Below, piece after piece: positions 1-64,000 of a stretch of DNA of 64,000 nucleotides (position 1 is the stretch's first letter; each line of letters opens with the position of its first letter). Where the stretch lies: assembly GCF_030733745.1 (NCBI RefSeq), contig NZ_JASHIK010000005.1, forward strand, positions 62,001-126,000, read 5' to 3'. Source of the stretch: Stappia sp. MMSF_3263 (GTDB lineage: Bacteria > Pseudomonadota > Alphaproteobacteria > Rhizobiales > Stappiaceae). Position numbers and translations under genes: made by a program. Under the pieces are notes generated by a model. It was not told where the DNA came from. It saw only the letters and a program-made list of their open reading frames with translations, and did not search any database.

Positions 1-428
1 CCCGTCCGACGCCTGGCAGCGAACGAGATCACGTCAGGACGGCCAGGGCCTTGCTGGAAGGTCTCCGGCCCAGCGGCGTGCGGCTCCTGCTTGTCGGTGG
101 GGCCGGCAGCCTGCTTGCGCCGGATACCGGCCAGCCGATTGTTGACGATCAGCGGTATGTCTCGCCGGAATGGCGCGATATCGCCGTTGCCTGTTGCGAG
201 CAATACGCCGTCTGCCGGGCCGAGACCGAGGCGGACTGGACCTATCTGAGCCCGCCCGCGCTGTTGCAACCCGGCCTGCGCACGGGCCGCTACAGGACGG
301 GCGACGATCACCTGCTGGTCGATGCGGACGGCACCTCGATGATATCGATGGAGGATCTTGCGGTTGCGCTGCTCGATGAGGCTCAGCAGCCCAGGCATCG
401 GCAAGCCCGGTTTACCGTCGCGTATTGA
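1..428 (+). CDS. NAD(P)H-binding (NmrA/YwnB-like) oxidoreductase, 3' part
   Basis: This is the C-terminal part of an atypical short-chain dehydrogenase of the NAD(P)H-binding family. The frame is open to the left edge, so the start and the N-terminal GxxGxxG nucleotide-binding motif lie outside the window. A TTG at position 51 is internal, because the residues before it fit the family. Visible family features are the strand with VRLLLVGGAGSL and the C-terminal run of YRTGDDHLLVD, then SMISMEDLAVALLDE, then RFTVAY at the very end. Members are usually about 210 residues and cytoplasmic; substrates are mostly unknown. The specific reaction cannot be told from this fragment. Confidence 0.8.
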   Translation, partial: RPTPGSERDHVRTARALLEGLRPSGVRLLLVGGAGSLLAPDTGQPIVDDQRYVSPEWRDIAVACCEQYAVCRAETEADWTYLSPPALLQPGLRTGRYRTGDDHLLVDADGTSMISMEDLAVALLDEAQQPRHRQARFTVAY

Positions 429-610
429 ACGCTCCAGTTCGTTCGACCTGCGCCCGTGATGTTCCGGACCGTCTTGACGGCGGTCCTGTCACCGGGGCAG
501 GTCGCATGTCTTTTGGGAAACGGCTTGATACGGCGGAAACGATCGCTGCTGCGGCAGGAACTGGCCGCGGCACCTGCAGGGGCCGTTGTCTGAATTTTCA
601 GGAAAAGAGT

Positions 611-684
611 TGGCTGGGGAACCTGGATTCGAACCAGGACTAACGGAGTCAGAGTCCGCGGGTCTACCGTTAACCTATTCCCCA
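611..684 (-). tRNA. tRNA-Gln (anticodon CUG)
   Basis: On the minus strand a 74-nt cloverleaf can be drawn. The acceptor stem TGGGGAA pairs with TTCCCCA, followed by discriminator G and an encoded CCA end. The T-arm contains GGTTCGAATCC. The anticodon stem GCGGA/TCCGT closes a seven-base loop CTCTGAC whose middle bases are CTG, reading CAG glutamine codons. A discriminator G and a U1-A72 pair are normal for tRNA-Gln. It stands alone with no neighbouring tRNA. Confidence 0.95.
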
Positions 685-1043
685 ATGCCGAACGGTGCGC
701 CTGATTTTCCGGCTTTCGACGCTGCCAAGACGGCCGCGTGATGCGAAAACCGGAGCGTCGCCCGCCGCGTCGACGGCAGCGCTTCCGTGTGCGCGTTGTA
801 TGAATCGTCGCCTGCTCTGTCAAGTGCGACGGTACAAATTCTCGCTTTCCTCCTGTGCAAATCCATGTCGCGCAAAACGGGAAGGCCGCGTCTGGCGGCA
901 CTGTTTCCGTTGGGTTCAGCCTGCGCATTGCGGGGCGCGCATATGATGGTAAACTTGGCCCAACGGAAAAGCGCTCCAGGCCGCGACGCCACGAGGCGGT
1001 CGCCCTGGAGGCGGAGGCGCGAAAGCGCCGGCAAGGATCGAGT
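685..1043. other. gene-free stretch between tRNA-Gln and the GppA-like gene
   Basis: About 360 bases with no convincing gene. Frames are open on both strands, but they lack a ribosome binding site and recognisable protein features; GC-rich DNA here leaves many frames open by chance. It should hold the tRNA-Gln promoter (reading left) and that of the GppA-like gene (reading right). No clear repeat or operator was seen. Confidence 0.5.
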
Positions 1044-2918
1044 GTGAGCGAATCGGGACCAATGGGGCCGGATGGTATCCGGCCGCATTCCGGCGCGACA
1101 CCGGGGAACGGTGACAAGGCAAGGCCCGCGGCAGCGGGCGCCAAACGCCGCCGCTCCCGGAAGAAACGCAGGCAGCACGGGGCCGGAGGGGCCTCGGCTG
1201 CGACCGAGGGGCAGGCCGCGCAAGCGGCAGCGTCTGGGCGGAATGCGTCAGAACTGGCGAGTGGCGGCTTGCGTGCTGCCGGCGGCAGCGTGCGGACAGC
1301 GGCCGGCGGGAGCAGCGACGCCGGCGACCGGCGCCCGGGTGATGCACCGGGCGGCGGCAAGCGGCGCGGCAAGAAGCGCCGCCGTCCCAATCGGGCCGAA
1401 CGCCGCGCGCAGGTCGGGAAACCGGACCTCGGTCGGTCCGCTGGCGAGACGGCTGGCGAGGACCATGCCGGGCCGGATCAGTCCGGACACGGCCAGGCAA
1501 GAGATGATCAGGCAAGACACGACCAGGCAAGGCACGGCCAGGCACGGCAGGGCCGGGCAAGGCAGGGCGGGGCTGGAAACGGTCGACGCGGAAACGACAG
1601 ATCCGACATGGACCGCTCGGGAAGGAGCGAGGCAAGAGCGCTGCCGGAGGCTACCCGCGATGCGCTTCAGCGCAGGCCGGCAAATGCGGATACCGTCACG
1701 GCAGTGTCGGAGGCAAACCGCCCCGGCACGGTCGGCCCCTCCCTGGAACGTGCGGCCTCGGGTCCGGCGGCCACCGCCGGGCCGGCTGCCGAACGGTCGT
1801 CCGGTGATCCGCGCCCGGGAGCCGCAAGGGACGTGCGCTCGCCTCCGGCGCGCGAGGGGCGCCACGGGTCTGCTGCGGGTGCGGTGCCTGACCGCCTTTA
1901 CGCCGCGCTCGATCTTGGCACCAACAATTGCCGTCTGCTCGTTGCCCGGCCCGAGCAGCGCGGCTTTCGCGTCGTTGACGCCTATTCGCGGATCGTGCGG
2001 CTGGGCGAGGGGCTCGGCCATGCCAACCGGCTGGGCGAGGCGGCGATGGACCGGGCGCTCGAGGCGCTTGTCTGCTGTCGCGACAAGATGCGCGATCGCG
2101 GCGTGGAGCGGGCGCGCCTGATCGCGACGGAAGCGTGCCGCGCGGCGGAAAACGGCCCGCAATTCATCGAGCGGGTGCGGCAGGAGACCGGCATGTCGCT
2201 GGAGATCGCCTCGCGGGAGACCGAGGCCCGTCTGGCTGTCGCCGGCTGCGCCTCGCTTGTCGACCCGGATGCCAATGGCGTGGTGCTGTTCGATATCGGC
2301 GGCGGCTCGTCCGAGATCGTCTGGCTGGATCTTCGCAATCGCTGCGGTGCGCGCGGTGTCGCGCTGACGCGGTTCATCCGCGCCTGGATCTCGCTGCCCG
2401 TCGGCGTGGTCAACCTGGCCGAGCGCCATGGTGGGCGGCACGTCACCTCCGACACGTTCGAGGCGATGGTCAATGATGCCCGCGAGCATCTCGAGGCGTT
2501 TTCGCTCGGACGCGAGCTGAGTGCCGCGATCTGCGACGGAAAGGTCCACATGCTCGGCACATCCGGCACGGTGACGACGCTGGCCGGGGTGCATTTCGGC
2601 TTGAAGCGCTACGACCGTCGCCGCATCGACGGCGTATGGATGGATGACGAAGACGTCACGGCAATGATTGAGCGGCTGCGCGCGATGCCCTATGAGGAGC
2701 GCGTCGGCAATCCGTGCATCGGCGCGGATCGGGCCGATCTGGTGCTTGCCGGCTGCGCGATCCTGGAATCGATTCGCCGACGCTGGCCCTGCCAGCGGCT
2801 GCGTGTCGCCGACAGGGGGCTGCGGGAAGGCATCCTCATGGAACTGATGGCCGCCGACAATGTCTGGCGCCGCAACGCACCGCACCGTCACCGGCCGCGG
2901 TCAAGGAAACAGCAATGA
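1044..2918 (+). CDS. Ppx/GppA-family phosphatase with long basic N-terminal extension
   Basis: Predicted exopolyphosphatase or guanosine pentaphosphatase (624 residues). The family hydrolyses terminal phosphates of polyphosphate or pppGpp. The ASKHA fold starts near residue 285 with [17 protein letters not shown] (phosphate-1 loop), continues with the adenosine-type region, and has the [12 protein letters not shown] phosphate-2 motif near residue 417. Residues 1 to about 284 are low-complexity, rich in Arg, Gly, Ala and Ser, with clusters such as [10 protein letters not shown] and [12 protein letters not shown], and a pentapeptide repeat near residues 151-175. GTG at 1044 is chosen because AAGGA sits six bases upstream. 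The stop overlaps the rlmE start (ATGA), so the two genes are translationally coupled, which hints at a link to ribosome biology. Ppx versus GppA cannot be settled from sequence. Confidence 0.85.
1494..1568 (+). repeat. five tandem 15-bp units coding for a QAR-containing pentapeptide
   Basis: Five consecutive 15-base units begin at 1494, 1509, 1524, 1539 and 1554, the first three starting CAGGCAAG. They encode degenerate pentapeptides of the type QAR followed by D/H/Q and D/G, inside the low-complexity extension of the GppA-like protein. The unit is a multiple of three, so changes in copy number would keep the frame. Confidence 0.85.
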
Positions 2919-3619
2919 GCACATCGGGCCGCGGACGCGGCGATCGTGGCATGTTCGAACGGGTGAAGACGGCCCGGCGGCGGAGCAATTCCTCCACCCG
3001 CTGGCTTCAGCGCCAGCTCAACGACCCTTATGTTCGCCGGGCCAAGATCGACGGCTACCGCTCGCGCGCCGCATACAAGATTCTGGAGATCGACGACAAG
3101 CACAACCTGCTGAAGCCGGGCCTGCGAATCGTCGACCTGGGCGCCGCTCCCGGCGGCTGGTGCCAGGTGGCGGCCGCCAGGACCGGTTCCACCGACCAGG
3201 ATCCGCGTATCGTCGGCATCGACTATCTCGAGGTGGAACCCTTGCCCGGCGTGACGCTGTTGCTCAAGGATTTCCTCGACGATGATGCGCCCGATGCCCT
3301 GCGCGCCGCGCTTGGCGGACACATGCCCGACCTGGTGCTTTCGGACATGGCGGCGCCGACTACCGGCCACCGCCAGACCGATCACCTGCGGACCACCCAT
3401 CTGTTCGAGGTGGCGGCGCTTTTCGCCAGCGAGAATCTGGCACCTGGCGGGGCTTTTCTCTCCAAGGTGTTCCGGGGCGGCACCGAGAACGAACTGCTTG
3501 CGGGTCTGAAGCGCGACTACCAGACGGTGCATCACATCAAGCCGCCGGCAAGTCGCAAGGAAAGCCCGGAGCTTTATGTGCTTGCCAAGGGATTTCGTGG
3601 TCGGCGGGGTGGCGACTAG
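2915..3619 (+). CDS. rlmE: 23S rRNA (uridine-2552 2'-O)-methyltransferase RlmE
   Basis: RlmE (FtsJ/RrmJ) methylates the ribose of U2552 in the A-loop of 23S rRNA during 50S assembly, using S-adenosylmethionine. The product has 234 residues, slightly longer than the usual 205-210 because of a basic N-terminal tail. The SAM motif reads [10 protein letters not shown]. The catalytic tetrad K-D-K-E can be placed in [29 protein letters not shown] and KESPELY. The ATG at 2915 overlaps the stop of the upstream gene and has AAGGA upstream. The same pairing with a GppA-like gene is common in Alphaproteobacteria. Confidence 0.95.
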
Positions 3620-3777
3620 CGCGGTACGCGCGCCGTCCCGGCCGGAAATAGCTGCGGTGCATGGCGCGATGCCGCTTCCCTTCCTGTCATGCCCGTGTTA
3701 ATGACCCGCGCCAACTTCTCCCATCCGCGACCGCCCGCCGGCCCCTCCTGGCCGGGTGACGGAGCGTCCTTTCCTGA

Positions 3778-5295
<1,518 letters not shown>

Positions 5296-5407
5296 AATGG
5301 CGGGAACGCGGTTCGTTCGAGGTTGATCAAAAAAACGCGAGCGGCGCTCGACGCTCGCTTCGGACTGCACGGCTCCGACGTTCTGACGGGAGCCGGAAAC
5401 GAATACG

Positions 5408-5433
5408 GCAAGGCCGGCGGGTGCCGGCCTTGC
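5408..5433. terminator. strong hairpin between convergent guaB and small gene
   Basis: A perfect 11-bp stem, GCAAGGCCGGC with its complement, closes a GGGT loop. It lies between guaB and the convergent small gene. There is no T-run on either side, so it is terminator-like but not a canonical intrinsic terminator. Confidence 0.5.
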
Positions 5434-5481
5434 GCTGTCAGGAAAGGCGAATGCCGGACACCGCAGGCGCGGGGGCGCGGT

Positions 5482-5703
5482 TCACTCGGCCACCGGTGCC
5501 GGCATGCGCCGCCGTCCGCCCTTGCGATTGCCCTTCTGCTCTTGTGTCATCTCCAGCAGGCGATGCGCGCAGGCGACCAGGATTTCCGGCGATTCCCCTC
5601 CCAGATCTTGTGCGGCATAGGCGAAATAGGCTTTCCAGGCCCTGATTTCCTTTGCCGGGTCCATGGTTGTAGCTGCTTGCGTATGATTTCCGTTTTTCTG
5701 CAT
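5482..5703 (-). CDS. small hypothetical protein, 73 residues
   Basis: Unrecognised small protein. A GTG nine bases further upstream is possible, but GGAGG overlaps that GTG and lies at normal distance from the ATG at 5703, so the ATG start (MQKNGNHTQ) is preferred. The middle looks like an amphipathic helix pair (KEIRAWKAYFAYAAQDLGG and SPEILVACAHRLLEMTQEQ) and the tail is basic (KGNRKGGRRR). There is no signal peptide or membrane segment. Upstream DNA (5713-5870) is unusually AT-rich for this genome, which suggests its own regulated promoter. The SD and the helix-like composition favour a real gene. No function can be assigned. Confidence 0.6.
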   Translation of the reverse strand: MQKNGNHTQAATTMDPAKEIRAWKAYFAYAAQDLGGESPEILVACAHRLLEMTQEQKGNRKGGRRRMPAPVAE

Positions 5704-6082
5704 GACATCCACCTCCGGTTCTTAAGATGAAACGTTGATGAACGTTATGGAAGCGTTATTCTTCATCTAGGGAAATACACGCATCGGTTGAGTGAAAGTT
5801 GTATGCTGTAAATAATACTTACTAGTATCTACTTTTAGTTGACTTCATCTGCAATCACTACGCGAGAACACCTGACGTAATTGACATGTGGCATTTCCGG
5901 CCGGGCGTTGGCAAGCGGCGACGGATCGGATAAAGCAGCCGGAGACAGGCTTTTCCGCAGGCGCGGTATTCGCCCGCCTGCCACCAGTGCGCGAACCCGT
6001 GACCAGTCCGGCTGCCTCGTTGAGTGCTGGACGGCCGGGGGCGGGCGATCCCTGCGGGCATGAACATTCGGGGACAGGGAAT

Positions 6083-7381
6083 ATGAAGGACGGAGGCCGG
6101 CTGGCCGCTGCGATCGAGATTCTGGGCGAGGTGGAAAGCGCCCGCCGTCCGGTGCAGGACGCGCTTCGAGACTGGGGGCGGGCACATCGTTTCGCCGGGT
6201 CCGGCGATCGCCTTGTCATCGCCAACCTGGTATTCGACGCGCTGCGCCGGCGCCTGTCGCTTGCCGCGCTGATGGGGGAGGACAGTCCGCGCGCGCTCGT
6301 GATGGCCACCTATGTGCGCATCTGGGGGCTTGGCCTCGACGGGCTGGCCGCAGCCCTTGACGGGGACCGCTTCGCGCCGCCGCCGCCCAGCGAGGAGGAG
6401 GCCGCCAGGCTCTCGGCGACGGAGCCGGTCGACATGATCCCGCAGGTGGCGGCCGACATTCCCGACTGGCTGTGGCCGCAATTCGAGGCGGCGTTCGGCG
6501 CGGACAGCGTTGCCGAGGGACAGGCGCTCGCCGCGCGCGCGCCGATCGACCTGCGTGTCAATCTGCTGAAGGGCGACCGCGAGCGGATGTTGCGCAAGCT
6601 GTCCCACCTGACGCTGCACGAGACGGCGGTGTCGCCGGTGGGGCTGCGCATCGAGCCGCCGCAAGGCAAGGACCGGGCGCCGCACGTGCAGGCGGAAGAG
6701 GGCTTCCGCAAGGGCTGGTTCGAATTGCAGGATGAAGCGAGCCAGGTCGCTGCCCTGGTCGCTGCCTCGGTCGAACCGACGCAGGTGCTGGACTATTGTG
6801 CCGGCGGAGGGGGCAAGACCCTGGCGCTGGCCGGCGCAATGGGCAATCGGGGGCAGATCTACGCCCATGACGCCAGCAAGCTGCGGCTTGCACCGATCTT
6901 CGAGAGGCTGCAGCGCGCCGGTGCCCGCAACATCCAGGTACGCGATCCGGAGACGGCCGGGCTCGACGATCTCGAGGGGCGCATGGACCTCGTCTTCGTG
7001 GATGTGCCCTGTTCGGGCACGGGCGTATGGCGCAGGCGCCCGGATTCCAAGTGGCGGATCACGCCCAACGCACTTGCCGCGCGCACCCGCGAGCAGCGCG
7101 AGGTGCTGGATGCCGCGAGCCGCTACGTACGGCCTGGCGGTCATCTGCTCTACGCCACCTGTTCGCTCCTGCCTTGCGAGAATACCGACCAGGTCGGAGC
7201 CTTCCTCGAAACGCATGAGACATTCGAGGTGGTGCCGCTGGAGCCGCGTTGGGAGGCGCTGTTCGGGGAGAGTGCCCCGCGTCCGCGGTTCGACGCGGCC
7301 GGCCTTGCCACGCTCAGCCCCGCGCGGACCGCGACCGACGGGTTCTTCATCGCGCTCCTGAGGCGGCGCGAGGACGGTTGA
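6083..7381 (+). CDS. RsmB-type 16S rRNA m5C methyltransferase (NOL1/NOP2/sun)
   Basis: SAM-dependent RNA cytosine-C5 methyltransferase of the RsmB/RsmF family, 432 residues, acting on 16S rRNA in the best-known members. The SAM-binding region contains LDYCAGGGGKTLALAG. The two family cysteines are in VDVPCSGTGVWRRRPDSKW (motif IV) and YATCSLLPCEN (motif VI). The start at 6083 (MKDGGRLAAAIEIL) is chosen because this is how rhizobial homologues begin; a purine-rich stretch GGGGACAGGGA precedes it. It sits between guaB and guaA. The exact rRNA position modified is inferred only from the family. Confidence 0.9.
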   Translation: MKDGGRLAAAIEILGEVESARRPVQDALRDWGRAHRFAGSGDRLVIANLVFDALRRRLSLAALMGEDSPRALVMATYVRIWGLGLDGLAAALDGDRFAPPPPSEEEAARLSATEPVDMIPQVAADIPDWLWPQFEAAFGADSVAEGQALAARAPIDLRVNLLKGDRERMLRKLSHLTLHETAVSPVGLRIEPPQGKDRAPHVQAEEGFRKGWFELQDEASQVAALVAASVEPTQVLDYCAGGGGKTLALAGAMGNRGQIYAHDASKLRLAPIFERLQRAGARNIQVRDPETAGLDDLEGRMDLVFVDVPCSGTGVWRRRPDSKWRITPNALAARTREQREVLDAASRYVRPGGHLLYATCSLLPCENTDQVGAFLETHETFEVVPLEPRWEALFGESAPRPRFDAAGLATLSPARTATDGFFIALLRRREDG

Positions 7382-7527
7382 TCCGGCCCATTGCGCCTCT
7401 CGCATCCCGCCGGAGCAGGGGTCTGGCAGAATGCCGGCTGCCATCGGCGCGACATGCCCCTTTCTGTCGCCGCGGCTGGTTCATCCGCGACCGGGACGCA
7501 ACTTAAGGGTTCTGGCTGAGCGCTGCC

Positions 7528-8772
7528 TCAAAATCCGGGAAAGAGCGGCATGGAGGGTGTTTCCTCCTGCCCGTCGCCCTCGTCTTGCGCAGCTTCTCCG
7601 TCCGGAGCCTGCGGCAGGGGGCTGTCGGGTGAACCCTCCTGCGCCCTGGTATCCTGGTCCGTCCCGGATCGGGACGCGGTCTCGGCGGAGACCCCGTCCT
7701 GCCCCCTGCCGGAAGCGAGCAGCCTCTCGGCGCGTTCCGACGCCTGGCTGGCGATGGTGTCCGCCTGATCGCGCGCCTGTTGTTCCAGTTGCGGGATAAG
7801 CATGTCGAGGTCGCGCCACACGCTCACCGTCACCTTGTCGCGACTGCCGGCCGCCATCAGCACACTGCGGGCCTGCAGGCCGGCGCCGGCCGCCGCCAAT
7901 GCGGTTCCAAGGGCATTGCCCGCCGCCCTGTTTTCGCCATCCAGTTCCCAGGCGGCGCGCGCATGCGACAGGGCGCCGGCAAGGTCGCCGGACTTGCGGC
8001 AGGCATGGCTGAGCTGGATGCTGTGGACGGCGTTGCCCGGTTCGCTTTCCTGCGCGGCGGCGAAGACCTCAATGGCCTCGGCCCAGTGCTCGGCGGCGAG
8101 GTGGATCGTTCCGGCCAGGGCCAGGATGGTTGCATCGGTGGGCGCGCGGGCGGCGGCGCGCTCGACGGCCTCGCGGGCCTCGTCCAGCCGGCCCTGGCGA
8201 TAGAGAATGTCGGCCAGGCCCTTCAGCGCCGGTACATAGCCCGCGTCCAGCCGCAACGCGTGGCGGTATTGGGCGATGGCGCCGGCGACATTGCCGAGCG
8301 GACCTTGTGCGTCCGCATCGAGCGTCAGGGCGGCGGCGCTTTCCGGCATGGCCTTGAGCAGCCGCCTGGCGTGGGGGGCGGCCTCTGCATGGCGTGCAAG
8401 GCGATTGAGGATGGTGGCCAGTCCGAAGAGCGCGTTGCGATTGTCCGGGTCTTCCTCCAGCACCTGCTGGAAGGTTTCGCTGGCCTGCTCGTCGCGCCCC
8501 ATCAGCAGGAAGGCATTGCCGAGATTTGCGCGCGCGGCGCGATGTTCGGGCTGTGAGAAGACCACCTGACGCAACAGCGTCACCGCTTCCTCCAGATCGC
8601 CCTTGCGCATCAATGCGGTGCCGGCCCGGTAGCGCGCCTCGAGATCGTCCGGATCGCGGGCGACCAGCGTCCGGTATATGTCGAGCGCCCCGGCAAAATC
8701 GCCGGCAGCCTCGCGCGTCGCCGCTGCGAGCAGGGCGTCGGAGGCTTCGGGCGGCGAGAGGAATGACGCCAT
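7528..8772 (-). CDS. tetratricopeptide repeat protein
   Basis: A 414-residue protein made mostly of TPR units. At least seven are visible from about residue 15 to 310, with family positions such as GDFAGALDIYRTLVARDPDD, ALMRKGDLEEAVTLLRQV and DEARAAVERA-type helices. The C-terminus is acidic and low-complexity, ending PSMPLFPGF. No signal peptide or glycosyltransferase domain is seen, so it is likely a cytoplasmic scaffold. The ATG at 8772 follows AGGAG at about 11 bases; the open frame runs further upstream but that part looks non-coding. It is convergent with the RsmB-like gene and divergent from guaA. Its partner is unknown. Confidence 0.8.
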   Translation of the reverse strand: MASFLSPPEASDALLAAATREAAGDFAGALDIYRTLVARDPDDLEARYRAGTALMRKGDLEEAVTLLRQVVFSQPEHRAARANLGNAFLLMGRDEQASETFQQVLEEDPDNRNALFGLATILNRLARHAEAAPHARRLLKAMPESAAALTLDADAQGPLGNVAGAIAQYRHALRLDAGYVPALKGLADILYRQGRLDEAREAVERAAARAPTDATILALAGTIHLAAEHWAEAIEVFAAAQESEPGNAVHSIQLSHACRKSGDLAGALSHARAAWELDGENRAAGNALGTALAAAGAGLQARSVLMAAGSRDKVTVSVWRDLDMLIPQLEQQARDQADTIASQASERAERLLASGRGQDGVSAETASRSGTDQDTRAQEGSPDSPLPQAPDGEAAQDEGDGQEETPSMPLFPGF

Positions 8773-9022
8773 GGATCTGCTGGCTCCTGAGCCGCTCTGG
8801 CGCCTGAGATCAGGGATGCACGGACGATTCTTCGTCCATGCCGACTCAGGCTGCCTCTTGAGAAAAAGCGTAGGGTGCTTCGTCCTTGCGGTCAAAGTCC
8901 CGGCGCGGTCCGTGAAGCTTATCCGCAGCCGTCCGGCGAGATTGCGGCACGCAGGCGGATATCCCGCACGGGTCAAGCAGATTCCTGTTCAAAACCCGGG
9001 CCGCTTTGGGTATTAGCTGCCC

Positions 9023-10588
9023 ATGACCGACCAACTCCTCATCATCGATTTCGGCTCGCAGGTAACCCAGCTCATCGCGCGGCGTCTGCGCGAGCTGAAT
9101 GTCTATTGCGAGATCCACCCCTTCCAGAACGTCACCGACGCGTTCCTGGCCGAGTTTCGGCCGAAGGCGGTGATCTTTTCCGGCGGACCCGACAGCGTCA
9201 CCCGCGAGGGCTCTCCGCGACCTCCGGCCTCCGTCTACGAACTCGGCGTGCCGATCCTGGGCATCTGCTACGGCCAGCAGGTGATGATGCAGGACCTGGG
9301 CGGCAAGGTCGACGGCGGCAAGATCTCGGGCGGCGGCGGCACGGCGGAATTCGGCCGCGCCTACGTGACCCCGTCGGAGAGCCGCATCCCGATCCTCGAC
9401 GGATGGTTCGAAGGAGGGCGCGAGCAGGTCTGGATGAGCCATGGCGACCATGTCAGCCGGCTCGCACCGGGTTTCGAGGTGCTCGGCACCTCGCCCAATG
9501 CTCCCTTTGCCATCACCGCCGACCTGTCGCGCAATTTCTACGCGGTGCAGTTCCATCCCGAAGTGCATCACACGCCGAACGGCAAGCGGCTCTACGAGAA
9601 TTTCGTCAGGCTTGCCGGCTTCACCGGCGACTGGACGATGGGGGCCTATCGCGAAGAGGCGATCCGCAAGATCCGCGAGCAGGTCGGCGACAAGAAGGTC
9701 ATCTGCGGATTGTCCGGCGGCGTCGACAGCTCGGTCGCCGCGGTTCTCATCCACGAGGCGATCGGCGACCAGCTTACCTGCGTCTTCGTTGACCACGGTC
9801 TCCTGCGCCTCAACGAGGCGGACGAGGTCGTCACCATGTTCCGCGACCACTACAACATCCGCCTCGTCCATGCCGACGAGCAGGAGCTCTTCCTGGGAGC
9901 GCTGGAAGGGGTGTCCGACCCCGAGGTCAAGCGCAAGACCATCGGCAAGCTGTTCATCGACGTCTTCCAGAAGCATGCCAACACGATCGAGGGCGCCGAG
10001 TTCCTGGCGCAGGGCACGCTTTATCCCGACGTGATCGAGAGCGTCAGCTTTTCCGGCGGGCCCTCGGTGACGATCAAGAGTCACCACAATGTCGGCGGTC
10101 TGCCGGAAAAGATGGGGCTGAAGCTGGTCGAGCCCTTGCGCGAACTGTTCAAGGACGAGGTGAGGGCGCTTGGCCGCGAGCTCGGCCTGCCGGCAAGCTT
10201 CATCGGTCGCCATCCGTTCCCCGGGCCGGGCCTTGCCATCCGTTGTCCGGGCGAGATCACCCGCGCCAAGCTCGACATCCTGCGCAAGGCGGATGCGGTC
10301 TATATCGACCAGATCCGCCGACACGGGCTTTATGACGAGATCTGGCAGGCCTTCGTCGCCATCCTTCCCGTGCGTACCGTCGGCGTGATGGGAGACGGGC
10401 GCACCTACGATTATGCCTGCGCGCTCAGGGCGGTGACCTCGGTCGATGGCATGACGGCCGACTACTACCCCTTCACACACGAGTTCCTTGGCGAGACCGC
10501 GACGCGGATCATCAACGAGGTCGAGGGCATCAACCGGGTGACCTACGACATCACCTCCAAGCCCCCGGGAACAATTGAGTGGGAGTGA
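9023..10588 (+). CDS. guaA: GMP synthase (glutamine-hydrolysing) GuaA
   Basis: Converts XMP to GMP with ATP and glutamine, the step after GuaB. The product has 521 residues, full length. The class I amidotransferase domain has the nucleophile Cys82 in LGICYGQQ and the His-Glu pair in FHPEVHH. The ATP pyrophosphatase domain has the PP-loop LSGGVDSS near residue 233, and the C-terminal dimerisation domain ends in the conserved KPPGTIEWE. The only near neighbour on this strand is upstream; a terminator lies about 210 bases downstream. Confidence 0.98.
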
Positions 10589-10799
10589 AAGGCGAGCGCT
10601 GCCGGGTGAGGCTCATCGTCTTTACCGGACAACGCTGACTGTGCTTCCGGGGCTTTGCCCGCCTCTTCGTCGCGACGCGCTATGATGACCCGATCCTGAG
10701 CCGCCCTTTCGGGGATGTGCAGGTCCTGAAGCGGTTCGTCGGCAGTCATGCTGCCGGTGCAGACGGCGGGCAGCATCCCACGAACCCGAACAGGAAAGA

Positions 10800-10824
10800 G
10801 CCCCGCTCGACGAGCGGGGCTTTT
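10800..10824. terminator. intrinsic terminator downstream of guaA, probably bidirectional
   Basis: GCCCCGCT, loop CGACG, AGCGGGGC, then TTTT on the plus strand. On the minus strand the stem is followed by TCTTT, so it could also serve the convergent deaminase operon. The roughly 210 bases between guaA and this hairpin contain several smaller hairpins and no convincing gene. Confidence 0.8.
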
Positions 10825-10868
10825 GCATGACCTGGCCGGCCTTGTGCCAGTTGCGGGGAAGCCGTGCC

Positions 10869-11411
10869 TCACCCAGGATCCTGGCGTTCGGCTTGCGAGG
10901 CGGTTCTTGCAACGCGCGAGACCTTCTGGAGCGCGTGCAGTTGTGAACGGAAAGCCTGGAATGGCTCCAGGCGCTTGGGGAGCGGGAGCTTTTCGACGGA
11001 TGGCGCTGACCAGTGCAGCGGATCGTCGGCGAAAAGCCGATACGTGCTGCGGTAGTCGAAGCCGTGTTCGGCGGCCTCATTGCGATCCGCTGCGAAGAGC
11101 ACCTGTGCTATTCCGGCAAAGCGCGCGCTCATGTAGCACATTGCGCAGGGCTCGCCCGAAGCCAGGAGCGTGGCGCCCGACAGGCTGGGTGTGCCGCATG
11201 TGCGGCAGGCGTCCCGTATCGCCTCGACTTCGGCATGCGCGGTCGGATCGTGGCGCTCCCGGACGCGGTTGACGCCGCGTCCGAGAATGTTGCCGTTGCG
11301 GTCGACCACGAGAGCGGTGAACGGAATGCCGCCTTCGTGAACATGATCCGTGGAAAAGGCCACGGTATCCTCCATGAGTTTCCGGTAGCGGGACGCTGAT
11401 CCGGCGCACAT
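10869..11411 (-). CDS. nucleoside/nucleobase deaminase (CDA-fold)
   Basis: Zinc-dependent deaminase of the cytidine/guanine/tRNA-adenosine deaminase superfamily, 180 residues. The zinc site is complete: TAHAEVEAI gives the histidine and proton-shuttle glutamate, and SGEPCAMCYMS gives the two cysteines. The overall look is closest to guanine deaminase-like proteins rather than TadA. The ATG at 11411 overlaps the stop of the upstream SMR gene (TGATG), so it is the last gene of a minus-strand unit DsbA-like / SMR / SMR / deaminase. The substrate is unknown; a nitrogen-rich base that the SMR pair might export is a guess. Confidence 0.8.
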   Translation of the reverse strand: MCAGSASRYRKLMEDTVAFSTDHVHEGGIPFTALVVDRNGNILGRGVNRVRERHDPTAHAEVEAIRDACRTCGTPSLSGATLLASGEPCAMCYMSARFAGIAQVLFAADRNEAAEHGFDYRSTYRLFADDPLHWSAPSVEKLPLPKRLEPFQAFRSQLHALQKVSRVARTASQAERQDPG

Positions 11412-11785
11412 CAGTGCTGCCCCTGGAGCTTCGCGCTGTCGGCAAGCTTGAGCCAGACGACACCGCCGATGATGACCGCAAGCCAGACTGCCTGCGCGAT
11501 GGTGAGCTGCTCGCCGAGAAGCACGCTGCCGAACGCGGCCGCGCCGACGGATCCGATGCCTGCCCATACCGCGTAGCCGATGCCCACATCGATGGTGCGC
11601 AAGGCAACGCTGAGGAAGTAAAGCGTCAGCAGGAAGAAGACGATGGCTGCAACCGACCAACCGAGGACGGTGAAGGCCTCACTGCCGCCGACGCTGAGCG
11701 CGTATCCGATCTCGAAGGCTCCGGCGAGGAGCAGGCTTATCCATGCGCGTGTGCTGCTTGCGGTGTCCTGATTTGACTTCGTCAT
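11411..11785 (-). CDS. SMR-family transporter, second subunit
   Basis: Small multidrug resistance protein, 124 residues, with four membrane helices. The essential membrane glutamate is Glu25 in LLLAGAFEIGYAL. The loop GIGYAVWAGIGSVGAA carries the conserved YAVW and GxG of helix 3. Its extra N-terminal and C-terminal tails (about 13 residues at each end) differ from the adjacent SMR gene. Paired SMR genes generally form heterodimeric proton-coupled exporters of cations (EbrAB, YkkCD type). It is 54 bases downstream of its partner and overlaps the deaminase. Confidence 0.9.
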   Translation of the reverse strand: MTKSNQDTASSTRAWISLLLAGAFEIGYALSVGGSEAFTVLGWSVAAIVFFLLTLYFLSVALRTIDVGIGYAVWAGIGSVGAAAFGSVLLGEQLTIAQAVWLAVIIGGVVWLKLADSAKLQGQH

Positions 11786-11839
11786 GTCGAAAATCCTTGA
11801 AACTGGTGGAAACTGGGGAGGTTCTGGAGGTTGGTTTCG

Positions 11840-12160
11840 TTACGCCGCGCCGCTGAGGCGCAGGCCGACGACGCCACCGACAACAAGAAGAATGCCGAGG
11901 GTCTTCTTCCAGTTGAGCGTCTGGCCGAAGAACAGCACGCCCAGGACGACGATCCCGACGCCGGCCGCGGAGGTCCAGATGGCGTAGCCCACGCCGACAT
12001 CGAAGGTGAGAAGGGCAAGGCTGAGGAAGAATGTCGCGACAGCCCCGCTGACGAGGGTCGCGGCGGTCCATCCGACATGGGTGAACCCCTTTGCCTTGCC
12101 CGCGCTGATTGCAACCGCGATCTCCAGGATCACGGCAATTCCAAGATAGAGCCAGCTCAT
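11840..12160 (-). CDS. SMR-family transporter, first subunit
   Basis: Four-helix SMR protein, 106 residues, the usual length. The membrane glutamate is Glu13 in GIAVILEIAVAIS, and helix 3 contains VGYAIWTSAAGVG. It forms the probable partner of the SMR protein encoded just downstream. The gap to the upstream DsbA-like gene is about 30 bases, so the two are likely co-transcribed. Substrates could be quaternary amines or guanidinium-type ions; the sequence does not decide. Confidence 0.9.
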   Translation of the reverse strand: MSWLYLGIAVILEIAVAISAGKAKGFTHVGWTAATLVSGAVATFFLSLALLTFDVGVGYAIWTSAAGVGIVVLGVLFFGQTLNWKKTLGILLVVGGVVGLRLSGAA

Positions 12161-12189
12161 CGTATTTTCCTTTCAAGGGTATGGTGTGG

Positions 12190-12858
12190 TCAGGCGTTTG
12201 CCTGCTGTGGTGCCAGGGGTGTTTCGAGGTCCTGGATTGCCCGCCGCAATTCATCCAGCGGCGGCGTTCCGCGGAAAATCCGCTCGCCGACGACGATCGT
12301 CGGAACCGAGGTAATGGCCATGTCTTCGCGGGCGTGGCGGAGGGCTTCGCGATGACGCGCCGCATAGGCGCCGCTCTCCAGCGCCGCACGGGCCTCTCGC
12401 GCATCGAGACCGGCCTCGACCGCAAGTCCGATCAGAACTTCGGGGTCGCCGATGTCGCTGCCTTCCTGAAAGAAGGCGCGCAGCACCCGCATGGAGTAGG
12501 GGTGGTCGAGACCCTTGTCCTGCGCCATGGCCAGAAGCTCGAACGCCTTTGCCGTGCGGGGCTGGGGCGAGATCGAGGGCAACTGGATGCGCACGCCCAG
12601 CTGTTCTGCACGCGGGTAGACAGCGTTTTTCCAGACTGCCGGCAGGTAGCCGTCTTCCACGCGCAAGGTGGGAACCGGTTCGGGGCGCAGTTCGAAAGCG
12701 CGCCAGTTTATGGAGATGTCCCTGCCGCCGATCGCCTCCGACAAGACGTTCTCCGCCAAAAGGCAGAACGGGCAGACATAGTCGGAGTAGACGATTACTT
12801 GGGGCCTTTGCGCACGGTCCGCCTGGGCGCTTTCAGCAACTCCCGGCAACGTTGTCAT
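12190..12858 (-). CDS. DsbA/FrnE-family thioredoxin-fold oxidoreductase
   Basis: A 222-residue protein of the DSBA-like family (FrnE, 2-hydroxychromene-2-carboxylate isomerase relatives). The active site near the N-terminus reads SDYVCPFCLLA, a complete CxxC; the cis-proline region is TSVPTIVVG. There is no signal peptide, so it probably works in the cytoplasm, as FrnE proteins do. It is the first gene of the minus-strand unit with the two SMR exporters and the deaminase, and is divergent from a LysR regulator, which probably controls it. Confidence 0.85.
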   Translation of the reverse strand: MTTLPGVAESAQADRAQRPQVIVYSDYVCPFCLLAENVLSEAIGGRDISINWRAFELRPEPVPTLRVEDGYLPAVWKNAVYPRAEQLGVRIQLPSISPQPRTAKAFELLAMAQDKGLDHPYSMRVLRAFFQEGSDIGDPEVLIGLAVEAGLDAREARAALESGAYAARHREALRHAREDMAITSVPTIVVGERIFRGTPPLDELRRAIQDLETPLAPQQANA

Positions 12859-12894
12859 GTGTTTCTCCTTGCTGGTGGATGACTGTTGCCATTG

Positions 12895-12964
12895 GAGATA
12901 TCAGCCGTGGAAAAGCCTGGCCAAAGCGGATATCTCAGGTCCACGATGAATCAGATTCATCGTG
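12895..12964. promoter_or_regulatory. operator region between DsbA-like operon and LysR gene
   Basis: A perfect 23-bp palindrome spans 12942-12964: CACGATGAATC, central A, GATTCATCGTG. Left of it, GAGATATC (12895-12902) and GATATCTC (12929-12936) form a second, interrupted dyad. Both lie between divergent genes, as expected for a LysR-type regulator's recognition and activation sites (known family behaviour). Binding itself is inferred. Confidence 0.65.
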
Positions 12965-12988
12965 ACGGCGTGACTGATCCAGGAGATC

Positions 12989-13909
12989 GTGACCTTGCGA
13001 AAGCTTCCGCCACTTCACGGCCTGCGGGCCTTCGAAGCCGCCGCGCGGCATCTGCATTTCACGCGCGCGGCCGAGGAACTGCACCTCACGCCGACCGCGA
13101 TCAGCCATCAGGTGAGGCAATTGGAGGAAATCCTGGGCGTCGAGCTGTTTCGGCGCTACCCGCGCCCGGTGAGGCTTTCGCCCGCGGGCGAGAAGCTGTT
13201 TCCGGTGCTCAGGGATTCCCTCGATCGCATTGCCGCTGCCATCGGGCAGCTTTCCGATGCCCAGGACGGACCGCTGCGCCTGTCCGTGACCATGGCCTTT
13301 GCCAGCAGATGGCTGATGCCCCGGCTTCCGCACCTGCGCGAGCAGACAGGGCTCAGCCTGGAGATCGAGGCGAATGACGACGTGGCGGACCTGCACGCCT
13401 CGGGTGTCGACATGGCGATCCGCTATGCCGAGCGACCCGGTGCGGACGCCGAGTGGCATCGGCTGTTTCCCGACCGCATCATCCCGGTCTGTGCGCCCGG
13501 CCTGTTGTCAGGCCGGGAACAGCTTTCACCGGATGAGATCCTCGCATTGCCGTTGCTGCACTATCGGTGGAGGTCCGGGTCAGCCAATGCGCCGAACTGG
13601 GAGCGATGGCAGGCCCGCGCACAGGCGGATCCCGGCCGACCGTACATCACCCAGACGTTTTCCGAGGAAGTCCACGCGCTTGACGCAGCCGTAGCCGGCC
13701 AGGGAGCCGTGCTGGCCTCCGAGCTGCTCGTCAGCGACCAATTGAACACAGGCACGCTCGTCCAGCTTTCAGATGTCTCGCTGCCCGGCCCGACATACTG
13801 GGCGGTGTTCCTGACCAGCCACCCGGCGAAGGAGCGCTTGCGGCTGTTACTCGACTGGTTTCGAGAGCAAGCTGTTCTTTTTCAGTTCAGCCGCAATTCT
13901 GCTACTTGA
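12989..13909 (+). CDS. LysR-family regulator, GcvA-like
   Basis: A 306-residue LysR-type regulator. The N-terminal winged helix reads PPLHGLRAFEAAARHLHFTRAAEELHL then TPTAISHQVRQLEE, typical of the GcvA subgroup. The effector domain follows (SVTMAFASRWLMPRL, HYRWRSG). The GTG at 12989 is only three bases from AGGAG; TTG at 12995 has better spacing (9) and would shorten the protein by two residues. It is divergent from the DsbA/SMR/deaminase genes with a 23-bp palindrome between. Its 3' end overlaps the convergent YheO-like gene by eight bases. Confidence 0.9.
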   Translation: MTLRKLPPLHGLRAFEAAARHLHFTRAAEELHLTPTAISHQVRQLEEILGVELFRRYPRPVRLSPAGEKLFPVLRDSLDRIAAAIGQLSDAQDGPLRLSVTMAFASRWLMPRLPHLREQTGLSLEIEANDDVADLHASGVDMAIRYAERPGADAEWHRLFPDRIIPVCAPGLLSGREQLSPDEILALPLLHYRWRSGSANAPNWERWQARAQADPGRPYITQTFSEEVHALDAAVAGQGAVLASELLVSDQLNTGTLVQLSDVSLPGPTYWAVFLTSHPAKERLRLLLDWFREQAVLFQFSRNSAT

Positions 13910-14528
13910 TATAGTAGTAAATACTGCTGCGCGATGCGCCGAGTGCCTTCGCGACCTCATCGATCGAGCCTTTCAGCGACATCATTCCCAAGTCTTGCAG
14001 GTGGGCCATCAGGTCGCGCTTCTCGGAAGTGTTGAGCGATCTGGGGTCCTTGTTTCGTGCAAGCGCAAAGTCGCGAACACATTTGATGATGTCATCGGAT
14101 CGCGGTGCCTGGATACGTTCAGAGACGCCCTCAATATCGCGGATCTCAGTCAATCTTCCAATGTAATCGGCCATTCCATTCAGGTATGAGACGTCAACGT
14201 TCAAGCAGATTGCCGCGACATAGGCGCCTTTGCTGTCCTTCAATCCAATTGACGTGCTCTTAACAATCCGGCCGTCGGACAGCGTATTTGCGTAGTTGAC
14301 CAGCTTGTCCGGAAAATTTGAGTCGGAGATGCGGGCAAGTCCCAACTCGGTCGCCGGATCGCCGACCGATCTACCTGAAATATTGTTCTCAATCTTGACG
14401 ATCGCATGCGACGGATTGGTGAGGTCGTGCAGCACGACCTCGCAGATCGGCGCGAAGGTTTCTGCCAAAGCATCGGCGATCTTGGACGCCTCGCGAAGAA
14501 TGAGGTCGTGCTCGGTCTGTTTTGACAT
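13902..14528 (-). CDS. YheO/DauR-like PAS and helix-turn-helix regulator
   Basis: Transcriptional regulator of about 208 residues. Residues to about 120 match a YheO-type PAS domain (CEVVLHDLTNPSHAIVKI, ISGRSVGDPAT, LSDGRIVKSTS), and the C-terminus is a DauR-type helix-turn-helix (IDEVAKALGASRSSIYYYIK). DauR-type proteins are known to control D-amino acid catabolism. The start at 14528 (MSKQTEHD) is preferred; another ATG 18 bases upstream sits inside an operator-like dyad. It is divergent from a RidA / PLP enzyme / symporter operon, its probable target. Base composition is visibly lower in GC than most neighbours, which may mean recent transfer. Confidence 0.85.
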   Translation of the reverse strand: MSKQTEHDLILREASKIADALAETFAPICEVVLHDLTNPSHAIVKIENNISGRSVGDPATELGLARISDSNFPDKLVNYANTLSDGRIVKSTSIGLKDSKGAYVAAICLNVDVSYLNGMADYIGRLTEIRDIEGVSERIQAPRSDDIIKCVRDFALARNKDPRSLNTSEKRDLMAHLQDLGMMSLKGSIDEVAKALGASRSSIYYYIK

Positions 14529-14584
14529 TTCGTCCGCTTTCAACATTTTGTCATTGACATATGATCAGTTTTTGACATTTTGTC
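14524..14584. promoter_or_regulatory. three ACA-N3-TGT-like dyads between YheO-like regulator and ridA
   Basis: Three copies of a short dyad: GACATTTTGTC at 14574-14584 (perfect), ACATTTTGT at 14543-14551 (perfect 9-mer), and GACATTTCGTC at 14524-14534 (imperfect, covering the regulator start codon). Centres are 32 and 18 bases apart. TTGACA at 14572-14577 overlaps the rightmost dyad and could be the -35 of the ridA operon. The layout suggests a repressor that controls both directions. Confidence 0.6.
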
Positions 14585-14652
14585 TAAAGGGTCAATAGGC
14601 GCGATGTCGCGAGGACCGGATATTCCCAAGGCGGCACAAGGAAAGCGAGCGA

Positions 14653-15033
14653 ATGGCAATCGATCTCATTGAAACTCCCGAAGCGGCACTTCCGCTCGGG
14701 CACTACTCCCAGGCCGTCGCGCATCAAGGCACTCTCTATCTGTCGGGTATCCTGCCGGTGGCGATCGACGGCGACCCCTTCGCCGTTCGGCCGTTTGACG
14801 AACAGGCCGACCTCGTCCTCGCCCACGCCGGGGCGATCCTCGCGAAAGCCGGCGCGAGTGTTGCCGACATCGTCAAGGTCTCGATTTACGTCACCGACAT
14901 TTCCAACTGGGCGGGTTTTGACGCGCGCTATGCCCGGTTTGTCGGCGACCACAAGCCGGCACGCGCGGTGATCCCGGTTCCCGCGCTCCATCATGGCTTC
15001 GACATCGAACTCGAGCTGATCGCCGCCGTCTAA
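14653..15033 (+). CDS. RidA-family enamine/imine deaminase
   Basis: A 126-residue member of the RidA (YjgF/YER057c/UK114) family, which hydrolyses reactive 2-aminoacrylate-type enamines made by PLP enzymes. It has family positions GHYSQAVAHQGTLYLSGILPV, ADIVKVSIYVTDI and the late PVPALHHGFDIELELIA, but lacks the arginine typical of canonical RidA (VPALHHG in place of the R-containing motif), so it may be an Rid subgroup with a narrower role. AAGGAAAG precedes the ATG. It is the first gene of a three-gene unit with a PLP enzyme ten bases downstream. Confidence 0.85.
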   Translation: MAIDLIETPEAALPLGHYSQAVAHQGTLYLSGILPVAIDGDPFAVRPFDEQADLVLAHAGAILAKAGASVADIVKVSIYVTDISNWAGFDARYARFVGDHKPARAVIPVPALHHGFDIELELIAAV

Positions 15034-15043
15034 GGATAGAACC

Positions 15044-16180
15044 ATGCTCCACTCAACACCCCCGGCCTTCGTCGATCCTCGCACCGGCGCCCGTCTGCCC
15101 ATCGATACGCTCGCCTGGCGTTCTGACGATGGAAATCCACTCATGACGAGCGATCTGGGGGGACTCAAGCGCGCGGACATTCGCGCCGAGGTTCGTACGA
15201 TTTGGCGCTACGCTGCCGCGCTTCCGGTAGAAATCGCGGAGCCGGTGTCGCTGGGCGAGGGAATGACGCCACTCGTTGAGGCGGACATCGACGGCATCTC
15301 GTGCCGGCTGAAGCTCGAATGGTTCGCACCAACCGGCTCCTTCAAGGATCGTGGTGCTTCGGTTCTCATCTCCCACCTGCGTTCCCTTGGCATCACCTCG
15401 GTGGTGGAAGACAGTTCCGGCAATGGCGGCGCAGCCATTGCCGCTTATGGCGCGGCAGCCGGCATGGCGGTGGGCATCTTCGTGCCGCACTACACGCAGC
15501 CGGCCAAGATCGCCCAGCTTCGCGCATACGGGGCCGAAGTGACGCTCGTGCCCGGCACGCGCCAGGACACGGAAACGGCCGCGATCCAGGAGGCGGAGCG
15601 CACCTACTACGCCAGCCACAACTGGCACCCGATGTTCCTGCAGGGCACCAAGACGCTCGGCTACGAGATCTGGGAAGACCTCGGCTTCCGTGCGCCCGAC
15701 AACATCATTATTCCGGCCGCGGCCGGCAGCAACGTGCTCGGGTGCCATATTGCCTTTCGTGAGCTTCTTGCCGCCGGGGAGATCGCGAAGATGCCCCGGA
15801 TATTCGTCACACAGCCCGGGAATTGCTGTCCGGTCCATCACGCTCTCCATCCGGAAATCCTGGGTGGCCGAGCGCCGGACTATTCCTCGACGGTTGCCGA
15901 GGGGACGGCAATTCGCAATCCGATCCGGCTTGGCGAGATGGTCGCCGCAATTCGCGGAACCGGAGGGGACAGCACCGCGGTGGCGGAGGCCGATATCATC
16001 GCGACGGCCAAGCGCCTCGCCGCAAAGGGGTTCTACACGGAGCCGACCTCGGCCCACGCGGTGGCCGGGCTGAGACAGTTCGTTGAAGCCGGCCGGATTG
16101 GACGCGATGAGGAGACGGTTGTGATTCTGACCGGCTCCGGGCTCAAGGCGACGCAATTCTACGCCGATCAGTTCGGCTGA
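15044..16180 (+). CDS. threonine synthase-like PLP-dependent lyase
   Basis: Fold-type II PLP enzyme of 378 residues. The PLP lysine lies in the motif PTGSFKDRGAS, followed by the asparagine motif EDSSGNGGAAIAAYGA. The phosphate-binding loop and the C-terminal ILTGSGLKATQFY are as in threonine synthases. Although threonine synthase-like, its position between a RidA protein and a dicarboxylate symporter, next to a DauR-like regulator, points to catabolism: beta-elimination from a substituted serine or hydroxy amino acid, with RidA clearing the enamine. This is inference; true threonine synthase (ThrC) activity cannot be excluded. Confidence 0.8.
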   Translation: MLHSTPPAFVDPRTGARLPIDTLAWRSDDGNPLMTSDLGGLKRADIRAEVRTIWRYAAALPVEIAEPVSLGEGMTPLVEADIDGISCRLKLEWFAPTGSFKDRGASVLISHLRSLGITSVVEDSSGNGGAAIAAYGAAAGMAVGIFVPHYTQPAKIAQLRAYGAEVTLVPGTRQDTETAAIQEAERTYYASHNWHPMFLQGTKTLGYEIWEDLGFRAPDNIIIPAAAGSNVLGCHIAFRELLAAGEIAKMPRIFVTQPGNCCPVHHALHPEILGGRAPDYSSTVAEGTAIRNPIRLGEMVAAIRGTGGDSTAVAEADIIATAKRLAAKGFYTEPTSAHAVAGLRQFVEAGRIGRDEETVVILTGSGLKATQFYADQFG

Positions 16181-16334
16181 CCGCAGCCGCTTTCTTCGCC
16201 AGGTACTTCGACAGGTTCGTTTGAACGCTCCGCCACATTCGGCGAGGCGCGGACCTGCTTGTGCCGAAAACCGCCGGTTGCAGGGGAGTGCGGCCGGCGG
16301 CGACTGCAGTGAACGCCATCAAGGGAGGAACCAA

Positions 16335-17633
16335 ATGGCAACGCAATCAAGACGCGCGCACCCGTTCTCGGTCTGGACACGCATGCTTTTGTGGAAGCAA
16401 ATCGCCGTCGCTCTCGGTCTCGGATTGGCGCTCGGCGTGGCGCTCAACATGACCGGGAATGCCGCTGTCGCGGGCACGATCAAGCTTGTGGGCGACGCTT
16501 TCATAGCGGCGATCAAGATGCTCGTCGTGCCGCTGGTCTTTGTGTCCCTGGTGTGCGGGATGACTTCGGTCGCCGAGATCGGGCGCATGGGCCGCATCGG
16601 CGTCAAAACGCTCGCCTTCTATCTCGGCACAACGGCTTTCGCCGTCGCAATCGGGCTGCTGCTCGGGATATTGCTTGAGCCTGGTGCCGGTGTCGCGCTG
16701 GTTGCCGACGGAATGGTCGACGCCAAACAGGCCCCGCCGTTCGGCAAGCTTCTTGTCGGCATCATCCCCTCCAACCCCATCTCCGCAGCGGCCGATGGCA
16801 ACGTTCTGCAGATCATTTTCTTTGCGATCATCTTTGGTCTCGCGATCAACCTCGCCGGCGCGGCGGCGCAGCCGATCCGTGGCTTCTTCGAGGCGCTCAA
16901 CGCGGTCATCATGAAGCTGGCCGAAGTCGTCATCTCCTTCGCGCCCTATGGCGTCTTCGCGCTGATGACCTGGGTCGCGGGTACCTACGGACTCGAGATG
17001 CTCCTGCCGCTCGGGCTGATCATTCTGGCTGTTTATCTCGGCTGTCTCATACATGCCGTGGTCGTCTACGGATCGATCGTGGCATTCATGGCCAGGCTCA
17101 ACCCCGTGCGCTTCTTCCAAGGAGTCATCGAGCCCGCGATCGTCTCGTTCACAAGCACGTCCAGCGCCGGCACCCTGCCGGTGACGATGGCGGCCGCGAC
17201 GCGAAACCTTGGCGTGAAGAATTCGGTGGCAAGTTTCACCCTGCCGCTTGGCGCCACCATCAACATGGATGGCACGGCGCTGTATCAGGGCGTCACCGCC
17301 GTGTTCGTCGCGCAGGCCTTCGGCGTGACGTTGTCAGGCGCCGATTACGCGACAATTGTCGCCGCCGCGACACTCGCGTCGATCGGCACGGCCGGCGTTC
17401 CCGGTGGGGGCCTCATCATGCTTTCGATGGTGCTCACCTCGGTGGGACTGCCTTTGGAAGGTGTGGCGATCATCGCAGGCATCGACCGTATCCTCGACAT
17501 GGCCCGCACCACGCTCAATGTGGTGGGAGACTGCGCCTGTACCGTGCTTGTCGCCAAGTCCGAGGGAGAGGTTGATCTCGATGCCTTCAACACTCCGCAC
17601 GTGATGGCGGCGCCGAAACTCGGAACTGGCTGA
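16335..17633 (+). CDS. dicarboxylate/amino acid:cation symporter (DAACS family)
   Basis: Inner-membrane symporter of 432 residues, DctA/GltP type, for Na+ or H+ coupled uptake of dicarboxylates or acidic and neutral amino acids. Signature parts are the serine-rich re-entrant loop in SFTSTSSAGTLPVTM, the NMDGTALYQG motif of helix 7 and the C-terminal region ILDMARTTLNVVGDC. AGGGAGG lies six bases before the ATG at 16335. It ends the ridA / PLP enzyme unit about 150 bases downstream of the lyase gene. The most likely role is to import the substrate of that lyase. Confidence 0.9.
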   Translation: MATQSRRAHPFSVWTRMLLWKQIAVALGLGLALGVALNMTGNAAVAGTIKLVGDAFIAAIKMLVVPLVFVSLVCGMTSVAEIGRMGRIGVKTLAFYLGTTAFAVAIGLLLGILLEPGAGVALVADGMVDAKQAPPFGKLLVGIIPSNPISAAADGNVLQIIFFAIIFGLAINLAGAAAQPIRGFFEALNAVIMKLAEVVISFAPYGVFALMTWVAGTYGLEMLLPLGLIILAVYLGCLIHAVVVYGSIVAFMARLNPVRFFQGVIEPAIVSFTSTSSAGTLPVTMAAATRNLGVKNSVASFTLPLGATINMDGTALYQGVTAVFVAQAFGVTLSGADYATIVAAATLASIGTAGVPGGGLIMLSMVLTSVGLPLEGVAIIAGIDRILDMARTTLNVVGDCACTVLVAKSEGEVDLDAFNTPHVMAAPKLGTG

Positions 17634-17695
17634 GGGCGACCGGGGCCGAACCGAGCCAGTCGAGCGAAGGCAACACTCTCGTTCGGGAAAACAGG

Positions 17696-17717
17696 CCGCC
17701 CCGCGTTGCCGGGGCGG
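17696..17717. terminator. hairpin after the symporter gene
   Basis: CCGCCCCG, loop CGTTGC, CGGGGCGG: a perfect 8-bp stem about 60 bases after the symporter stop. Only a weak T content follows (ATCATTC), so it is a likely but imperfect terminator. Confidence 0.55.
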
Positions 17718-17870
17718 ATCATTCGTCAGAATCCGAGGTAGATGGCAGCCTAGCGAGCCGGAGAGAGGTTCCCCGCAGCTCAACGGGTGCGCGAAGGTGA
17801 ACATTCTGACATCACCCATCAGCAGCCCTCGCTTATGATCCCTTCTTACGGAATCACACAGGAGTGAACT

Positions 17871-18266
17871 ATGCCTCACAAAGGAAGCTGCCATTGCGGC
17901 GCAACGCAGTTTGAGATCGACTTTACGCCTGAAACCGCAACCCGCTGCAATTGCTCATTTTGCACCAAGCGCGGGGCGCTCTGGATCTATGGCGCCCCCG
18001 ATCAGTTTCGGCTTCTCACGCCGATGGAGAAAAACGCGCGCTATTCACCGACTTGGGAAGAGAACAGACACTATTTCTGCGCCACATGTGGCTGTACAAC
18101 GTTCTCGGACAACCCCGACTATTCAGTTTTCGCCACCGATCCTGAGAACGCCGAAGCGCAATTCGATCCGACGAAGCGCCGAATTTCGGTCAATCTCTGG
18201 CTGCTCGATGATTTCGACATCGAGGCGGTTCCTGTCGAGCAGGTTGACGGGCGCAGTGGCTGGTAA
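17871..18266 (+). CDS. GFA-family zinc protein (glutathione-dependent formaldehyde-activating-like)
   Basis: A 131-residue GFA-family protein. Zinc ligands are visible as GSCHCGATQFEI, then CNCSFCTKRGALW, then FCATCGCTTFSDN. The founding member binds glutathione and formaldehyde, but most small relatives have no proven activity. AGGAG is placed seven bases before the ATG. It is a single gene between the symporter and a gene-free stretch with a broken LysR start. Confidence 0.85.
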   Translation: MPHKGSCHCGATQFEIDFTPETATRCNCSFCTKRGALWIYGAPDQFRLLTPMEKNARYSPTWEENRHYFCATCGCTTFSDNPDYSVFATDPENAEAQFDPTKRRISVNLWLLDDFDIEAVPVEQVDGRSGW

Positions 18267-18585
18267 TCACATTGAGCCGGCTTTGACCTCGGTGAGGTCC
18301 CAAACGATGCATCTTGGCGACAGCGCATGCTGCGGTGGAAAATTGCCGCGCCTCTCAATACGATGGTGGTGCCGTTGGCCAGTGTGTTTGAACTGCCAGA
18401 AGGTGCAAATCAGCCGCCGAGCCGCTTTGCGAGCGGATGTTGAGAGCGCCTGTAATCAGAGAGAATGTCACTCCCGAACGGTTCGGTCACCGTTTACTAA
18501 GCGCCCGTCAAGCGCCAGGCGATTGCGATGAGAATGGCGCTGCGGCAGCTCCACTATCTTTCAATCGCCGCGGAGGCAGGAAGTT
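18267..18585. other. gene-poor stretch with inverted repeat and LysR stump
   Basis: About 320 bases with no intact gene. It contains an interrupted dyad AACGGT / ACCGTT near 18478-18496 and, at its right end, the first codons of a LysR-type gene that is cut off. It looks like a former gene junction. Confidence 0.5.
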
Positions 18586-18587
18586 TC
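18528..18587 (+). pseudogene. LysR-family gene stump (first 20 codons)
   Basis: From ATG 18528 the frame reads MRMALRQLHYLSIAAEAGSF, the classical N-terminus of a LysR-type regulator (compare MELRQLRYFVAVAEEGSF). The similarity stops exactly where the convergent nitronate monooxygenase gene ends; the continuing frame is not LysR-like. This suggests a deletion or insertion joined the two. Confidence 0.6.
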
Positions 18588-19524
18588 AGGCGTAAGGGTC
18601 GGCGGCAAGTCCGGCGCAGGCGGCACGATATTCGGCGACGAGCCGGTCGCACAGTTCGGCTGCGGGCGGCAGGTCGGTGATCGTGCCGGTGCCCTGGCCG
18701 GCGGACCAGATGTTCTTCCACACCTTCGCCTCGCTGCCCATGTCGAGCGATCCCGCATGTTGCAGGTTGTCCGGGTCGAGGCCGGCGCGCTCGATACTCG
18801 GGCGCAGGAAGTTGGCGTTCACGCCGCTGATCGCCGGCGTGTAGAGGATGTCGGCGGCGCTTGCATCCAGGATCATCGTTTTGTAGTCGTCGACGATCAT
18901 GGCCTCGCGCGTTGCCAGGAAACGGGTGCCGAGATAGGCGAGGTCCGCGCCCATGGCGCGGGCGGCGGCGATCTGCGCGCCGGTATTGATGGCGCCTGCC
19001 AGAATGATGGCGCCGTCGTAGAAGGCGCGGATCTCGGACACGAGGGCGAAGGGGCTCATCGTGCCGGCATGGCCGCCGGCCCCGGCGCAGACAGCGATGA
19101 TGCCGTCGACACCGGCCTCGGCCGCCTTTTTCGCGTGACGCGGGTTGATGACGTCATGGAACACCAGCCCGCCATAGGAATGCACGGCGGAGACGACGTC
19201 CGGATTGGCTCCGAGCGAGGTGATGACGAGCGGCACCTTGCGCGCAACGGTCACCTCCAGATCGGCCTCGAGCCGCGCATTGCTGCGATGGACGATCAGG
19301 TTGACGCCGTAAGGAGCGGCACCGGGATGCGCGGCAAGGCGATCCTCGATCTCGGTAAGCCATTCGCCGTAGCCCTCGCTCGTGCGCTGGTTGAGGGCGG
19401 GGAAGGTGCCGATCACGCCGGAGCGGCAGGTCTCGACGACGAGGTCGGGCCCGGAGGCGAGGAACATCGGTGAGGCGATCGCCGGCAGTTTCAGCCGACC
19501 CTCGAGTGCTTTCGGCAGGCTCAT
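18586..19524 (-). CDS. nitronate monooxygenase (NPD family)
   Basis: FMN-dependent TIM-barrel enzyme of the 2-nitropropane dioxygenase family, 312 residues. Visible are LKLPAIASPMFLASGPDLV at the N-terminus, SLGANPDVVSAVHSYGG, the phosphate loop ICAGAGGHAGTMSPFAL-type stretch and AGAINTGAQIAAARAMGADLAYLGTRFLAT. The start at 19524 gives the usual MSLPKAL beginning. It is the last gene of the long minus-strand fatty-acid-type catabolic unit. Members near beta-oxidation genes are sometimes mis-named; enoyl reductase-like roles have been proposed. The substrate here is unknown. Confidence 0.85.
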   Translation of the reverse strand: MSLPKALEGRLKLPAIASPMFLASGPDLVVETCRSGVIGTFPALNQRTSEGYGEWLTEIEDRLAAHPGAAPYGVNLIVHRSNARLEADLEVTVARKVPLVITSLGANPDVVSAVHSYGGLVFHDVINPRHAKKAAEAGVDGIIAVCAGAGGHAGTMSPFALVSEIRAFYDGAIILAGAINTGAQIAAARAMGADLAYLGTRFLATREAMIVDDYKTMILDASAADILYTPAISGVNANFLRPSIERAGLDPDNLQHAGSLDMGSEAKVWKNIWSAGQGTGTITDLPPAAELCDRLVAEYRAACAGLAADPYA

Positions 19525-19561
19525 GCAACGTCTCCTGTGCCGGTCTCTGCGTACGATCCGT

Positions 19562-20356
19562 TCATTCGCCGCGGAACTGCGGTTGGCGCTTTTCGAGGAA
19601 GGACGCAACGCCCTCGCGGAAGTCGCCGGTCTCGGTCATGCGGATGAAAGAGGCGCGCTCCGCCTCCAGGTGGGCGGCAAACGGATGGTCGAATGCGGCG
19701 TCGACCAGCTTGCGATAGGCGCCATAGGCGCGGGTGGGTCCGCTGGCGATACGCCGCGCCATCGTCTCGACGTGGGCGTCGAGCTCGTCCGGAGCGACCA
19801 CCGCATTGACGATGCCCGCCGTTCTTGCCTCGTCCGCCGAAAGCGTCTGGCCGAGCAGCATCAGTTCCATCGCCTTTGCCCGTCCGACCTTGCGCGGCAG
19901 GGCCCATGTGCCGCCGCAGTCGGGCGTTGTGCCGATGCGGTCATAGGCGATGACGAAGCGGGCGTCGGTTTCGGCGACCACCAGGTCGGCGCCGAGCACC
20001 AGGCTGAAGCCGGCGCCGGCGGCAACGCCGCGCACGGCGGCGATCACCGGGGCAGGGGCCTCGCGAAGCGCCACCAGAGCGGGGTGCAGCGCATCGAGCA
20101 GTTCGTGGACGACCTCGGCGGCGCGGTCGGGATCGGAGCCGAAGGCGGCGACGTCGCCGCCGGCGACGAAGGCACGCCCTGCGCCGCGCAGCACGATGCA
20201 ACGAACGTCCTTGCGTGCCGTGACGTTGCGCACTGCCTTCAGGAAGGCGCGCGCCGTCGGCACGTCGAGGGCATTCAGAACCTTCGGCCGGTTGATCGTG
20301 ATCGTCGCAACGCCGGTCCCGGCATCGATATCGGCAAGCACCAGGTCGTCGCTCAT
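19562..20356 (-). CDS. enoyl-CoA hydratase/isomerase
   Basis: Crotonase-fold protein of 264 residues that hydrates or isomerises enoyl-CoA intermediates. The oxyanion-hole strands are FVAGGDVAAFG (first) and VAAGAGFSLVLGADLVVAETDARF (second). The second family glutamate region reads DRIGTTPDCGGTWALPRKVG, where an Asp (PDCGG) stands at the position of one catalytic Glu, so isomerase or another crotonase activity is possible. The ATG overlaps the stop of the FadJ-like gene. Confidence 0.88.
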   Translation of the reverse strand: MSDDLVLADIDAGTGVATITINRPKVLNALDVPTARAFLKAVRNVTARKDVRCIVLRGAGRAFVAGGDVAAFGSDPDRAAEVVHELLDALHPALVALREAPAPVIAAVRGVAAGAGFSLVLGADLVVAETDARFVIAYDRIGTTPDCGGTWALPRKVGRAKAMELMLLGQTLSADEARTAGIVNAVVAPDELDAHVETMARRIASGPTRAYGAYRKLVDAAFDHPFAAHLEAERASFIRMTETGDFREGVASFLEKRQPQFRGE

Positions 20357-21741
20357 GCGGCCGCCTCCTCGTTCGGGTGGAACCGCCCGCCGTCGCGGGC
20401 CATGGCGGCAAGACCGACGGGGATCTCCAGCCCGTCCGCCCGGCAGGCCTCGATAAAGGCGGCAGCGCCAGCCGTGTCGATCATCGACAAAGGTCCGCCG
20501 GTCCAGACCGGAAAGCCGGCTGCATCGATGGCATGCACATCCGCCTCGACCGCCGAGGCGACGTCGCCGCGCTCGAGCGCCGCTACCGCTGCAAGGGCTG
20601 CGGCGCGCAGCAGCCGAAGGCCGGTCGGGCGCAGGCTGGCGCGGTCGCGTTCATGTGTCGCCCCGTCCTCGCCTGGCAGGTGCGGCGGCCGGGCAAGGCC
20701 GACGATGCGTGCCGCGTTGCCGACAAAGGCCGGGCTCATGCCCTCTGTGAGCATGCGCATGGCCTGTGCGTCCATTGCACTCCTGCAGGCCGAAGCAAGC
20801 GCCCCGTCGGGATCGGGTCCGGCCCGCCCCACGCGGGCAAGCCGCTGGCGGGCGAAGAACTGGGTGCGGATCATCGCCTGGGCGACGTCGCCATGCACCA
20901 GATGGCCGAAATACTGCCGCTCGACCTTGAGTGCCTTGTCGATGGGAAGCCGCAGTCCCTCGTAGACGCAGGAAAGGATCGCCTCCAGTGCGGGGTAGTT
21001 TCTCTGGCCGGCGGCGCGAACCTTTGCATTGGCAAGGAGGAAGATGTTCGAAGCGGCTTCGGAGGTGATGGCCGGGCCGGGCAGGGCGAAGCCCTTGCGG
21101 TCCCAGGGCGCGGAAGCGTCGACGCGCCCCTCCTGGAGCGCCCGCTTCGCCGCCGCGACGAGATCCTCCGGCTCGGCCAACTCGTCGAGAATGCCGAGCG
21201 CCAGTGCCTCGTCCGCGGTGAGGCGGCGGCCTTCCAGCAGCAGGGGAAGCGCGGCCTCGATGCCGATGACGCGGGGCAGGCGCTGGGTGCCCCCGGCGCC
21301 CGGCAGGATGCCGAGCGTGACCTCGGGCAGGCCGAAGCGGGCCTTGTCGTTGCGCGCGGCGATGCGGCAATGGCAGGCGAGCATCAGTTCCAGCCCGCCG
21401 CCGAGCGCGGTGCCGCTGGCCGCCGCCACAACCGGCTTGCCACAGGTCTCGATCGCGCGGAAGGCGTCGGTCATGGCGCGGATGCGTTCCGATGCGCTCG
21501 CTGGCGAGGTGCCGGGGCCGCTCATGCCGTTCATGATGGCGAGGTCCGCGCCGGCGATGAAGCTCGTCTTACCCGAAGAGAGGACGATGCCGGTCACCGC
21601 CGGATCGGCGGCAAGCCGGTCGATCTCGGCGCGCAGCGCGTCGGTGAAGGCCCAGTCGATGACGTTCATCGATCGGCCGGGCATATCGATGGTCACCAGC
21701 GCGATGCCGTCCTTGTCGATTGCGCTCGTCAGCACGGGCAC
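20353..21741 (-). CDS. FadJ/FadB-like protein lacking the NAD-binding domain
   Basis: A 462-residue relative of the multifunctional beta-oxidation alpha subunit. Residues 1-190 are a crotonase domain with SFIAGADLAIMNG, GTALGGGLELMLACHCRIA and GLPEVTLGILPGAGGTQRLPR, including both catalytic acid positions. After the linker ending IRTQFFARQR, where FadJ has its Rossmann GxGxxG domain, the sequence jumps to a stretch like the C-terminal dehydrogenase domain (LTEGMSPAFVG, then GFPVWTGGPLSMID). No dinucleotide motif is present, so it can hardly be a dehydrogenase alone. Full-length relatives are about 700 residues. It overlaps the next hydratase gene by four bases. Confidence 0.85.
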   Translation of the reverse strand: MPVLTSAIDKDGIALVTIDMPGRSMNVIDWAFTDALRAEIDRLAADPAVTGIVLSSGKTSFIAGADLAIMNGMSGPGTSPASASERIRAMTDAFRAIETCGKPVVAAASGTALGGGLELMLACHCRIAARNDKARFGLPEVTLGILPGAGGTQRLPRVIGIEAALPLLLEGRRLTADEALALGILDELAEPEDLVAAAKRALQEGRVDASAPWDRKGFALPGPAITSEAASNIFLLANAKVRAAGQRNYPALEAILSCVYEGLRLPIDKALKVERQYFGHLVHGDVAQAMIRTQFFARQRLARVGRAGPDPDGALASACRSAMDAQAMRMLTEGMSPAFVGNAARIVGLARPPHLPGEDGATHERDRASLRPTGLRLLRAAALAAVAALERGDVASAVEADVHAIDAAGFPVWTGGPLSMIDTAGAAAFIEACRADGLEIPVGLAAMARDGGRFHPNEEAAA

Positions 21742-21745
21742 CTCC

Positions 21746-22954
21746 TCAGATCCGTTCGATGACGGTGGCGACGCCCATGCCCGCGCCGACGCACAGGGTG
21801 ACGAGCGCGGTCTGCTTGCCCGTGCGCTCCAGTTCGTCGAGTGCGGTGCCGAGGATCATCGCGCCGGTGGCGCCGAGCGGATGGCCCATGGCGATCGCCC
21901 CGCCATTGACGTTGACCGCTTCCGGGTCGAGGTCGAGCGCCTCGATGAAGCGCATGGCGACCGCCGCAAAGGCCTCGTTGATCTCGAAGAGGTCGATGTC
22001 GGAAACGTTCATGCCGGCGCGCTTCAGCGCCTTTTCGGCGGCAAAGGAGGGGGCTGTCAGCATGATCGTCGGCTCGGAGCCGATTTCGGCGAAGGCGCGG
22101 ATGCGCGCACGCGGCGCAAGTCCGGCGCGCTTGCCGGCCTCGCGCGTGCCCATCAGCACGGCGGCCGCGCCGTCGACAATGCCGGAGGAATTGCCGGCGT
22201 GGTGGACATGGCGGATCCCGGCGAAGTCCGGATAACGCTCCAGCGCGATCGCGTCGAAGCCTGCCTTCTCGCCGAGCGCGGCAAAGGAGGGCTTCAGCCG
22301 TGCCAGATCCTCGGGCGTGGAGTTGCCGCGAATGGTCTCGTCGCGGGCGAGCAGCACCTCGCCGACCCGGTCGTGGACCGGAACGATGCTGCCGGCGAAA
22401 CGATCTTCCGACCAGGCGCGCGCTGCGCGGCGATGACTCTCCACCGCATAGGCGTCCACATCCTCGCGCGAGTAGCCCCACTTGGTCGCGATCAGGTCGG
22501 CGGAAATGCCTTGCGGCACGAAGGACGTGGCGGCTGCCACTTGCGGATCGGTGCCCCATGCCCCGCCGTCGGAGAGGATCGGGATACGCGACATGGATTC
22601 GACCCCTCCGGCGACCATCATGTCGGCCTGTCCGGCCATCACCTTGGCCGCCGCCACGTTGCAGGCCTCCAGGCCGGAGGCGCAGAAGCGGTTGATCTGC
22701 ACGCCCGCCGTTTCCTCAGCATAGCCGGCGGCGATGGCGGCCACCCTCGGCAGGCACTGGCCCTGTTCGCCCACCGGCATGACGATGCCCATCACCACGT
22801 CGTCGACAAGACCGGTGTCGAGCGCATTGCGGTCGCGCACCGCCTCCAGCACCGTGGTCGCAAGGCGGATCGGCGTCACCTCGTGCAGGGCGCCGTCCGG
22901 CTTGCCCCGGCCGCGCGGCGTGCGCAGGTGGTCGTAGATCAGGGCATCAGGCAT
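21746..22954 (-). CDS. acetyl-CoA acyltransferase (thiolase)
   Basis: Beta-ketothiolase of 402 residues, cleaving 3-ketoacyl-CoA in beta-oxidation (or condensing acetyl-CoA). The acyl-accepting Cys91 is in INRFCASGLEACN, the catalytic His is in GGAIAMGHPLGATGA, and the second Cys is in VTLCVGAGMGVATVIER. It lies four bases upstream of the FadJ-like gene, as in fadA-fadB pairs, inside the Liv importer and acyl-CoA ligase operon. This supports degradation of an imported acyl compound. Confidence 0.93.
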   Translation of the reverse strand: MPDALIYDHLRTPRGRGKPDGALHEVTPIRLATTVLEAVRDRNALDTGLVDDVVMGIVMPVGEQGQCLPRVAAIAAGYAEETAGVQINRFCASGLEACNVAAAKVMAGQADMMVAGGVESMSRIPILSDGGAWGTDPQVAAATSFVPQGISADLIATKWGYSREDVDAYAVESHRRAARAWSEDRFAGSIVPVHDRVGEVLLARDETIRGNSTPEDLARLKPSFAALGEKAGFDAIALERYPDFAGIRHVHHAGNSSGIVDGAAAVLMGTREAGKRAGLAPRARIRAFAEIGSEPTIMLTAPSFAAEKALKRAGMNVSDIDLFEINEAFAAVAMRFIEALDLDPEAVNVNGGAIAMGHPLGATGAMILGTALDELERTGKQTALVTLCVGAGMGVATVIERI

Positions 22955-22999
22955 GGCGGGTGCAGGGCTCCGTTCGAAGGGCAGGGCACGTCCGGCCTG

Positions 23000-24805
23000 T
23001 CAGCCGGCGGCGTAGAGGCCGGCGATCTCGCCGGCATATTTCGTCTGGATGCTGGAGCGACGCACCTTCATCGTCGCCGTCACCTCGTCGTCGTCGTGGT
23101 CCAGCTCCTTGGTGAGCAGGTGGAAGCGGCGGATGTGGGAGACCTGGGCGAGCTGGCCGTTGGCGGCGCGGATCTCGCTGTCGACCAGTTCACGCACTGC
23201 GGGGTTCTCGGCCAGGCTGCGGAAATTGGTGTAGGAAAGCCCCTTCTCCTCCACCCATTTGGCGACGGTCTCGAAGTCGATCTGGATCAGCGCGGAGACG
23301 TATTTGCGCCCCTCGCCGATGACGATGCATTCCTTGATATAGGGGCTGCCCTTGACCGTGTTCTCGATCTCGGACGGGCTGAGGTTCTTGCCGCCGGCAG
23401 TGATCATGATGTCCTTCAACCGGTCGACGATGCGGAACTCGCCGCCCTCGGTCGCGACCACGTCGCCGGTATGCAGCCAGCCGTCCTTCAGGGTCGTCTC
23501 GGTCGCGGCCGGGTTCTTGTAGTAGCCGACGAAGACCGTATCGCCCTTCAGCTGCAACTCGCCATGTTCGCCCATGCGCGCCTCGACGCCCTTCACTGCC
23601 GGGCCGACGGACCCGGGAACGAGCCTGTCCAGGGTCTGGCCGAGGGCGATGCCGCTCGATTCCGTCATGCCGTAGACCTCGACCAGCGGCACGCCGATGG
23701 TGCGGAAGAAATGCACGATCTTCGGCGAGATCGGCGCCGCGCCGGTCATCGCGATGCGGGCACGGCGCAACCCGATATAGTTCTGCAGGGCGCGGAAGAC
23801 GAAGAGGTAGCAGAGCGCGAAGGTGATCCGCTCGGCGATGCTACGCGCGGCCTTCGGCTTTTCGGCGAAGGGCTCGCAGGCGCGATAGGCCCGCTCGTAG
23901 AGCGCCCGGCGATAGCCGCCGGCCTCCAGCATGCGGATATGGATCGAGGAATGCAGCTTCTCCCAGATCCGCGGTACGCCGAGGAAGGAGGAGGGGGCGA
24001 CCTCGCGCAGGTCCTCCTGCACCGTGCGGATGGATTCGCCGAAGCAGATTCGCGCGCCGAGATAGACCGGCGCCATCACGGTCACCATCTGCTCGGCGAC
24101 ATGGCACAGCGGCAGGTAGGAAAGATGCACGGTGTCGGCGTCGAGGCCGATGCGGTCGGCGACCGCGATCGCCTGGGCGCGCAGGTTGCGATAGGAGAGC
24201 ATCGCGCCCTTGGGCTTGCCGGTCGAACCCGAGGTGTAGATCATCAGCGCGACGTCATCGAGGCCGCGCGCGGCAAGGCTTTCCCCGGCCAGGGCGGGAT
24301 GGGCCCTGCGGTGAGCCCGCCCCATCTCTTCCATCGCGGCAAAGGAGATGACGAAGTCGCCGGAATATCCGCGCAGGCCCTTGGTCTCGACCACGACCAC
24401 CCGGCGCAGCCGGGGCAACTGGTCGCGCATCTCGATCACCTTGTCGAGCTGCTCCTGGTCCTCGCAGACGATGATCTCGCTGTCGGAATGCTCCAGCACG
24501 TAGCCGACCTCGTTCGCCGGGCTGGTCGGGTAGACGCCGATGGTGACGCCGCCGACGATGCCGGCACCGAGCTGGGCGAGCACCCATTCGACACGGTTTT
24601 CCGACAGCACCGCCACGTGGCCCGCCTCGCCGAGGCCAAGGGCACGGAGCCCGTGGCCGACGTCGCAGGCACGCTCGTGATACTGGCGCCAGGTGAGCGG
24701 GTTCCAGATGCCGAAGTCCTTCTGCAGCACCGCGACCCGGTCCGGCGTCTTCTCGGCATGGGCGCGCAGCATCTGCGGCAGGGTGAGTTCGGGGAAGTCG
24801 GCCAT
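23000..24805 (-). CDS. AMP-forming long-chain acyl-CoA ligase (FadD/FAA family)
   Basis: Acyl-CoA synthetase of 601 residues. The P-loop-like motif reads MIYTSGSTGKPKGAML. Adenylate-forming motifs VYGMTESSG and GWLHTGDVVA, and the hinge region RLKDIMITAGGKNLSP, follow in order. The long form with a C-terminal extension resembles ligases encoded beside Liv-type transporters, known from uptake of aromatic or branched acids. Acting after the ABC importer, it would trap the substrate as its CoA ester. Chain length or aromatic specificity cannot be read from the sequence. Confidence 0.93.
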   Translation of the reverse strand: MADFPELTLPQMLRAHAEKTPDRVAVLQKDFGIWNPLTWRQYHERACDVGHGLRALGLGEAGHVAVLSENRVEWVLAQLGAGIVGGVTIGVYPTSPANEVGYVLEHSDSEIIVCEDQEQLDKVIEMRDQLPRLRRVVVVETKGLRGYSGDFVISFAAMEEMGRAHRRAHPALAGESLAARGLDDVALMIYTSGSTGKPKGAMLSYRNLRAQAIAVADRIGLDADTVHLSYLPLCHVAEQMVTVMAPVYLGARICFGESIRTVQEDLREVAPSSFLGVPRIWEKLHSSIHIRMLEAGGYRRALYERAYRACEPFAEKPKAARSIAERITFALCYLFVFRALQNYIGLRRARIAMTGAAPISPKIVHFFRTIGVPLVEVYGMTESSGIALGQTLDRLVPGSVGPAVKGVEARMGEHGELQLKGDTVFVGYYKNPAATETTLKDGWLHTGDVVATEGGEFRIVDRLKDIMITAGGKNLSPSEIENTVKGSPYIKECIVIGEGRKYVSALIQIDFETVAKWVEEKGLSYTNFRSLAENPAVRELVDSEIRAANGQLAQVSHIRRFHLLTKELDHDDDEVTATMKVRRSSIQTKYAGEIAGLYAAG

Positions 24806-24817
24806 GGTCGTCTCGCC

Positions 24818-25627
24818 TCAGGACAGCCAGCGCTTGCGGCGCTTGTAGTGCTTGATGTCGCGGTAGCTCTTGGTGCCCTCGCCGCCGCTGGCGCCGAGAT
24901 AGAACTCACGCACGTCGTCGTCCTTCACCAGCCGCTCGCTCGGTCCGTCGAGCACGATCTTGCCGGTCTCCATGATGTAGCCGTAATGGGAGACGGCGAA
25001 GGCGACGGCCGCGTTCTGCTCGACCAGGAGCATCGACACGCCGAGATCGCGGTTGATCGAGGCGATGATGGTGAAGATCTCCTCGACCAGCACCGGGGAG
25101 AGCCCGAGCGAGGGTTCGTCCAGCAGGATCAGGGAGGGCTGGGCTATCAGCGCCCGGCCGATCGCCAGCATCTGCTGCTCGCCGCCGGAGAGATAGCCGG
25201 CCCGGCCCTGACGCCGCTCGAAGAGGCGCGGGAAATACTGGTAGACGAGGTCGAAGGAGGTCGGCTTCAGCCCGCGTCCGGACAGGGCGAAGGTCGCCGC
25301 CGTCAGGTTTTCCTCCACCGTCAGGTCCTCGAAGATGCGGCGCCCCTCCATCACGTGGAAGAGGCCGCGCCGCACCAGTCCGTGCGGTGTCAGGCGGGAG
25401 ATGTCGTCGCCGTCGAAGCGGATCGCGCCGGCGGTGACGGCGCCGTTCTCCAGCGTGAGCAGGTTCGACACCGCCTTCAGCGTCGTCGACTTGCCGGCGC
25501 CGTTGGAGCCGAGCAGGGTCACGATCTTGCCCCGCTCGACGCTCAGCGACAGGCCGCGGAGCACCTGCACCGTCTTGTTGTAGACGACCTCGATGTTGTT
25601 GATGTCGAGGAGGATGTCCGCGGCCAT
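24818..25627 (-). CDS. branched-chain-type ABC transporter ATPase LivF-like
   Basis: ATP-binding subunit of 269 residues with Walker A LGSNGAGKSTTLK, the signature YLSGGEQQMLAIGRAL and Walker B LILLDEPSLGLSP. It pairs with LivG encoded upstream to drive a HAAT-family importer. A basic C-terminal tail (YRDIKHYKRRKRW) extends beyond typical LivF of about 235 residues. It sits between the binding-protein gene and the acyl-CoA ligase. Confidence 0.93.
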   Translation of the reverse strand: MAADILLDINNIEVVYNKTVQVLRGLSLSVERGKIVTLLGSNGAGKSTTLKAVSNLLTLENGAVTAGAIRFDGDDISRLTPHGLVRRGLFHVMEGRRIFEDLTVEENLTAATFALSGRGLKPTSFDLVYQYFPRLFERRQGRAGYLSGGEQQMLAIGRALIAQPSLILLDEPSLGLSPVLVEEIFTIIASINRDLGVSMLLVEQNAAVAFAVSHYGYIMETGKIVLDGPSERLVKDDDVREFYLGASGGEGTKSYRDIKHYKRRKRWLS

Positions 25628-25632
25628 CTTGC

Positions 25633-26802
25633 TTACTCCTGCACGCTGATCCAGTCGGAAGCCGGCTGCATCTTCTGGGCGCTCGCGTCGTAGCGATAGA
25701 TGCGGCCGACCGGGATGGAGTTGCCCGGGATCGAGATCGGCACGCCGATGATGCCGCCGGTGTCGAAATTCTCGATCGAGTTGAGGGCGGCCTTCAGGTT
25801 GGTGCCGTTCAGCTCCTTGCCGGCCTCGAGCGTCCGCTTGGCCGCTTCGGTGAACAGCATGGCGGTGAGAAAGCCCTGCATGTACGGGGTCGACTGGTAC
25901 TCGGGGCGCATCTCGCGGATGCGGTCGAGCATCGGCGCGTCGCCGGCCTCGTCATAGTAGTAGCGGTAGGGCATGACGCCCATGAAGCCGTCGGCGGCCT
26001 CGCCGACCTTGGCCCAGATGCTGGAATCCATCGACCAGAACGTGCCCATGAACTTGGTTTCCAGGCCCAGCTGCTTGGCCTGGCTCATGAACTCCGGCAG
26101 GGGCGCCAGCACGTAGCCGTGGAAGATCGTGTAGTCCGGCCGGGCGCGGCGCAGCTTGAGGACTTCCGTCGAGACGTCGACGGCGGTCGGCGGGGTGATG
26201 ATCTCCTCGACGACCTCAAGGCCCAACTCGCCGGCCCGTGCCTTGGTGGCGGCGATCGGGTCGCGGCCGAATTCCGTGTCGGAATTGACCAGCACGATCT
26301 TCGCGCCCGGCTTCTCCTTGGCGATGTATTCCAGCAGGATGCCGGTCATCTCGGAATAGTCGGGCCCGGCCATGAACTGGTGCGGGAAGGCCTTGGGATC
26401 GTTCAGTTCGGTGGCGAAGGACGCGCCGGCCATCATGATCGAGCCGAGCCGGTCGAGCTCGCCGTTGATCGTCTTGGCGAAGCCGGTCGAGTCTCCGTAA
26501 TAGAGATGGATCTCGTCCTGGCTGGTCAGCTTGTTGAAGACGGCGACGGAGGCGTCGACCTTGTAGCCGGTGTCCTCGTAGGCAAGGCGCACCTTGCGTC
26601 CCTGGATGCCGCCGGCTTCGTTGAGGATCTTGATATAGTCCTGCATGCCCGCCTCGATGCCGATGCCGGCAAAGGCGAAGACGCCGGTGAGGGGGATCGA
26701 GCCTCCGATGACGATGTCGTCCGCCGCGGCCGCGGGCAGCGAGGTGGCTATGGCTGCCGATGCCGAAAGGGCGATCAGCGTTCTCCTGGTGATGCCAAAC
26801 AT
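25633..26802 (-). CDS. periplasmic substrate-binding protein of Liv-type importer
   Basis: Extracellular ligand-binding receptor of the Leu/Ile/Val family, 389 residues. The signal peptide contains TRRTLIALSASAAIATS and ends around AAAADD; the twin arginine suggests possible Tat export. The mature part starts IVIGGSIPLTGVFAFAG and keeps the type I periplasmic fold. Position among acyl-CoA ligase and beta-oxidation genes suggests an acid ligand rather than amino acids. The start at 26802 is set by the signal peptide; the frame continues far upstream without coding character. Confidence 0.92.
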   Translation of the reverse strand: MFGITRRTLIALSASAAIATSLPAAAADDIVIGGSIPLTGVFAFAGIGIEAGMQDYIKILNEAGGIQGRKVRLAYEDTGYKVDASVAVFNKLTSQDEIHLYYGDSTGFAKTINGELDRLGSIMMAGASFATELNDPKAFPHQFMAGPDYSEMTGILLEYIAKEKPGAKIVLVNSDTEFGRDPIAATKARAGELGLEVVEEIITPPTAVDVSTEVLKLRRARPDYTIFHGYVLAPLPEFMSQAKQLGLETKFMGTFWSMDSSIWAKVGEAADGFMGVMPYRYYYDEAGDAPMLDRIREMRPEYQSTPYMQGFLTAMLFTEAAKRTLEAGKELNGTNLKAALNSIENFDTGGIIGVPISIPGNSIPVGRIYRYDASAQKMQPASDWISVQE

Positions 26803-26837
26803 GGTTTCCTCCGGTTTTGTCGTGACTTTTCGGTCAT

Positions 26838-27881
26838 TCACTTCTTGAAGGGCCAGAGATGGAAGTAACGCCGTGTTCTCTGGACGATTTCGGCAAGTCC
26901 CTTCGGCTCGAAGATGAGAAAGCCGACGATCAGCAGGCCGAAAACGATGGTGCGCACCGGCGAGAGCATCGCCGCCGCGTTGGGAAGGACGGGGGTCAGC
27001 CAGTCGATGCCGAAGCGCAGCAGCTCCGGCACCAGGGTCATGAAGACGGCTCCGAGGATGGCGCCGAGAATGGTTCCCATGCCGCCGACGATGATCGCGG
27101 CGAGGAAGAAGATCGAATAGACGAAGGGGAAGCTCTCCGGCGTGACGACACGGAAGAAATAGGCCCACATGCCGCCGGCGACCCCGGCATAGAAGGACGA
27201 GATCGCGAAGCTCATCAGCTTGGTGCGCAGCAGCGAGATGCCGAGCACCTCGGCCGAGATGTCGCGGTCGCGGATGGCGATGAAGGCGCGCCCGATGCGG
27301 GTGCGGAAAAGGTTGGCCGCGCCCAGCACCATCAGCGCGGTGATCGGCACGAAGACGAAATAGAGCTGTGAGTAGTCCGTCAGCGGCGTGCCCAGGAAGG
27401 TGGCCGGCGTCAGCGTCAGCCCGCTGTTGCCATTGGTCACGCTCTCCCAGTTGACGAAGACGAAATGCAGGATGAAGGAGGCGGCGATGGTGGCGATGGC
27501 CAGGTACAGCCCCTTGACCCTCAGGCTCGGCAGGCCGACGACAAGGCCGACCAGGGCCGCGGTGAAGCCGCCGGCAAGAAGGTTCAGCAGGAAGGGCGTC
27601 GGCAGGTTGAGCTGCATCCAGCCGACCGTGTAGGCGCCGACCGCCATGAAGGCCGCCTGGCCGAGGCTGACGAGGCCGGTATAACCGGTCAGGATGTTGA
27701 GGCCGGTGGCGCTCGCCACGTTGATGGCGACGAGGCAGGCGAGATAGAGCCAGTAATTGTCGAGCAGGAAGGGCGCGGCGCAAAGGCTGAGCGCGAACAG
27801 CGCCATCCACAGGCGCTGTGGCCGTGTCGTCAGCAGCGCCTCATCGGCCCGGTAGCTGTGTTTGGCGGTTCCGATCTGCAT
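26838..27881 (-). CDS. Liv-type ABC permease LivM-like
   Basis: Inner-membrane permease of 347 residues with about nine helices. The family segment TGYTGLVSLGQAAFMAVGAY is near residue 65, and the EAA-like loop GRAFIAIRDRDISAEVLGIS and GGMGTILGAILGA are present. It forms a heterodimer with the LivH-like permease encoded one base upstream. The C-terminus ends EPKGLAEIVQRTRRYFHLWPFKK, normal for the family. Confidence 0.93.
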   Translation of the reverse strand: MQIGTAKHSYRADEALLTTRPQRLWMALFALSLCAAPFLLDNYWLYLACLVAINVASATGLNILTGYTGLVSLGQAAFMAVGAYTVGWMQLNLPTPFLLNLLAGGFTAALVGLVVGLPSLRVKGLYLAIATIAASFILHFVFVNWESVTNGNSGLTLTPATFLGTPLTDYSQLYFVFVPITALMVLGAANLFRTRIGRAFIAIRDRDISAEVLGISLLRTKLMSFAISSFYAGVAGGMWAYFFRVVTPESFPFVYSIFFLAAIIVGGMGTILGAILGAVFMTLVPELLRFGIDWLTPVLPNAAAMLSPVRTIVFGLLIVGFLIFEPKGLAEIVQRTRRYFHLWPFKK

Positions 27882-27882
27882 G

Positions 27883-28764
27883 TCAAAGACGCTCGATTTC
27901 GGTCGTGCCGAACAGTCCGTAGGGACGGATCATCAGCGCGACGAGGAGAAGGCCGAAAGTGGTGACGAGCTTGTATTCGCCGCCGAGATACGTGCCGGCC
28001 CAGGCCTCGATCAGGCCGATGACCAGACCGCCGACAAGTGCTCCAGCGACCGAATCCAGCCCTCCGACGATGACGACGACCAGCGCCGACAGGCCGAACA
28101 CGCCCATGGCCGGCGAGATGCCGCCGATGGAGCCGAGCAGCACTCCGGCGCCGGCGGCGGTGCCGCAACCCACGATCCAGGCAAGCGAGAAGACGCCCGG
28201 CACGTTGATCCCGCAGGAATAGGCGGCCGCCTGGTCGGTCGCCGTGGCGCGCAAGGCGACGCCGCCGCGCCAGAAGCGGAAAAGGGTGAGGAAGACGGCG
28301 ATGACGACCGCCGCGACGACGAAGGCGATGGCGATCTTGCGCGACACATAGGCCTCGCCGATGAAGACCGGCGTCGTCCCCATGAAGGCGGGCAGGGCGC
28401 GCGGATCGGTGCCCCAGACGAGCTCAACCAGTCCGACCAGCACCGAGCCGAGGCCGATCGTCACCATGAAGACGGAGATCGGGTTCTCGCCCAGCATCGG
28501 GCGGATCAGCCCGCGCTCCACGATGGCGCCGACCAGCCCGCCGCCGGCAACGGCCAGCGGGATCGCGGCGAAGGCCGGCAGGCCGAGACCTGCGGCGAAG
28601 GCGAAGAACAGGTAGCCGCCGAGCATCAGCATCTCGCCGACGGCCAGGTTGATGACGCGCGTTGCCTTGTAGATCAGCACGAAGGCAAGCGCGGTCAGCG
28701 CCAGCAGCGCGCCGGAGCCGAGACCTGCCAGCGTCACCTCCGTGAAGAACAGGAGATCGCTCAT
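27883..28764 (-). CDS. Liv-type ABC permease LivH-like
   Basis: Permease of 293 residues. Helix 1 and 2 region GLGSGALLALTALAFVLIYKATRVINLAVGEM is typical of LivH, as are GVALRATATDQAAAYSCGINV and VVIVGGLDSVAGALVGGL. The ATG at 28764 overlaps the LivG stop by four bases (ATGA), indicating translational coupling. It works with LivM-like as the membrane channel. Confidence 0.92.
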   Translation of the reverse strand: MSDLLFFTEVTLAGLGSGALLALTALAFVLIYKATRVINLAVGEMLMLGGYLFFAFAAGLGLPAFAAIPLAVAGGGLVGAIVERGLIRPMLGENPISVFMVTIGLGSVLVGLVELVWGTDPRALPAFMGTTPVFIGEAYVSRKIAIAFVVAAVVIAVFLTLFRFWRGGVALRATATDQAAAYSCGINVPGVFSLAWIVGCGTAAGAGVLLGSIGGISPAMGVFGLSALVVVIVGGLDSVAGALVGGLVIGLIEAWAGTYLGGEYKLVTTFGLLLVALMIRPYGLFGTTEIERL

Positions 28765-29630
28765 GCCACTTCCTCCCGGTTGCGGCCGGTATCCGGCCCT
28801 TCGCCCCTGAGCCGCGCCATCAGGGCGGCCGGGTCGCCGCTGCCCAGATAGGCTTCGGTGACATGCGGGTCGGCCTGCACTTCGTGCGGCAGGCCGCTGG
28901 CGATGACCTGGCCGAAATTCAGCACGACCACATGGTCGGAAATGTCCATCACCATGCCCATGTCGTGCTCGACCATCAGGATGGTGGTGCCCCACTCTTC
29001 CTTCACATCGAGGATGAAGCGGGCCATGTCCTCCGTCTCCTCGCGGTTCATGCCGGCGACGGGCTCGTCGAGAAGCAGGATGCGCGGCCGCATGGCCAGC
29101 GCCCGGGCAAGCTCGACGCGCTTCTGCAAGCCGTAGGAGAGGGCGGCGACCGGCATGTTGCGGATGTGGTTGATCTCGAGGAAGTCGATGATGCGCTCCT
29201 CGACCTCGGCGCGCAGAGCCATTTCCTCGCGCTGTGCCGGACCCCAATAGGCGAGGGCCTGCAACAGGTTGGTCTTCATGTGGGCATGGCGGCCGAGCTT
29301 GATGTTGTCGAGCACGGTCATGCCGCGGAACAGGGCGATGTTCTGGAAGGTGCGGGCGAAGCCGAGCGCGGCGCGCTCGGGCGGATGCATGCGCGTCACG
29401 TCGCGGCCGTCAAAGCGGACGGCGCCCTGCTGCGGGTGGTAGAAGCCGGAAATGCAGTTGAACATCGACGTCTTGCCGGCCCCGTTCGGACCGATCAGGG
29501 CCGTGATCGAACCCGGCTCGGCCGCGAAGGAAACGGTGCTCAACGCCTTGAGGCCGCCGAAGGAGAGCGACAGGCCCTCGACCTCGAGACGCGCCGCGCC
29601 GCTGGCGCCGGTTTCGCTTTGGCCCGTCAT
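28761..29630 (-). CDS. Liv-type ABC transporter ATPase LivG-like
   Basis: ATPase of 289 residues. Walker A is IGPNGAGKTSMFN, the signature is ALSYGLQKRVELARAL (a natural LSYG variant) and Walker B is RILLLDEPVAGMN. The long C-terminal BCA_ABC_TP region reads VVLNFGQVIASGLPHEV and VTEAYLG. Its ATG overlaps the stop of a 25-codon ORF with a strong Shine-Dalgarno sequence, so expression may be coupled to that leader. Confidence 0.93.
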   Translation of the reverse strand: MTGQSETGASGAARLEVEGLSLSFGGLKALSTVSFAAEPGSITALIGPNGAGKTSMFNCISGFYHPQQGAVRFDGRDVTRMHPPERAALGFARTFQNIALFRGMTVLDNIKLGRHAHMKTNLLQALAYWGPAQREEMALRAEVEERIIDFLEINHIRNMPVAALSYGLQKRVELARALAMRPRILLLDEPVAGMNREETEDMARFILDVKEEWGTTILMVEHDMGMVMDISDHVVVLNFGQVIASGLPHEVQADPHVTEAYLGSGDPAALMARLRGEGPDTGRNREEVA

Positions 29631-29704
29631 CCGCGATCCTTCCGGATGCGGGCGCGCACGGTGATGCCGGTCGTCGCCGACCGGGCGTTGAGAACGTCCG
29701 ACAT
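29627..29704 (-). CDS. 25-codon leader ORF coupled to livG
   Basis: Short ORF with the start MSDVLNARSATTG and the end RIRKDRG. GGGGAGGAA lies just upstream of its ATG, better than any site before livG itself. Its TGA overlaps the livG ATG (ATGA). Being basic and short it resembles no family I know. It could be a coupling leader peptide that feeds ribosomes into livG, or a small protein; the overlap and the strong SD are directly visible. Confidence 0.55.
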   Translation of the reverse strand: MSDVLNARSATTGITVRARIRKDRG

Positions 29705-29758
29705 GTTCCTCCCCGATATTGTCTCCGGCCCGCCTCCACGGGCCTTGCGGTCAAGTTC

Positions 29759-30535
29759 TCACGAGTACTGCCTGGCCGTGGACAGGCGCTCGAAAATCCG
29801 TTCCACCGGCTCGTCGATGTCGCGCCCGGCGCGCTCGAAGCCCTTTCTCCAGTCGACGAGGTGGCGCCGGGTCCAGACCCGCGCCGCCTCCTTGTCGCGC
29901 GAGGCCACCGCGTCGATCATGTGACGGTGCGCGGTGACCATGCGCCCCGCGCCTTGCGGGACCCTGCGGCAGATCAGTTCCGAGGTCGGAAAGAACAGCA
30001 GGGCAGCGGGTTCGCGCGCCAGTTCAAGCACCCGGTTGCCCGAGGCGCGGGCGAGCAGCGCGTGAAAATTCGTGTCGATCTCGGCAAGCCGCACCGGGTC
30101 GTCGACGGCGGCCTCCGCCTGCTTCTGGTTGGCTTCCAGCGCGGCGAGGTCGTCGGCGTCGGCGTTGTCCACCGCAGCCTCGATGACGCCGAGCTCGAGG
30201 ATCATCGAAGCGTTGAACAATTCGCGGAACGTCACCTGGTGCAGCACCAGGGCGCGGCTCATGCGGTCGGAGAGCTTGCGGTAATGCGGCAGGCAGACAT
30301 AGAGCTTGCGGCCGGCCTCGCGCTGGACCAGCCCGCCCTGTTCGAGCAGGCGGATGCCCTCGCGCACGGTTGAGCGGTTGACGCCGAACTGGCGCACCAG
30401 TTCCGCCTCGGTGCCGATCTCGTCGCCCGGGCGCAGCCTGCCGGCCATGATTTCCCGTTCGATGGCCTCCGCCACCATCTGGTAGGCGGACGGCACCTTG
30501 ATCTTCTCGAACCGGCCACTCTCCGCCACCGACAT
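29759..30535 (-). CDS. GntR-family (FadR subfamily) regulator
   Basis: Regulator of 258 residues. The winged helix reads YQMVAEAIEREIMAGRL then GTEAELVRQFGVNRSTVREGIRLLEQGGLV, followed by an FCD-type helical effector domain with LELGVIEAAV, EIDTNFHALLARASGN and HRHMIDAVASRD (metal-binding positions). The start at 30535 is chosen from the family length. It lies directly upstream of the Liv / beta-oxidation unit on the same strand, so it is the likely regulator. Two identical dyads lie in its upstream region. Confidence 0.92.
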   Translation of the reverse strand: MSVAESGRFEKIKVPSAYQMVAEAIEREIMAGRLRPGDEIGTEAELVRQFGVNRSTVREGIRLLEQGGLVQREAGRKLYVCLPHYRKLSDRMSRALVLHQVTFRELFNASMILELGVIEAAVDNADADDLAALEANQKQAEAAVDDPVRLAEIDTNFHALLARASGNRVLELAREPAALLFFPTSELICRRVPQGAGRMVTAHRHMIDAVASRDKEAARVWTRRHLVDWRKGFERAGRDIDEPVERIFERLSTARQYS

Positions 30536-30599
30536 GTCGAAAGCCTCCCCCGGACGACCCGCCGACGCCTCTTGCTTGTGCGCCGTGTCAGTTCGTCCC

Positions 30600-30612
30600 T
30601 TTGTCGGACAAA
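30600..30612. promoter_or_regulatory. GntR/FadR-type operator, copy 1
   Basis: TTTGTCGGACAAA, a perfect 13-bp palindrome around a central G, about 65 bases upstream of the GntR start. It fits the FadR-subfamily pattern T-N-GT-N(0-3)-AC-N-A. A half-site CGGACAAAC follows at about 30622. Confidence 0.7.
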
Positions 30613-30718
30613 GATTGCACACGGACAAACGGACCGTCAAGCGACCTTTTGTTGCTGCACTGCGGCGCAGAAGCCCGCCAATGTCGGGCCAGCTCACCTG
30701 TCGTAGGGGGATTGCCGG

Positions 30719-30731
30719 TTTGTCGGACAAA
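30719..30731. promoter_or_regulatory. GntR/FadR-type operator, copy 2
   Basis: A second exact copy of TTTGTCGGACAAA, 119 bases from the first (centre to centre). It lies nearer to the divergent acetyltransferase gene, so the regulator may control both directions or loop the DNA. The 309 bases between the two genes hold no other feature I can support. Confidence 0.7.
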
Positions 30732-30844
30732 GTCAGGCAGGGCATTTGCCGAAGAAAAATTCGGGGGGCTCTCCCATGCGTCGATTTTTTGGCCGAAGGG
30801 GAGCCGGATCGCCTATCCTTGCCCGTGGCAAGGAGCACGAACGC

Positions 30845-31852
30845 ATGGCGAAAGAAACGCTGGCGGTGGAAATCAGGGCGGCACGGGACGCGGACATCCC
30901 GTCGATGACCGACCTTCTTCTGGAGGATGCGGGCGAGCGCCGCGCGGAAAATCCCGGCCTGTGGGGGCTGGCCGGCGATGCCGGAACCAGGGTCGGCGCG
31001 GCGCTTGCCGCCGCCATCGCGGGCGAAGGGCATGGGCCCCGGCATGCCTGGCTGGTTGCCGAGGTCGGGGGCGAGTTGGTCGGGATGGCCCATTCCCTGG
31101 TGCTGCCGGTGCCGCCGATCTATGCCGGAAACTGGGGTGATCCCGGTCTCCTGATGCCTGAATGTTTCGTGACGAAGACGGCGCCGGAAGGCACGATGCA
31201 GGCGCTTGTCGAGGCGGCGGAGGCGGATCTTCGCGCCGTCGGGGTGCAGTTGCACCTTGCGTCCGGCATCGGCGTGCGGCAATGCGCGATGCTTGAGCGG
31301 GCGGGGTATCGGCCGATCACGCTTTATCTTGCAAGATCCGGCTTGCGGGCGGTTCCGGTATCCGGTGCAGTTCGCCCGGCGGGAGCCGGCGACATTGCCG
31401 GGATCGTTGCCCGCAGTGCCGAGCACAGGCGCGTGATCGCCGCGCTCAACGAGCGGTTCTGGGCTCCGCATCAGGAGGCTGACATCCGCTTCGACGCCTG
31501 GATGCGGCGCAGTCTCACCCTTGAGGACAGGGACATGCTGGTCGCAGGCGAGGGCGAGGCGCTCGAGGGCTACGCGATCGCCCAGCCGGCCTCGCGCCTG
31601 CATTTTCCGCCCGCCCATGACATCGCCGCGACCGGAATTCTGGACGACTTCTTCCATCGGGACTTTGCCGATCCGGTCCGGCTTTCGCATGGCGGGCAAG
31701 GGGCCGCCGCGCTGCTCGGGGCGGCGGAAACCGCTTTCGCCAGGCGCGGGATCGCAGCGGCGGTGGTGATCTGCCCGGCTGCGTGGCCCTCGAAGATCGA
31801 GACCCTGGAGGCAGCCGGCTACCGGACCGCGATCACCTGGATGATCAAGTAA
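30845..31852 (+). CDS. tandem GNAT N-acetyltransferase
   Basis: A 335-residue protein with two GNAT-like halves. The first (about residues 5-165) has AWLVAEVGGELVGMAHSLVLPV, then TKTAPEGTMQALVEAAEADLRAVGVQLHLASGIG-type motif A and B strands. The second half repeats AARDAD-like opening as VRPAGAGDIAGIVARSAEHR. Acetyl-CoA-dependent acetylation is expected in the first half; the second may be degenerate. AAGGAG lies about ten bases before ATG 30845. It is divergent from the GntR gene and shares its operator region. The acceptor is unknown. Confidence 0.75.
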   Translation: MAKETLAVEIRAARDADIPSMTDLLLEDAGERRAENPGLWGLAGDAGTRVGAALAAAIAGEGHGPRHAWLVAEVGGELVGMAHSLVLPVPPIYAGNWGDPGLLMPECFVTKTAPEGTMQALVEAAEADLRAVGVQLHLASGIGVRQCAMLERAGYRPITLYLARSGLRAVPVSGAVRPAGAGDIAGIVARSAEHRRVIAALNERFWAPHQEADIRFDAWMRRSLTLEDRDMLVAGEGEALEGYAIAQPASRLHFPPAHDIAATGILDDFFHRDFADPVRLSHGGQGAAALLGAAETAFARRGIAAAVVICPAAWPSKIETLEAAGYRTAITWMIK

Positions 31853-31899
31853 CGGCGGCGCAGGCCTTGCTTTCCTCCGGCTGCCGGTGCGGTGGCGGA

Positions 31900-31930
31900 T
31901 TGACATTTCCGTTGTCACGTAACATATAAA
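31900..31930 (+). promoter_or_regulatory. promoter of the Rrf2-family gene, apparently leaderless
   Basis: TTGACA at 31900-31905 and a TATA-rich -10 at about 31923-31930 (CATATAAA), 17-18 bases apart. The ATG at 31936 is only about six to eight bases beyond, where transcription would begin, and no Shine-Dalgarno sequence precedes it. GTT-N7-AAC (31911-31923) sits between the two boxes as a possible autoregulatory site. Confidence 0.55.
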
Positions 31931-31935
31931 GTTCC

Positions 31936-32406
31936 ATGAAAAGAGACAGCCGACTGTCCGGCGTGCTCCATGTGCTGCTGCACATGGCCGAGCATGACGG
32001 CCCCGTGACCTCCGAGGTGCTGGCAAAAGCCATGTGCACCAATCCTGTCGTGATCCGCCGGATCATGGCGGGGTTGCGTGAGCGCGGCTATGTGCGCTCG
32101 GAAAAGGGCCATCGCGGCGGCTGGCGCATCGCCCGCGACCTTTCCGGGATCACCTTGCGCGATGTCTACGACGCGCTGGGCCGGCCGTCGCTCTTTGCCA
32201 TGGGCAATCGCAACGAATCGCCCGGTTGCCTCGTCGAGCAGGCCGTCAACACGGCGCTCGACAGCGCCTTTCAGGAGGCGGAGGCCTTGCTGCTTGCCCG
32301 CCTCGGCGAGGTGACGCTCGCCGCCCTCAGCGCTGAGTTTCATGCGGGGCTTGTCGCGCGCCAAGGCGTGCTGGAGACGGAGATCGACATTGAAAACGTC
32401 CACTGA
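31936..32406 (+). CDS. Rrf2-family transcriptional regulator
   Basis: Rrf2-type winged-helix protein of 156 residues: [21 protein letters not shown], then [32 protein letters not shown] is the DNA-binding region. The three-cysteine iron-sulphur pattern of IscR and NsrR is absent; only one cysteine lies in the region after residue 90 (ESPGCLVEQ), as in YwnA-like members that sense electrophiles or nothing known. The methyltransferase gene overlaps its 3' end by 17 bases, so the pair forms an operon, with the enzyme as the likely target or partner. Confidence 0.88.
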
Positions 32407-33097
32407 AGACAGCAACAACCGGTTCCTCAAGTCGTTCCAGGACCCGCAAGCGGTCGCGGATTATGTCGATGGTCCGCGCCGCTACGTGCCGGGCCTTGCC
32501 GACCTGCACCGCATGACCGGCCTGCTGCTGGCCGAACGGGCGCCGGAGGATGCCAGGGTTCTGGTTCTGGGAGCGGGCGGCGGCCTGGAGTTGAAGGCGC
32601 TTTCGGATGCCCATCCGGGCTGGCGTTTCGTCGGCGTCGATCCGGCCGAGCCGATGCTGGATCTGGCGCGGGAGGTGCTCGGTCCTTCCATGACCCGGAT
32701 CGAGCTGGTGCAGGGCTATATCGACGACGCGCCGCAAGGCCCGTTCGACGCGGCCGTCTGCCTGCTGACCCTGCATTTCCTGTCCCCCGACGAGCGGCGG
32801 CGCACGGCGGGGGAGATTCACCACCGACTGAAGCCGGGCGCGCCTTTCGTCGCCGCTCATTGCAGCTTTCCGCAAGGGGCGGAAGAACGCCGGACATGGT
32901 TGTCGCGCTATGCGGCTTTCGCGCTGGCGTCCGGCGCGGACCCGGAGCAGGTAGGTGCGGCGCGGGCGGCGATCGAAGCCAGCGAGATGACCCTCGATCC
33001 GGGCCATGACGAGGAACTGCTGCGCGAGGCGGGGTTTGCCGATGCGAGCCTTTTCTATGCCGCCTTCACGTGGCGCGGCTGGACGGCGCATGCCTGA
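32390..33097 (+). CDS. SAM-dependent methyltransferase (class I)
   Basis: Small-molecule type methyltransferase, 235 residues. Motif I is [20 protein letters not shown], motif II begins [17 protein letters not shown], and the post-motif region [17 protein letters not shown] follows. A TTG start at 32390 ([13 protein letters not shown]) fits family length and has GGAG nine bases upstream; it overlaps the Rrf2 gene. The family often methylates small toxic acceptors; the substrate is unknown. Regulation together with the Rrf2 gene is likely. Confidence 0.82.
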
Positions 33098-33141
33098 GCG
33101 GTCGCCTCCGGGAGGCCTGGCGCCGGTCTCGCTTCGGGAAC

Positions 33142-33468
33142 TCAGTTCGCGATGATCTCGAAGACGCCGGGGTGGACGACGATCGGTTCGGGAAAGCCCT
33201 TGCCCAGCACTTTCATGCCGTCGGCGTTCAGCCCCTCGGCATTGCCGTAGCCCTCGTTGACGACCGCGTCATAGGCCGCCTGCGATTCCCACACGACAAT
33301 ATTGATGAAGTTGATGCGGCCCCGCGCGGTCGAGGCGCGGTAGAAGGTGGAGGAAACGAAGCCCGCCTTGCCGCGAAAATAGTCGACATAGGCGTTGCGC
33401 ACGAGGATGGCGGTGTCCTCCATGCCATCGGGAACCTCGATGCAGTTGATGGCGCTGATCTGGGGCAT
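33142..33468 (-). CDS. antibiotic biosynthesis monooxygenase-domain protein
   Basis: Small dimeric alpha/beta-barrel protein of the ABM superfamily, 108 residues: INCIEVPDGMEDTAILVRNAYVDYF, then GFVSSTFYRAS, FINIVVWESQAAYDAVV. Members oxidise aromatic polyketides or quinols without cofactor, though many small ones are uncharacterised. AGGAG is four bases before the ATG. It stands alone between convergent and same-strand genes. Confidence 0.75.
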   Translation of the reverse strand: MPQISAINCIEVPDGMEDTAILVRNAYVDYFRGKAGFVSSTFYRASTARGRINFINIVVWESQAAYDAVVNEGYGNAEGLNADGMKVLGKGFPEPIVVHPGVFEIIAN

Positions 33469-33612
33469 GGTCTCTCCTGGTGTCCGGAGGCGCGGCCGGG
33501 GTGGCCTGGCTCCACCGCTTACACGGGCAGGGCTGGGCTGTCACCACTCCTGCAGGCAGAGGCGGAGAGGGGAAAAGTTTCCTCCACGGCCGCGCAGGCT
33601 TTCCTGTTTTCG

Positions 33613-34086
33613 CTACGGTTTCAGCGGTATGGCCGTCGTTTCCTTGCCGGTTCGGATCACGAACATCGTGTAGAAGCGCGCCACGTTGGTGTCGTCGCGG
33701 AAGTTCCGCTCGCACAATGAGTCGAATTCCTCCATGTCCGAAAGCCGCAGCATCAGCACCACATCGGTCTCGCCGCTGACGGCATAGGCCTGCACCACCG
33801 CCGGTTCTTTCTCGACAAGATCGAGGAAGCGGCGGGTCTGTTGCTCGCCATGACGTTCAAGCTCGACCGTGACAAGCGCCTTCAGCCCCTTGCCGGCGCG
33901 CGAGGGGTCGAGGATCGCCACCGTACGGTCGATGATGCCGGCCGCCTTCAGCCGGCGGATGCGGCGCAGGCAGCTTGACGGCGACAGCCCGACCTCCTCC
34001 GCCAGGGCCGCGTTGGTACGACCGGCATCCGCCTGCAGCAGGTTGAGCAGCTTGCGGTCGATGCGGTCGGTCTGCGTGTGGTCCAT
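33613..34086 (-). CDS. Lrp/AsnC-family regulator
   Basis: Feast/famine regulator of 157 residues. The helix-turn-helix is [45 protein letters not shown], and the RAM effector domain follows ([27 protein letters not shown]). The start at 34086 is the family-like [10 protein letters not shown]. It is divergent from an integral membrane protein, with a 19-bp palindrome between them; such proteins typically control a neighbouring transporter and themselves. Confidence 0.92.
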
Positions 34087-34142
34087 GGCTCCTCCGAAGG
34101 GAATATCCGTGCAGGTGTCAGTGTCGCCGACCCTTATGGCAG

Positions 34143-34161
34143 TGTGCAATAAAATTGCACA
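34143..34161. promoter_or_regulatory. Lrp-type palindrome
   Basis: TGTGCAAT-AAA-ATTGCACA, a perfect 19-bp palindrome with an AT centre, midway between the divergent Lrp and membrane-protein genes. A second, weaker dyad TTGCA-N6-TGCAA overlaps its right end (34155-34170). Lrp/AsnC proteins bind such AT-centred dyads. Confidence 0.7.
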
Positions 34162-34235
34162 AGCTTGCAAAATTTGACCAAAAATTCCGTCGGTCCCGGG
34201 GTATTTCTGTCGGCGAACGCGATGGAGTGTTGAGG

Positions 34236-35237
34236 ATGTCAGTGACTGCGCTGCTGGTTCGTCGGACCCGCGAAACGATTGAAATCTATTGGGAACTGGT
34301 GCGCATCATCGTGCCGGTCATGGTGGTGACCGAGCTGCTGGCCCAGTATGGCGTGATCCGTGCGGTGTCGCCGCATTTCGCGCCGCTGATGGAGCTCTTC
34401 GGCCTGCCTCCGGAGTTCGCGCTGGCCTGGCTGACAGGTCTGCTGGTCGGCATCTGGGGCGCCATCGTGATCGTGTTCGCGCTGGTACCGGCGTCGGAGC
34501 TGACGGTCGCCGACATCACGATTTTCTCGACCCTGCTGCTGTTTGCCCATGCGCTGCCGATCGAGCAGAAAATCATCCAGAAAGCGGGGCCGGGGTTCTG
34601 GATCACCACGGTGCTGCGCATTGTCGGCGGGCTTGCCTGTGCCGGGTTGCTGCATTTGCTGTTTTCGGTCACCGGCTGGCTGGCGCAGCCGCTGTCGCCG
34701 GTCTGGCTGCCGATGCAGGAAGCGTCGGGCTGGGGCGGCTTCGCACTTGGCATGGGCAAGATGCTGGCGGTCATGCTGGTCATCCTGCTCGGCCTCAGCT
34801 GGATGATGGAGATCCTGCGGATCACCGGCATTCTCGACCTTTTGAACCGGGCTTTGGTGCCACTCTTTCGCCTCGCAGGCATCGAGGCGCAGGCCGTTCC
34901 CTTCGCCGCGGTGGGGCTCCTGCTCGGCATCTCCTATGGTGGCGGGCTCCTCATTCGCGAGGCGCGGGCCGCGCGGGTCGATCCGCGTCAGGTGTTTCTC
35001 GCCTGTGCGTTCATGGGCTTTGCCCACAGCATCATCGAAGACACGCTGGTCGTCGTGGCGATGGGCGCCGATTTCACCAGCGTCTTCTTCGGTCGTCTCG
35101 CCTTCGCGGTCGTCGCCACGGCGCTGCTTGCCCGCCTTGTCGCGCTGATTCCGGACTGGATCCTTTTCACCGTGCCGCCGACCCGCCCGGAGCCGGTGGC
35201 CGTGGAAGCGGCGGAGGCGGAATCGGCGTCCAGCTGA
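34236..35237 (+). CDS. nucleoside-recognition (Gate) domain membrane protein
   Basis: Polytopic membrane protein of 333 residues with about eight helices, of the nucleoside recognition/Gate domain family (YjiH, SpmA/B-like). Family segments are [40 protein letters not shown]-type and [21 protein letters not shown]. The function of such proteins is poorly known, with transport of nucleosides or metabolites proposed. The C-terminal tail after RPEP is acidic and low-complexity. It is divergent from an Lrp regulator, suggesting control by an amino acid or related metabolite. Confidence 0.8.
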
Positions 35238-35272
35238 TTCCGCGTCGTCGGACGGGCCGGCTGTCGTTTCGC

Positions 35273-36193
35273 TCAGCCGGCCCCGGCCGCTTCGGCCAGG
35301 CGCAGGAGTGTCGCGCGCAGGGCCCGTGCCGCCGGCCCCAGTGCCACGTCGGTGCGGTGCATCAGGTAGATGCGGACACACGTCTCGCCGCGTTCGCCGA
35401 CCTCGACCGTCGGCACGCGTTGCAGCCGGCCTTCGGCCAGATCCCGCTCGACCAGCCAGAGCGGCAGGTTACCCCAGCCGATACCGGCCAGGATCAGGGC
35501 GTGTTTGGTGGCGTTGTCGGCGACCCGCCACGTTCCCGGTGACAGCACGTCGAAATCCTGCCCCTTCGTCAGCGGCGAGGGATCCTCCACCACCACCTGG
35601 ACATGCTCGGCCAGCTCCTCGGAACTTGCCGGCCGGCTTTCCGCGGCGAACCGGGCAAGCGGATGGCTCGCGGCGACGACCGCGGCACGCCGCACGAAAG
35701 TGAGGGTCTGGCGCTCGATGCCGGGGTCGGGAATGTCGACCCCGCTGACCGAGAGCGTGCAGCGGCTCTCGCGCAGGGCATGTACGGCTTCTCCCAGCGA
35801 GGCTGTCAGTATGCGCAGGGAGACCGAAGGCCAGGCCGTCTGCATCTCCTGCATCGCGCGGGAAACCAGCTCCTGGGGCGCCTGCGGATCGAGGGCCACC
35901 GTCAGGCCCAGTTCGACGCCGTCGCCCAGTCCGCGCGCCCGGGCACGCATCTTGTCGACCTTCAGCAGGATGGCGCGCGTGTCGGCCAGCAGCGACCGGG
36001 CTTCCGGTGTCAGCGCGGGGCGATGGCCGGAGCGGTCGAAGAGCTCGACCCCGAGCTGGGCCTCCAGGTTGCCGATGGCGTGGCTTACCGCCGACTGGAC
36101 CCGGCCGAGCCGGGCCGCCGCCGCACGGAAGCTTCCGGTCTCCGCGACAGTGGCGAAGACCCGCATCTGGTCGAGGGTCAGGGCGTCGATCAT
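35273..36193 (-). CDS. LysR-family regulator beside wrbA
   Basis: LysR-type protein, 306 residues. The DNA-binding part reads LTLDQMRVFATVAETGSFRAAAARLGRVQSAVSHAIGNLEAQLGVELFDR, and the effector domain contains GLTVALDPQAPQELVSRAM and ALILAGIGWGNLPLWL. It is divergent from wrbA and an MFS exporter gene, its probable targets. Confidence 0.92.
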   Translation of the reverse strand: MIDALTLDQMRVFATVAETGSFRAAAARLGRVQSAVSHAIGNLEAQLGVELFDRSGHRPALTPEARSLLADTRAILLKVDKMRARARGLGDGVELGLTVALDPQAPQELVSRAMQEMQTAWPSVSLRILTASLGEAVHALRESRCTLSVSGVDIPDPGIERQTLTFVRRAAVVAASHPLARFAAESRPASSEELAEHVQVVVEDPSPLTKGQDFDVLSPGTWRVADNATKHALILAGIGWGNLPLWLVERDLAEGRLQRVPTVEVGERGETCVRIYLMHRTDVALGPAARALRATLLRLAEAAGAG

Positions 36194-36214
36194 GATCGAT
36201 TTCTTAGATCAGGT

Positions 36215-36231
36215 TGAGCTAATTTTCCTCA
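36215..36231. promoter_or_regulatory. possible LysR operator between LysR and wrbA
   Basis: TGAG-N9-CTCA dyad in AT-rich DNA between the divergent genes, about 20 bases from the LysR start. It fits the loose LysR pattern T-N11-A but is short, so it is weak evidence. Confidence 0.35.
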
Positions 36232-36310
36232 GTTACATCGATATGTCCAGCCTGTCATCAGTGTTGCGGACGGCGAACCGCCGACAACAGCAGTGAGACA
36301 GGAGACGGTC

Positions 36311-36949
36311 ATGACCAGGGTACTGGTGCTTTATTATTCCTCCTACGGCCATGTCGCGACGATGGCGCAAGCGGTCGCCGAAGGGGTCAGGGAGGCCGGC
36401 GCGGAGGTGACGCTGCGCCGCGTGCCGGAGCTGGTGCCGGAGGCGGTCGCGCGCAAGTCGGGCTATGTCCTTGACCAGGAGGCGCAGGTCGCAACCGTCG
36501 CGGAACTCGCCGAGCATGACGCGGTCATTTTCGGCACGCCGACCCGCTTCGGCAACATGGCAAGCCAGATGAAGAACTTCCTCGACCAGGCCGGCGGCCT
36601 GTGGGCGAGCGATGCCCTGGTCGGCAAGCTGGCCAGCGTCTTCACCTCCACCGGCAGCCAGCATGGCGGCCAGGAGAGCACGATCCTTTCCACGCATGTG
36701 GTCTTGATGCATCTGGGCATGATCGTCGTCGGGCTGCCCTACACGTTCAAGGGCCAGATGCGGATGGACGAGATCACCGGCTGTTCGCCCTATGGCGCTT
36801 CGACGCTGGCCGACGACGGGGAGGGCGGCGACCGCAGCCCGAGCGCCAACGAGCTGGCCGGTGCGCGGTTCCAGGGCGCGCATGTCGCCCGGCTGGCCAC
36901 GGACCTGCGCCTTGGCCGGACGCAGCGCACGGGTGAGGCGGTACGGTGA
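36311..36949 (+). CDS. wrbA: NAD(P)H:quinone oxidoreductase WrbA (type IV)
   Basis: Flavodoxin-like FMN protein of 212 residues that reduces quinones by two electrons to protect against redox stress. It has [16 protein letters not shown] (FMN phosphate loop), [34 protein letters not shown] and the late [11 protein letters not shown]. These are the signature parts of WrbA. GGAGA precedes the ATG. The stop overlaps the GTG of the following MFS gene, so both are one operon, with the divergent LysR as likely regulator. Confidence 0.95.
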
Positions 36950-38124
36950 GCCTTGCCGGGACGCGCGGCGACGCCGGCCTGTGGTCGTCCATCCTGCTGG
37001 TCGTTTCCGCGGGCGTTGCCTCCGCCATTCAGGTCGGCAAGGCACCGGCGGTGCTTTCCTCGATCCAGGCCGACCTCGGTCTTTCACTGGCGGCAGTCGC
37101 CTGGCTGATGTCGGCCTTTGCCGTGACAGGCGCGCTCGCCGGCCTGCCGGTCGGCTTTCTCGTCGACCGTCTTGGGGCGAAACGGATGGTGATCGGCGGG
37201 CTGCTGGCGCAGGCGGGGGGATCGCTGCTCGGGGCGCTTGCCGGCGGCGGCACGGCGCTGGTCGCGACGCGGTTCGTCGAGGGGGCGGGCTTTCTCGCGG
37301 TGATCGTCGCGGCGCCGGCCATGGTGGTGGCGATCGCTCCCGAACGGCTGCGGGACCGCGCGATGGCGCTTTGGGCGACCTTCATGCCGGCCGGGTTGAC
37401 GATTGCGCTGCTGTCGGGGGCGCTTGCCGGGCTGCTTGGCTGGCGCGGCCTTTGGGGCGCGAACGCGGTGCTGCTCCTGCTCACCGCAACCTGCCTTGGC
37501 GTCGGGCTTCGTCTGGCCAGGGCTCCCGCGAGGCAAGGGGAAACGCCGGCACACGCGATCGGATTGACGCTGCGCGCGTCCGGTCCATGGCTGCTTGCGG
37601 GCCTCTTCTGCGCCTTCTCGGCCGCCTTCTTCTGTGTCTTCACCTTTCTGCCGGCCTATCTCACGGCGCACTTCGGGATGGGTGCCGGGGCGGCGGGTGC
37701 CGCGAGCGCGCTGGCAGTGGCCGCAAGCGGTGTCGGCAACCTCGTTTGCGGCCGCCTGCTGAGCGGCGGCGCAGGACCGCGCCGGCTGCTTGTCCTGGGC
37801 TTTTGCGTGATGGCGGCAAGCGGTGCGATGATCTTCGCGCCCTTCATGCCTGTGCTGCCGGCTCTTGCGCTTGCGATGATTTTCGCCTTTGCCAGCGGGC
37901 TCGTTCCCGTCGTTCTCTTCGACGCCGCGCCTCGCGTGGCGCCAGAAGGCCAGGTCGGAGCGACCCTCGGCCTTGCCATGCAGGGCAACAATGTCGGGTT
38001 GCTGGCCAGTCCCGCCATCGGCGGCATGGTGGCCGAGACCTGGGGCTGGCCCTTTCTCGCGCTGCCGCTGCTGGCAATCGCGCTGGTGGCGCTGGGTATT
38101 GTCGCGCTGGCCAACCGGATCTGA
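36946..38124 (+). CDS. MFS transporter
   Basis: Major facilitator of 392 residues with about twelve helices. The loop 2-3 motif A is [16 protein letters not shown]; later [12 protein letters not shown]-type and helix 4 region [23 protein letters not shown] are seen (cyanate/CynX or drug-exporter-like). The GTG start overlaps the wrbA stop by four bases. Paired with a quinone reductase and a LysR regulator, export of an aromatic or quinone-like toxicant is a reasonable guess, but the substrate is not shown. Confidence 0.88.
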
Positions 38125-38270
38125 CGCCCGCGCCGCGGTTCCATGTTGCCCCCGGGCCTGCTATCGGTTGGCTCTTGCGCACCATCCGTCGCAATCGGCT
38201 GGTCCCTGCTCGCCAGGGCCCGGCCAGACCGGCAAGAGCCCGGCCGGCGGGACCCATTCAGGCGAAGGCC

Positions 38271-38687
38271 ATGCTGTCAGACGATTTGTCCCGATGCGTC
38301 GTTCTCAACATCGTCGTAGCCGCTCGCACGCTGTTGCGCCGCTATGATGCGAAGCTGAAGCCCTACGGCGTGACCGTCCAGCAATTCGCCCTGCTGGGCG
38401 CCTTGCGGGCCTATCCGTGCGCGCCGGTCGCGGTGCTGGCCGAGCGGATCGTGCTCGACCGTACCAGCCTGACCCGCAATCTCGACCTCATGGAGCGCAA
38501 GGGACTGGTGCGGCGGGTTGCAGCGGCGGGGAACCTCCGCCTGTGCGAGCTCACCGGGAAGGGCGAGGCCCTGCTGGAGGAACTCATTCCGCAATGGCAG
38601 GCGTCGAAAGCGGATCTTCTTCACGGGATCAGCGAGCGGGACGCCGACACGTTCTTCAAGGTGGTCCGGCATATCGCGCGCGATTGA
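38271..38687 (+). CDS. MarR-family regulator
   Basis: Winged-helix regulator, 138 residues: GVTVQQFALLGALRAYPC, then VAVLAERIVLDRTSLTRNLDLMERKGLVRRV with the wing AAGNLRLCELTGKGEALLE. It lies between the MFS exporter and the KAS II-like gene, all on the plus strand. The big palindrome just before the KAS gene is 77 bases after its stop, which suggests it may regulate that gene. Confidence 0.9.
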   Translation: MLSDDLSRCVVLNIVVAARTLLRRYDAKLKPYGVTVQQFALLGALRAYPCAPVAVLAERIVLDRTSLTRNLDLMERKGLVRRVAAAGNLRLCELTGKGEALLEELIPQWQASKADLLHGISERDADTFFKVVRHIARD

Positions 38688-38763
38688 CGCGTGGTCGGGG
38701 TTTCCGCTTCGGTGACCGGTGTGGGTGCCGCTGGCGCGGAACGGGTGAAGGGATTGAATCGGG

Positions 38764-38804
38764 CTCCTTATGTGTATATGCACAGTGCAGATACACATAA
38801 GGAG
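38764..38804 (+). promoter_or_regulatory. 41-bp near-perfect palindrome covering the KAS gene ribosome binding site
   Basis: Left arm CTCCTTATGTGTAT (38764-38777) and right arm ATACACATAAGGAG (38791-38804) are exact complements, and the core TGCAC-A-GTGCA shares the same centre (38784). Only one pair (A38778 / G38790) fails, giving 20-base arms with 19 pairs. The right end is AAGGAG, the Shine-Dalgarno of the next gene, five bases before its ATG. As DNA it can be a dimer or tetramer operator; as RNA it would hide the SD. Confidence 0.85.
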
Positions 38805-38809
38805 CGGAC

Positions 38810-40078
38810 ATGTCTGAACCCATCGTTGTCACCGGACTGGGCGCGGTATCGCCCCTGGGCGCCGGCGTTCCGGCCACCTGGGAGAGATTGATCGCCGGCA
38901 GGAGCGGCGTCGGTCAAAACACGCGTTTCGACACCGAAGGCTGGAAGTGCCGCATCGCAGGCCTCGTTCCGGGCCATGAGGACGATCCGGAGGGCTTCGA
39001 TCCCGAGGCGGCGATGGATCCGCGCGAATTGCGCCGCACCGACCTTTTCATCCACTACGCGATGGCGGCGGCGCGCGAGGCGCTCGACCAGGCGGGCTGG
39101 CAGCCGGAGGATCCGGACGCGCGGCTGCGCACGGCGACGGTCATCGGCACCGGTGTCGGCGGTGTGCCGGCGATCACGGCGGCGAACGAGACGATCCGCA
39201 CAGCCGGCGTGCGCCGCCTGTCACCCTTCGTGGTGCCGTCCTTCCTGCCGAACCTTGCCAGCGGCCAGGTCTCCATCCGCTTCGGCTTCCACGGTCCGTC
39301 CGGCGCGCCGGTCACGGCCTGCGCCGCTTCCGCCCAGGCGATTGGCGATGCCATGCGGATGATCCGCTGCGGGGAGGTCGATATCGCGCTGTGCGGCGGT
39401 GCCGAGGCTTGCGTCGATCCGGTTGCGATCGGCGGGTTCACGGCGGCGAAGGCATTGTCCCTCGGCTTCAACGATGCGCCACAGCGCGCCTCAAGGCCTT
39501 TCGATGCCGGCCATGACGGCTTCGTGCTCTCGGAAGGGGCGGCGATGCTGGTGATCGAGCGGGCGAGCCATGCCGAGCGGCGCGGCGCGGTTCCGCTGGC
39601 GGTCCTGTCCGGCTATGGCACCACCACGGATGCGCATCACGTCACCGCCGGCTGGCCGGACGGGCGCGAGGCGGCACGGGCGATGGAACTGGCGCTGGCG
39701 TCGGCGAGGCTCAATGCCTCGGCGATCGGCTACGTCAACGCGCATGCGACCTCGACACCGGTCGGCGATGCGGCGGAGCTCGCGGCGCTTGAACGGGTCT
39801 TCGGCCCTGGCGGCGGCGGGGTGCCCGTCAGTTCGACCAAGTCCGCGACCGGTCACATGCTGGGTGCCGCGGGTGCCATGGAGGCGGTCTTCTCGGTGCT
39901 TGCCCTCAAGGAGGGACGCCTCCCGGCCGGGCTCAACATCGAGGAGCCGATGGAAGGGGCCGGGCGGTTCGACCTGGTTCGCGGCACGGCGCGCACTGCC
40001 GCCCCCGAGCATGTGCTGTCCAATGCCTTCGGTTTCGGCGGGGTGAATGCTGCGTTGGTGTTCAGTCGTTTCACTTGA
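38810..40078 (+). CDS. 3-oxoacyl-ACP synthase, KAS II (FabF)-like
   Basis: Thiolase-fold condensing enzyme of 422 residues. The nucleophile is Cys171 in VTACAASAQAIGDAMR; the two histidines are in NAHATSTPVGDAAE and TKSATGHMLGAAGA, so the Cys-His-His triad is complete. The C-terminal NAFGFGGVNAALVF is normal. No acyl carrier protein, FabG or FabD gene is near, so it is not the housekeeping fabF of a fab cluster; a role in adjusting membrane fatty acids under the control of the MarR protein is possible. Translation may be gated by the hairpin over its SD. Confidence 0.92.
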   Translation: MSEPIVVTGLGAVSPLGAGVPATWERLIAGRSGVGQNTRFDTEGWKCRIAGLVPGHEDDPEGFDPEAAMDPRELRRTDLFIHYAMAAAREALDQAGWQPEDPDARLRTATVIGTGVGGVPAITAANETIRTAGVRRLSPFVVPSFLPNLASGQVSIRFGFHGPSGAPVTACAASAQAIGDAMRMIRCGEVDIALCGGAEACVDPVAIGGFTAAKALSLGFNDAPQRASRPFDAGHDGFVLSEGAAMLVIERASHAERRGAVPLAVLSGYGTTTDAHHVTAGWPDGREAARAMELALASARLNASAIGYVNAHATSTPVGDAAELAALERVFGPGGGGVPVSSTKSATGHMLGAAGAMEAVFSVLALKEGRLPAGLNIEEPMEGAGRFDLVRGTARTAAPEHVLSNAFGFGGVNAALVFSRFT

Positions 40079-40216
40079 GGTTCGCGGGAACGGGTACCGG
40101 CATCTTGCTGCCACCTTCGGGGGATAGGGCGAAACGGATGGTGCTGTCTTCCGCCGGTCTTCAGACGGATCGGCCGGGACCGGGACAAAGGGGCTTGGGC
40201 GTACAGGAGACCGACG

Positions 40217-40975
40217 ATGCCGTCATCTTCCCGCGACGCGATCCTCTATCGCATGGTCACCCGCGACCATGTCTGTCCGTTCGGCCTGAAGTCGCTCGAC
40301 TTGCTCAAACGCGAGGGGTTCTCGGTCGATGACCGCCCTTTGACGACGCGGTCGGAGACAGACGCCTTCATGGCCGAACACGATGTCGAGACCACGCCGC
40401 AGACATTTATCGGCGACATCCGGGTCGGCGGCTATGACGCGTTGCTGGAGTATTTCGGCCGGGATAGCGCCGAGGAGGGTACCGCCGTCGGCTATATGCC
40501 CGTCATCGCCGTTTTCGCGATGTCGGCGCTGATGGCGCTGGCGGCAAGCTGGGCCGCCTTCGGCACGTTGCTGACGGCACGCTGCGCCGAGTGGTTCGTC
40601 GCAATCGCCATGTGCATGCTGGCGATGCTCAAGCTGCGCGACGTCGAGGGCTTTTCCAACATGTTCCTCGGCTACGACCTTCTGGCACAGCGCTGGGTTC
40701 GCTACGCCTATCTCTATCCTTTTGGCGAGGCGCTGGCCGGCGTGCTCATGATTGCCGGCGCGGCCATCTGGCTGGCGGTTCCCGTTGCCTTCGTGATCGG
40801 CGGCATTGGCGCGGTTTCCGTGTTCAAGGCCGTCTATCTCGACCGGCGCGAGCTGACCTGCGCCTGTGTCGGCGGCGACAGCAAGGTGCCGCTCGGCTTC
40901 GTGTCGCTCACGGAAAACCTGATGATGGTCGCCATGGCCATCTGGATGGCGACGGGCCGTCAGATGGCGGGCTGA
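40217..40975 (+). CDS. glutaredoxin-like domain fused to MauE-like membrane domain
   Basis: Protein of 252 residues. Residues 1-85 are glutaredoxin-like: YRMVTRDHVCPFGLKSLDLLKREG, then ETTPQTFIGDIRVGGYDALLEYF (cis-proline TPQ). The active site is CPFG, a single-cysteine form. Residues 95-250 contain four to five membrane helices as in MauE/DoxX-like proteins, with a conserved CACVGG near residue 215 and FVSLTENLMM. Such fusions may pass electrons across the membrane, or reduce disulphides or metals. A Cys pair (CAC) in the membrane part could exchange with the Grx domain. No operon partner. Confidence 0.8.
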   Translation: MPSSSRDAILYRMVTRDHVCPFGLKSLDLLKREGFSVDDRPLTTRSETDAFMAEHDVETTPQTFIGDIRVGGYDALLEYFGRDSAEEGTAVGYMPVIAVFAMSALMALAASWAAFGTLLTARCAEWFVAIAMCMLAMLKLRDVEGFSNMFLGYDLLAQRWVRYAYLYPFGEALAGVLMIAGAAIWLAVPVAFVIGGIGAVSVFKAVYLDRRELTCACVGGDSKVPLGFVSLTENLMMVAMAIWMATGRQMAG

Positions 40976-41090
40976 TTGCCGGACCGGCGAGGGTGAGCGA
41001 TTTTTCTGCCCGCCATGTCACAGACGCGGTTTGCGGATCGTCATGTCCGTGACACGCACCTCAGTTCCTCACCCTCAAGGAGAATGATCC

Positions 41091-41523
41091 GTGACCATTG
41101 CAAACACGCAACCGACAGCCTTTGCTCTGTCCAATCCTGCCGGCCTTTATGATCCTTCCGCCAACGGCTATTCGCATCTGGCGGTTCTGGCCGCCGGTGC
41201 CAGGATCGTCTGCGTCGCCGGGCAGGGCGGGGAGACGGAGCAGGGCGAGCTTGTCGCCGACTTCCGCGCCCAGGTTCGCCAGGCCCTCGCCAATCTGCGC
41301 ATTGCGCTGGAGGCGGGGGGGGGGTGCGCGCACCGCCGACGTCTTCAAGCTGACGGTGCTCATCGTCGATCACACGATGGAGCGGCTCGTCATCTTCGGC
41401 GAGGAGCTGGCGCGTGCCTTTGGTCCCGGCATGAAGCCGGCCTGCACGCTCATTCCCGTTCCGTGCCTGGCGCTCGAGGGCATGCTGTTCGAGGTCGAGG
41501 CGCTGGCGGCCGTTTCCCCCTAA
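41091..41523 (+). pseudogene. RidA-family gene with frameshift at a ten-G tract
   Basis: The start MTIANTQPTAFALSNPAGLYDPS and the following NGYSHLAVLAAGARIVCVAGQGG are RidA-like in one frame up to LEAGGG. From the G-tract at 41315-41324 on, the RidA sequence continues in the next frame (RTADVFKLTVLIVDHT, then PACTLIPVPCLALEGMLFEVEALAAVSP). Nine Gs instead of ten would restore one frame of 143 codons. The intact relative at 49434 aligns across the break. Either a natural inactivating or slippage site, or a sequencing error in a homopolymer. Its stop overlaps the convergent cyclase stop. Confidence 0.85.
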
Positions 41524-42440
41524 ACGGCCGCAAGCCTGGCATGGGCACCGACCGGAAAGGTGCCCATGCCGGCGATCTTCGGCGGCACGGCGGAAAAGCG
41601 GAACCCCTCGACGGGAAGCGCGGCAAGACCCGTCAGGTGCTCGACGATCGGAATTCCCGCGCCGAGCAGCACCGTATGCACCGGCCGCGTGCCGCCGGCC
41701 GTGTCGTCGATGTTGAGGCTGTCGATGCCGACCAGAAGGGCACCCTGGTCGCGCAGGTAGAGCGCCGCCTTTTCCGTCAGGAACGGATGGCCCTCGAAAT
41801 AGCGCTCGCTGCCCCAGTTGCGGTCCCAGCCGGTGTGGACGAGAACCGCATGGCCGCGACACTCGACCGGCACGAAGTGATGCCAGTCGATGGCCCGTGT
41901 CGCCCCTCCCTCGACCCGCACGAGCACGGCCGGAAGGTCGGAGCAACGCTCCAGCGGCAGTGCGGCGAGGTCGTGCCCGTCGGCGTAGCGATGAAACGGC
42001 ACGTCGATATAGGTGCCTGTGTTGCCGACCATGTCGATGCGACCGATCTGAAACTCGGTGCCCGGGGCGTAGTGCTGGCGCGAGGCCTCCCGCGACAGGT
42101 GATCGCACACGAGCGGCGCCGGCAGGCCCTTGTAGGTGACCATGCCGGCCTCGATCACATGACTGAGGTCGACGAGCCTGTCCCTTTGTGCCGTCACGCG
42201 GCCCTCGTCGAGGGCGGATCCGGTGCCGCCCTTGCGCTTGTGCGCTTCCTCGATGATATGTTTGTTGAGGATGCGCGCCTCGCCGACCATCAGCAGACGC
42301 ATGTCGCGGATGATATAGGCGGCCAGTTCCTCGTCGCGGATGTCGTCGCCGTCGATGTCGAGGCGAAAGCCCTGTCCCTGGATGCCGCCGCCGTTTGAAA
42401 AGGCGATGTCGAAATCGAAGCAGACGCGCTTCTCGCTCAT
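41520..42440 (-). CDS. cyclase-family (kynurenine formamidase-like) hydrolase
   Basis: A 306-residue protein. Residues from about 90 onward form the cyclase domain: DLSHVIEAGMVTYKGLPAPLV, then GNTGTYIDVPFHRYADG. The formamidase motif HxGTHxDxPxH is altered to NTGTYIDVPFH, so two metal ligands are replaced; this variant occurs in a separate subgroup. Late features are VHTGWDRNW and GIDSLNIDDTAGG. The first 90 residues (VCFDFDIAFSNGGGIQGQGF) are an extra domain I do not recognise. The gene overlaps the upstream CGNR gene by four bases. Substrate unknown. Confidence 0.8.
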   Translation of the reverse strand: MSEKRVCFDFDIAFSNGGGIQGQGFRLDIDGDDIRDEELAAYIIRDMRLLMVGEARILNKHIIEEAHKRKGGTGSALDEGRVTAQRDRLVDLSHVIEAGMVTYKGLPAPLVCDHLSREASRQHYAPGTEFQIGRIDMVGNTGTYIDVPFHRYADGHDLAALPLERCSDLPAVLVRVEGGATRAIDWHHFVPVECRGHAVLVHTGWDRNWGSERYFEGHPFLTEKAALYLRDQGALLVGIDSLNIDDTAGGTRPVHTVLLGAGIPIVEHLTGLAALPVEGFRFSAVPPKIAGMGTFPVGAHARLAAV

Positions 42441-43015
42441 GTTGCATTCCCCCCGTTTTGTGCCGCCGCCTGTCTGGCGCGGAATTTCCTCACCTTCGCC
42501 CTGTTGCCGCAACCCTGCGCCGAGGAGCACCACAGCCGCTTTCCCGGACGCGATGTGTCGAGAAACATCATCCGGCATTCCGGACACTGCCTTAGCCGTT
42601 GCCGCAGGGGATCGACGAAGAGGGCGAGCGCGTCGGCGGCGAGAAGCGACAGCGCCGCGCGGACCGGCTCTCCGGCATGGTGGACGATCCGTCCGCCGAT
42701 CAGTTGCGGCCGGAGCGGCATGGCCGAGGCCGCGCGATTGACGAGGGCGAGGTCGGCGGCGGGAAGGTCTTCGCCGACGATCACCGCCAGCCCGCAACGA
42801 TGGATTGCCTCGCGCAAGGCCCGTGCCTCGTCAAGATCCTCCCGGTTCGCCGCATCGCTGGCCTGGGACGAGAGCCCGGCGGCGGCAAGCCACAAGTCGA
42901 GCGTGCCGGGATCGGGCAGGCGTTCGTTGCCTTTGCCACCCCGGTCACCGAGCGTGTCGACAAGGCAAAGCGCCGGGCTTCCGGCGATGAATTCGAAGGG
43001 CTGTTTGATGCTCAT
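42437..43015 (-). CDS. ABATE / CGNR zinc-finger protein
   Basis: Protein of 192 residues with an N-terminal ABATE (stress-induced transcription regulator) domain, EFIAGSPALCLVDTLG, and a C-terminal CGNR zinc finger, RQCPECRMMFLDTSRPG then LWCSSAQGCGNRAKVRKFRAR. Such proteins are predicted regulators in Actinobacteria and Proteobacteria. It overlaps the following cyclase gene by four bases, so it probably controls this two-gene unit. GTTTAACAGGT-type sequence upstream (43018-43036) could be a promoter part. Confidence 0.88.
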   Translation of the reverse strand: MSIKQPFEFIAGSPALCLVDTLGDRGGKGNERLPDPGTLDLWLAAAGLSSQASDAANREDLDEARALREAIHRCGLAVIVGEDLPAADLALVNRAASAMPLRPQLIGGRIVHHAGEPVRAALSLLAADALALFVDPLRQRLRQCPECRMMFLDTSRPGKRLWCSSAQGCGNRAKVRKFRARQAAAQNGGNAT

Positions 43016-43118
43016 GTAACCTGTTTAACAGGTGTCAATGAACACGGCAAGCCGCCCCCTCGCTGGCGGGGCGGAAGCGCGCATATCCTCAAACCGCAAG
43101 AGTGAGAAGGTTACGCAG

Positions 43119-43667
43119 ATGAATCGTTTCGTTGTCGTTTCCGGGTGTTCGGGCGGGGGTAAGTCGACGCTGGTCGCGGAACTGGCGCGGCGCGGATATG
43201 CAACGGTCGCTGAGCCCGGCCGGCGGATTGTCGCGCGGGAAAGCGCTTCGGGCGGCGCGGCGCTGCCATGGGTGGATCTTGCCGCTTTCGCCCGTGCCGC
43301 CATCGCGATGGCGCTGGACGACCGCACCGCCCTGATGGCGCGGGACGGGCCGGCGTCCGGCGCGGGTCCGGTCTTTTTCGATCGCGGGCTGGTGGATGCG
43401 GCGGCAGCGCTCGAGCAGGCCACAGGCGAGCCGGCCCTTGGCCAGCTCGCCGCGGCGCACCGCTACAACCCGCTGGTCTTCATGACGCCGCCCTGGCCGG
43501 AGATCTACACGCAGGATCCCGAGCGGCAGCACGGGTTTCAGGACGCGCTCGCCGAATACGAGCGCCTTGTCGCGGCCTATCCGGCGCAGGGCTACACGGT
43601 CGTGACGGTGCCGCGAACGTGTGTTGCGGTACGGGCCGATTTCGTGCTTGAGAGGCTGGGCCTTTGA
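43119..43667 (+). CDS. AAA-type P-loop ATP-binding protein (kinase-like)
   Basis: Protein of 182 residues with one P-loop: FVVVSGCSGGGKSTLVAELARRG. The region AEPGRRIVARE and the later FFDRGLVDAAAALE (Walker B-like with Asp-Arg) resemble AAA_28/zeta-like and nucleotide-kinase-related proteins. Length fits the family. AGAAGG is eight bases before ATG 43119; the frame runs upstream but without coding signs. Single gene divergent from the CGNR gene. Substrate is unknown. Confidence 0.75.
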   Translation: MNRFVVVSGCSGGGKSTLVAELARRGYATVAEPGRRIVARESASGGAALPWVDLAAFARAAIAMALDDRTALMARDGPASGAGPVFFDRGLVDAAAALEQATGEPALGQLAAAHRYNPLVFMTPPWPEIYTQDPERQHGFQDALAEYERLVAAYPAQGYTVVTVPRTCVAVRADFVLERLGL

Positions 43668-43771
43668 AGGACGGCCGCCGCTCCGTTCCGGCCACTTGTT
43701 CCTGGAAACGGGCGGTACGCGTTCATGCCGCGCTCTCGACCTGAAGGCCGATGCAACCTGGCAGGTCGCGC

Positions 43772-44173
43772 CTACGGGCTGCCGGAGCCTTCCGCCGCAT
43801 CGTGACTTGCGCGGGCCGCCTCCACGTCCGGCAGTCGCCGTGCGATCCAGCCTGTCAGCCCGTCCATTACCTCGATGAGTTCCGCGCCGACATCGGTAAG
43901 CGAATAGCTCACCTTCGGCGGAACCGTCGGCTCGACATGGCGTGCCAGCAGCCCGTCGCGCCGCAATGCCTTGAGATTGTGGGAAAGCACCCGTTCACTG
44001 ATGCCTTCGACGTTGTTGCGAAGTTCGAAGAAACGCAGGCTTCCGCCCCGCAAGCTCCACAGGATGAGAAGGCTCCAGCGTCCGGTGATGGTTTCGAACA
44101 CGGACCGCCCGGGGCATTCGGCATGGAGTGGGTCGTCCGATGCCCGGTGGATGTCGTCACGACTTACATTCAT
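43772..44173 (-). CDS. HxlR-family regulator
   Basis: Winged-helix protein, 133 residues: CPGRSVFETITGRWSLLILWSLRGGSLRFFELRN, then GISERVLSHNLKALRRDGLLARHVEPTVPPKVSYSLTDVG. These are typical HxlR (DUF24) features; members often sense electrophiles or quinones. The first cysteine lies near residue 20 (AECPG), in the usual sensor place. It is divergent from a FMN reductase gene, a common arrangement, so it likely controls it. Confidence 0.92.
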   Translation of the reverse strand: MNVSRDDIHRASDDPLHAECPGRSVFETITGRWSLLILWSLRGGSLRFFELRNNVEGISERVLSHNLKALRRDGLLARHVEPTVPPKVSYSLTDVGAELIEVMDGLTGWIARRLPDVEAARASHDAAEGSGSP

Positions 44174-44273
44174 GTCTGTTCCCGATTTTCATGTCCGTAC
44201 TTCTTTTCAGGAAGCGGCTTACATATTGTTAGCTCATGCAGAACGAAGACGCCAGCAACAGGGAGACAGCGAC

Positions 44274-44849
44274 ATGACCGGCAAGCTCAGGATCGCCGTT
44301 CTTTACGGCAGTGCCCGTGAGGGCCGCTTTTGCAACACGGTCGGCGACTGGCTGACGCCCCGGTTGTGGGAGATGTCGGCGTTCGAGGTCGACCTGATCG
44401 ACCCTCTCGAACTCGGCCTTCCAGCCCGTCTGGAAGCTGAGGAGAATGCAGCGGTGAAAGGCTATCTGCGCCGCATCGATGCCGCGGACGGGTTCATCGT
44501 CGTCACGCCGGAATACAATCACGGCTATACGGCTGACCTCAAATATCTGATCGACAACGCGCGCGCCGAGTGGAAGCGAAAGCCGGTCGGTTTCGTCTCC
44601 TATGGCGGGTCGGCGGGCGGCCTGCGCGCGGTGGAACAGCTCCGCCTGGTCTTTGCCGAGTTGCACGCCGTCGGCCTGCGCGATGGCGTCAGCTTTGCCA
44701 ACCCATGGAACGACCTCGACGCGGACGGCGCCCTTGCCTGCACGGATGCGTCGCAGAAGGCGCTGGAGCAGATGATGAGCGAGATGAACTGGTGGGCCGG
44801 CGCGCTCAAACGTGCCCGCGAGGCTGTGCCGGTCGCGATGGCCGGCTGA
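44274..44849 (+). CDS. NADPH-dependent FMN reductase
   Basis: Flavodoxin-fold oxidoreductase of 191 residues, ChrR/azoreductase-like. It has LYGSAREGRFCNTVG as FMN phosphate loop, IVVTPEYNHGYTADLKYLIDN and VGFVSYGGSAGGLRAVEQLR. These enzymes reduce FMN, quinones or chromate. GGGAGA precedes the ATG. It forms an operon with the ABM-type protein 27 bases downstream and is divergent from an HxlR regulator. Confidence 0.92.
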   Translation: MTGKLRIAVLYGSAREGRFCNTVGDWLTPRLWEMSAFEVDLIDPLELGLPARLEAEENAAVKGYLRRIDAADGFIVVTPEYNHGYTADLKYLIDNARAEWKRKPVGFVSYGGSAGGLRAVEQLRLVFAELHAVGLRDGVSFANPWNDLDADGALACTDASQKALEQMMSEMNWWAGALKRAREAVPVAMAG

Positions 44850-44876
44850 CGACTTTCAACGAGGAACAGGATCGAC

Positions 44877-45245
44877 ATGCCCGACAAGCAAGCGCGTACC
44901 GGCTCAGGCGAAACGCCAGGCCAGGAAGCCGGCGGCGCCTGGACGCTGGTCAACATCTTCCGTCCCCATGCCGGACGGACAGAGGAGTTCCTCGCCCTGC
45001 AACTGGCGGAGACGCGGGAGATGCGGGCCGAGGCGGCGCGCGCCGGTTGGCTTGGCAACGAGGTCTATATCGCCCGCGACGGTGGCGAGGTCGTCGTCGT
45101 CACCAGCTTCGCTAGCCGCGCCGCGCAAGAGGCCTTCGCGGCGAGCGAGAGTTTCGCCCGGCACCGGGCGCGGATCGCACCGCTGCTCGATGACGTCCGC
45201 TCCATGCCGGTGCGGTTTGTCGCGCGTCATGTCGGCGCGGGCTGA
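44877..45245 (+). CDS. antibiotic biosynthesis monooxygenase-domain protein
   Basis: Protein of 122 residues with an ABM-type ferredoxin-like fold: WTLVNIFRPHAGRTEEFLALQL, then GWLGNEVYIARDGGEVVVVTSFASRAAQEAF and late HRARIAPLL. It follows the FMN reductase gene closely. Reductase plus ABM monooxygenase pairs are known in quinol detoxification (YhhF/YgiN-like together with a quinone reductase), so a quinone redox cycle is plausible. It ends two bases before the convergent dehydrogenase stop. Confidence 0.78.
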   Translation: MPDKQARTGSGETPGQEAGGAWTLVNIFRPHAGRTEEFLALQLAETREMRAEAARAGWLGNEVYIARDGGEVVVVTSFASRAAQEAFAASESFARHRARIAPLLDDVRSMPVRFVARHVGAG

Positions 45246-45247
45246 GC

Positions 45248-46324
45248 TCAGAGCTCGGCGGCGATCGCCTTGCCGCAGTCCTGCGTCGACAGCGTTCCGC
45301 CGAGATCGGCGGTGCGGCCCGTGGGCTTTTCCAGCACCCGCTCCATCGCCGCGACGATGGCTGCGGCGGCTTCGCGCTCGCCGAAATGGTCGAGCATCAT
45401 CGCCGCCGTCCAGATCTGCCCGACCGGGTTGGCGATACCCTTGCCGGCGATGTCGGGGGCCGAGCCGTGCACCGGTTCGAACAGGGACGGGTGCTCGCCG
45501 GTCGGGTTGATGTTGGCCGAAGGCGCGATGCCGATCGTGCCGGTGCAGGCCGGGCCGAGATCGGACAGGATGTCGCCGAAGAGGTTGGAGGCAACGACCA
45601 CGTCGAAGCGGTCCGGGTTGAGCACGAAATGGGCCGCCAGCGCGTCGATGTGATACTTGTCGCGGCGCACGTCCGGATAGTCGGCGCCCATCGCCTCCAC
45701 CCGCTCGTCCCAATAGGGCATGGTGATGGCGATGCCGTTCGACTTGGTCGCCGAGGTCAGGTGCTTTTTTTCCCGCGACTGGGCGAGGTCGAAGGCGTAG
45801 CGCAGGATGCGGTCGACGCCGACCCGCGTCATCACCGTCTCCTGGATCACCACCTCGCGCTCGGTGCCCTCGAAGGCGCGCCCGCCGACGGAGGAATACT
45901 CGCCTTCCGTGTTCTCGCGCACCACGTAGAAGTCGATCTCGCCCGGCTTGCGGCCGGCAAGCGGCGAGGGCACGCCCGGCATCAGCCGCACCGGGCGCAG
46001 GTTCACATACTGGTCGAAGCGGCGGCGGAACTGCAGCAGCGAGCCCCACAGCGAGATGTGGTCCGGCACCTTTTCCGGCCAACCGACGGCGCCGAAGAAG
46101 ATGCCGTCATAGCGGCTCAGCGTCTCGAACCAGTCGTCGGGCAGCATCTTGCCGTGCTTGAGGAAATAGTCGCAGGAGGAGAAGTCGAACCAGTCCAGCG
46201 AGAAGTCGAGGCCGAAGCGCCCGATTGCCGCTTCCAGGACGCGCACGCCCTCCGGCATCACCTCGGTGCCGATGCCATCGCCCGGAATGACGGCGATGCG
46301 GCGGGCGGTGTTGGAAAGGCTCAT
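45248..46324 (-). CDS. tartrate/D-malate dehydrogenase
   Basis: NAD-dependent beta-hydroxyacid oxidative decarboxylase of 358 residues, in the isopropylmalate dehydrogenase superfamily (tartrate dehydrogenase / DmlA). Motifs are IAVIPGDGIGTEVMPEG, substrate arginines in GSLLQFRRRFDQYVNLRPV, RENTEGEYSSVGG, KSNGIAITMPYWDERV, NLFGDILSDLGP (metal aspartates) and HGSAPDIAGKGIANP. The phrase LWGSLLQFRRRFDQYVNLRP is typical of the tartrate branch. Single gene, with no TCA partner nearby; 322 bases upstream are empty. Confidence 0.9.
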   Translation of the reverse strand: MSLSNTARRIAVIPGDGIGTEVMPEGVRVLEAAIGRFGLDFSLDWFDFSSCDYFLKHGKMLPDDWFETLSRYDGIFFGAVGWPEKVPDHISLWGSLLQFRRRFDQYVNLRPVRLMPGVPSPLAGRKPGEIDFYVVRENTEGEYSSVGGRAFEGTEREVVIQETVMTRVGVDRILRYAFDLAQSREKKHLTSATKSNGIAITMPYWDERVEAMGADYPDVRRDKYHIDALAAHFVLNPDRFDVVVASNLFGDILSDLGPACTGTIGIAPSANINPTGEHPSLFEPVHGSAPDIAGKGIANPVGQIWTAAMMLDHFGEREAAAAIVAAMERVLEKPTGRTADLGGTLSTQDCGKAIAAEL

Positions 46325-46646
46325 GCGGGTCTCCGGGGTTTCGGCGTCGCCGGGGCGTGCATCGTGCCGGGAAAAGGCGCGCGCGGGCCGGGCGGCCGGG
46401 GGAAGGAAAGCGGGCAGGGACCGGTGGGCGGTCTCATTCGCCGCGCATGTTCGCGCCGCTCGCAACCGATTTCAAGAGGCGCCGGCCGGATATAGGTCCG
46501 GCCTATGGCAGGACGCCGCCCGGAACGACAGATGCTGGCTTCCGCCCGGTGTTGAATGGAGAGCTCGATCGGTCCTACAAGGTGAGGTAGCGATTCCAGG
46601 GGGCGTCGAAGGTCCCCGTGCGTTGAACCGGAGGATGCCGGCACCC
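46325..46646. other. intergenic stretch upstream of the dehydrogenase gene
   Basis: 322 bases without a supported gene. One hairpin, GGCCGGA, loop TATAGG, TCCGGCC, lies at 46484-46503 with no T-run. It should contain promoters for both flanking genes. Confidence 0.5.
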
Positions 46647-47162
46647 ATGCAGCAACTCGTCTTTCTCCTTCGTGCGGTCAATGTGGGCGGCACCGGAAAG
46701 CTGCCGATGGCGGAACTGCGGACGATGGCCGAAGCCTGCGGACTGCGCGATGCACGCACCTATATCGCCAGCGGCAATCTCGTTGCCCGCGTCGATGGCG
46801 CGCCCGAGGTCGCAAGGGCCGCGCTCGAGGCCCGGCTTGCCGATTATGCGGGCAAGCCCGTTTCGGTGCTGATGCGCACGGGCGGGGAGATGGCCGCGGT
46901 GCTTGCCGACAATCCCTTCCCGGATGCCGATCCCCGGCGTCTGTTGGCGGTGTTTCTCGATGCGCCGCCGCCGCAGGATGCGCTTGAGAGCGTCAGCGGG
47001 CGCACGAGCGAGGAGATAGCACTCGGCCGGCGCGAGATCTATGTCAATTACGGGGATGCCATGACGGGTCGTTCCACGCTGAAGATCCCGGCGGCGACGG
47101 CCGGCACGGCACGCAATATGAATACCGTGGCGAAGCTTGCGGAGATGGCGGGCAAGACGTGA
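46647..47162 (+). CDS. DUF1697-family protein
   Basis: Protein of about 171 residues of the DUF1697 family: QLVFLLRAVNVGGTGKLPMAELRTMAEACG, TYIASGNLVARV and NYGDAMTGRSTLKIP are the family signature. No biochemical function is established. ATG 46647 (MQQLVFLL) is preferred over the ATG at 46635 because GGAGG touches the latter; its spacing of 12 is long, so the start is uncertain by four codons. It is followed by an XRE-cupin regulator about 40 bases on. Confidence 0.85.
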   Translation: MQQLVFLLRAVNVGGTGKLPMAELRTMAEACGLRDARTYIASGNLVARVDGAPEVARAALEARLADYAGKPVSVLMRTGGEMAAVLADNPFPDADPRRLLAVFLDAPPPQDALESVSGRTSEEIALGRREIYVNYGDAMTGRSTLKIPAATAGTARNMNTVAKLAEMAGKT

Positions 47163-47202
47163 CGCCGTGCGTCCCGCACGCGGTCGAAGCGAAGGAGGCA
47201 GC

Positions 47203-47781
47203 GTGAGCGATCCTGGCGACAACCAACCGGAGCGGGACGGTTTGCGGGCGGCCTTCGCCGCCGCCTTGCGGAGCGAGCGCGACCTTGCCGGACTGTCGGC
47301 TAGCGCGTTGGCGCGTCGCGCGGGGCTTGCCAAGTCGACGCTGTCACAGCTGGAGGCGGGACAGGGAAACCCCGGCATCGAGACCCTTTGGGCGCTGGCG
47401 AACGCGCTCGCCATCCCCGTCGGCCGGTTGCTGGAGGCGCCGCGCCCCGAAATCGAGGTGATCCGCGCCGGCACCGGCGAGGGCTTGCGTTCCGGCCATG
47501 CCGACTATGTCGCAAGGCTGCTGTCCACCGCTCCGGCGGCGGGACGGCGCGACATCTACATGATCGAGGCCGAGCCCGGCGAGCCGCATCGCTCCGCGCC
47601 GCATGCGTCCGGGGCGCGCGAGCATGTCGTGCTGCTTGCCGGGCGGGCGCTGGTCGGGCCGCGAGGAAGCGAGGCGGAGCTTTCCGCCGGTGACTACATC
47701 GCCTATCCGGCCGATGTCGCCCATGCCTTCGAGGCGCTTGCGCCCGGCACCCGGGCGGTGATGGTCATCGAGCACCGTTGA
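47203..47781 (+). CDS. XRE-family regulator with C-terminal cupin
   Basis: Regulator of 192 residues. The helix-turn-helix is LRSERDLAGLSASALARRAGLAKSTLSQLEAGQGNPGIETLWALANAL (residues 22-72), and the cupin domain follows with HASGAREHVVLLAGRALVG, GDYIAYPADVAHAFEAL. The GTG at 47203 has AAGGAGG four bases upstream. Such proteins regulate amino acid or sugar metabolism; the convergent Asp/Glu racemase gene overlaps its 3' end by 17 bases. LysE-type or racemase targets are possible but not shown. Confidence 0.9.
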   Translation: MSDPGDNQPERDGLRAAFAAALRSERDLAGLSASALARRAGLAKSTLSQLEAGQGNPGIETLWALANALAIPVGRLLEAPRPEIEVIRAGTGEGLRSGHADYVARLLSTAPAAGRRDIYMIEAEPGEPHRSAPHASGAREHVVLLAGRALVGPRGSEAELSAGDYIAYPADVAHAFEALAPGTRAVMVIEHR

Positions 47782-48484
47782 GGACCGGCAGTCGCTCCTC
47801 GACCGCGTGGCGCAGCGCGGCGCGGGCCAGCAGACGGGTCGAATCGAGCACCGGCAGCAGGGCGTTTTTCTCGTTGATCAGCAGCGGGATCTCGGTGCAG
47901 CCGAGCACCACGGCATCGCAGCCCGCGTCTCCCATCCGTTTCATGATCCGCTGGAATGCCTGTTCCGCCTCGCCGGTGAAGCGGCCATAGACAAGCTCGT
48001 CCATGATGATCCGGTTCATCTCCCCGCGCTCGTCCGGTGTTGGCAGGGTGAGGGCGATGCCACGCCGGCCGAGGGCGTCCGGGTAGACGCCGCTCTCCAC
48101 CAGCCAGCGTGTTCCCGTCAGCCCGAGATGCCGGAAGCCGCGCTGGTGCGCCTCGTCGGCCACCGTCTCGGCGATGTGCAGGAACGGCAGCGGCAGCTCC
48201 CGCGTCAGGGTGGGCAGCGCCTGGTGGATGGTGTTGTCCGGGCAGATGAGAAACTCGGCGCCCGCGCTGGCCAGCCGTTCCGCCGTTTCCAGCATCAGCG
48301 CTCCGACGCCCTCAAGGTTCCCTGCCTCGAGATGGCGGACATAGTCGGAGAGCGAGGGCATGTGGAGGCTGATCGGCGGGTTGCCGTGCGGGCCGAGCGG
48401 CTTTTCCGCCTCGGCGCAGATGATGCGGTAGCACTCGGCCGCGCCTTCGGCCGAGCAGGCCATGATACCGATGTGAAGGGGCAT
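47765..48484 (-). CDS. aspartate/glutamate racemase family protein
   Basis: A 239-residue member of the Asp/Glu/hydantoin racemase superfamily, cofactor-independent. The C-terminal cysteine is in AVVLGCTEIPLLI. At the place of the N-terminal cysteine the sequence is CPDNTIHQAL, with Asp directly before Asn-Thr. Canonical aspartate racemases have PCNT or TNT there, so one of the two acid/base cysteines is absent, as in E. coli one-cysteine relatives with L-selective activity. The start 48484 (MPLHIGIMACSAEG) fits family length. Confidence 0.85.
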   Translation of the reverse strand: MPLHIGIMACSAEGAAECYRIICAEAEKPLGPHGNPPISLHMPSLSDYVRHLEAGNLEGVGALMLETAERLASAGAEFLICPDNTIHQALPTLTRELPLPFLHIAETVADEAHQRGFRHLGLTGTRWLVESGVYPDALGRRGIALTLPTPDERGEMNRIIMDELVYGRFTGEAEQAFQRIMKRMGDAGCDAVVLGCTEIPLLINEKNALLPVLDSTRLLARAALRHAVEERLPVLNGAR

Positions 48485-48539
48485 GAGGGTCGTCCGTTGT
48501 TGTCTGATATCGTTCATTATATCGAACAACGTTCGGCAA

Positions 48540-49238
48540 TCAATCGACCTTCTTGAGAGGAAGTCCGTCCAGAAGGAAGCCCAGCCCCTTCCTGAAAGCG
48601 CCGTCCCAGTCCTCGTCAAGGAGCAGGCGGGAGCCTTCGATCGTCGGATAATCTCCGCCGGTTCCTTCGGGTCGCCGTTGTGTCGCCGCCTTTCGCGCGT
48701 CGTCCGAACGGTCGAAGTTCGCAAGGGTCACGGTGGCGCCCATCACATGGTTCCAGATCGACCAGATCGCGGCGTTCAGATCCTCGTCCGCGATGCCGGC
48801 CCGGGAAAGGGTCCGGCTCAGCAGTTCCAGGCGGGCGAGGATGTTCGCACCCAGCGCCCGGCGTGGCAGCAATGCTGCCGACCATGGGTGGCGCAGCATG
48901 CAGGCGCGCCAGTCCTCCAGCATGCGGATGACGTCCCCGCGCCAGTCCTCCCGGGAGCGGGAAGCCGATGTCGGTCCCTGGTATTCGAGTACCGAATCCA
49001 GGGCCAGATCAAGGACGTCTTCCTTGCTGTCGACATGCCAGTAGAGGCTCATCACGCCCGAGCCGAGGTGATCCGCCAGCCGGCGCATCGTCAATCCGTC
49101 GAGGCCGCCGGCATCCATCAGTTCCACCGCGGCCTGCACGATGCGCTCCAGCGAAAGAGGCGGTTCCTGCGTCGACTGAAGGGATTTTCCGGTCCGTTGT
49201 GGCCGCTTGGGCCCGGCACTGCTGGTTCTGGTGGCCAT
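48540..49238 (-). CDS. TetR-family regulator
   Basis: TetR-type regulator of 232 residues: SLERIVQAAVELMDAGGLDGLTMRRLADHLGSGVMSLYWHVDSKEDVLDLALDSVL (residues 30-85), with a C-terminal TetR_C domain (WRGDVIRMLEDWRACMLRHPW). The N-terminal 28 residues are a disordered tail. It is divergent from a periplasmic RidA gene, with two palindromes between them that probably serve as its operators. Confidence 0.92.
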   Translation of the reverse strand: MATRTSSAGPKRPQRTGKSLQSTQEPPLSLERIVQAAVELMDAGGLDGLTMRRLADHLGSGVMSLYWHVDSKEDVLDLALDSVLEYQGPTSASRSREDWRGDVIRMLEDWRACMLRHPWSAALLPRRALGANILARLELLSRTLSRAGIADEDLNAAIWSIWNHVMGATVTLANFDRSDDARKAATQRRPEGTGGDYPTIEGSRLLLDEDWDGAFRKGLGFLLDGLPLKKVD

Positions 49239-49309
49239 TCGTCATCCTGGGTGATCGGCTCGTCGAGCTTGGCTGACAATGCGACAATTGTCGCTTTCGG
49301 GCAATTGAC

Positions 49310-49349
49310 TCGTACGGTGTACGATGCAATCTGTTCGTACGCTGTACGA
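49310..49349. promoter_or_regulatory. two TetR-type 15-bp operators
   Basis: TCGTAC-GGT-GTACGA at 49310-49324 and TCGTAC-GCT-GTACGA at 49335-49349: the same 6-3-6 perfect dyad twice, centres 25 bases apart. They lie between the divergent TetR and RidA genes, overlapping a possible -35 TTGACT (49305). This is the size and spacing expected for TetR-family dimers bound in tandem. Confidence 0.8.
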
Positions 49350-49433
49350 GTCGACTGACGGACGTTGAGCGGAGTGGCAACCGCCCGGCTCGCCGGCCCC
49401 GCCGCCCGCGGCGTTCACGGCCAGGGGAAAATC

Positions 49434-49922
49434 ATGTCACGCGCAATCAAGCATCTACTTGTCGGAGGGCTGTTCATCATGACCACGGGAATTTCCGCCG
49501 CGACGACGGCGAAGGCGAGCGATCTCACGCTGAAGATCGTCAACCCGCAAAACCTCTACGACCCCACGCCGAACGGATACAGCACGGCGGTGATCGTACC
49601 GGGCGGCGCGCGCGTCGCCCATGTCTCGGGGCAGGGAGGGCAGGACGCCTCCGGGGCACTGTCGCCTGACTTCGCCGTCCAGGTCGAACAGGCCTACGCG
49701 AATCTCGGCGCCGTTCTTGACGGGCTCGGCGCGCGACCGGATCAGGTCGCCAAGCTCACCGTCTACGTGGTCGATCACGACATGTCGAAGCTCGAGGTCC
49801 TGACCCGGAACGTCAAGAAGATGTTCGGCGAGAGATTGCCCGCCCAGACACTCGTTCCCGTCCCGAAGCTTGCGATCGATCCCATGCTGTTCGAGGTGGA
49901 AGCGGTGGTCATGCTGGACTAG
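49434..49922 (+). CDS. exported RidA-family protein
   Basis: A 162-residue RidA-fold protein with a signal peptide: KHLLVGGLFIMTTGISAATTAKASD (residues 6-30). The mature part follows the family: NPQNLYDPTPNGYSTAVIVPGGARVAHVSGQGG, then DQVAKLTVYVVDHD and LVPVPKLAIDPMLFEVEAVV. It lacks the conserved arginine of canonical RidA. Its nearest relative in the window is the frameshifted gene at 41091. AGGGGA precedes the ATG. Periplasmic location, if real, would separate it from cytoplasmic enamine chemistry. Regulated presumably by the divergent TetR protein. Confidence 0.85.
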   Translation: MSRAIKHLLVGGLFIMTTGISAATTAKASDLTLKIVNPQNLYDPTPNGYSTAVIVPGGARVAHVSGQGGQDASGALSPDFAVQVEQAYANLGAVLDGLGARPDQVAKLTVYVVDHDMSKLEVLTRNVKKMFGERLPAQTLVPVPKLAIDPMLFEVEAVVMLD

Positions 49923-49969
49923 TCGGGATTCGCGCCTACTCCTCACCTGTGCGCCTTGTCGCGGCGTCT

Positions 49970-50878
49970 TCAGCCGGCCGGTCGCGACGGCCTGCCCCGG
50001 AACCAGTCGATGAAGGCGCGCAACTTCGCCGGTTGCAGCTCGCGCGAGGGGAAGTAGATGTGGAAACGCTGCGGTTCCGGTTCGAATTCGTCGAGCAGGG
50101 AAACTAGCCGCCCATCGGCCAGTTCCGGCTCCTCGTCGATGCGAAAGCGCTGGGCGATGCCCAGCCCCTCTCGCGTGGCGAGCGCGAAATGGGCGTTGTC
50201 GTCGAGCACCAGTGCCGCCGGCGGGTCGATCTGGATCGTCTGCTCGCCCCTGCGGAAGGTCAGCGGTTCCAGCCGACCGCTGCCGGGATAGCGGTAGCGG
50301 ATCACCCTGTGGCCGGCGAGATCCTCCGGTGTCTTCGGGTGGCCGGCCTCGGCGAGGTAGAGGGGGCTGGCCAGCAGCGAGCGGCGCAGCGGCGGGCCGA
50401 TGGGCAGGGAGATCATGTCCTGCTCGAGTGAGCCGCGAAACCGGATGCCGGCGTCGAAATCGCCGCGCACGATGTCGGTCAGGCGCTCGTCGGTCGACAG
50501 TTCCAGCCGGATGCCGGGATGGGCGCGCACGAAGGCGGTAAGCCGCGGAACCACGCAGAACTCCGCCGCCAGCCGTGAAAGCGTGATCCTCAGCGTGCCG
50601 GAAACCGCACCTTCCCGGTCCCTCACGTGTTCCAGCGCGCCGTCCAGGGCGGCAAGCGGTGCGTCGACCGCCGCGAGGAACTGGCGGCCGCGTTCGGTCA
50701 ACCGGACGCTGCGGCTGTTTCTGTCGAAGAGACGGGCACCGATCCGCCGTTCGAGCTGGCGGATCGTCTGCGACACGGCCGACGCCGAAATGCCGAGCCG
50801 TCCGGCCGCGGCGGTGAAGCCACCGGTGAGCGCAACGGCGCGGAAAACCGGGAGTGCGGAAAGGATGGCGCCATCCAT
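49970..50878 (-). CDS. LysR-family regulator
   Basis: LysR-type protein of 302 residues. The helix-turn-helix reads LPVFRAVALTGGFTAAAGRLGISASAVSQTIRQLERRIGARLFDRN, then the effector domain RITLSRLAAEFCVVPRL and IGPPLRRSLLASP. The start at 50878 (MDGAILSALPVFR) is family-like. It is divergent from a serine hydrolase gene, the likely target. Confidence 0.92.
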   Translation of the reverse strand: MDGAILSALPVFRAVALTGGFTAAAGRLGISASAVSQTIRQLERRIGARLFDRNSRSVRLTERGRQFLAAVDAPLAALDGALEHVRDREGAVSGTLRITLSRLAAEFCVVPRLTAFVRAHPGIRLELSTDERLTDIVRGDFDAGIRFRGSLEQDMISLPIGPPLRRSLLASPLYLAEAGHPKTPEDLAGHRVIRYRYPGSGRLEPLTFRRGEQTIQIDPPAALVLDDNAHFALATREGLGIAQRFRIDEEPELADGRLVSLLDEFEPEPQRFHIYFPSRELQPAKLRAFIDWFRGRPSRPAG

Positions 50879-50893
50879 CGTTAAGTCATCCTT

Positions 50894-50912
50894 CAAGATG
50901 CATTCAGTCTTG
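50894..50912. promoter_or_regulatory. possible LysR operator upstream of serine hydrolase
   Basis: CAAGA-N9-TCTTG dyad between the divergent LysR and serine hydrolase genes, close to the LysR start. It fits the loose T-N11-A rule; the evidence is the symmetry and position only. Confidence 0.4.
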
Positions 50913-51000
50913 CCTCCCTTATCGTGAACGATCTCGAGGGCTAAGTCAGCATCGTTCCGGCAGTCCCGCCGGTTACGCTGACTTCGTCCTGGAGGAAAAC

Positions 51001-52152
51001 ATGAACATGATCGAGGCTTTGGCGGGTACGGACCTGACAACGGCGCTGGATGCGGCCATCGACGGCGCGCTTGCGGAGCGGCGCGTCGTTGGCTGCGTTG
51101 CGCTGGTCGCCGAAAGGGGGGAGGTGGTCTACCGGCGGGCGGCGGGTCTCGCCGACAGGGAAACCGGCCGGCCGATGACGGTGGAGACGCCATTCCGCCT
51201 GGCTTCGGTGACCAAGCCGTTCACAACGGCGGCGGCGCTACGGCTGATGTCGGACGGACGGTTGTCGCCCGACGACCCGGTCGAGCGCTGGCTGCCGGCC
51301 TTCCTGCCGAAGCTTGCCGATGGCGCATCCGCAAGGATCACCGTCGGCCATCTTCTCGCGCATATGGCCGGTCTCGACTACCGCTTTTCCCAACCGGCCG
51401 GAGGCGTCTATGCCGCCGCCGGGGTGTCCGACGGGCTTGACGAGGCGGGGCCCGGCCTTGCCGAGAACCTGGCGAGGATCGCCGCCGTGCCGCTCGACAT
51501 CGAGCCGGGCACCGCATGGCGCTACTCGGTTGCCACGGATGTCCTCGGCGCGGTTGTCGAAGCGGTGGCGGGCCGGCCGCTGGACGAGGCGATGGAGGCG
51601 CTGGTCACCGGGCCGCTCGGCCTTGGCGCTCGCTTTCATGGCGATCCGGCGACGCTGGCTGTTCCCTATTACGATGCGCGCCCCGAGCCGCGCCGCATGG
51701 AGGGGGTTGTCGAGGTGCCGCTGCCCGAGGGGTTTGGCTCGGCGGTGCGTTTCGATCCCGCGCGTATCGCCGCACCGTCCGCCTTCTTCTCAGGCGGCGC
51801 GGGGATGGCGGGCCGGGCCGACGACGTCCTGACGCTGCTCGAGGCCTTGCAGGGCGGTGCCTTTCTCGACGCTAGCTGGCGCGAGGCGGCGCGCCGGCCG
51901 CGGGTGGGCGCGGAGGCCATGGCCCAGGGGCCGGGCTGGGGCTACTGCTGGACCGGCGCGGTCCTGCTCGATCCGGCGGCGGCCGGCTCCGGCCTGTCGG
52001 AGGGGACGGTTTCCTGGGGCGGCGTCTACGGCCATTGGTGGTGCATCGACCATGCGCGCCAGCGGGTCACGGTGCTGCTCACCAACACGGCCTATGAAGG
52101 CATGATCGGCCGCCTGGCGCAGGATGTCGGGGCAGCTGCCGCGACGGCCTGA
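51001..52152 (+). CDS. serine hydrolase (beta-lactamase / PBP4*-like fold)
   Basis: A 383-residue protein of the class C beta-lactamase-like esterase family. The nucleophile motif SxxK is SVTK in FRLASVTKPFTTAAAL; the tyrosine motif is WRYSVATD (YSV instead of YxN). The C-terminal HWWCIDHARQRV region replaces the KTG triad. No clear signal peptide is visible, so it may be a cytoplasmic esterase rather than a lactamase. GGAGGAAA is just before the ATG. Divergent from a LysR gene, as in many inducible esterase systems. Confidence 0.85.
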   Translation: MNMIEALAGTDLTTALDAAIDGALAERRVVGCVALVAERGEVVYRRAAGLADRETGRPMTVETPFRLASVTKPFTTAAALRLMSDGRLSPDDPVERWLPAFLPKLADGASARITVGHLLAHMAGLDYRFSQPAGGVYAAAGVSDGLDEAGPGLAENLARIAAVPLDIEPGTAWRYSVATDVLGAVVEAVAGRPLDEAMEALVTGPLGLGARFHGDPATLAVPYYDARPEPRRMEGVVEVPLPEGFGSAVRFDPARIAAPSAFFSGGAGMAGRADDVLTLLEALQGGAFLDASWREAARRPRVGAEAMAQGPGWGYCWTGAVLLDPAAAGSGLSEGTVSWGGVYGHWWCIDHARQRVTVLLTNTAYEGMIGRLAQDVGAAAATA

Positions 52153-52162
52153 CCCATCCCGC

Positions 52163-53056
52163 TCACATCTCGTCGCGCAGGTCCTCGGCGAGGAAGTCGA
52201 CGAAGGCGCGCACTTTCGGCAGCAGGTAGCGGCGCGAGGGATAGACGGCATAGACCTGCGTCACCACCGGGTCCCAGTCGTCCAGCGCCGTTTCCAGCCG
52301 GCCGGCGGCGATGTCGTCCTGCACATAGAGGCGCGGGATCAGGCTTACCCCGAAGCCGGCGCGCAGGGCATCGCGGATGGCAAGGCTCGACGTCACCTTG
52401 TAGCGGCCGGTGACCTGCACCTTCTGCGTCTGGCCGTCGCGGCTGAACTCCCATTCGCCGGCATGGCCGGAGAGCGAGAACTGCACGCAGTCGTGGCTTT
52501 CCAGGTCCATCGGCGTTTGCGGGCGTCCGTTCGTCCCGAAATAGGCGGGCGCGGCGCACACCACATGGCGCAGGGCCATGATGCGGCGGGCGACGAGACT
52601 GGAATCCTCCAGCCTGTCGCTGCCGCGAATGGCAAGGTCGAAGCCGTCCTTGACGATGTCGACGCGCCTGTCGTCGAGCTGCAGGTCGAGGGAGATGTCC
52701 GGATAGGCCTGCATGAAGCGGACGACGGCGCCCGAGAAGCGGACGAGCGAGAGGCTCATCGGCGCGCTGACGCGCAGCAGCCCGCTCGGGCTGTGACTGA
52801 GGGGCTGCATCGAGCCGTCGGCATCCTCGAGGTCGTCGAGGATGCGGCTCACCTGCTGGTAATAGCGGGTTCCGGCCTCGGTCAGGCTCATCCGCCGCGT
52901 CGTGCGATTGAGCAGACGGACGCCCAGATGCGCCTCCAGCTCGCCGACATTCTTGCTCACGGCGGCCGGCGACAGGCGCAGCTTGCGCGCCGCGGCGGCG
53001 AAGGCGCCCCCCTCCACCACCTGGCGAAACACCCGAAGCGCAGTCAATTGATCCAT
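52163..53056 (-). CDS. LysR-family regulator
   Basis: LysR-type protein of 297 residues: LTALRVFRQVVEGGAFAAAARKLRLSPAAVSKNVGELEAHLGVRLLNRTTRRMSLTEAGTRYYQQ at the N-terminus and an effector domain with LRVSAPMSLSLVRFSGAVVRFM and FDLAIRGSDRLEDSSLVARRIM. This is the subgroup that often sits beside oxidoreductases. Divergent from a nitroreductase and EamA exporter gene pair, its probable targets. Confidence 0.93.
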   Translation of the reverse strand: MDQLTALRVFRQVVEGGAFAAAARKLRLSPAAVSKNVGELEAHLGVRLLNRTTRRMSLTEAGTRYYQQVSRILDDLEDADGSMQPLSHSPSGLLRVSAPMSLSLVRFSGAVVRFMQAYPDISLDLQLDDRRVDIVKDGFDLAIRGSDRLEDSSLVARRIMALRHVVCAAPAYFGTNGRPQTPMDLESHDCVQFSLSGHAGEWEFSRDGQTQKVQVTGRYKVTSSLAIRDALRAGFGVSLIPRLYVQDDIAAGRLETALDDWDPVVTQVYAVYPSRRYLLPKVRAFVDFLAEDLRDEM

Positions 53057-53112
53057 GATTATTCACTATCAGTTGTGAGTGTGGCCATCGTAATGCGGAT
53101 TATTGCTGGATC

Positions 53113-53125
53113 ATAATTGAATTAT
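53113..53125. promoter_or_regulatory. AT-rich palindrome between LysR and nitroreductase
   Basis: ATAATT-G-AATTAT, a perfect 13-bp dyad in AT-rich intergenic DNA. It may be a regulator site or promoter element for the nitroreductase operon. Confidence 0.45.
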
Positions 53126-53215
53126 CTGTTGCTCCAACGGGAGCGATCCCGCCCTTCGTTTCACCGCCCGCGCTGCGAATGCCGCCGCGCCGGGCCAGCC
53201 GAAAGGACCGGACTC

Positions 53216-53848
53216 ATGACGGTACATGTCTCGCCCAGCGAAATCGCCTCCGCCATCGAAAGCCGCATCTCCGCCAATCTCTACGACCGCGACCATGCGC
53301 TTTCGAGGGCGCAGATCGAGGAACTGGTGCGCCTCGCCAGCCTGGCGCCGAGCGCCTACAACCTGCAGAACTGGCGCTTCATCGCCGTCTCCAGCCCCGA
53401 GGCGAAGGCCCGGCTGACGGACGCCTCCTACGGCCAGCGTAAGGTTCTCGACGCGGCCGTGACCTTCATCATCGTCGGCCAGTTTCCCTCGCACGAGGCG
53501 CTGGCGCGGCGGCTGGAACCGTCGGTCGCGGCCGGGTTCATGCCGCGTGAAATGGCCGAGAGCTGGGTCGGGGTCATCGCCGATACCTTCGGCGGCAACG
53601 CGAGCGCCAGCCATGACGAGGCAATCCGCTCGGCCACCTTCGCCGCCTCCTTCCTGATCTTCGCCGCCCAGTCGATGGGGCTCGCCAGCGGCGCGATGAC
53701 CGGCTTCGAGGCAGAACGGGTTGCCCGCGAATTCGGCCTGGGGGCCGGCGAAGTGCCGGTGATGCTGATGACCGTCGGGCGTGCCGCCGAGGGCAACTGG
53801 CCGCAGAAACCGCGCGTGCCGGTCGCCGAACTGATCGAGCACGTCTGA
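53216..53848 (+). CDS. nitroreductase-family protein
   Basis: FMN-dependent nitroreductase-fold protein of 210 residues: LVRLASLAPSAYNLQNWRFIAVSSPEAK is the FMN-contacting start, ending with RAAEGNWPQKPRVP. Visible SFLIFAAQSMGLASGAMTGFE and FGLGAGEVPVMLMTVG fit the family. It lies upstream of an EamA exporter gene by 42 bases and downstream of a divergent LysR. A role in reducing quinone or nitro compounds is likely. The start at 53216 is set by AAGGA at eight bases. Confidence 0.92.
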   Translation: MTVHVSPSEIASAIESRISANLYDRDHALSRAQIEELVRLASLAPSAYNLQNWRFIAVSSPEAKARLTDASYGQRKVLDAAVTFIIVGQFPSHEALARRLEPSVAAGFMPREMAESWVGVIADTFGGNASASHDEAIRSATFAASFLIFAAQSMGLASGAMTGFEAERVAREFGLGAGEVPVMLMTVGRAAEGNWPQKPRVPVAELIEHV

Positions 53849-53890
53849 ACGAGCGGAGCCGCGCGGCACCGCCCGCAAAGGAGAAATGCC

Positions 53891-54778
53891 ATGACACGCC
53901 TTGCCGACCTGCTGCTGACCGCGCTCGCGCCGGTCGTCTGGGGCAGCACCTATATCGTCACGACCGAGTTGCTGCCCCCCGGCCATCCGGTCTTCGTTTC
54001 CGCCGCGCGGGTGCTGCCGGCGGGCCTCCTCTTGCTCCTCATGGTGCGGGAATTGCCGCGCGGTGTCTGGGTCTGGCGCTCGCTGGTGCTCGGCCTGCTC
54101 AACTTCGCCATCTTCATGGTGCTGCTTTTCGTTGCCGCCTACCGGCTGCCCGGCGGCATTGCCGCCACGGTCGGAGCGGTGCAACCGCTGATCGTCATCT
54201 TCATCGCCGCCATGCTGCTCGGCACCGCGATCCGTCCGCTGGCCGTCGCCGCCGCTCTCGCCGGCCTCGGCGGGGTTGCCCTGCTGGTCCTGAAGCATGG
54301 CGCGGCGCTTGACACGATCGGCATCGCCGCCGCACTCGGCGGAGCCGTCTCCATGGCTTTCGGCGTGGTGCTCAGCCGTCGCTGGCAGCCGCCGGTCTCG
54401 CCCCTGACCTTCGCCGCCTGGCAGCTCACCGCCGGCGGGCTGCTGCTGCTGCCGATGGCTTTCCTGATGGAGCCGCTGCCGCCCTTGCCGGATGCGCGCA
54501 ACCTGACGGGCTTCCTCTATCTCGGCCTGTCCAGCGCGCTCACCTATGTGCTGTGGTTCCGCGGCATCTCGCGGCTGGAGCCCTCGGCGGTCTCCTCGCT
54601 GGGCTTCCTCAGCCCGACAACGGCGGTGCTGCTCGGCTGGGTTCTGCTGGATCAGGCCCTGTCGCCGGCGCAGCTTGCTGGCGTTGCCATCGTTCTGGCC
54701 AGCGTCTGGCTGGCCCAGCGGGCGGCGCGGCTGACAGTGCCGGCACCGGCGCCGGCCGGCAAGCCGGTCGGGGCGTAA
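53891..54778 (+). CDS. EamA-family (DMT) transporter
   Basis: Drug/metabolite transporter with ten helices, 295 residues. Two EamA repeats are visible: VVWGSTYIVTTELLPPGHPVFVSAARVLPAGLLLLLM and FGVVLSRRWQPPVSPLTFAAWQL, ending with SLGFLSPTTAVLLGWVLLDQALSPAQLAGVAIVLASVWLAQ. It is likely an exporter (YedA or RhtA-like) and co-transcribed with the nitroreductase. The substrate cannot be told. Confidence 0.9.
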   Translation: MTRLADLLLTALAPVVWGSTYIVTTELLPPGHPVFVSAARVLPAGLLLLLMVRELPRGVWVWRSLVLGLLNFAIFMVLLFVAAYRLPGGIAATVGAVQPLIVIFIAAMLLGTAIRPLAVAAALAGLGGVALLVLKHGAALDTIGIAAALGGAVSMAFGVVLSRRWQPPVSPLTFAAWQLTAGGLLLLPMAFLMEPLPPLPDARNLTGFLYLGLSSALTYVLWFRGISRLEPSAVSSLGFLSPTTAVLLGWVLLDQALSPAQLAGVAIVLASVWLAQRAARLTVPAPAPAGKPVGA

Positions 54779-54805
54779 GGGCGCGGGCGGAGCGGGGTAG
54801 GGGCG

Positions 54806-55084
54806 TCAGTCCGCCGCTGCGGCCTGCTCCGCGCGCTCGAACTGGACACCGAGTTCGGTCGCCGTGCGCCAGCGCACGACGGCCATCTCGCGGATGTCCT
54901 CGTTGACGATGCGCAGCTCGAAACGGTCGGGAATGTCGACGGTGCTCGGCAGTTTCAGAAGGGCGCCGTCCTCGGACAGGTTCCTCACCCGGCAGTCATA
55001 GACCGTCGTGTGATTGTCCGGCACGATCTTTCCGCTCTTCAGCGTGCGGTGGCGCGGACTGCTGCGCCGATCACGATCCGTCAT
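54806..55084 (-). CDS. single-domain PilZ protein
   Basis: A 92-residue protein consisting of one PilZ domain, the receptor for cyclic di-GMP. The first motif is RRSSPRHRTLKSG (RxxxR), and the second is NLSEDGALLKL (D/N-x-S-x-x-G). With both, c-di-GMP binding is probable. No other domain is present, so it would act through a partner. Not near any c-di-GMP enzyme in the window. Confidence 0.92.
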   Translation of the reverse strand: MTDRDRRSSPRHRTLKSGKIVPDNHTTVYDCRVRNLSEDGALLKLPSTVDIPDRFELRIVNEDIREMAVVRWRTATELGVQFERAEQAAAAD

Positions 55085-55191
55085 CTCGTCCCCGCCTCTC
55101 CAAGCCAGCGGAATATGCCCTTAACGGAAGTGATTCTCCAAGCCACTTGCGGCCGCAGTGGGTCGGCAATCCGGTTTTTTTGGCGCAGGCC

Positions 55192-55527
55192 TCAGTTGTT
55201 CCCGGCACAGGCGATGCACAGTGCGGCGGCCGGGTCGACGGCGAGCCGGCGCGGAGCGATCTCTTCCCCGCATTCCAGGCATTCCCCGTAGGCGCCGGTA
55301 TCGAGGCGGTGCAGCGCGGCGGCGATCCGGCCCAGCTCCGCCGCCCGCTGTCGTTCGTTCGCCAGGGCCATCGCCTGGCCCTGCATGGCGTCCATGCGGG
55401 ACAGGCGGCCAACGGATTGCTGGTCGAGTTGCACGACGTCGCGGGCCTCCCGCGCTGTTTCCGACAGTGCCTCGAGTTCCGTTCTGCGTGCCAGAAGCTG
55501 CGCGCGGGCCGTTGCCTCGTCCGTCAT
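55192..55527 (-). CDS. DksA/TraR-family zinc-finger protein
   Basis: Protein of about 111 residues with a coiled-coil N-terminal half (QLLARRTELEALSETARE, then LGRIAAALHRLDTGAYG) and a C-terminal C4 zinc finger, CLECGEEIAPRRL and CIACAGNN. These are short DksA-like proteins that bind the secondary channel of RNA polymerase. The ATG at 55527 has GGAG about six bases upstream; an ATG 15 bases before it lacks one. Length is shorter than E. coli DksA (151). Confidence 0.9.
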   Translation of the reverse strand: MTDEATARAQLLARRTELEALSETAREARDVVQLDQQSVGRLSRMDAMQGQAMALANERQRAAELGRIAAALHRLDTGAYGECLECGEEIAPRRLAVDPAAALCIACAGNN

Positions 55528-55683
55528 CTGCTGCTCCGTCATCCGGCCGTCATGCCCCGTCAACGACAGTCTCGCGGGTGGCGATCCGCGTTGCAAGACA
55601 CGGGCGGGTCTGTGTCGTCCGGCTTGACCGGAAGCAGGGAAACCAGTCAAGTCGCCCGGTGACTTTGAGGGAGAATCTTTGCC

Positions 55684-56259
55684 ATGACCTTGCTCGTGCT
55701 TGGCCTGGTCGCCTTTCTGGGCGTCCACATGCTGCCCATCCTGACCAGTGTGCGGACACGCCTGCGCACCCGCCTTGGCGAGAACGGCTACAAGGGCCTG
55801 TTCACGGTCTTGTCGATCGCCGGCTTTGTCCTGCTGATCTACGGCTATGGTGTTGCGCGCTCGCAAGGCCCGGCAATCCTCTACGATCCGCCGCTGTGGA
55901 TGCGCCATGTCACCCTGCTGCTGATGGTGCCGGTCTTCGTTCTGCTGGTCGCTTCCAATGCGCCGGCGGGGCGGATCAAGGCGGCAACCAAGCACCCGAT
56001 GATCCTGTCGGTGAAGATCTGGGCGCTGGCGCATCTGCTCGCCAATGGCGATGCCGCCTCGGTGCTGCTCTTCGCCGCCTTCCTGGGCTGGGCCGTTCTC
56101 GACCGGATATCGCTGAAGCGGCGCGGCAATGCCGGGGGCGCGGTGTCGGCGTCTCCCTCGATGGCCGGTGACGTGGTGTCCGTCGTGGTCGGCCTCGGTC
56201 TCTACGTCGCCTTCGTCCTCTATCTGCATGAGTGGCTGATCGGCGTTTCTGTCGTCTGA
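55684..56259 (+). CDS. NnrU-family membrane protein
   Basis: Membrane protein of 191 residues with about five helices: LLVLGLVAFLGVHMLPILTSVRTRLRTRLGENGYKGLFTVLSIAGFVLLIYGYG is the NnrU start; later ATKHPMILSVKIWALAHLLANGDAASVLLFAAFLGWAV. NnrU is required for nitrite/NO reductase expression or heme-related functions in some Alphaproteobacteria; its exact role is unclear. No denitrification genes are in the window. Single gene. Confidence 0.88.
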   Translation: MTLLVLGLVAFLGVHMLPILTSVRTRLRTRLGENGYKGLFTVLSIAGFVLLIYGYGVARSQGPAILYDPPLWMRHVTLLLMVPVFVLLVASNAPAGRIKAATKHPMILSVKIWALAHLLANGDAASVLLFAAFLGWAVLDRISLKRRGNAGGAVSASPSMAGDVVSVVVGLGLYVAFVLYLHEWLIGVSVV

Positions 56260-56430
56260 GCGGCCAGCGTCTGGCCGGCTGCCTCACTTGCGCCACGAAG
56301 ACGCGCAAGGGGAGGGGTGGCCATGCCCGAACGGGCCGTTTGCCAGTGCAGGGTCAAATGGATATGGTGGCGCCGCGCCGGGCCGGGAGGCCGGGTGCAA
56401 TCCACGCCAAGTTTCAGGAAATTGTAGCGT

Positions 56431-57105
56431 ATGTCGGACATTTTTCGCGAGGTCGACGAGGAGATCAGGCATGAGCGCTTCAAGCGCCTGTGGGATCGGT
56501 TCGGTCCTTATCTGATCGCGCTTGCGGTCCTGATCGTCGTCGGCACCGCCGCCTATCGCGGTTGGCTCTACTGGCGCGAGACGCAGGCCCAGGCATCCGG
56601 CGACGTTTTCGTCAGCGCAACCCGCCTTGCCGAGGACGGCAAGTTCGCGGAGGCCGAGGCGCGGCTTGTCGAGCTGGCCGACGCACAGGGCGGATATCCG
56701 ACCCTGGCGGGCATGCGCGCGGCCGCGCTGAAGGCGGAGGCCGGCGATCCGGCAGCGGCCATTGCCGCGTTCGACGCGATTGCCGACGACGGGCGCAAGG
56801 ATCCGCTCCTGCGCGACATCGCAAGGCTCAGGGCCGGCTACCTGGCCATGGATCTTGAGGATTACGCCGGCGCCACGTCGCGGTTCGAGGTGCTCTCGGG
56901 CGACGACAACGCATGGCGCTTCCTGGCGCGAGAGGCACTGGCCCTGTCGGCCTGGAAGCAGGAGGACGCGGCCGCCGCGCGCCGCTGGATCGACGGCATC
57001 GTCGGCCAGGAGGGCGCGCCGAGCGACGTGGTGACGCGAGCGCGCACGGTGCTCGACCTGATCAATGCGGCTGAGGGCAAGCCGGACGAGGAGGCGAAGT
57101 CGTGA
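56431..57105 (+). CDS. YfgM-like tetratricopeptide membrane protein
   Basis: A 224-residue protein with one N-terminal membrane helix, PYLIALAVLIVVGTAAYRGWLYW (residues 28-50), then TPR-like helices in the periplasm (LAEDGKFAEAEARLVELAD, then ALSAWKQEDAAAARRWIDG). This is the YfgM/DUF2133 family, an ancillary SecYEG and BamB-linked chaperone. It lies directly upstream of the BamB-like gene, with overlap, and near der, as in E. coli yfgM-bamB-der. Confidence 0.9.
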   Translation: MSDIFREVDEEIRHERFKRLWDRFGPYLIALAVLIVVGTAAYRGWLYWRETQAQASGDVFVSATRLAEDGKFAEAEARLVELADAQGGYPTLAGMRAAALKAEAGDPAAAIAAFDAIADDGRKDPLLRDIARLRAGYLAMDLEDYAGATSRFEVLSGDDNAWRFLAREALALSAWKQEDAAAARRWIDGIVGQEGAPSDVVTRARTVLDLINAAEGKPDEEAKS

Positions 57106-58451
57106 TGGCGCGCGTATCCGCACGGCCGGCTTCCGGGCTCGCCTCGAAACTGGTCTTCGTGATGGTCTCGGCGCTGGCGCTCGGCGCCTGCGAGACCTTT
57201 ACCGATCTCAATCCCTTCTCCAAGGAAAAGATCCTTCCGGGCGAGCGCGAGGCGCTGTTCGACACCGCCGACCCGCTTGCCACCGAAGGTTCCGGCACGG
57301 CCAGTGTCGGCGCTGCCAGTTCCGTCGAATGGCGCCAGGGCGCGGGCGACGGGGCCAACAATTCCGGCAATGTCGCCGCGACAATCTCCGGCGGCCGGGC
57401 CTGGCGGGCGTCCATGGGCGGCGGCTCCGGCGGCGTCTTTTCCGGCACCGTGCGCACCGCGGCACGACCCGTTTCGGCCAATGGCCGCATCTTCGTCTAC
57501 AGCCAGAACGGCGACGTGACGGCTCTGTCGACCAATGGCGGCCGGTTGTGGCGGCGCTCGCTGCGTCCCGAGGGCGAGCGTGATGTCGCCTCCGGCGGCG
57601 GTGTTGCTGCCGAGGGCAACCGTGTCTTCGCGGCGACCGGCTACGGCCAGCTCGTCGCGCTCGATGCCGGTTCCGGCGCCGTGATCTGGAACAAGGATAT
57701 CGGCGCGCCGGCCCGTCAGGCCCCGGCTGCGTCCGGCGACGTCGTCGTCGCCGTCACCCAGACCGGCGAGGTCCACGCGGCCGCGCAGGGCGACGGCGAG
57801 GAGCGCTGGACCTATAGCGGCATTGCCGAGAACAGCGGCCTGCTCGCCTTCGCCAATCCGGCGATAGCCGGGGGCACGGTGATCGTGCCCTTCACCTCGG
57901 GCGAGGTGATGGCGCTCGATCTCAAGAGCGGCGAGCCGAAGTGGATCGAGGGCGTCACGCGGTCCTACCGCACGCGCGCCGTCTCGGGCTTCGCCGATGT
58001 GGCCGCAAGCCCGGTCGTTGCCGGCGACATGGTCTATGCCTCGGGGGTCTCCGGCCGGCTGGTGGCCTCGAAGCTGCGCACGGGCGAGCGCGTCTGGGAG
58101 CAGGATGTCGGGTCGCTGCACACGCCGGTCGTTTCGGGCGGCGCCGTGTTCCTCATCGACATCGAGGACCGCATGGTGGCGATCGACCGGCGCAACGGCG
58201 CGGCGCTGTGGCGCACCGTGCTGCCGAATGTCGAGGGCAAGAAAAAGCGGATCAACTGGGCCGGGCCGGTGCTGGCGAACGGCGTTCTCGTCGCGGTGTC
58301 GAGTGACGGGCGGATGATCCGCATCGATGCCGCCTCGGGCCGGGTTGTCGGCTCCTCGTCGACCTCCGAAGACATTTACGTGACGCCGATCATCGCCGGC
58401 GGACGGATGGTGACCATCACCTCCAAGGGCGACGTCGTCGCGTTCAACTGA
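57102..58451 (+). CDS. bamB: BamB-like outer membrane assembly lipoprotein
   Basis: PQQ-type beta-propeller protein of 449 residues. The N-terminus is a lipoprotein signal peptide with lipobox LALGAC, the cysteine at residue 29. Repeats of the WxxxxG-type blades include [46 protein letters not shown] and [19 protein letters not shown]. BamB is part of the BAM complex that inserts outer membrane proteins. The start overlaps the YfgM-like stop; GTG 57102 has the better SD spacing (7 bases from AGGAGG), ATG 57105 is next. Followed by three hairpins, then der. Confidence 0.92.
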
Positions 58452-58454
58452 CAC

Positions 58455-58571
58455 GAACGGGCGCTCGCGCCCGTTCTCATGTAGCCTTCCCGCATCCCGC
58501 GTCGCCATGGCGCGGGATGCATTCGTTCTTGCCGGATGCCCGAACCGGGACAATCATGTCCCGGTTCGGGC
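58455..58571. terminator. three tandem perfect hairpins between bamB and der
   Basis: Hairpin 1, GAACGGGCG / CGCCCGTTC with loop CTCG (58455-58476). Hairpin 2, GCATCCCGCG / CGCGGGATGC with a 9-base loop (58492-58520). Hairpin 3, a perfect 15-bp stem GCCCGAACCGGGACA with loop ATCA (58538-58571), followed by CTTTCGCTTT. The first is likely the bamB terminator; the third ends 27 bases before the der start. Confidence 0.75.
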
Positions 58572-58597
58572 TTTCGCTTTGCCGGGATCTGGATACC

Positions 58598-60064
58598 GTG
58601 CCTGCCAAAATCGCAATCATCGGGCGGCCGAACGTCGGCAAGTCCACCCTCTTCAACCGTCTTGTCGGCAAGCGCCTGGCGCTGGTCGACGACACGCCGG
58701 GCGTCACCCGCGACCGCCGGGCGGGCGATGCCAAGCTTGGCGACCTGCGCTTCACCATCCTGGACACGGCCGGCCTCGAGGAGGCGGACGCGCGGACCCT
58801 GGAAGGGCGCATGCGGGCTCAGACCGAGGAGGCCATCGCCGCCGCCGACGCGGTGCTCTTCGTCATTGATGCGCGCGCCGGCCTGACGCCCAGCGACAGC
58901 CATTTCGCCAACATGCTGCGGCGGACGAGCACGCCGGTCGTGCTGATCGCCAACAAGGCGGAGGGCCGCTCGGGCGAGGGCGGTCTCTACGAGGCCTTCA
59001 GCCTCGGCTTCGGCGATCCGATCGCCATGTCGGCCGAGCACGGCGAGGGGCTTGCTGATCTCTACCGGGTGCTGCTGCCGATCGTCGATGCGGCCGATGC
59101 CGCCGACGAAGCGGCCGCGAGCGAGAAGGAAGCGATCGCGGCCGGCGAGATCGCCGTGACCGATGTCGATGTGGTGACCGAGGACGAGGACGAGGAGCCG
59201 GTCGACACGGGTCCGGCGGCGGGCAGTTCGACGCGGCCCTTGCGCGTTGCCGTGGTCGGTCGCCCCAATGCGGGCAAGTCGACGCTGATCAACCGGTTCC
59301 TGGGCGAGGAACGGCTGCTGACCGGACCGGAAGCGGGCATTACGCGCGATTCCATCTCCGTCGACTGGGTCTGGCGCGACAAGCACGTGAAGATCTTCGA
59401 CACTGCCGGCATCCGCCGCAAGGCGCGGGTGCAGGAGAAGCTGGAGAAGCTCTCCGTCGCCGATGCGCTGCGCGCGATCAAGTTCGCCGAGGTGGTGATC
59501 GTCACTCTGGATGCGACCATTCCGTTCGAGAAACAGGACCTGCAGATCATCGATCTCGTCGCCCGCGAGGGCCGGGCGCTGGTCATCGCCATCAACAAGT
59601 GGGACCTGATCGAGGACCACGCCGAGACGATGCAACGCATTTCCGATGCATCCGAGCGCTATCTCAACCAGATTCGCGGCGTTCGCATCGTCACCCTGTC
59701 GGGCCTGCACGGGCGCGGTCTGGACAAGCTGATGGACGCCGCCTTCCAGTCCTACGACATGTGGAACCGGCGCGTCTCGACCTCGCGGCTCAACCGCTGG
59801 CTCGATGGCGTTCTCGTCCACCATCCGCCTCCGGCGGTCGCCGGGCGCCGGGTGAAGCTGCGCTACCTTACCCAGGTGAAGGCGCGCCCGCCGCATTTCG
59901 TCGTCTTCTGCTCGCGGCCCGAAGTGCTGCCGGAAAGCTACACCCGGTATCTCGTCAACGGCTTGCGCGAGCGGTTCGAGATGCCGGGCACGCCGATCCG
60001 GCTGAGCTACCGCAAGGGCGACAACCCCTATGCGGCCAAGGCCCGCAAGCGCAAGATCCAGTAG
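58598..60064 (+). CDS. der: ribosome biogenesis GTPase Der (EngA)
   Basis: Double GTPase needed for 50S subunit maturation, 488 residues. Domain 1: [28 protein letters not shown]. Domain 2: [16 protein letters not shown] (near residue 220), [15 protein letters not shown]-like C-terminal domain follows. GTG at 58598 (product [11 protein letters not shown]) is chosen from homologues that start six or seven residues before the P-loop; the SD is weak. It lies downstream of BamB and YfgM-like as in E. coli yfgM-bamB-der, but three hairpins separate it. Confidence 0.96.
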
Positions 60065-60401
60065 CGACGCCGCCGGCCGACCGAAGGCCTCGCCAGTGCT
60101 CCCGGCAGGTGCGACTACGCCAGGCGCCGGGGATGGCAACGGGGGCAAGGTGGGAAGTCGAAGAGCGGGTCTTTTTTTGACCAGCCTCAATCCCCATCTA
60201 GCGGAAGGCGCGGGGCCGGCAGGGTGTCCCGCCTTCTCCGGTTGCCTGACGCGCGTTCGCTCGCGGGTGCCGGCCGGCCGAACTGGGACGACCAATCCGC
60301 TTCCGCGAGGGTGCGGATCGGCCGCCCCAGGCATCGATACGAACAAGGTCGGGGGTCCCGCTCGGTTTGCGGGAGGCACCGGCGATCCAGGGGCGTGACG
60401 C
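60065..60401. other. gene-free stretch between der and the nucleotide cyclase
   Basis: 337 bases with no supported gene. A GGTC-TTTTTTT-GACC element at about 60168-60182 contains a T-run that could end der transcription. Frames on either strand lack start signals and family features. Confidence 0.5.
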
Positions 60402-61646
60402 ATGACAATCAGTGCAAGTCTCGTCGCCGCCGAAGTCATGGAGTGGCTTCACGGCGACGCGGTGCGGATCGAGGACGCCTCGATGCTGGTGGAAACGCTG
60501 GCGATCCGGCTCAACGATGCCGGCGTGCCGGTCGACCGGGTCACCACCGGCATTTCCATCCTGCATCCCAATGTGCGCACCGAGGGCGTCACCTGGACCA
60601 CCGATGCGGGCACCGAGCTGCGGCGCTACATGGAGACACCGGAAAGCCTCAAGGCCTACCAGAGCAGTCCGTTCAAGGTGGTTTTCTCGGAGAGCCGCAG
60701 CGTGCGGATCCGATTGTGCGGCCCCGATCCCCTGCCGGACTACGGCATCGTGCCGGAGCTGGTGGAGGCGGGCTATTCCGACTATATGGCTCTGCCGCTT
60801 CCCTTCTCCGACGGTTCGATCAAGGGCGTGACCTTCGCCACCCGGGTCGAGGGCGGCTTTTCCAGCGCGCAGCTGTCGCTGTTCGAGACGATTGCCCGGC
60901 CGCTGGCGCTTCTGTGCGAGCTTCAGACCCTCAAGAGAATGAGCCACACGTTGCTCGACACCTATGTCGGGCGGCGGGCCGGCGCGCGGGTTCTGGCCGG
61001 CACGGTCAAGCGCGGCGACGGCGAGACGATCTCCGCCGTGGTCGGCTTCTTCGACCTGCGCGGCTTCACTGAACTCTCCAACACGCTGCCGGGCGACAAG
61101 CTGGTCGGCCTGCTGAACGCCTATTTCGACGCGGTGACGCGGGCCGTGGAGGCGCATGACGGGGAGGTTCTGAAGTTCATCGGCGACGAGGTCATGGCGG
61201 TGTTTCCGTATGGCTGCGAGGAAAGCGCCCGCAACGCGGCGAGCCAGGCCCTGCTGGCGGCGCGCGAGGCGGGCGAGAACATCTCCGCGATCAACCGCAC
61301 CTGTTGCGAGACCTCGCCCGAGCTGCGCGTCGGTATCGCCCTGCATGCGGGCGATGTCTTTTTCGGCAATGTGGGGGCGGAGACACGGCTCGATTTCACG
61401 GTGGTCGGGCCGGTGGTCAACCTTGCCTCGCGGATCGCCGGGCTGACACGGGAGTTGAGGCAGGACATCCTCGTGTCCGAGACCATCGCCGATCTCATGG
61501 GCTGCCATGCCGGGGCGCTCGGCCATTACCGGGTGAAGGGGTTCGTCGATCCCGTTTCGGTCTTCATGCCGCCGGCCGGCTCGATCGGGGCGGACGGCAA
61601 CTGGTGCAGCGACGCCGCCAGCGTCCTGGCGCGCGAGGCGAACTGA
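60402..61646 (+). CDS. class III adenylate/guanylate cyclase
   Basis: Soluble nucleotide cyclase of 414 residues. The first 180 residues form a GAF-like domain (VTTGISILHPNVRTEGVTW, then ALPLPFSDGSIKGVTFATR). The catalytic domain (about 200-385) has metal aspartates in VVGFFDLRGFTELSN (Asp near 217) and LKFIGDEVMAVFP (Asp near 261), and the transition-state region VNLASRIAGLTREL. The base-recognition residues fit adenylate cyclase better than guanylate. The last 121 bases overlap a convergent DUF599 gene. Such cyclases are common in Rhizobiales and are usually sensors. Confidence 0.9.
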   Translation: MTISASLVAAEVMEWLHGDAVRIEDASMLVETLAIRLNDAGVPVDRVTTGISILHPNVRTEGVTWTTDAGTELRRYMETPESLKAYQSSPFKVVFSESRSVRIRLCGPDPLPDYGIVPELVEAGYSDYMALPLPFSDGSIKGVTFATRVEGGFSSAQLSLFETIARPLALLCELQTLKRMSHTLLDTYVGRRAGARVLAGTVKRGDGETISAVVGFFDLRGFTELSNTLPGDKLVGLLNAYFDAVTRAVEAHDGEVLKFIGDEVMAVFPYGCEESARNAASQALLAAREAGENISAINRTCCETSPELRVGIALHAGDVFFGNVGAETRLDFTVVGPVVNLASRIAGLTRELRQDILVSETIADLMGCHAGALGHYRVKGFVDPVSVFMPPAGSIGADGNWCSDAASVLAREAN

Positions 61647-62284
61647 CGCCGCGCCAGGACGGCGAGCACGAAAAAGGTGGTGGCGACGAGCAGGCGCGGG
61701 TCGACGAACCAGCCGAGATAGCCGATCGAGAAGAAGAACGCCCGCTGGCCGCGGTTGAAATGGTTTCCCGCCAGCACCATCACGCCGGCCGCCTTGTCGG
61801 CGAAGGCTTCGCGCGTGGCGATTTCCGTCTCGTCCTCCGGCATCGCCCCCATCAGGATGGTGGCGTAGTTGAACAACCGGTAGGCCCAGCCGAACTTGAA
61901 GAAGGCATAGGCGTAGATCAGGGTCAGGCCGATGACCTTGAGCTCCCAGTTGGCGACGCTGTCGCCATCCTCCAGCCCCAGGTCGCTCATGATCTTCAGG
62001 ATCGAATCCGTCGAGGTCAGCAGCGCGAAGCAGCCGCCGATGGCGAGCAGCGAGGTGGAGGCGAAGAAGCCGGTGCCCTGCTGCAGTCCGGCCGCGATCC
62101 CCACATCCATGATCCTGACCGGCCGCCGGCTCATCGTGCGCATCCAGCCGTGACGATGCAGGTCCATATGGTAGGAGAGCGTTCGCCGTTTCAACGGCGA
62201 CAGCTCGACCAGGACATTGAAGCCGAGCCAGGCCGCGATGAACCAGGCAAGCGCGGCCAGATCCGTCGCCGACATGTCGATCAT
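61526..62284 (-). CDS. DUF599-family membrane protein
   Basis: A 252-residue membrane protein with about four to five helices: ALAWFIAAWLGFNVLVELSPLKRRTLSYHMDLHRHGWMRTMSRRPVRIMDV, then AGNHFNRGQRAFFFSIGYLGWFVDPRLL is the DUF599 signature. Function is unknown. Two ATGs (62284 and 62275) are possible starts; the first is used here. Its last codons overlap the coding end of the cyclase on the other strand by 121 bases. Confidence 0.88.
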   Translation of the reverse strand: MIDMSATDLAALAWFIAAWLGFNVLVELSPLKRRTLSYHMDLHRHGWMRTMSRRPVRIMDVGIAAGLQQGTGFFASTSLLAIGGCFALLTSTDSILKIMSDLGLEDGDSVANWELKVIGLTLIYAYAFFKFGWAYRLFNYATILMGAMPEDETEIATREAFADKAAGVMVLAGNHFNRGQRAFFFSIGYLGWFVDPRLLVATTFFVLAVLARRQFASRARTLAASLHQLPSAPIEPAGGMKTETGSTNPFTR

Positions 62285-62640
62285 GTAGTCGTTCCCGTGC
62301 CGTTGGCCGCCATCGAACTAGCGATACCAACCGCCCGGCGGGCGTGCAACTCGCCTGGCCAGGTCTTGAACGTCGATGGCGGTGCTTTCGCCTGCAACAC
62401 CTGATCTTCTTACGTTGCGAGCGTTTTTTGGAGACCTAGTACAAATACGATGTTTTTGTAATTTAATCATCCAGGATATCTATTTTTGCGTTTGAATATC
62501 AAATGATTTTGATTTTTTCGTTTCAACGACATACGGAATATTTCATATTGCAAGATTATTTTGCATTTTATGAAGTCATGTTAACGCCATTTCAACGCGT
62601 TTCATCGCATGGTCTCCCAAAGCAATGGAGACGTGCGGCA
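62285..62640. promoter_or_regulatory. AT-rich regulatory region upstream of the chemoreceptor gene
   Basis: 356 bases with no gene, and the most AT-rich DNA of the window from about 62420 to 62600 (runs such as GTTTTTTGG, TTTTTGTAATTTAATC and TTTTGATTTTTTCG). A TTAA-N7-TCAA element at 62581-62595 is one mismatch from the CtrA box TTAA-N7-TTAA, which is known to regulate motility genes in Alphaproteobacteria. The promoter of the chemoreceptor must lie here. Confidence 0.5.
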
Positions 62641-64000
62641 ATGGTCACTGTGCCTATGTTCTACGACAAGAAGAAAGCCCTTCTCGATGCGATCAGCCAG
62701 TCCCAGGCGATGATCGAGTTCACGCCCGAAGGCAAGGTCCTCGACGCGAACAGCAATTTCCTTGCAGCGGTCGGATACAGCCTGAACGAGATCCAGGGCA
62801 AGCATCACAGCATGTTTGTCAGGCAGAGCGAGCGCGACAGCGACGACTACAAGAAGTTCTGGGCGAGCCTGGCGCGGGGCGAGGCGCAGACGCGCGAGTT
62901 CCGCCGTGTCGGCAAGGGCGGGCGGGACGTCTGGCTGCAGGCCTCCTACAATCCGGTCTTTGACCGGGCCGGCCGTACCGTGATGGTGGTCAAGCTTGCC
63001 ACCGACATCACCGGGGAGAAGCGTCGCAATCTTGAAATGTCCGGCGAGATCGAGGCCATTCAAAGGTCGCAGGCGATCATCAGCTTCGACATGGATGGCA
63101 CGATCCTCAACGCCAATCAGAATTTTCTCGACGCGATGGGCTACACGCTCGACGAGATCCAGGGCAAGCATCATCGAATGTTCGTTGGTTCGGAGCATGC
63201 AGGGAGCGCCGAATATCGCCGGTTCTGGGACAGTCTGAAGACCGGCAAGTTCCAGGCGAACGAGTATCTGCGTTACGGCAAGGGCGGCAAGGAAGTCTGG
63301 ATCCAGGCCACCTACAATCCGATCCTCGACGAGGATGGCCGGCCGGTGAAGGTGATCAAGTTCGCCACCGACCGCACCGTCCAGGTGCAGATGCGCAAGC
63401 ACCGCGAGAAGGTGCAGAAGCAGATCGATACCGACCTGGATTCCGTCGCCGTGTCGATCGCGCAGGCCAATATGCAGGCGACCGACGCCTCGTCGTCGTC
63501 ACTTCAGGCATCGGCCAACGTCCAGGCGGTCGCCACCGCCACCGAGGAGCTTGCCGCATCGATCGACGAGATCACCCGGCAGGTCAATCAGGCCATGGCG
63601 GTCGCCCAGCGCGCCGTTGTCGAGGCCCAGCAGTCGACCTCCGTGATGAGCGGGCTTGCCACCGATGCGCAGAAGATCGGCGAGGTGCTGGAACTGATCG
63701 ACAGCATTGCCGGGCAGACCAACCTGCTGGCGCTGAATGCGACGATCGAGGCAGCACGCGCCGGCGAGGCGGGCAAGGGCTTCGCGGTTGTGGCTGGCGA
63801 GGTCAAGAGCCTTGCGGCGCAGACATCGAAGGCGACCGAGGACATCAACGCCCAGATCGTCTCGGTGCAGAACTCCTCGTCGATGGCCGAGGCTTCCATC
63901 CGTTCGATCATGAGCATCATCGAGGAGATCAGCGGCATCTCCGCCAATGTCGCCTCGGCCATCGAGGAACAGTCGAGCGTCACTCGCGATATTTCCGACA
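62641..64000 (+). CDS. cytoplasmic methyl-accepting chemotaxis protein with two PAS domains, 5' part
   Basis: The first 453 residues of a chemoreceptor that continues beyond the window. Two PAS domains lie at about residues 10-130 and 135-250, near-duplicates of each other ([27 protein letters not shown] and [27 protein letters not shown]), followed by PAC-like [11 protein letters not shown] and [11 protein letters not shown]. The signalling hairpin begins near residue 260 and includes [35 protein letters not shown]. No membrane segment is seen, so it senses an intracellular signal, possibly through heme or flavin as in Aer2-type or McpB-like proteins. GGAG is ten bases before the ATG. Confidence 0.93.

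Follow-up and report, generated by a model that had tools for sequence, protein, structure and literature searches.

FabT is a MarR-family repressor. In enterococci, streptococci and lactococci, fabT heads a multigene fab operon and the protein answers to acyl-ACP (PMC13046290, in the portion available). Two operators with 14-bp palindromic or homologous sequences, one of them over the target -10, are described for EstR-estC of Agrobacterium tumefaciens in the accessible part of PMC5201249; EstR is thus a known case of a MarR operator placed over a -10 and accompanied by another operator close by. On the side of RNA, the promoter of T4 I-TevI and of gene e is set such that only the longer read-through RNA forms a structure covering the Shine-Dalgarno (SD) sequence, and I-TevI has in addition a repressor operator on that promoter (excerpts of PMC2988022 and PMC3014915). 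For sigG of Bacillus subtilis, a 20+ bp hairpin is proposed to block the read-through transcript and is not formed in the own-promoter RNA (PMC5942855, in part).

The locus considered here lies in a 64-kb stretch of DNA, analysed as a whole and referred to as the window. It resembles EstR-estC, as far as that system is covered by the source, in the alphaproteobacterial MarR regulator beside one enzyme gene and, as predictions for the present locus, in two operators with one over the -10 and in an N-terminal sensing cysteine. Unlike here, the EstR operators belong to two promoters within a single intergenic region and do not merge into one dyad; their sequence is different and the target is an esterase as opposed to a β-ketoacyl-ACP synthase (KAS). 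The link between a MarR-family repressor and fatty-acid synthesis genes is shared with FabT, but the present locus involves a single KAS gene, with no other fab gene among six genes scanned. An SD stem restricted to the longer RNA, together with an operator on the promoter as for I-TevI, is the layout predicted for the window; in the excerpted accounts of T4 it is documented, and for phage late genes, whereas here it is predicted, and in some relatives only. The likeness to sigG consists in a hairpin layout from which the own-promoter RNA escapes, the difference in sigma-factor control and unrelated genes. A preliminary description of the locus considered two layers of control at one site unusual. 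For a gene on a bacterial chromosome this judgement is reasonable, although I-TevI, gene e and sigG offer precedents, to the extent that the sources describe them. A limited literature search returned no description of a seam of two inverted MarR operators seeding SD-covering stems repeatedly, no paper on the operator sequence or on an operator of MosR (Rv1049), one broad review on MarR with β-ketoacyl-ACP synthase and, for MarR control through two operators, EstR.

The MarR and KAS genes and the palindrome

The ORF at 38810..40078 (+) encodes a KAS II-type enzyme, with a match to PRK06333/FabF and residues Cys171, His312 and His349 present, and the gene upstream of it, 38271..38687 (+), belongs to the MarR family by its Pfam MarR_2/MarR match; both assignments agree with the preliminary description. 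Its placement of the KAS gene outside a fab cluster is true for the six genes scanned at 35273-40975, of which KAS is the sole fatty-acid synthesis gene; the fatty-acid remodelling that it suggested is a conjecture. The enzyme is 47% identical to the product of a second FabF-type gene in the same genome. Matches to the KAS protein (E up to 1e-130) were obtained in 7 of the 14 genomes in the genus, the window's own counted, and in 60 of the 87 genomes of the family. At least 80 KAS loci were named; among the matches listed, 35 are close orthologs of 65-85% identity (L056-L088, L093, L104), and 33 of these 35 have a same-strand MarR gene directly 5′ of KAS. The two exceptions are L086, where the contig edge lies just upstream of KAS, and L080, a close ortholog (74%) with neither a MarR match nor an operator. 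No further close ortholog at E 1e-185 was found in a class-wide scan of 384 other genomes. By gene arrangement, MarR and KAS are a two-gene cassette, carried mostly by Rhizobiales and by some other Alphaproteobacteria. The window's KAS is closest to a Ciceribacter KAS (85%), with the three other Stappia orthologs in the tree grouping elsewhere, and this placement, along with the patchy presence, suggests transfer of the cassette.

Neighbour clustering was noisy, overlapping-frame ORFs being counted, and was usable for the KAS and MarR clusters only. The MFS, WrbA and Grx-MauE proteins of the window gave no blastp match (1e-8, flanks up to 4 kb) in the 35 loci, and LysR gave one partial match, in L079. 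An efflux module, pairing the upstream MFS gene with a resistant KAS, was rejected on account of this result. The ORF just 3′ of KAS (40217-40975) combines a glutaredoxin-like N-terminal part with a MauE-like part and was not detected beside the other KAS loci. In L060, a second KAS-like ORF (28%) is found nearby.

The palindrome between the two genes (Table 1) has arms at 38763-38783 and 38785-38805, complementary in 20 of 21 positions (95%) around the single spacer base A38784; the sole mismatched pair is A38778/G38790. It is the object described before with 20-base arms, one mismatch and the same centre, the actual arms being one pair longer. The earlier reading of AAGGAG at the end of the right arm, five bases 5′ of the ATG, is borne out as well: the motif at 38799-38804 is followed by CGGAC and then by ATG 38810. 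No other site in the window forms 20 or more of 21 pairs with arms 0-2 bases apart, and the best dyad in 100 first-order Markov resamples of the window has 17 of 21 pairs; the occurrence is far beyond chance. The dyad was found by a search of 38500-39000, and a whole-window repeat listing (17 pairs) contained neither the dyad itself nor a pair equal to it in both length and complementarity.

A REP-like repeat element was rejected, since the half-dyad pattern is exact in the genome solely at the two arms and the next match, with one mismatch, is the MarR/thioesterase site. At up to two mismatches the genome scan gave 6 matches compared to 5 in the reversed control, and only the exact and one-mismatch matches are telling. 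The MarR/thioesterase site, TATGTGCATATGCACATA (L003 1501-1518; G000:C11:410938), is of the same operator type. In this genome it separates a 4HBT thioesterase gene from another MarR gene, whose protein shows an N-terminal CSC motif. Cross-talk between the KAS operator and this site is possible.

Table 1. Coordinates of the features at the MarR-KAS locus (positions in the window)
Feature	Position	Strand	Remarks
Whole dyad	38763..38805	.	21-nt arms, 1 mismatch, centre A38784
O1, predicted MarR-type operator TGTGTATATGCACA	38771..38784	.	near-invariant core, 36 aligned loci
O2, predicted inverted second operator AGTGCAGATACACA	38784..38797	.	centres 13 bp apart; 25/40 loci, called by eye
Predicted -35, TTGAAT	38754..38759	+	TTG at exact O1 distance in 25/36 loci; putative promoter role
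Predicted -10, TATATG within O1	38775..38780	+	spacer 15; predicted start ~38786-38790
Shine-Dalgarno, AAGGAG	38799..38804	+	right arm, read from sequence
MarR-family regulator, 138 aa	38271..38687	+	Cys9 in 34/34 aligned cassette members
KAS II-like β-ketoacyl-ACP synthase, 422 aa	38810..40078	+	catalytic Cys-His-His present

Candidate operators and predicted promoter

The element TGTGTATATGCAC (O1) is common, with few changes, to the close loci upstream of KAS, and its core positions are invariant or nearly so across 36 aligned loci (L038 was dropped for having an upstream sequence identical to L077; L080 and L086 had been left out beforehand). The strict operator pattern occurs in 31 of the 33 close named loci with MarR (34 examined), the other two, L075 and L088, having a degenerate O1. 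Among 30 additional KAS loci with 55-79% identity, taken with 1.5 kb flanks and scored for MarR by blastp (1e-5), the pattern GTGYATNTRCAC is present in all 17 with MarR and in none of the 13 without, an association that common descent inflates. The element precedes KAS, MarR or both in these further loci. Where the sole match precedes MarR (L020, L021, L022, L024, L047, L050, L052, L053, L055), the two genes may be under joint control in a single operon. The DNA site for the MarR protein envisaged in the preliminary description is thus supported, as a predicted operator whose presence follows that of MarR, both in this association and in the 33/35 adjacency.

The inverted second operator, O2, is found exactly 13 bp beyond O1 in 21 of the 36 aligned loci, the right half of L060 being one base shorter; four more from a second set, in which 10 of 14 are repeats of earlier loci, bring the total to 25 of 40. 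Its half-sites GTGC/GTGT and TACAC/TGCAC are retained while the middle three bases vary, although half-site invariance partly reflects how the loci were chosen, the two-operator class having been called by eye. A conserved middle in O1 and a variable one in O2 would be expected if the O1 middle doubles as the -10. A single operator without long dyad characterizes 15 of the 36 loci, and 9 of these 15 match the SD consensus in at least 5 of 6 positions. In the loci compared, O2 and flanks over the SD are not general among relatives. Loss of the dyad with retention of the SD had been named in advance as a refutation; what was found is mixed, with two operators in most loci and an SD-like match retained in more than half of those that have one. 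The early reading of the right arm as private to this genome came from Stappia relatives and was dropped once the wider orthologs showed O2. L064 exhibits the opposite of the usual state, a degenerate O1 with O2 a perfect dyad. The Methylobacterium orthologs L074 and L082 have one operator and a GTG at the matched start, where the SD is not clear.

In 25 of the 36 loci a TTG precedes the O1 core by 17 nt and, combined with TATATG in O1, gives a predicted -35/-10 spacing of 15 bp, which is poor for a promoter; a generic sigma-70 promoter scan yielded no match. The TTG is missing at that distance in 11 of the 36. In six loci it stands at 13 nt; two of the six have it at 17 as well, and the remaining four misfit. 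L059, L076 and L077 have a TTG 29 nt from the single operator. The gap contains a hexamer that resembles a -10 to a varying degree, and this layout would place the start at the operator instead of to its left. Both main TTG layouts predict a start that either follows the dyad centre or coincides with the operator. For the window, it is predicted near 38786-38790, right of the dyad centre, so that the own-promoter RNA would lack the left arm. The comparative promoter evidence hence predicts what the preliminary description had named as refuting its hairpin, a start downstream of 38784; this tells against the hairpin in own-promoter RNA and leaves it possible in read-through RNA.

The outer stem over the Shine-Dalgarno sequence

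The RNA of 38688-38850 folds with a hairpin over the SD (-74 kcal/mol, z -4.28), in agreement with the leader fold that had been anticipated. The folding gives an SD unpaired probability of 0.00 in the window's read-through RNA compared to 0.68 in RNA from the predicted start. The proposal of an SD-sequestering RNA hairpin is therefore retained for read-through RNA but not for the predicted own-promoter RNA, which is without the left arm. SD accessibility was rejected as a discriminator of locus classes: the medians (36 loci, two without value for the predicted-start RNA) hardly differ between two-operator and other loci, at 0.24 and 0.21 in read-through RNA and at 0.50 and 0.46 from the predicted start.

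The outer flanks, defined as pairs 14-21 from the centre and hence beyond the operators, were compared in their own pairing with flanks swapped between loci. Without bulges, 18 of 5000 permutations pair at least as well as the real flanks in 21 loci. By folding, the count is 0 of 20000 in the 21 loci; in 12 thinned loci it is 2 of 20000 on one strand and 1 on the other. It is again 0 of 20000 in 25 loci, and 2 and 0 of 20000 on the two strands with the window removed from the 25. A flank run of at least 5 pairs, small bulges allowed, is present in 9 of the 25 two-operator loci as opposed to 6% of swapped pairs. The signal is carried by about seven loci and becomes weak when the 7 strongest are left out (906 and 900 of 20000). 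The compensatory changes between the arms that had been proposed as a check are thus supported in part: own flanks do better than swapped ones in the set as a whole, but a long run is present in just the nine loci. The pairing signal is much the same on both strands, and RNA is therefore not distinguishable from DNA as its origin. Mismatches of G-T compared to A-C were discarded as a test for RNA, being too few and biased by operator degeneracy.

Eight loci were labelled as long-stem (the window, L060, L061, L064, L068, L075, L084, L088), and they differ between each other in flank sequence. They need 8 changes on the KAS tree, which was built by a quick method and has 13 of 31 inner branches open, compared to a mean of 7.4 for shuffled labels (500 of 500 as low). 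From this distribution, the SD-covering stems appear to have separate origins on the KAS tree, through either template switching or selection. The sisters L062 and L088 differ within the dyad, the changes in L088 deepening the fold from -14.6 to -28.4 kcal/mol, one of them in the O1 core. In L088, whose upstream sequence is identical in L139, the O1 core now reads TATAAG and the outer stem is perfected; the change looks like template switching.

The outer stem could be a mutational by-product of template switching at the inverted operators, with one arm copied onto the other and a near-perfect palindrome occasionally resulting, the flanks having no function; we consider the chances of this evenly balanced, and it is compatible with the operator reading of the palindrome. 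Template switching during replication reportedly gives rise to hairpins and keeps them intact (PMC8794818, in the part available). The long stems fit such an origin in being single, no more clustered than shuffled labels, diverse in flank sequence and strand-symmetric in signal, as do the several pairing changes of L088, one at the expense of the O1 core. However, L088 keeps a mismatch inside the stretch, for which one continuous copy is insufficient, selection for pairing predicts much the same pattern, and the tree is weak. Rather than replacing the operators, a second layer might have been added to them, as in the layout of I-TevI and gene e: KAS synthesis would depend solely on its own promoter in the derepressed state, where the RNA begins within the stem and is unable to form it, while RNA reading through from the MarR gene would be closed by the hairpin. 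The codirectional MarR gene, no terminator being found in 38600-38900, the contrast in SD accessibility within the window, the superiority of own over swapped flanks with or without the window, and the deepened fold of L088 are all consistent with this arrangement. Given that the long runs are few and the signal fades without the strongest loci, that the strands are alike and RNA is not singled out, and that read-through SD accessibility is similarly low in one-operator loci, we regard it as rather unlikely.

A plain translational switch, thermometer or riboswitch, in which the hairpin is always on the KAS mRNA and melted by a signal, would account for the strong fold over the SD, yet we deem it highly improbable. 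The Rfam scan of the window at gathering score gave a single match, a tRNA at 614-684, and no riboswitch or thermometer family, on which basis a known RNA family was rejected; the predicted start falls downstream of the left arm, a flank run of at least 5 or O2 itself is missing from 31 of 40 loci, and the conserved part is the operator tracking MarR. A hairpin layer is accordingly possible from the modelling, but an RNA hairpin is probably relevant only in read-through transcripts, if at all, and present in only some relatives. The composite idea of a MarR operator pair doubling as an SD-hiding hairpin, where a stem originating at the inverted operators is lengthened over the SD again and again to give a two-layer lock (repressor on the inner promoter, hairpin silencing read-through RNA of the repressor gene), is one we consider rather unlikely.

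Proposed model and meaning

The palindrome is most probably a bipartite operator of the adjacent MarR protein on the KAS promoter. Two inverted 14-bp dyad copies, joined by one common base, would place O1, 83 bp 3′ of the MarR gene end, over the -10 and O2 over the transcription start and early leader. MarR dimers on both would exclude RNA polymerase, until some signal releases them, perhaps through Cys9, the invariant cysteine near the N-terminus, in the manner of MosR and EstR. Pairing of the outer flank with the SD would be an addition in a minority of relatives, which at the RNA level could affect only those transcripts that read in from the MarR gene. The model draws on sequence, conservation and the association of operator and MarR, and from these we infer that MarR binds and represses; the promoter, its start and the signal are likewise predictions.

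Cys9 is present in all 34 cassette MarR proteins (34 of 35 if a paralogue row trimmed of its N-terminus is included). The closest solved sequence relative is PDB 4fx0/4fx4 (E 5.2e-16), which we take to be MosR of Mycobacterium tuberculosis, and Cys9 aligns with the first cysteine of the N-terminal C-x-C in the MosR chain. In MosR, Cys10 is paired with Cys12 (PMC5823404, in part), unlike the cassette MarR, which has a single cysteine there; the target genes also differ. Redox or electrophile sensing by the cassette MarR is a lead only.

With the current analysis, the MarR-KAS cassette gains a defined candidate operator. The stems give reason for caution in that covarying arms are no proof of RNA function. 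The relatives constitute a natural series of loci, with one operator, with two operators, and with two operators plus an SD stem, and this series bears on the question of whether it is mutation alone, or selection, that turns inverted operators into RNA hairpins.
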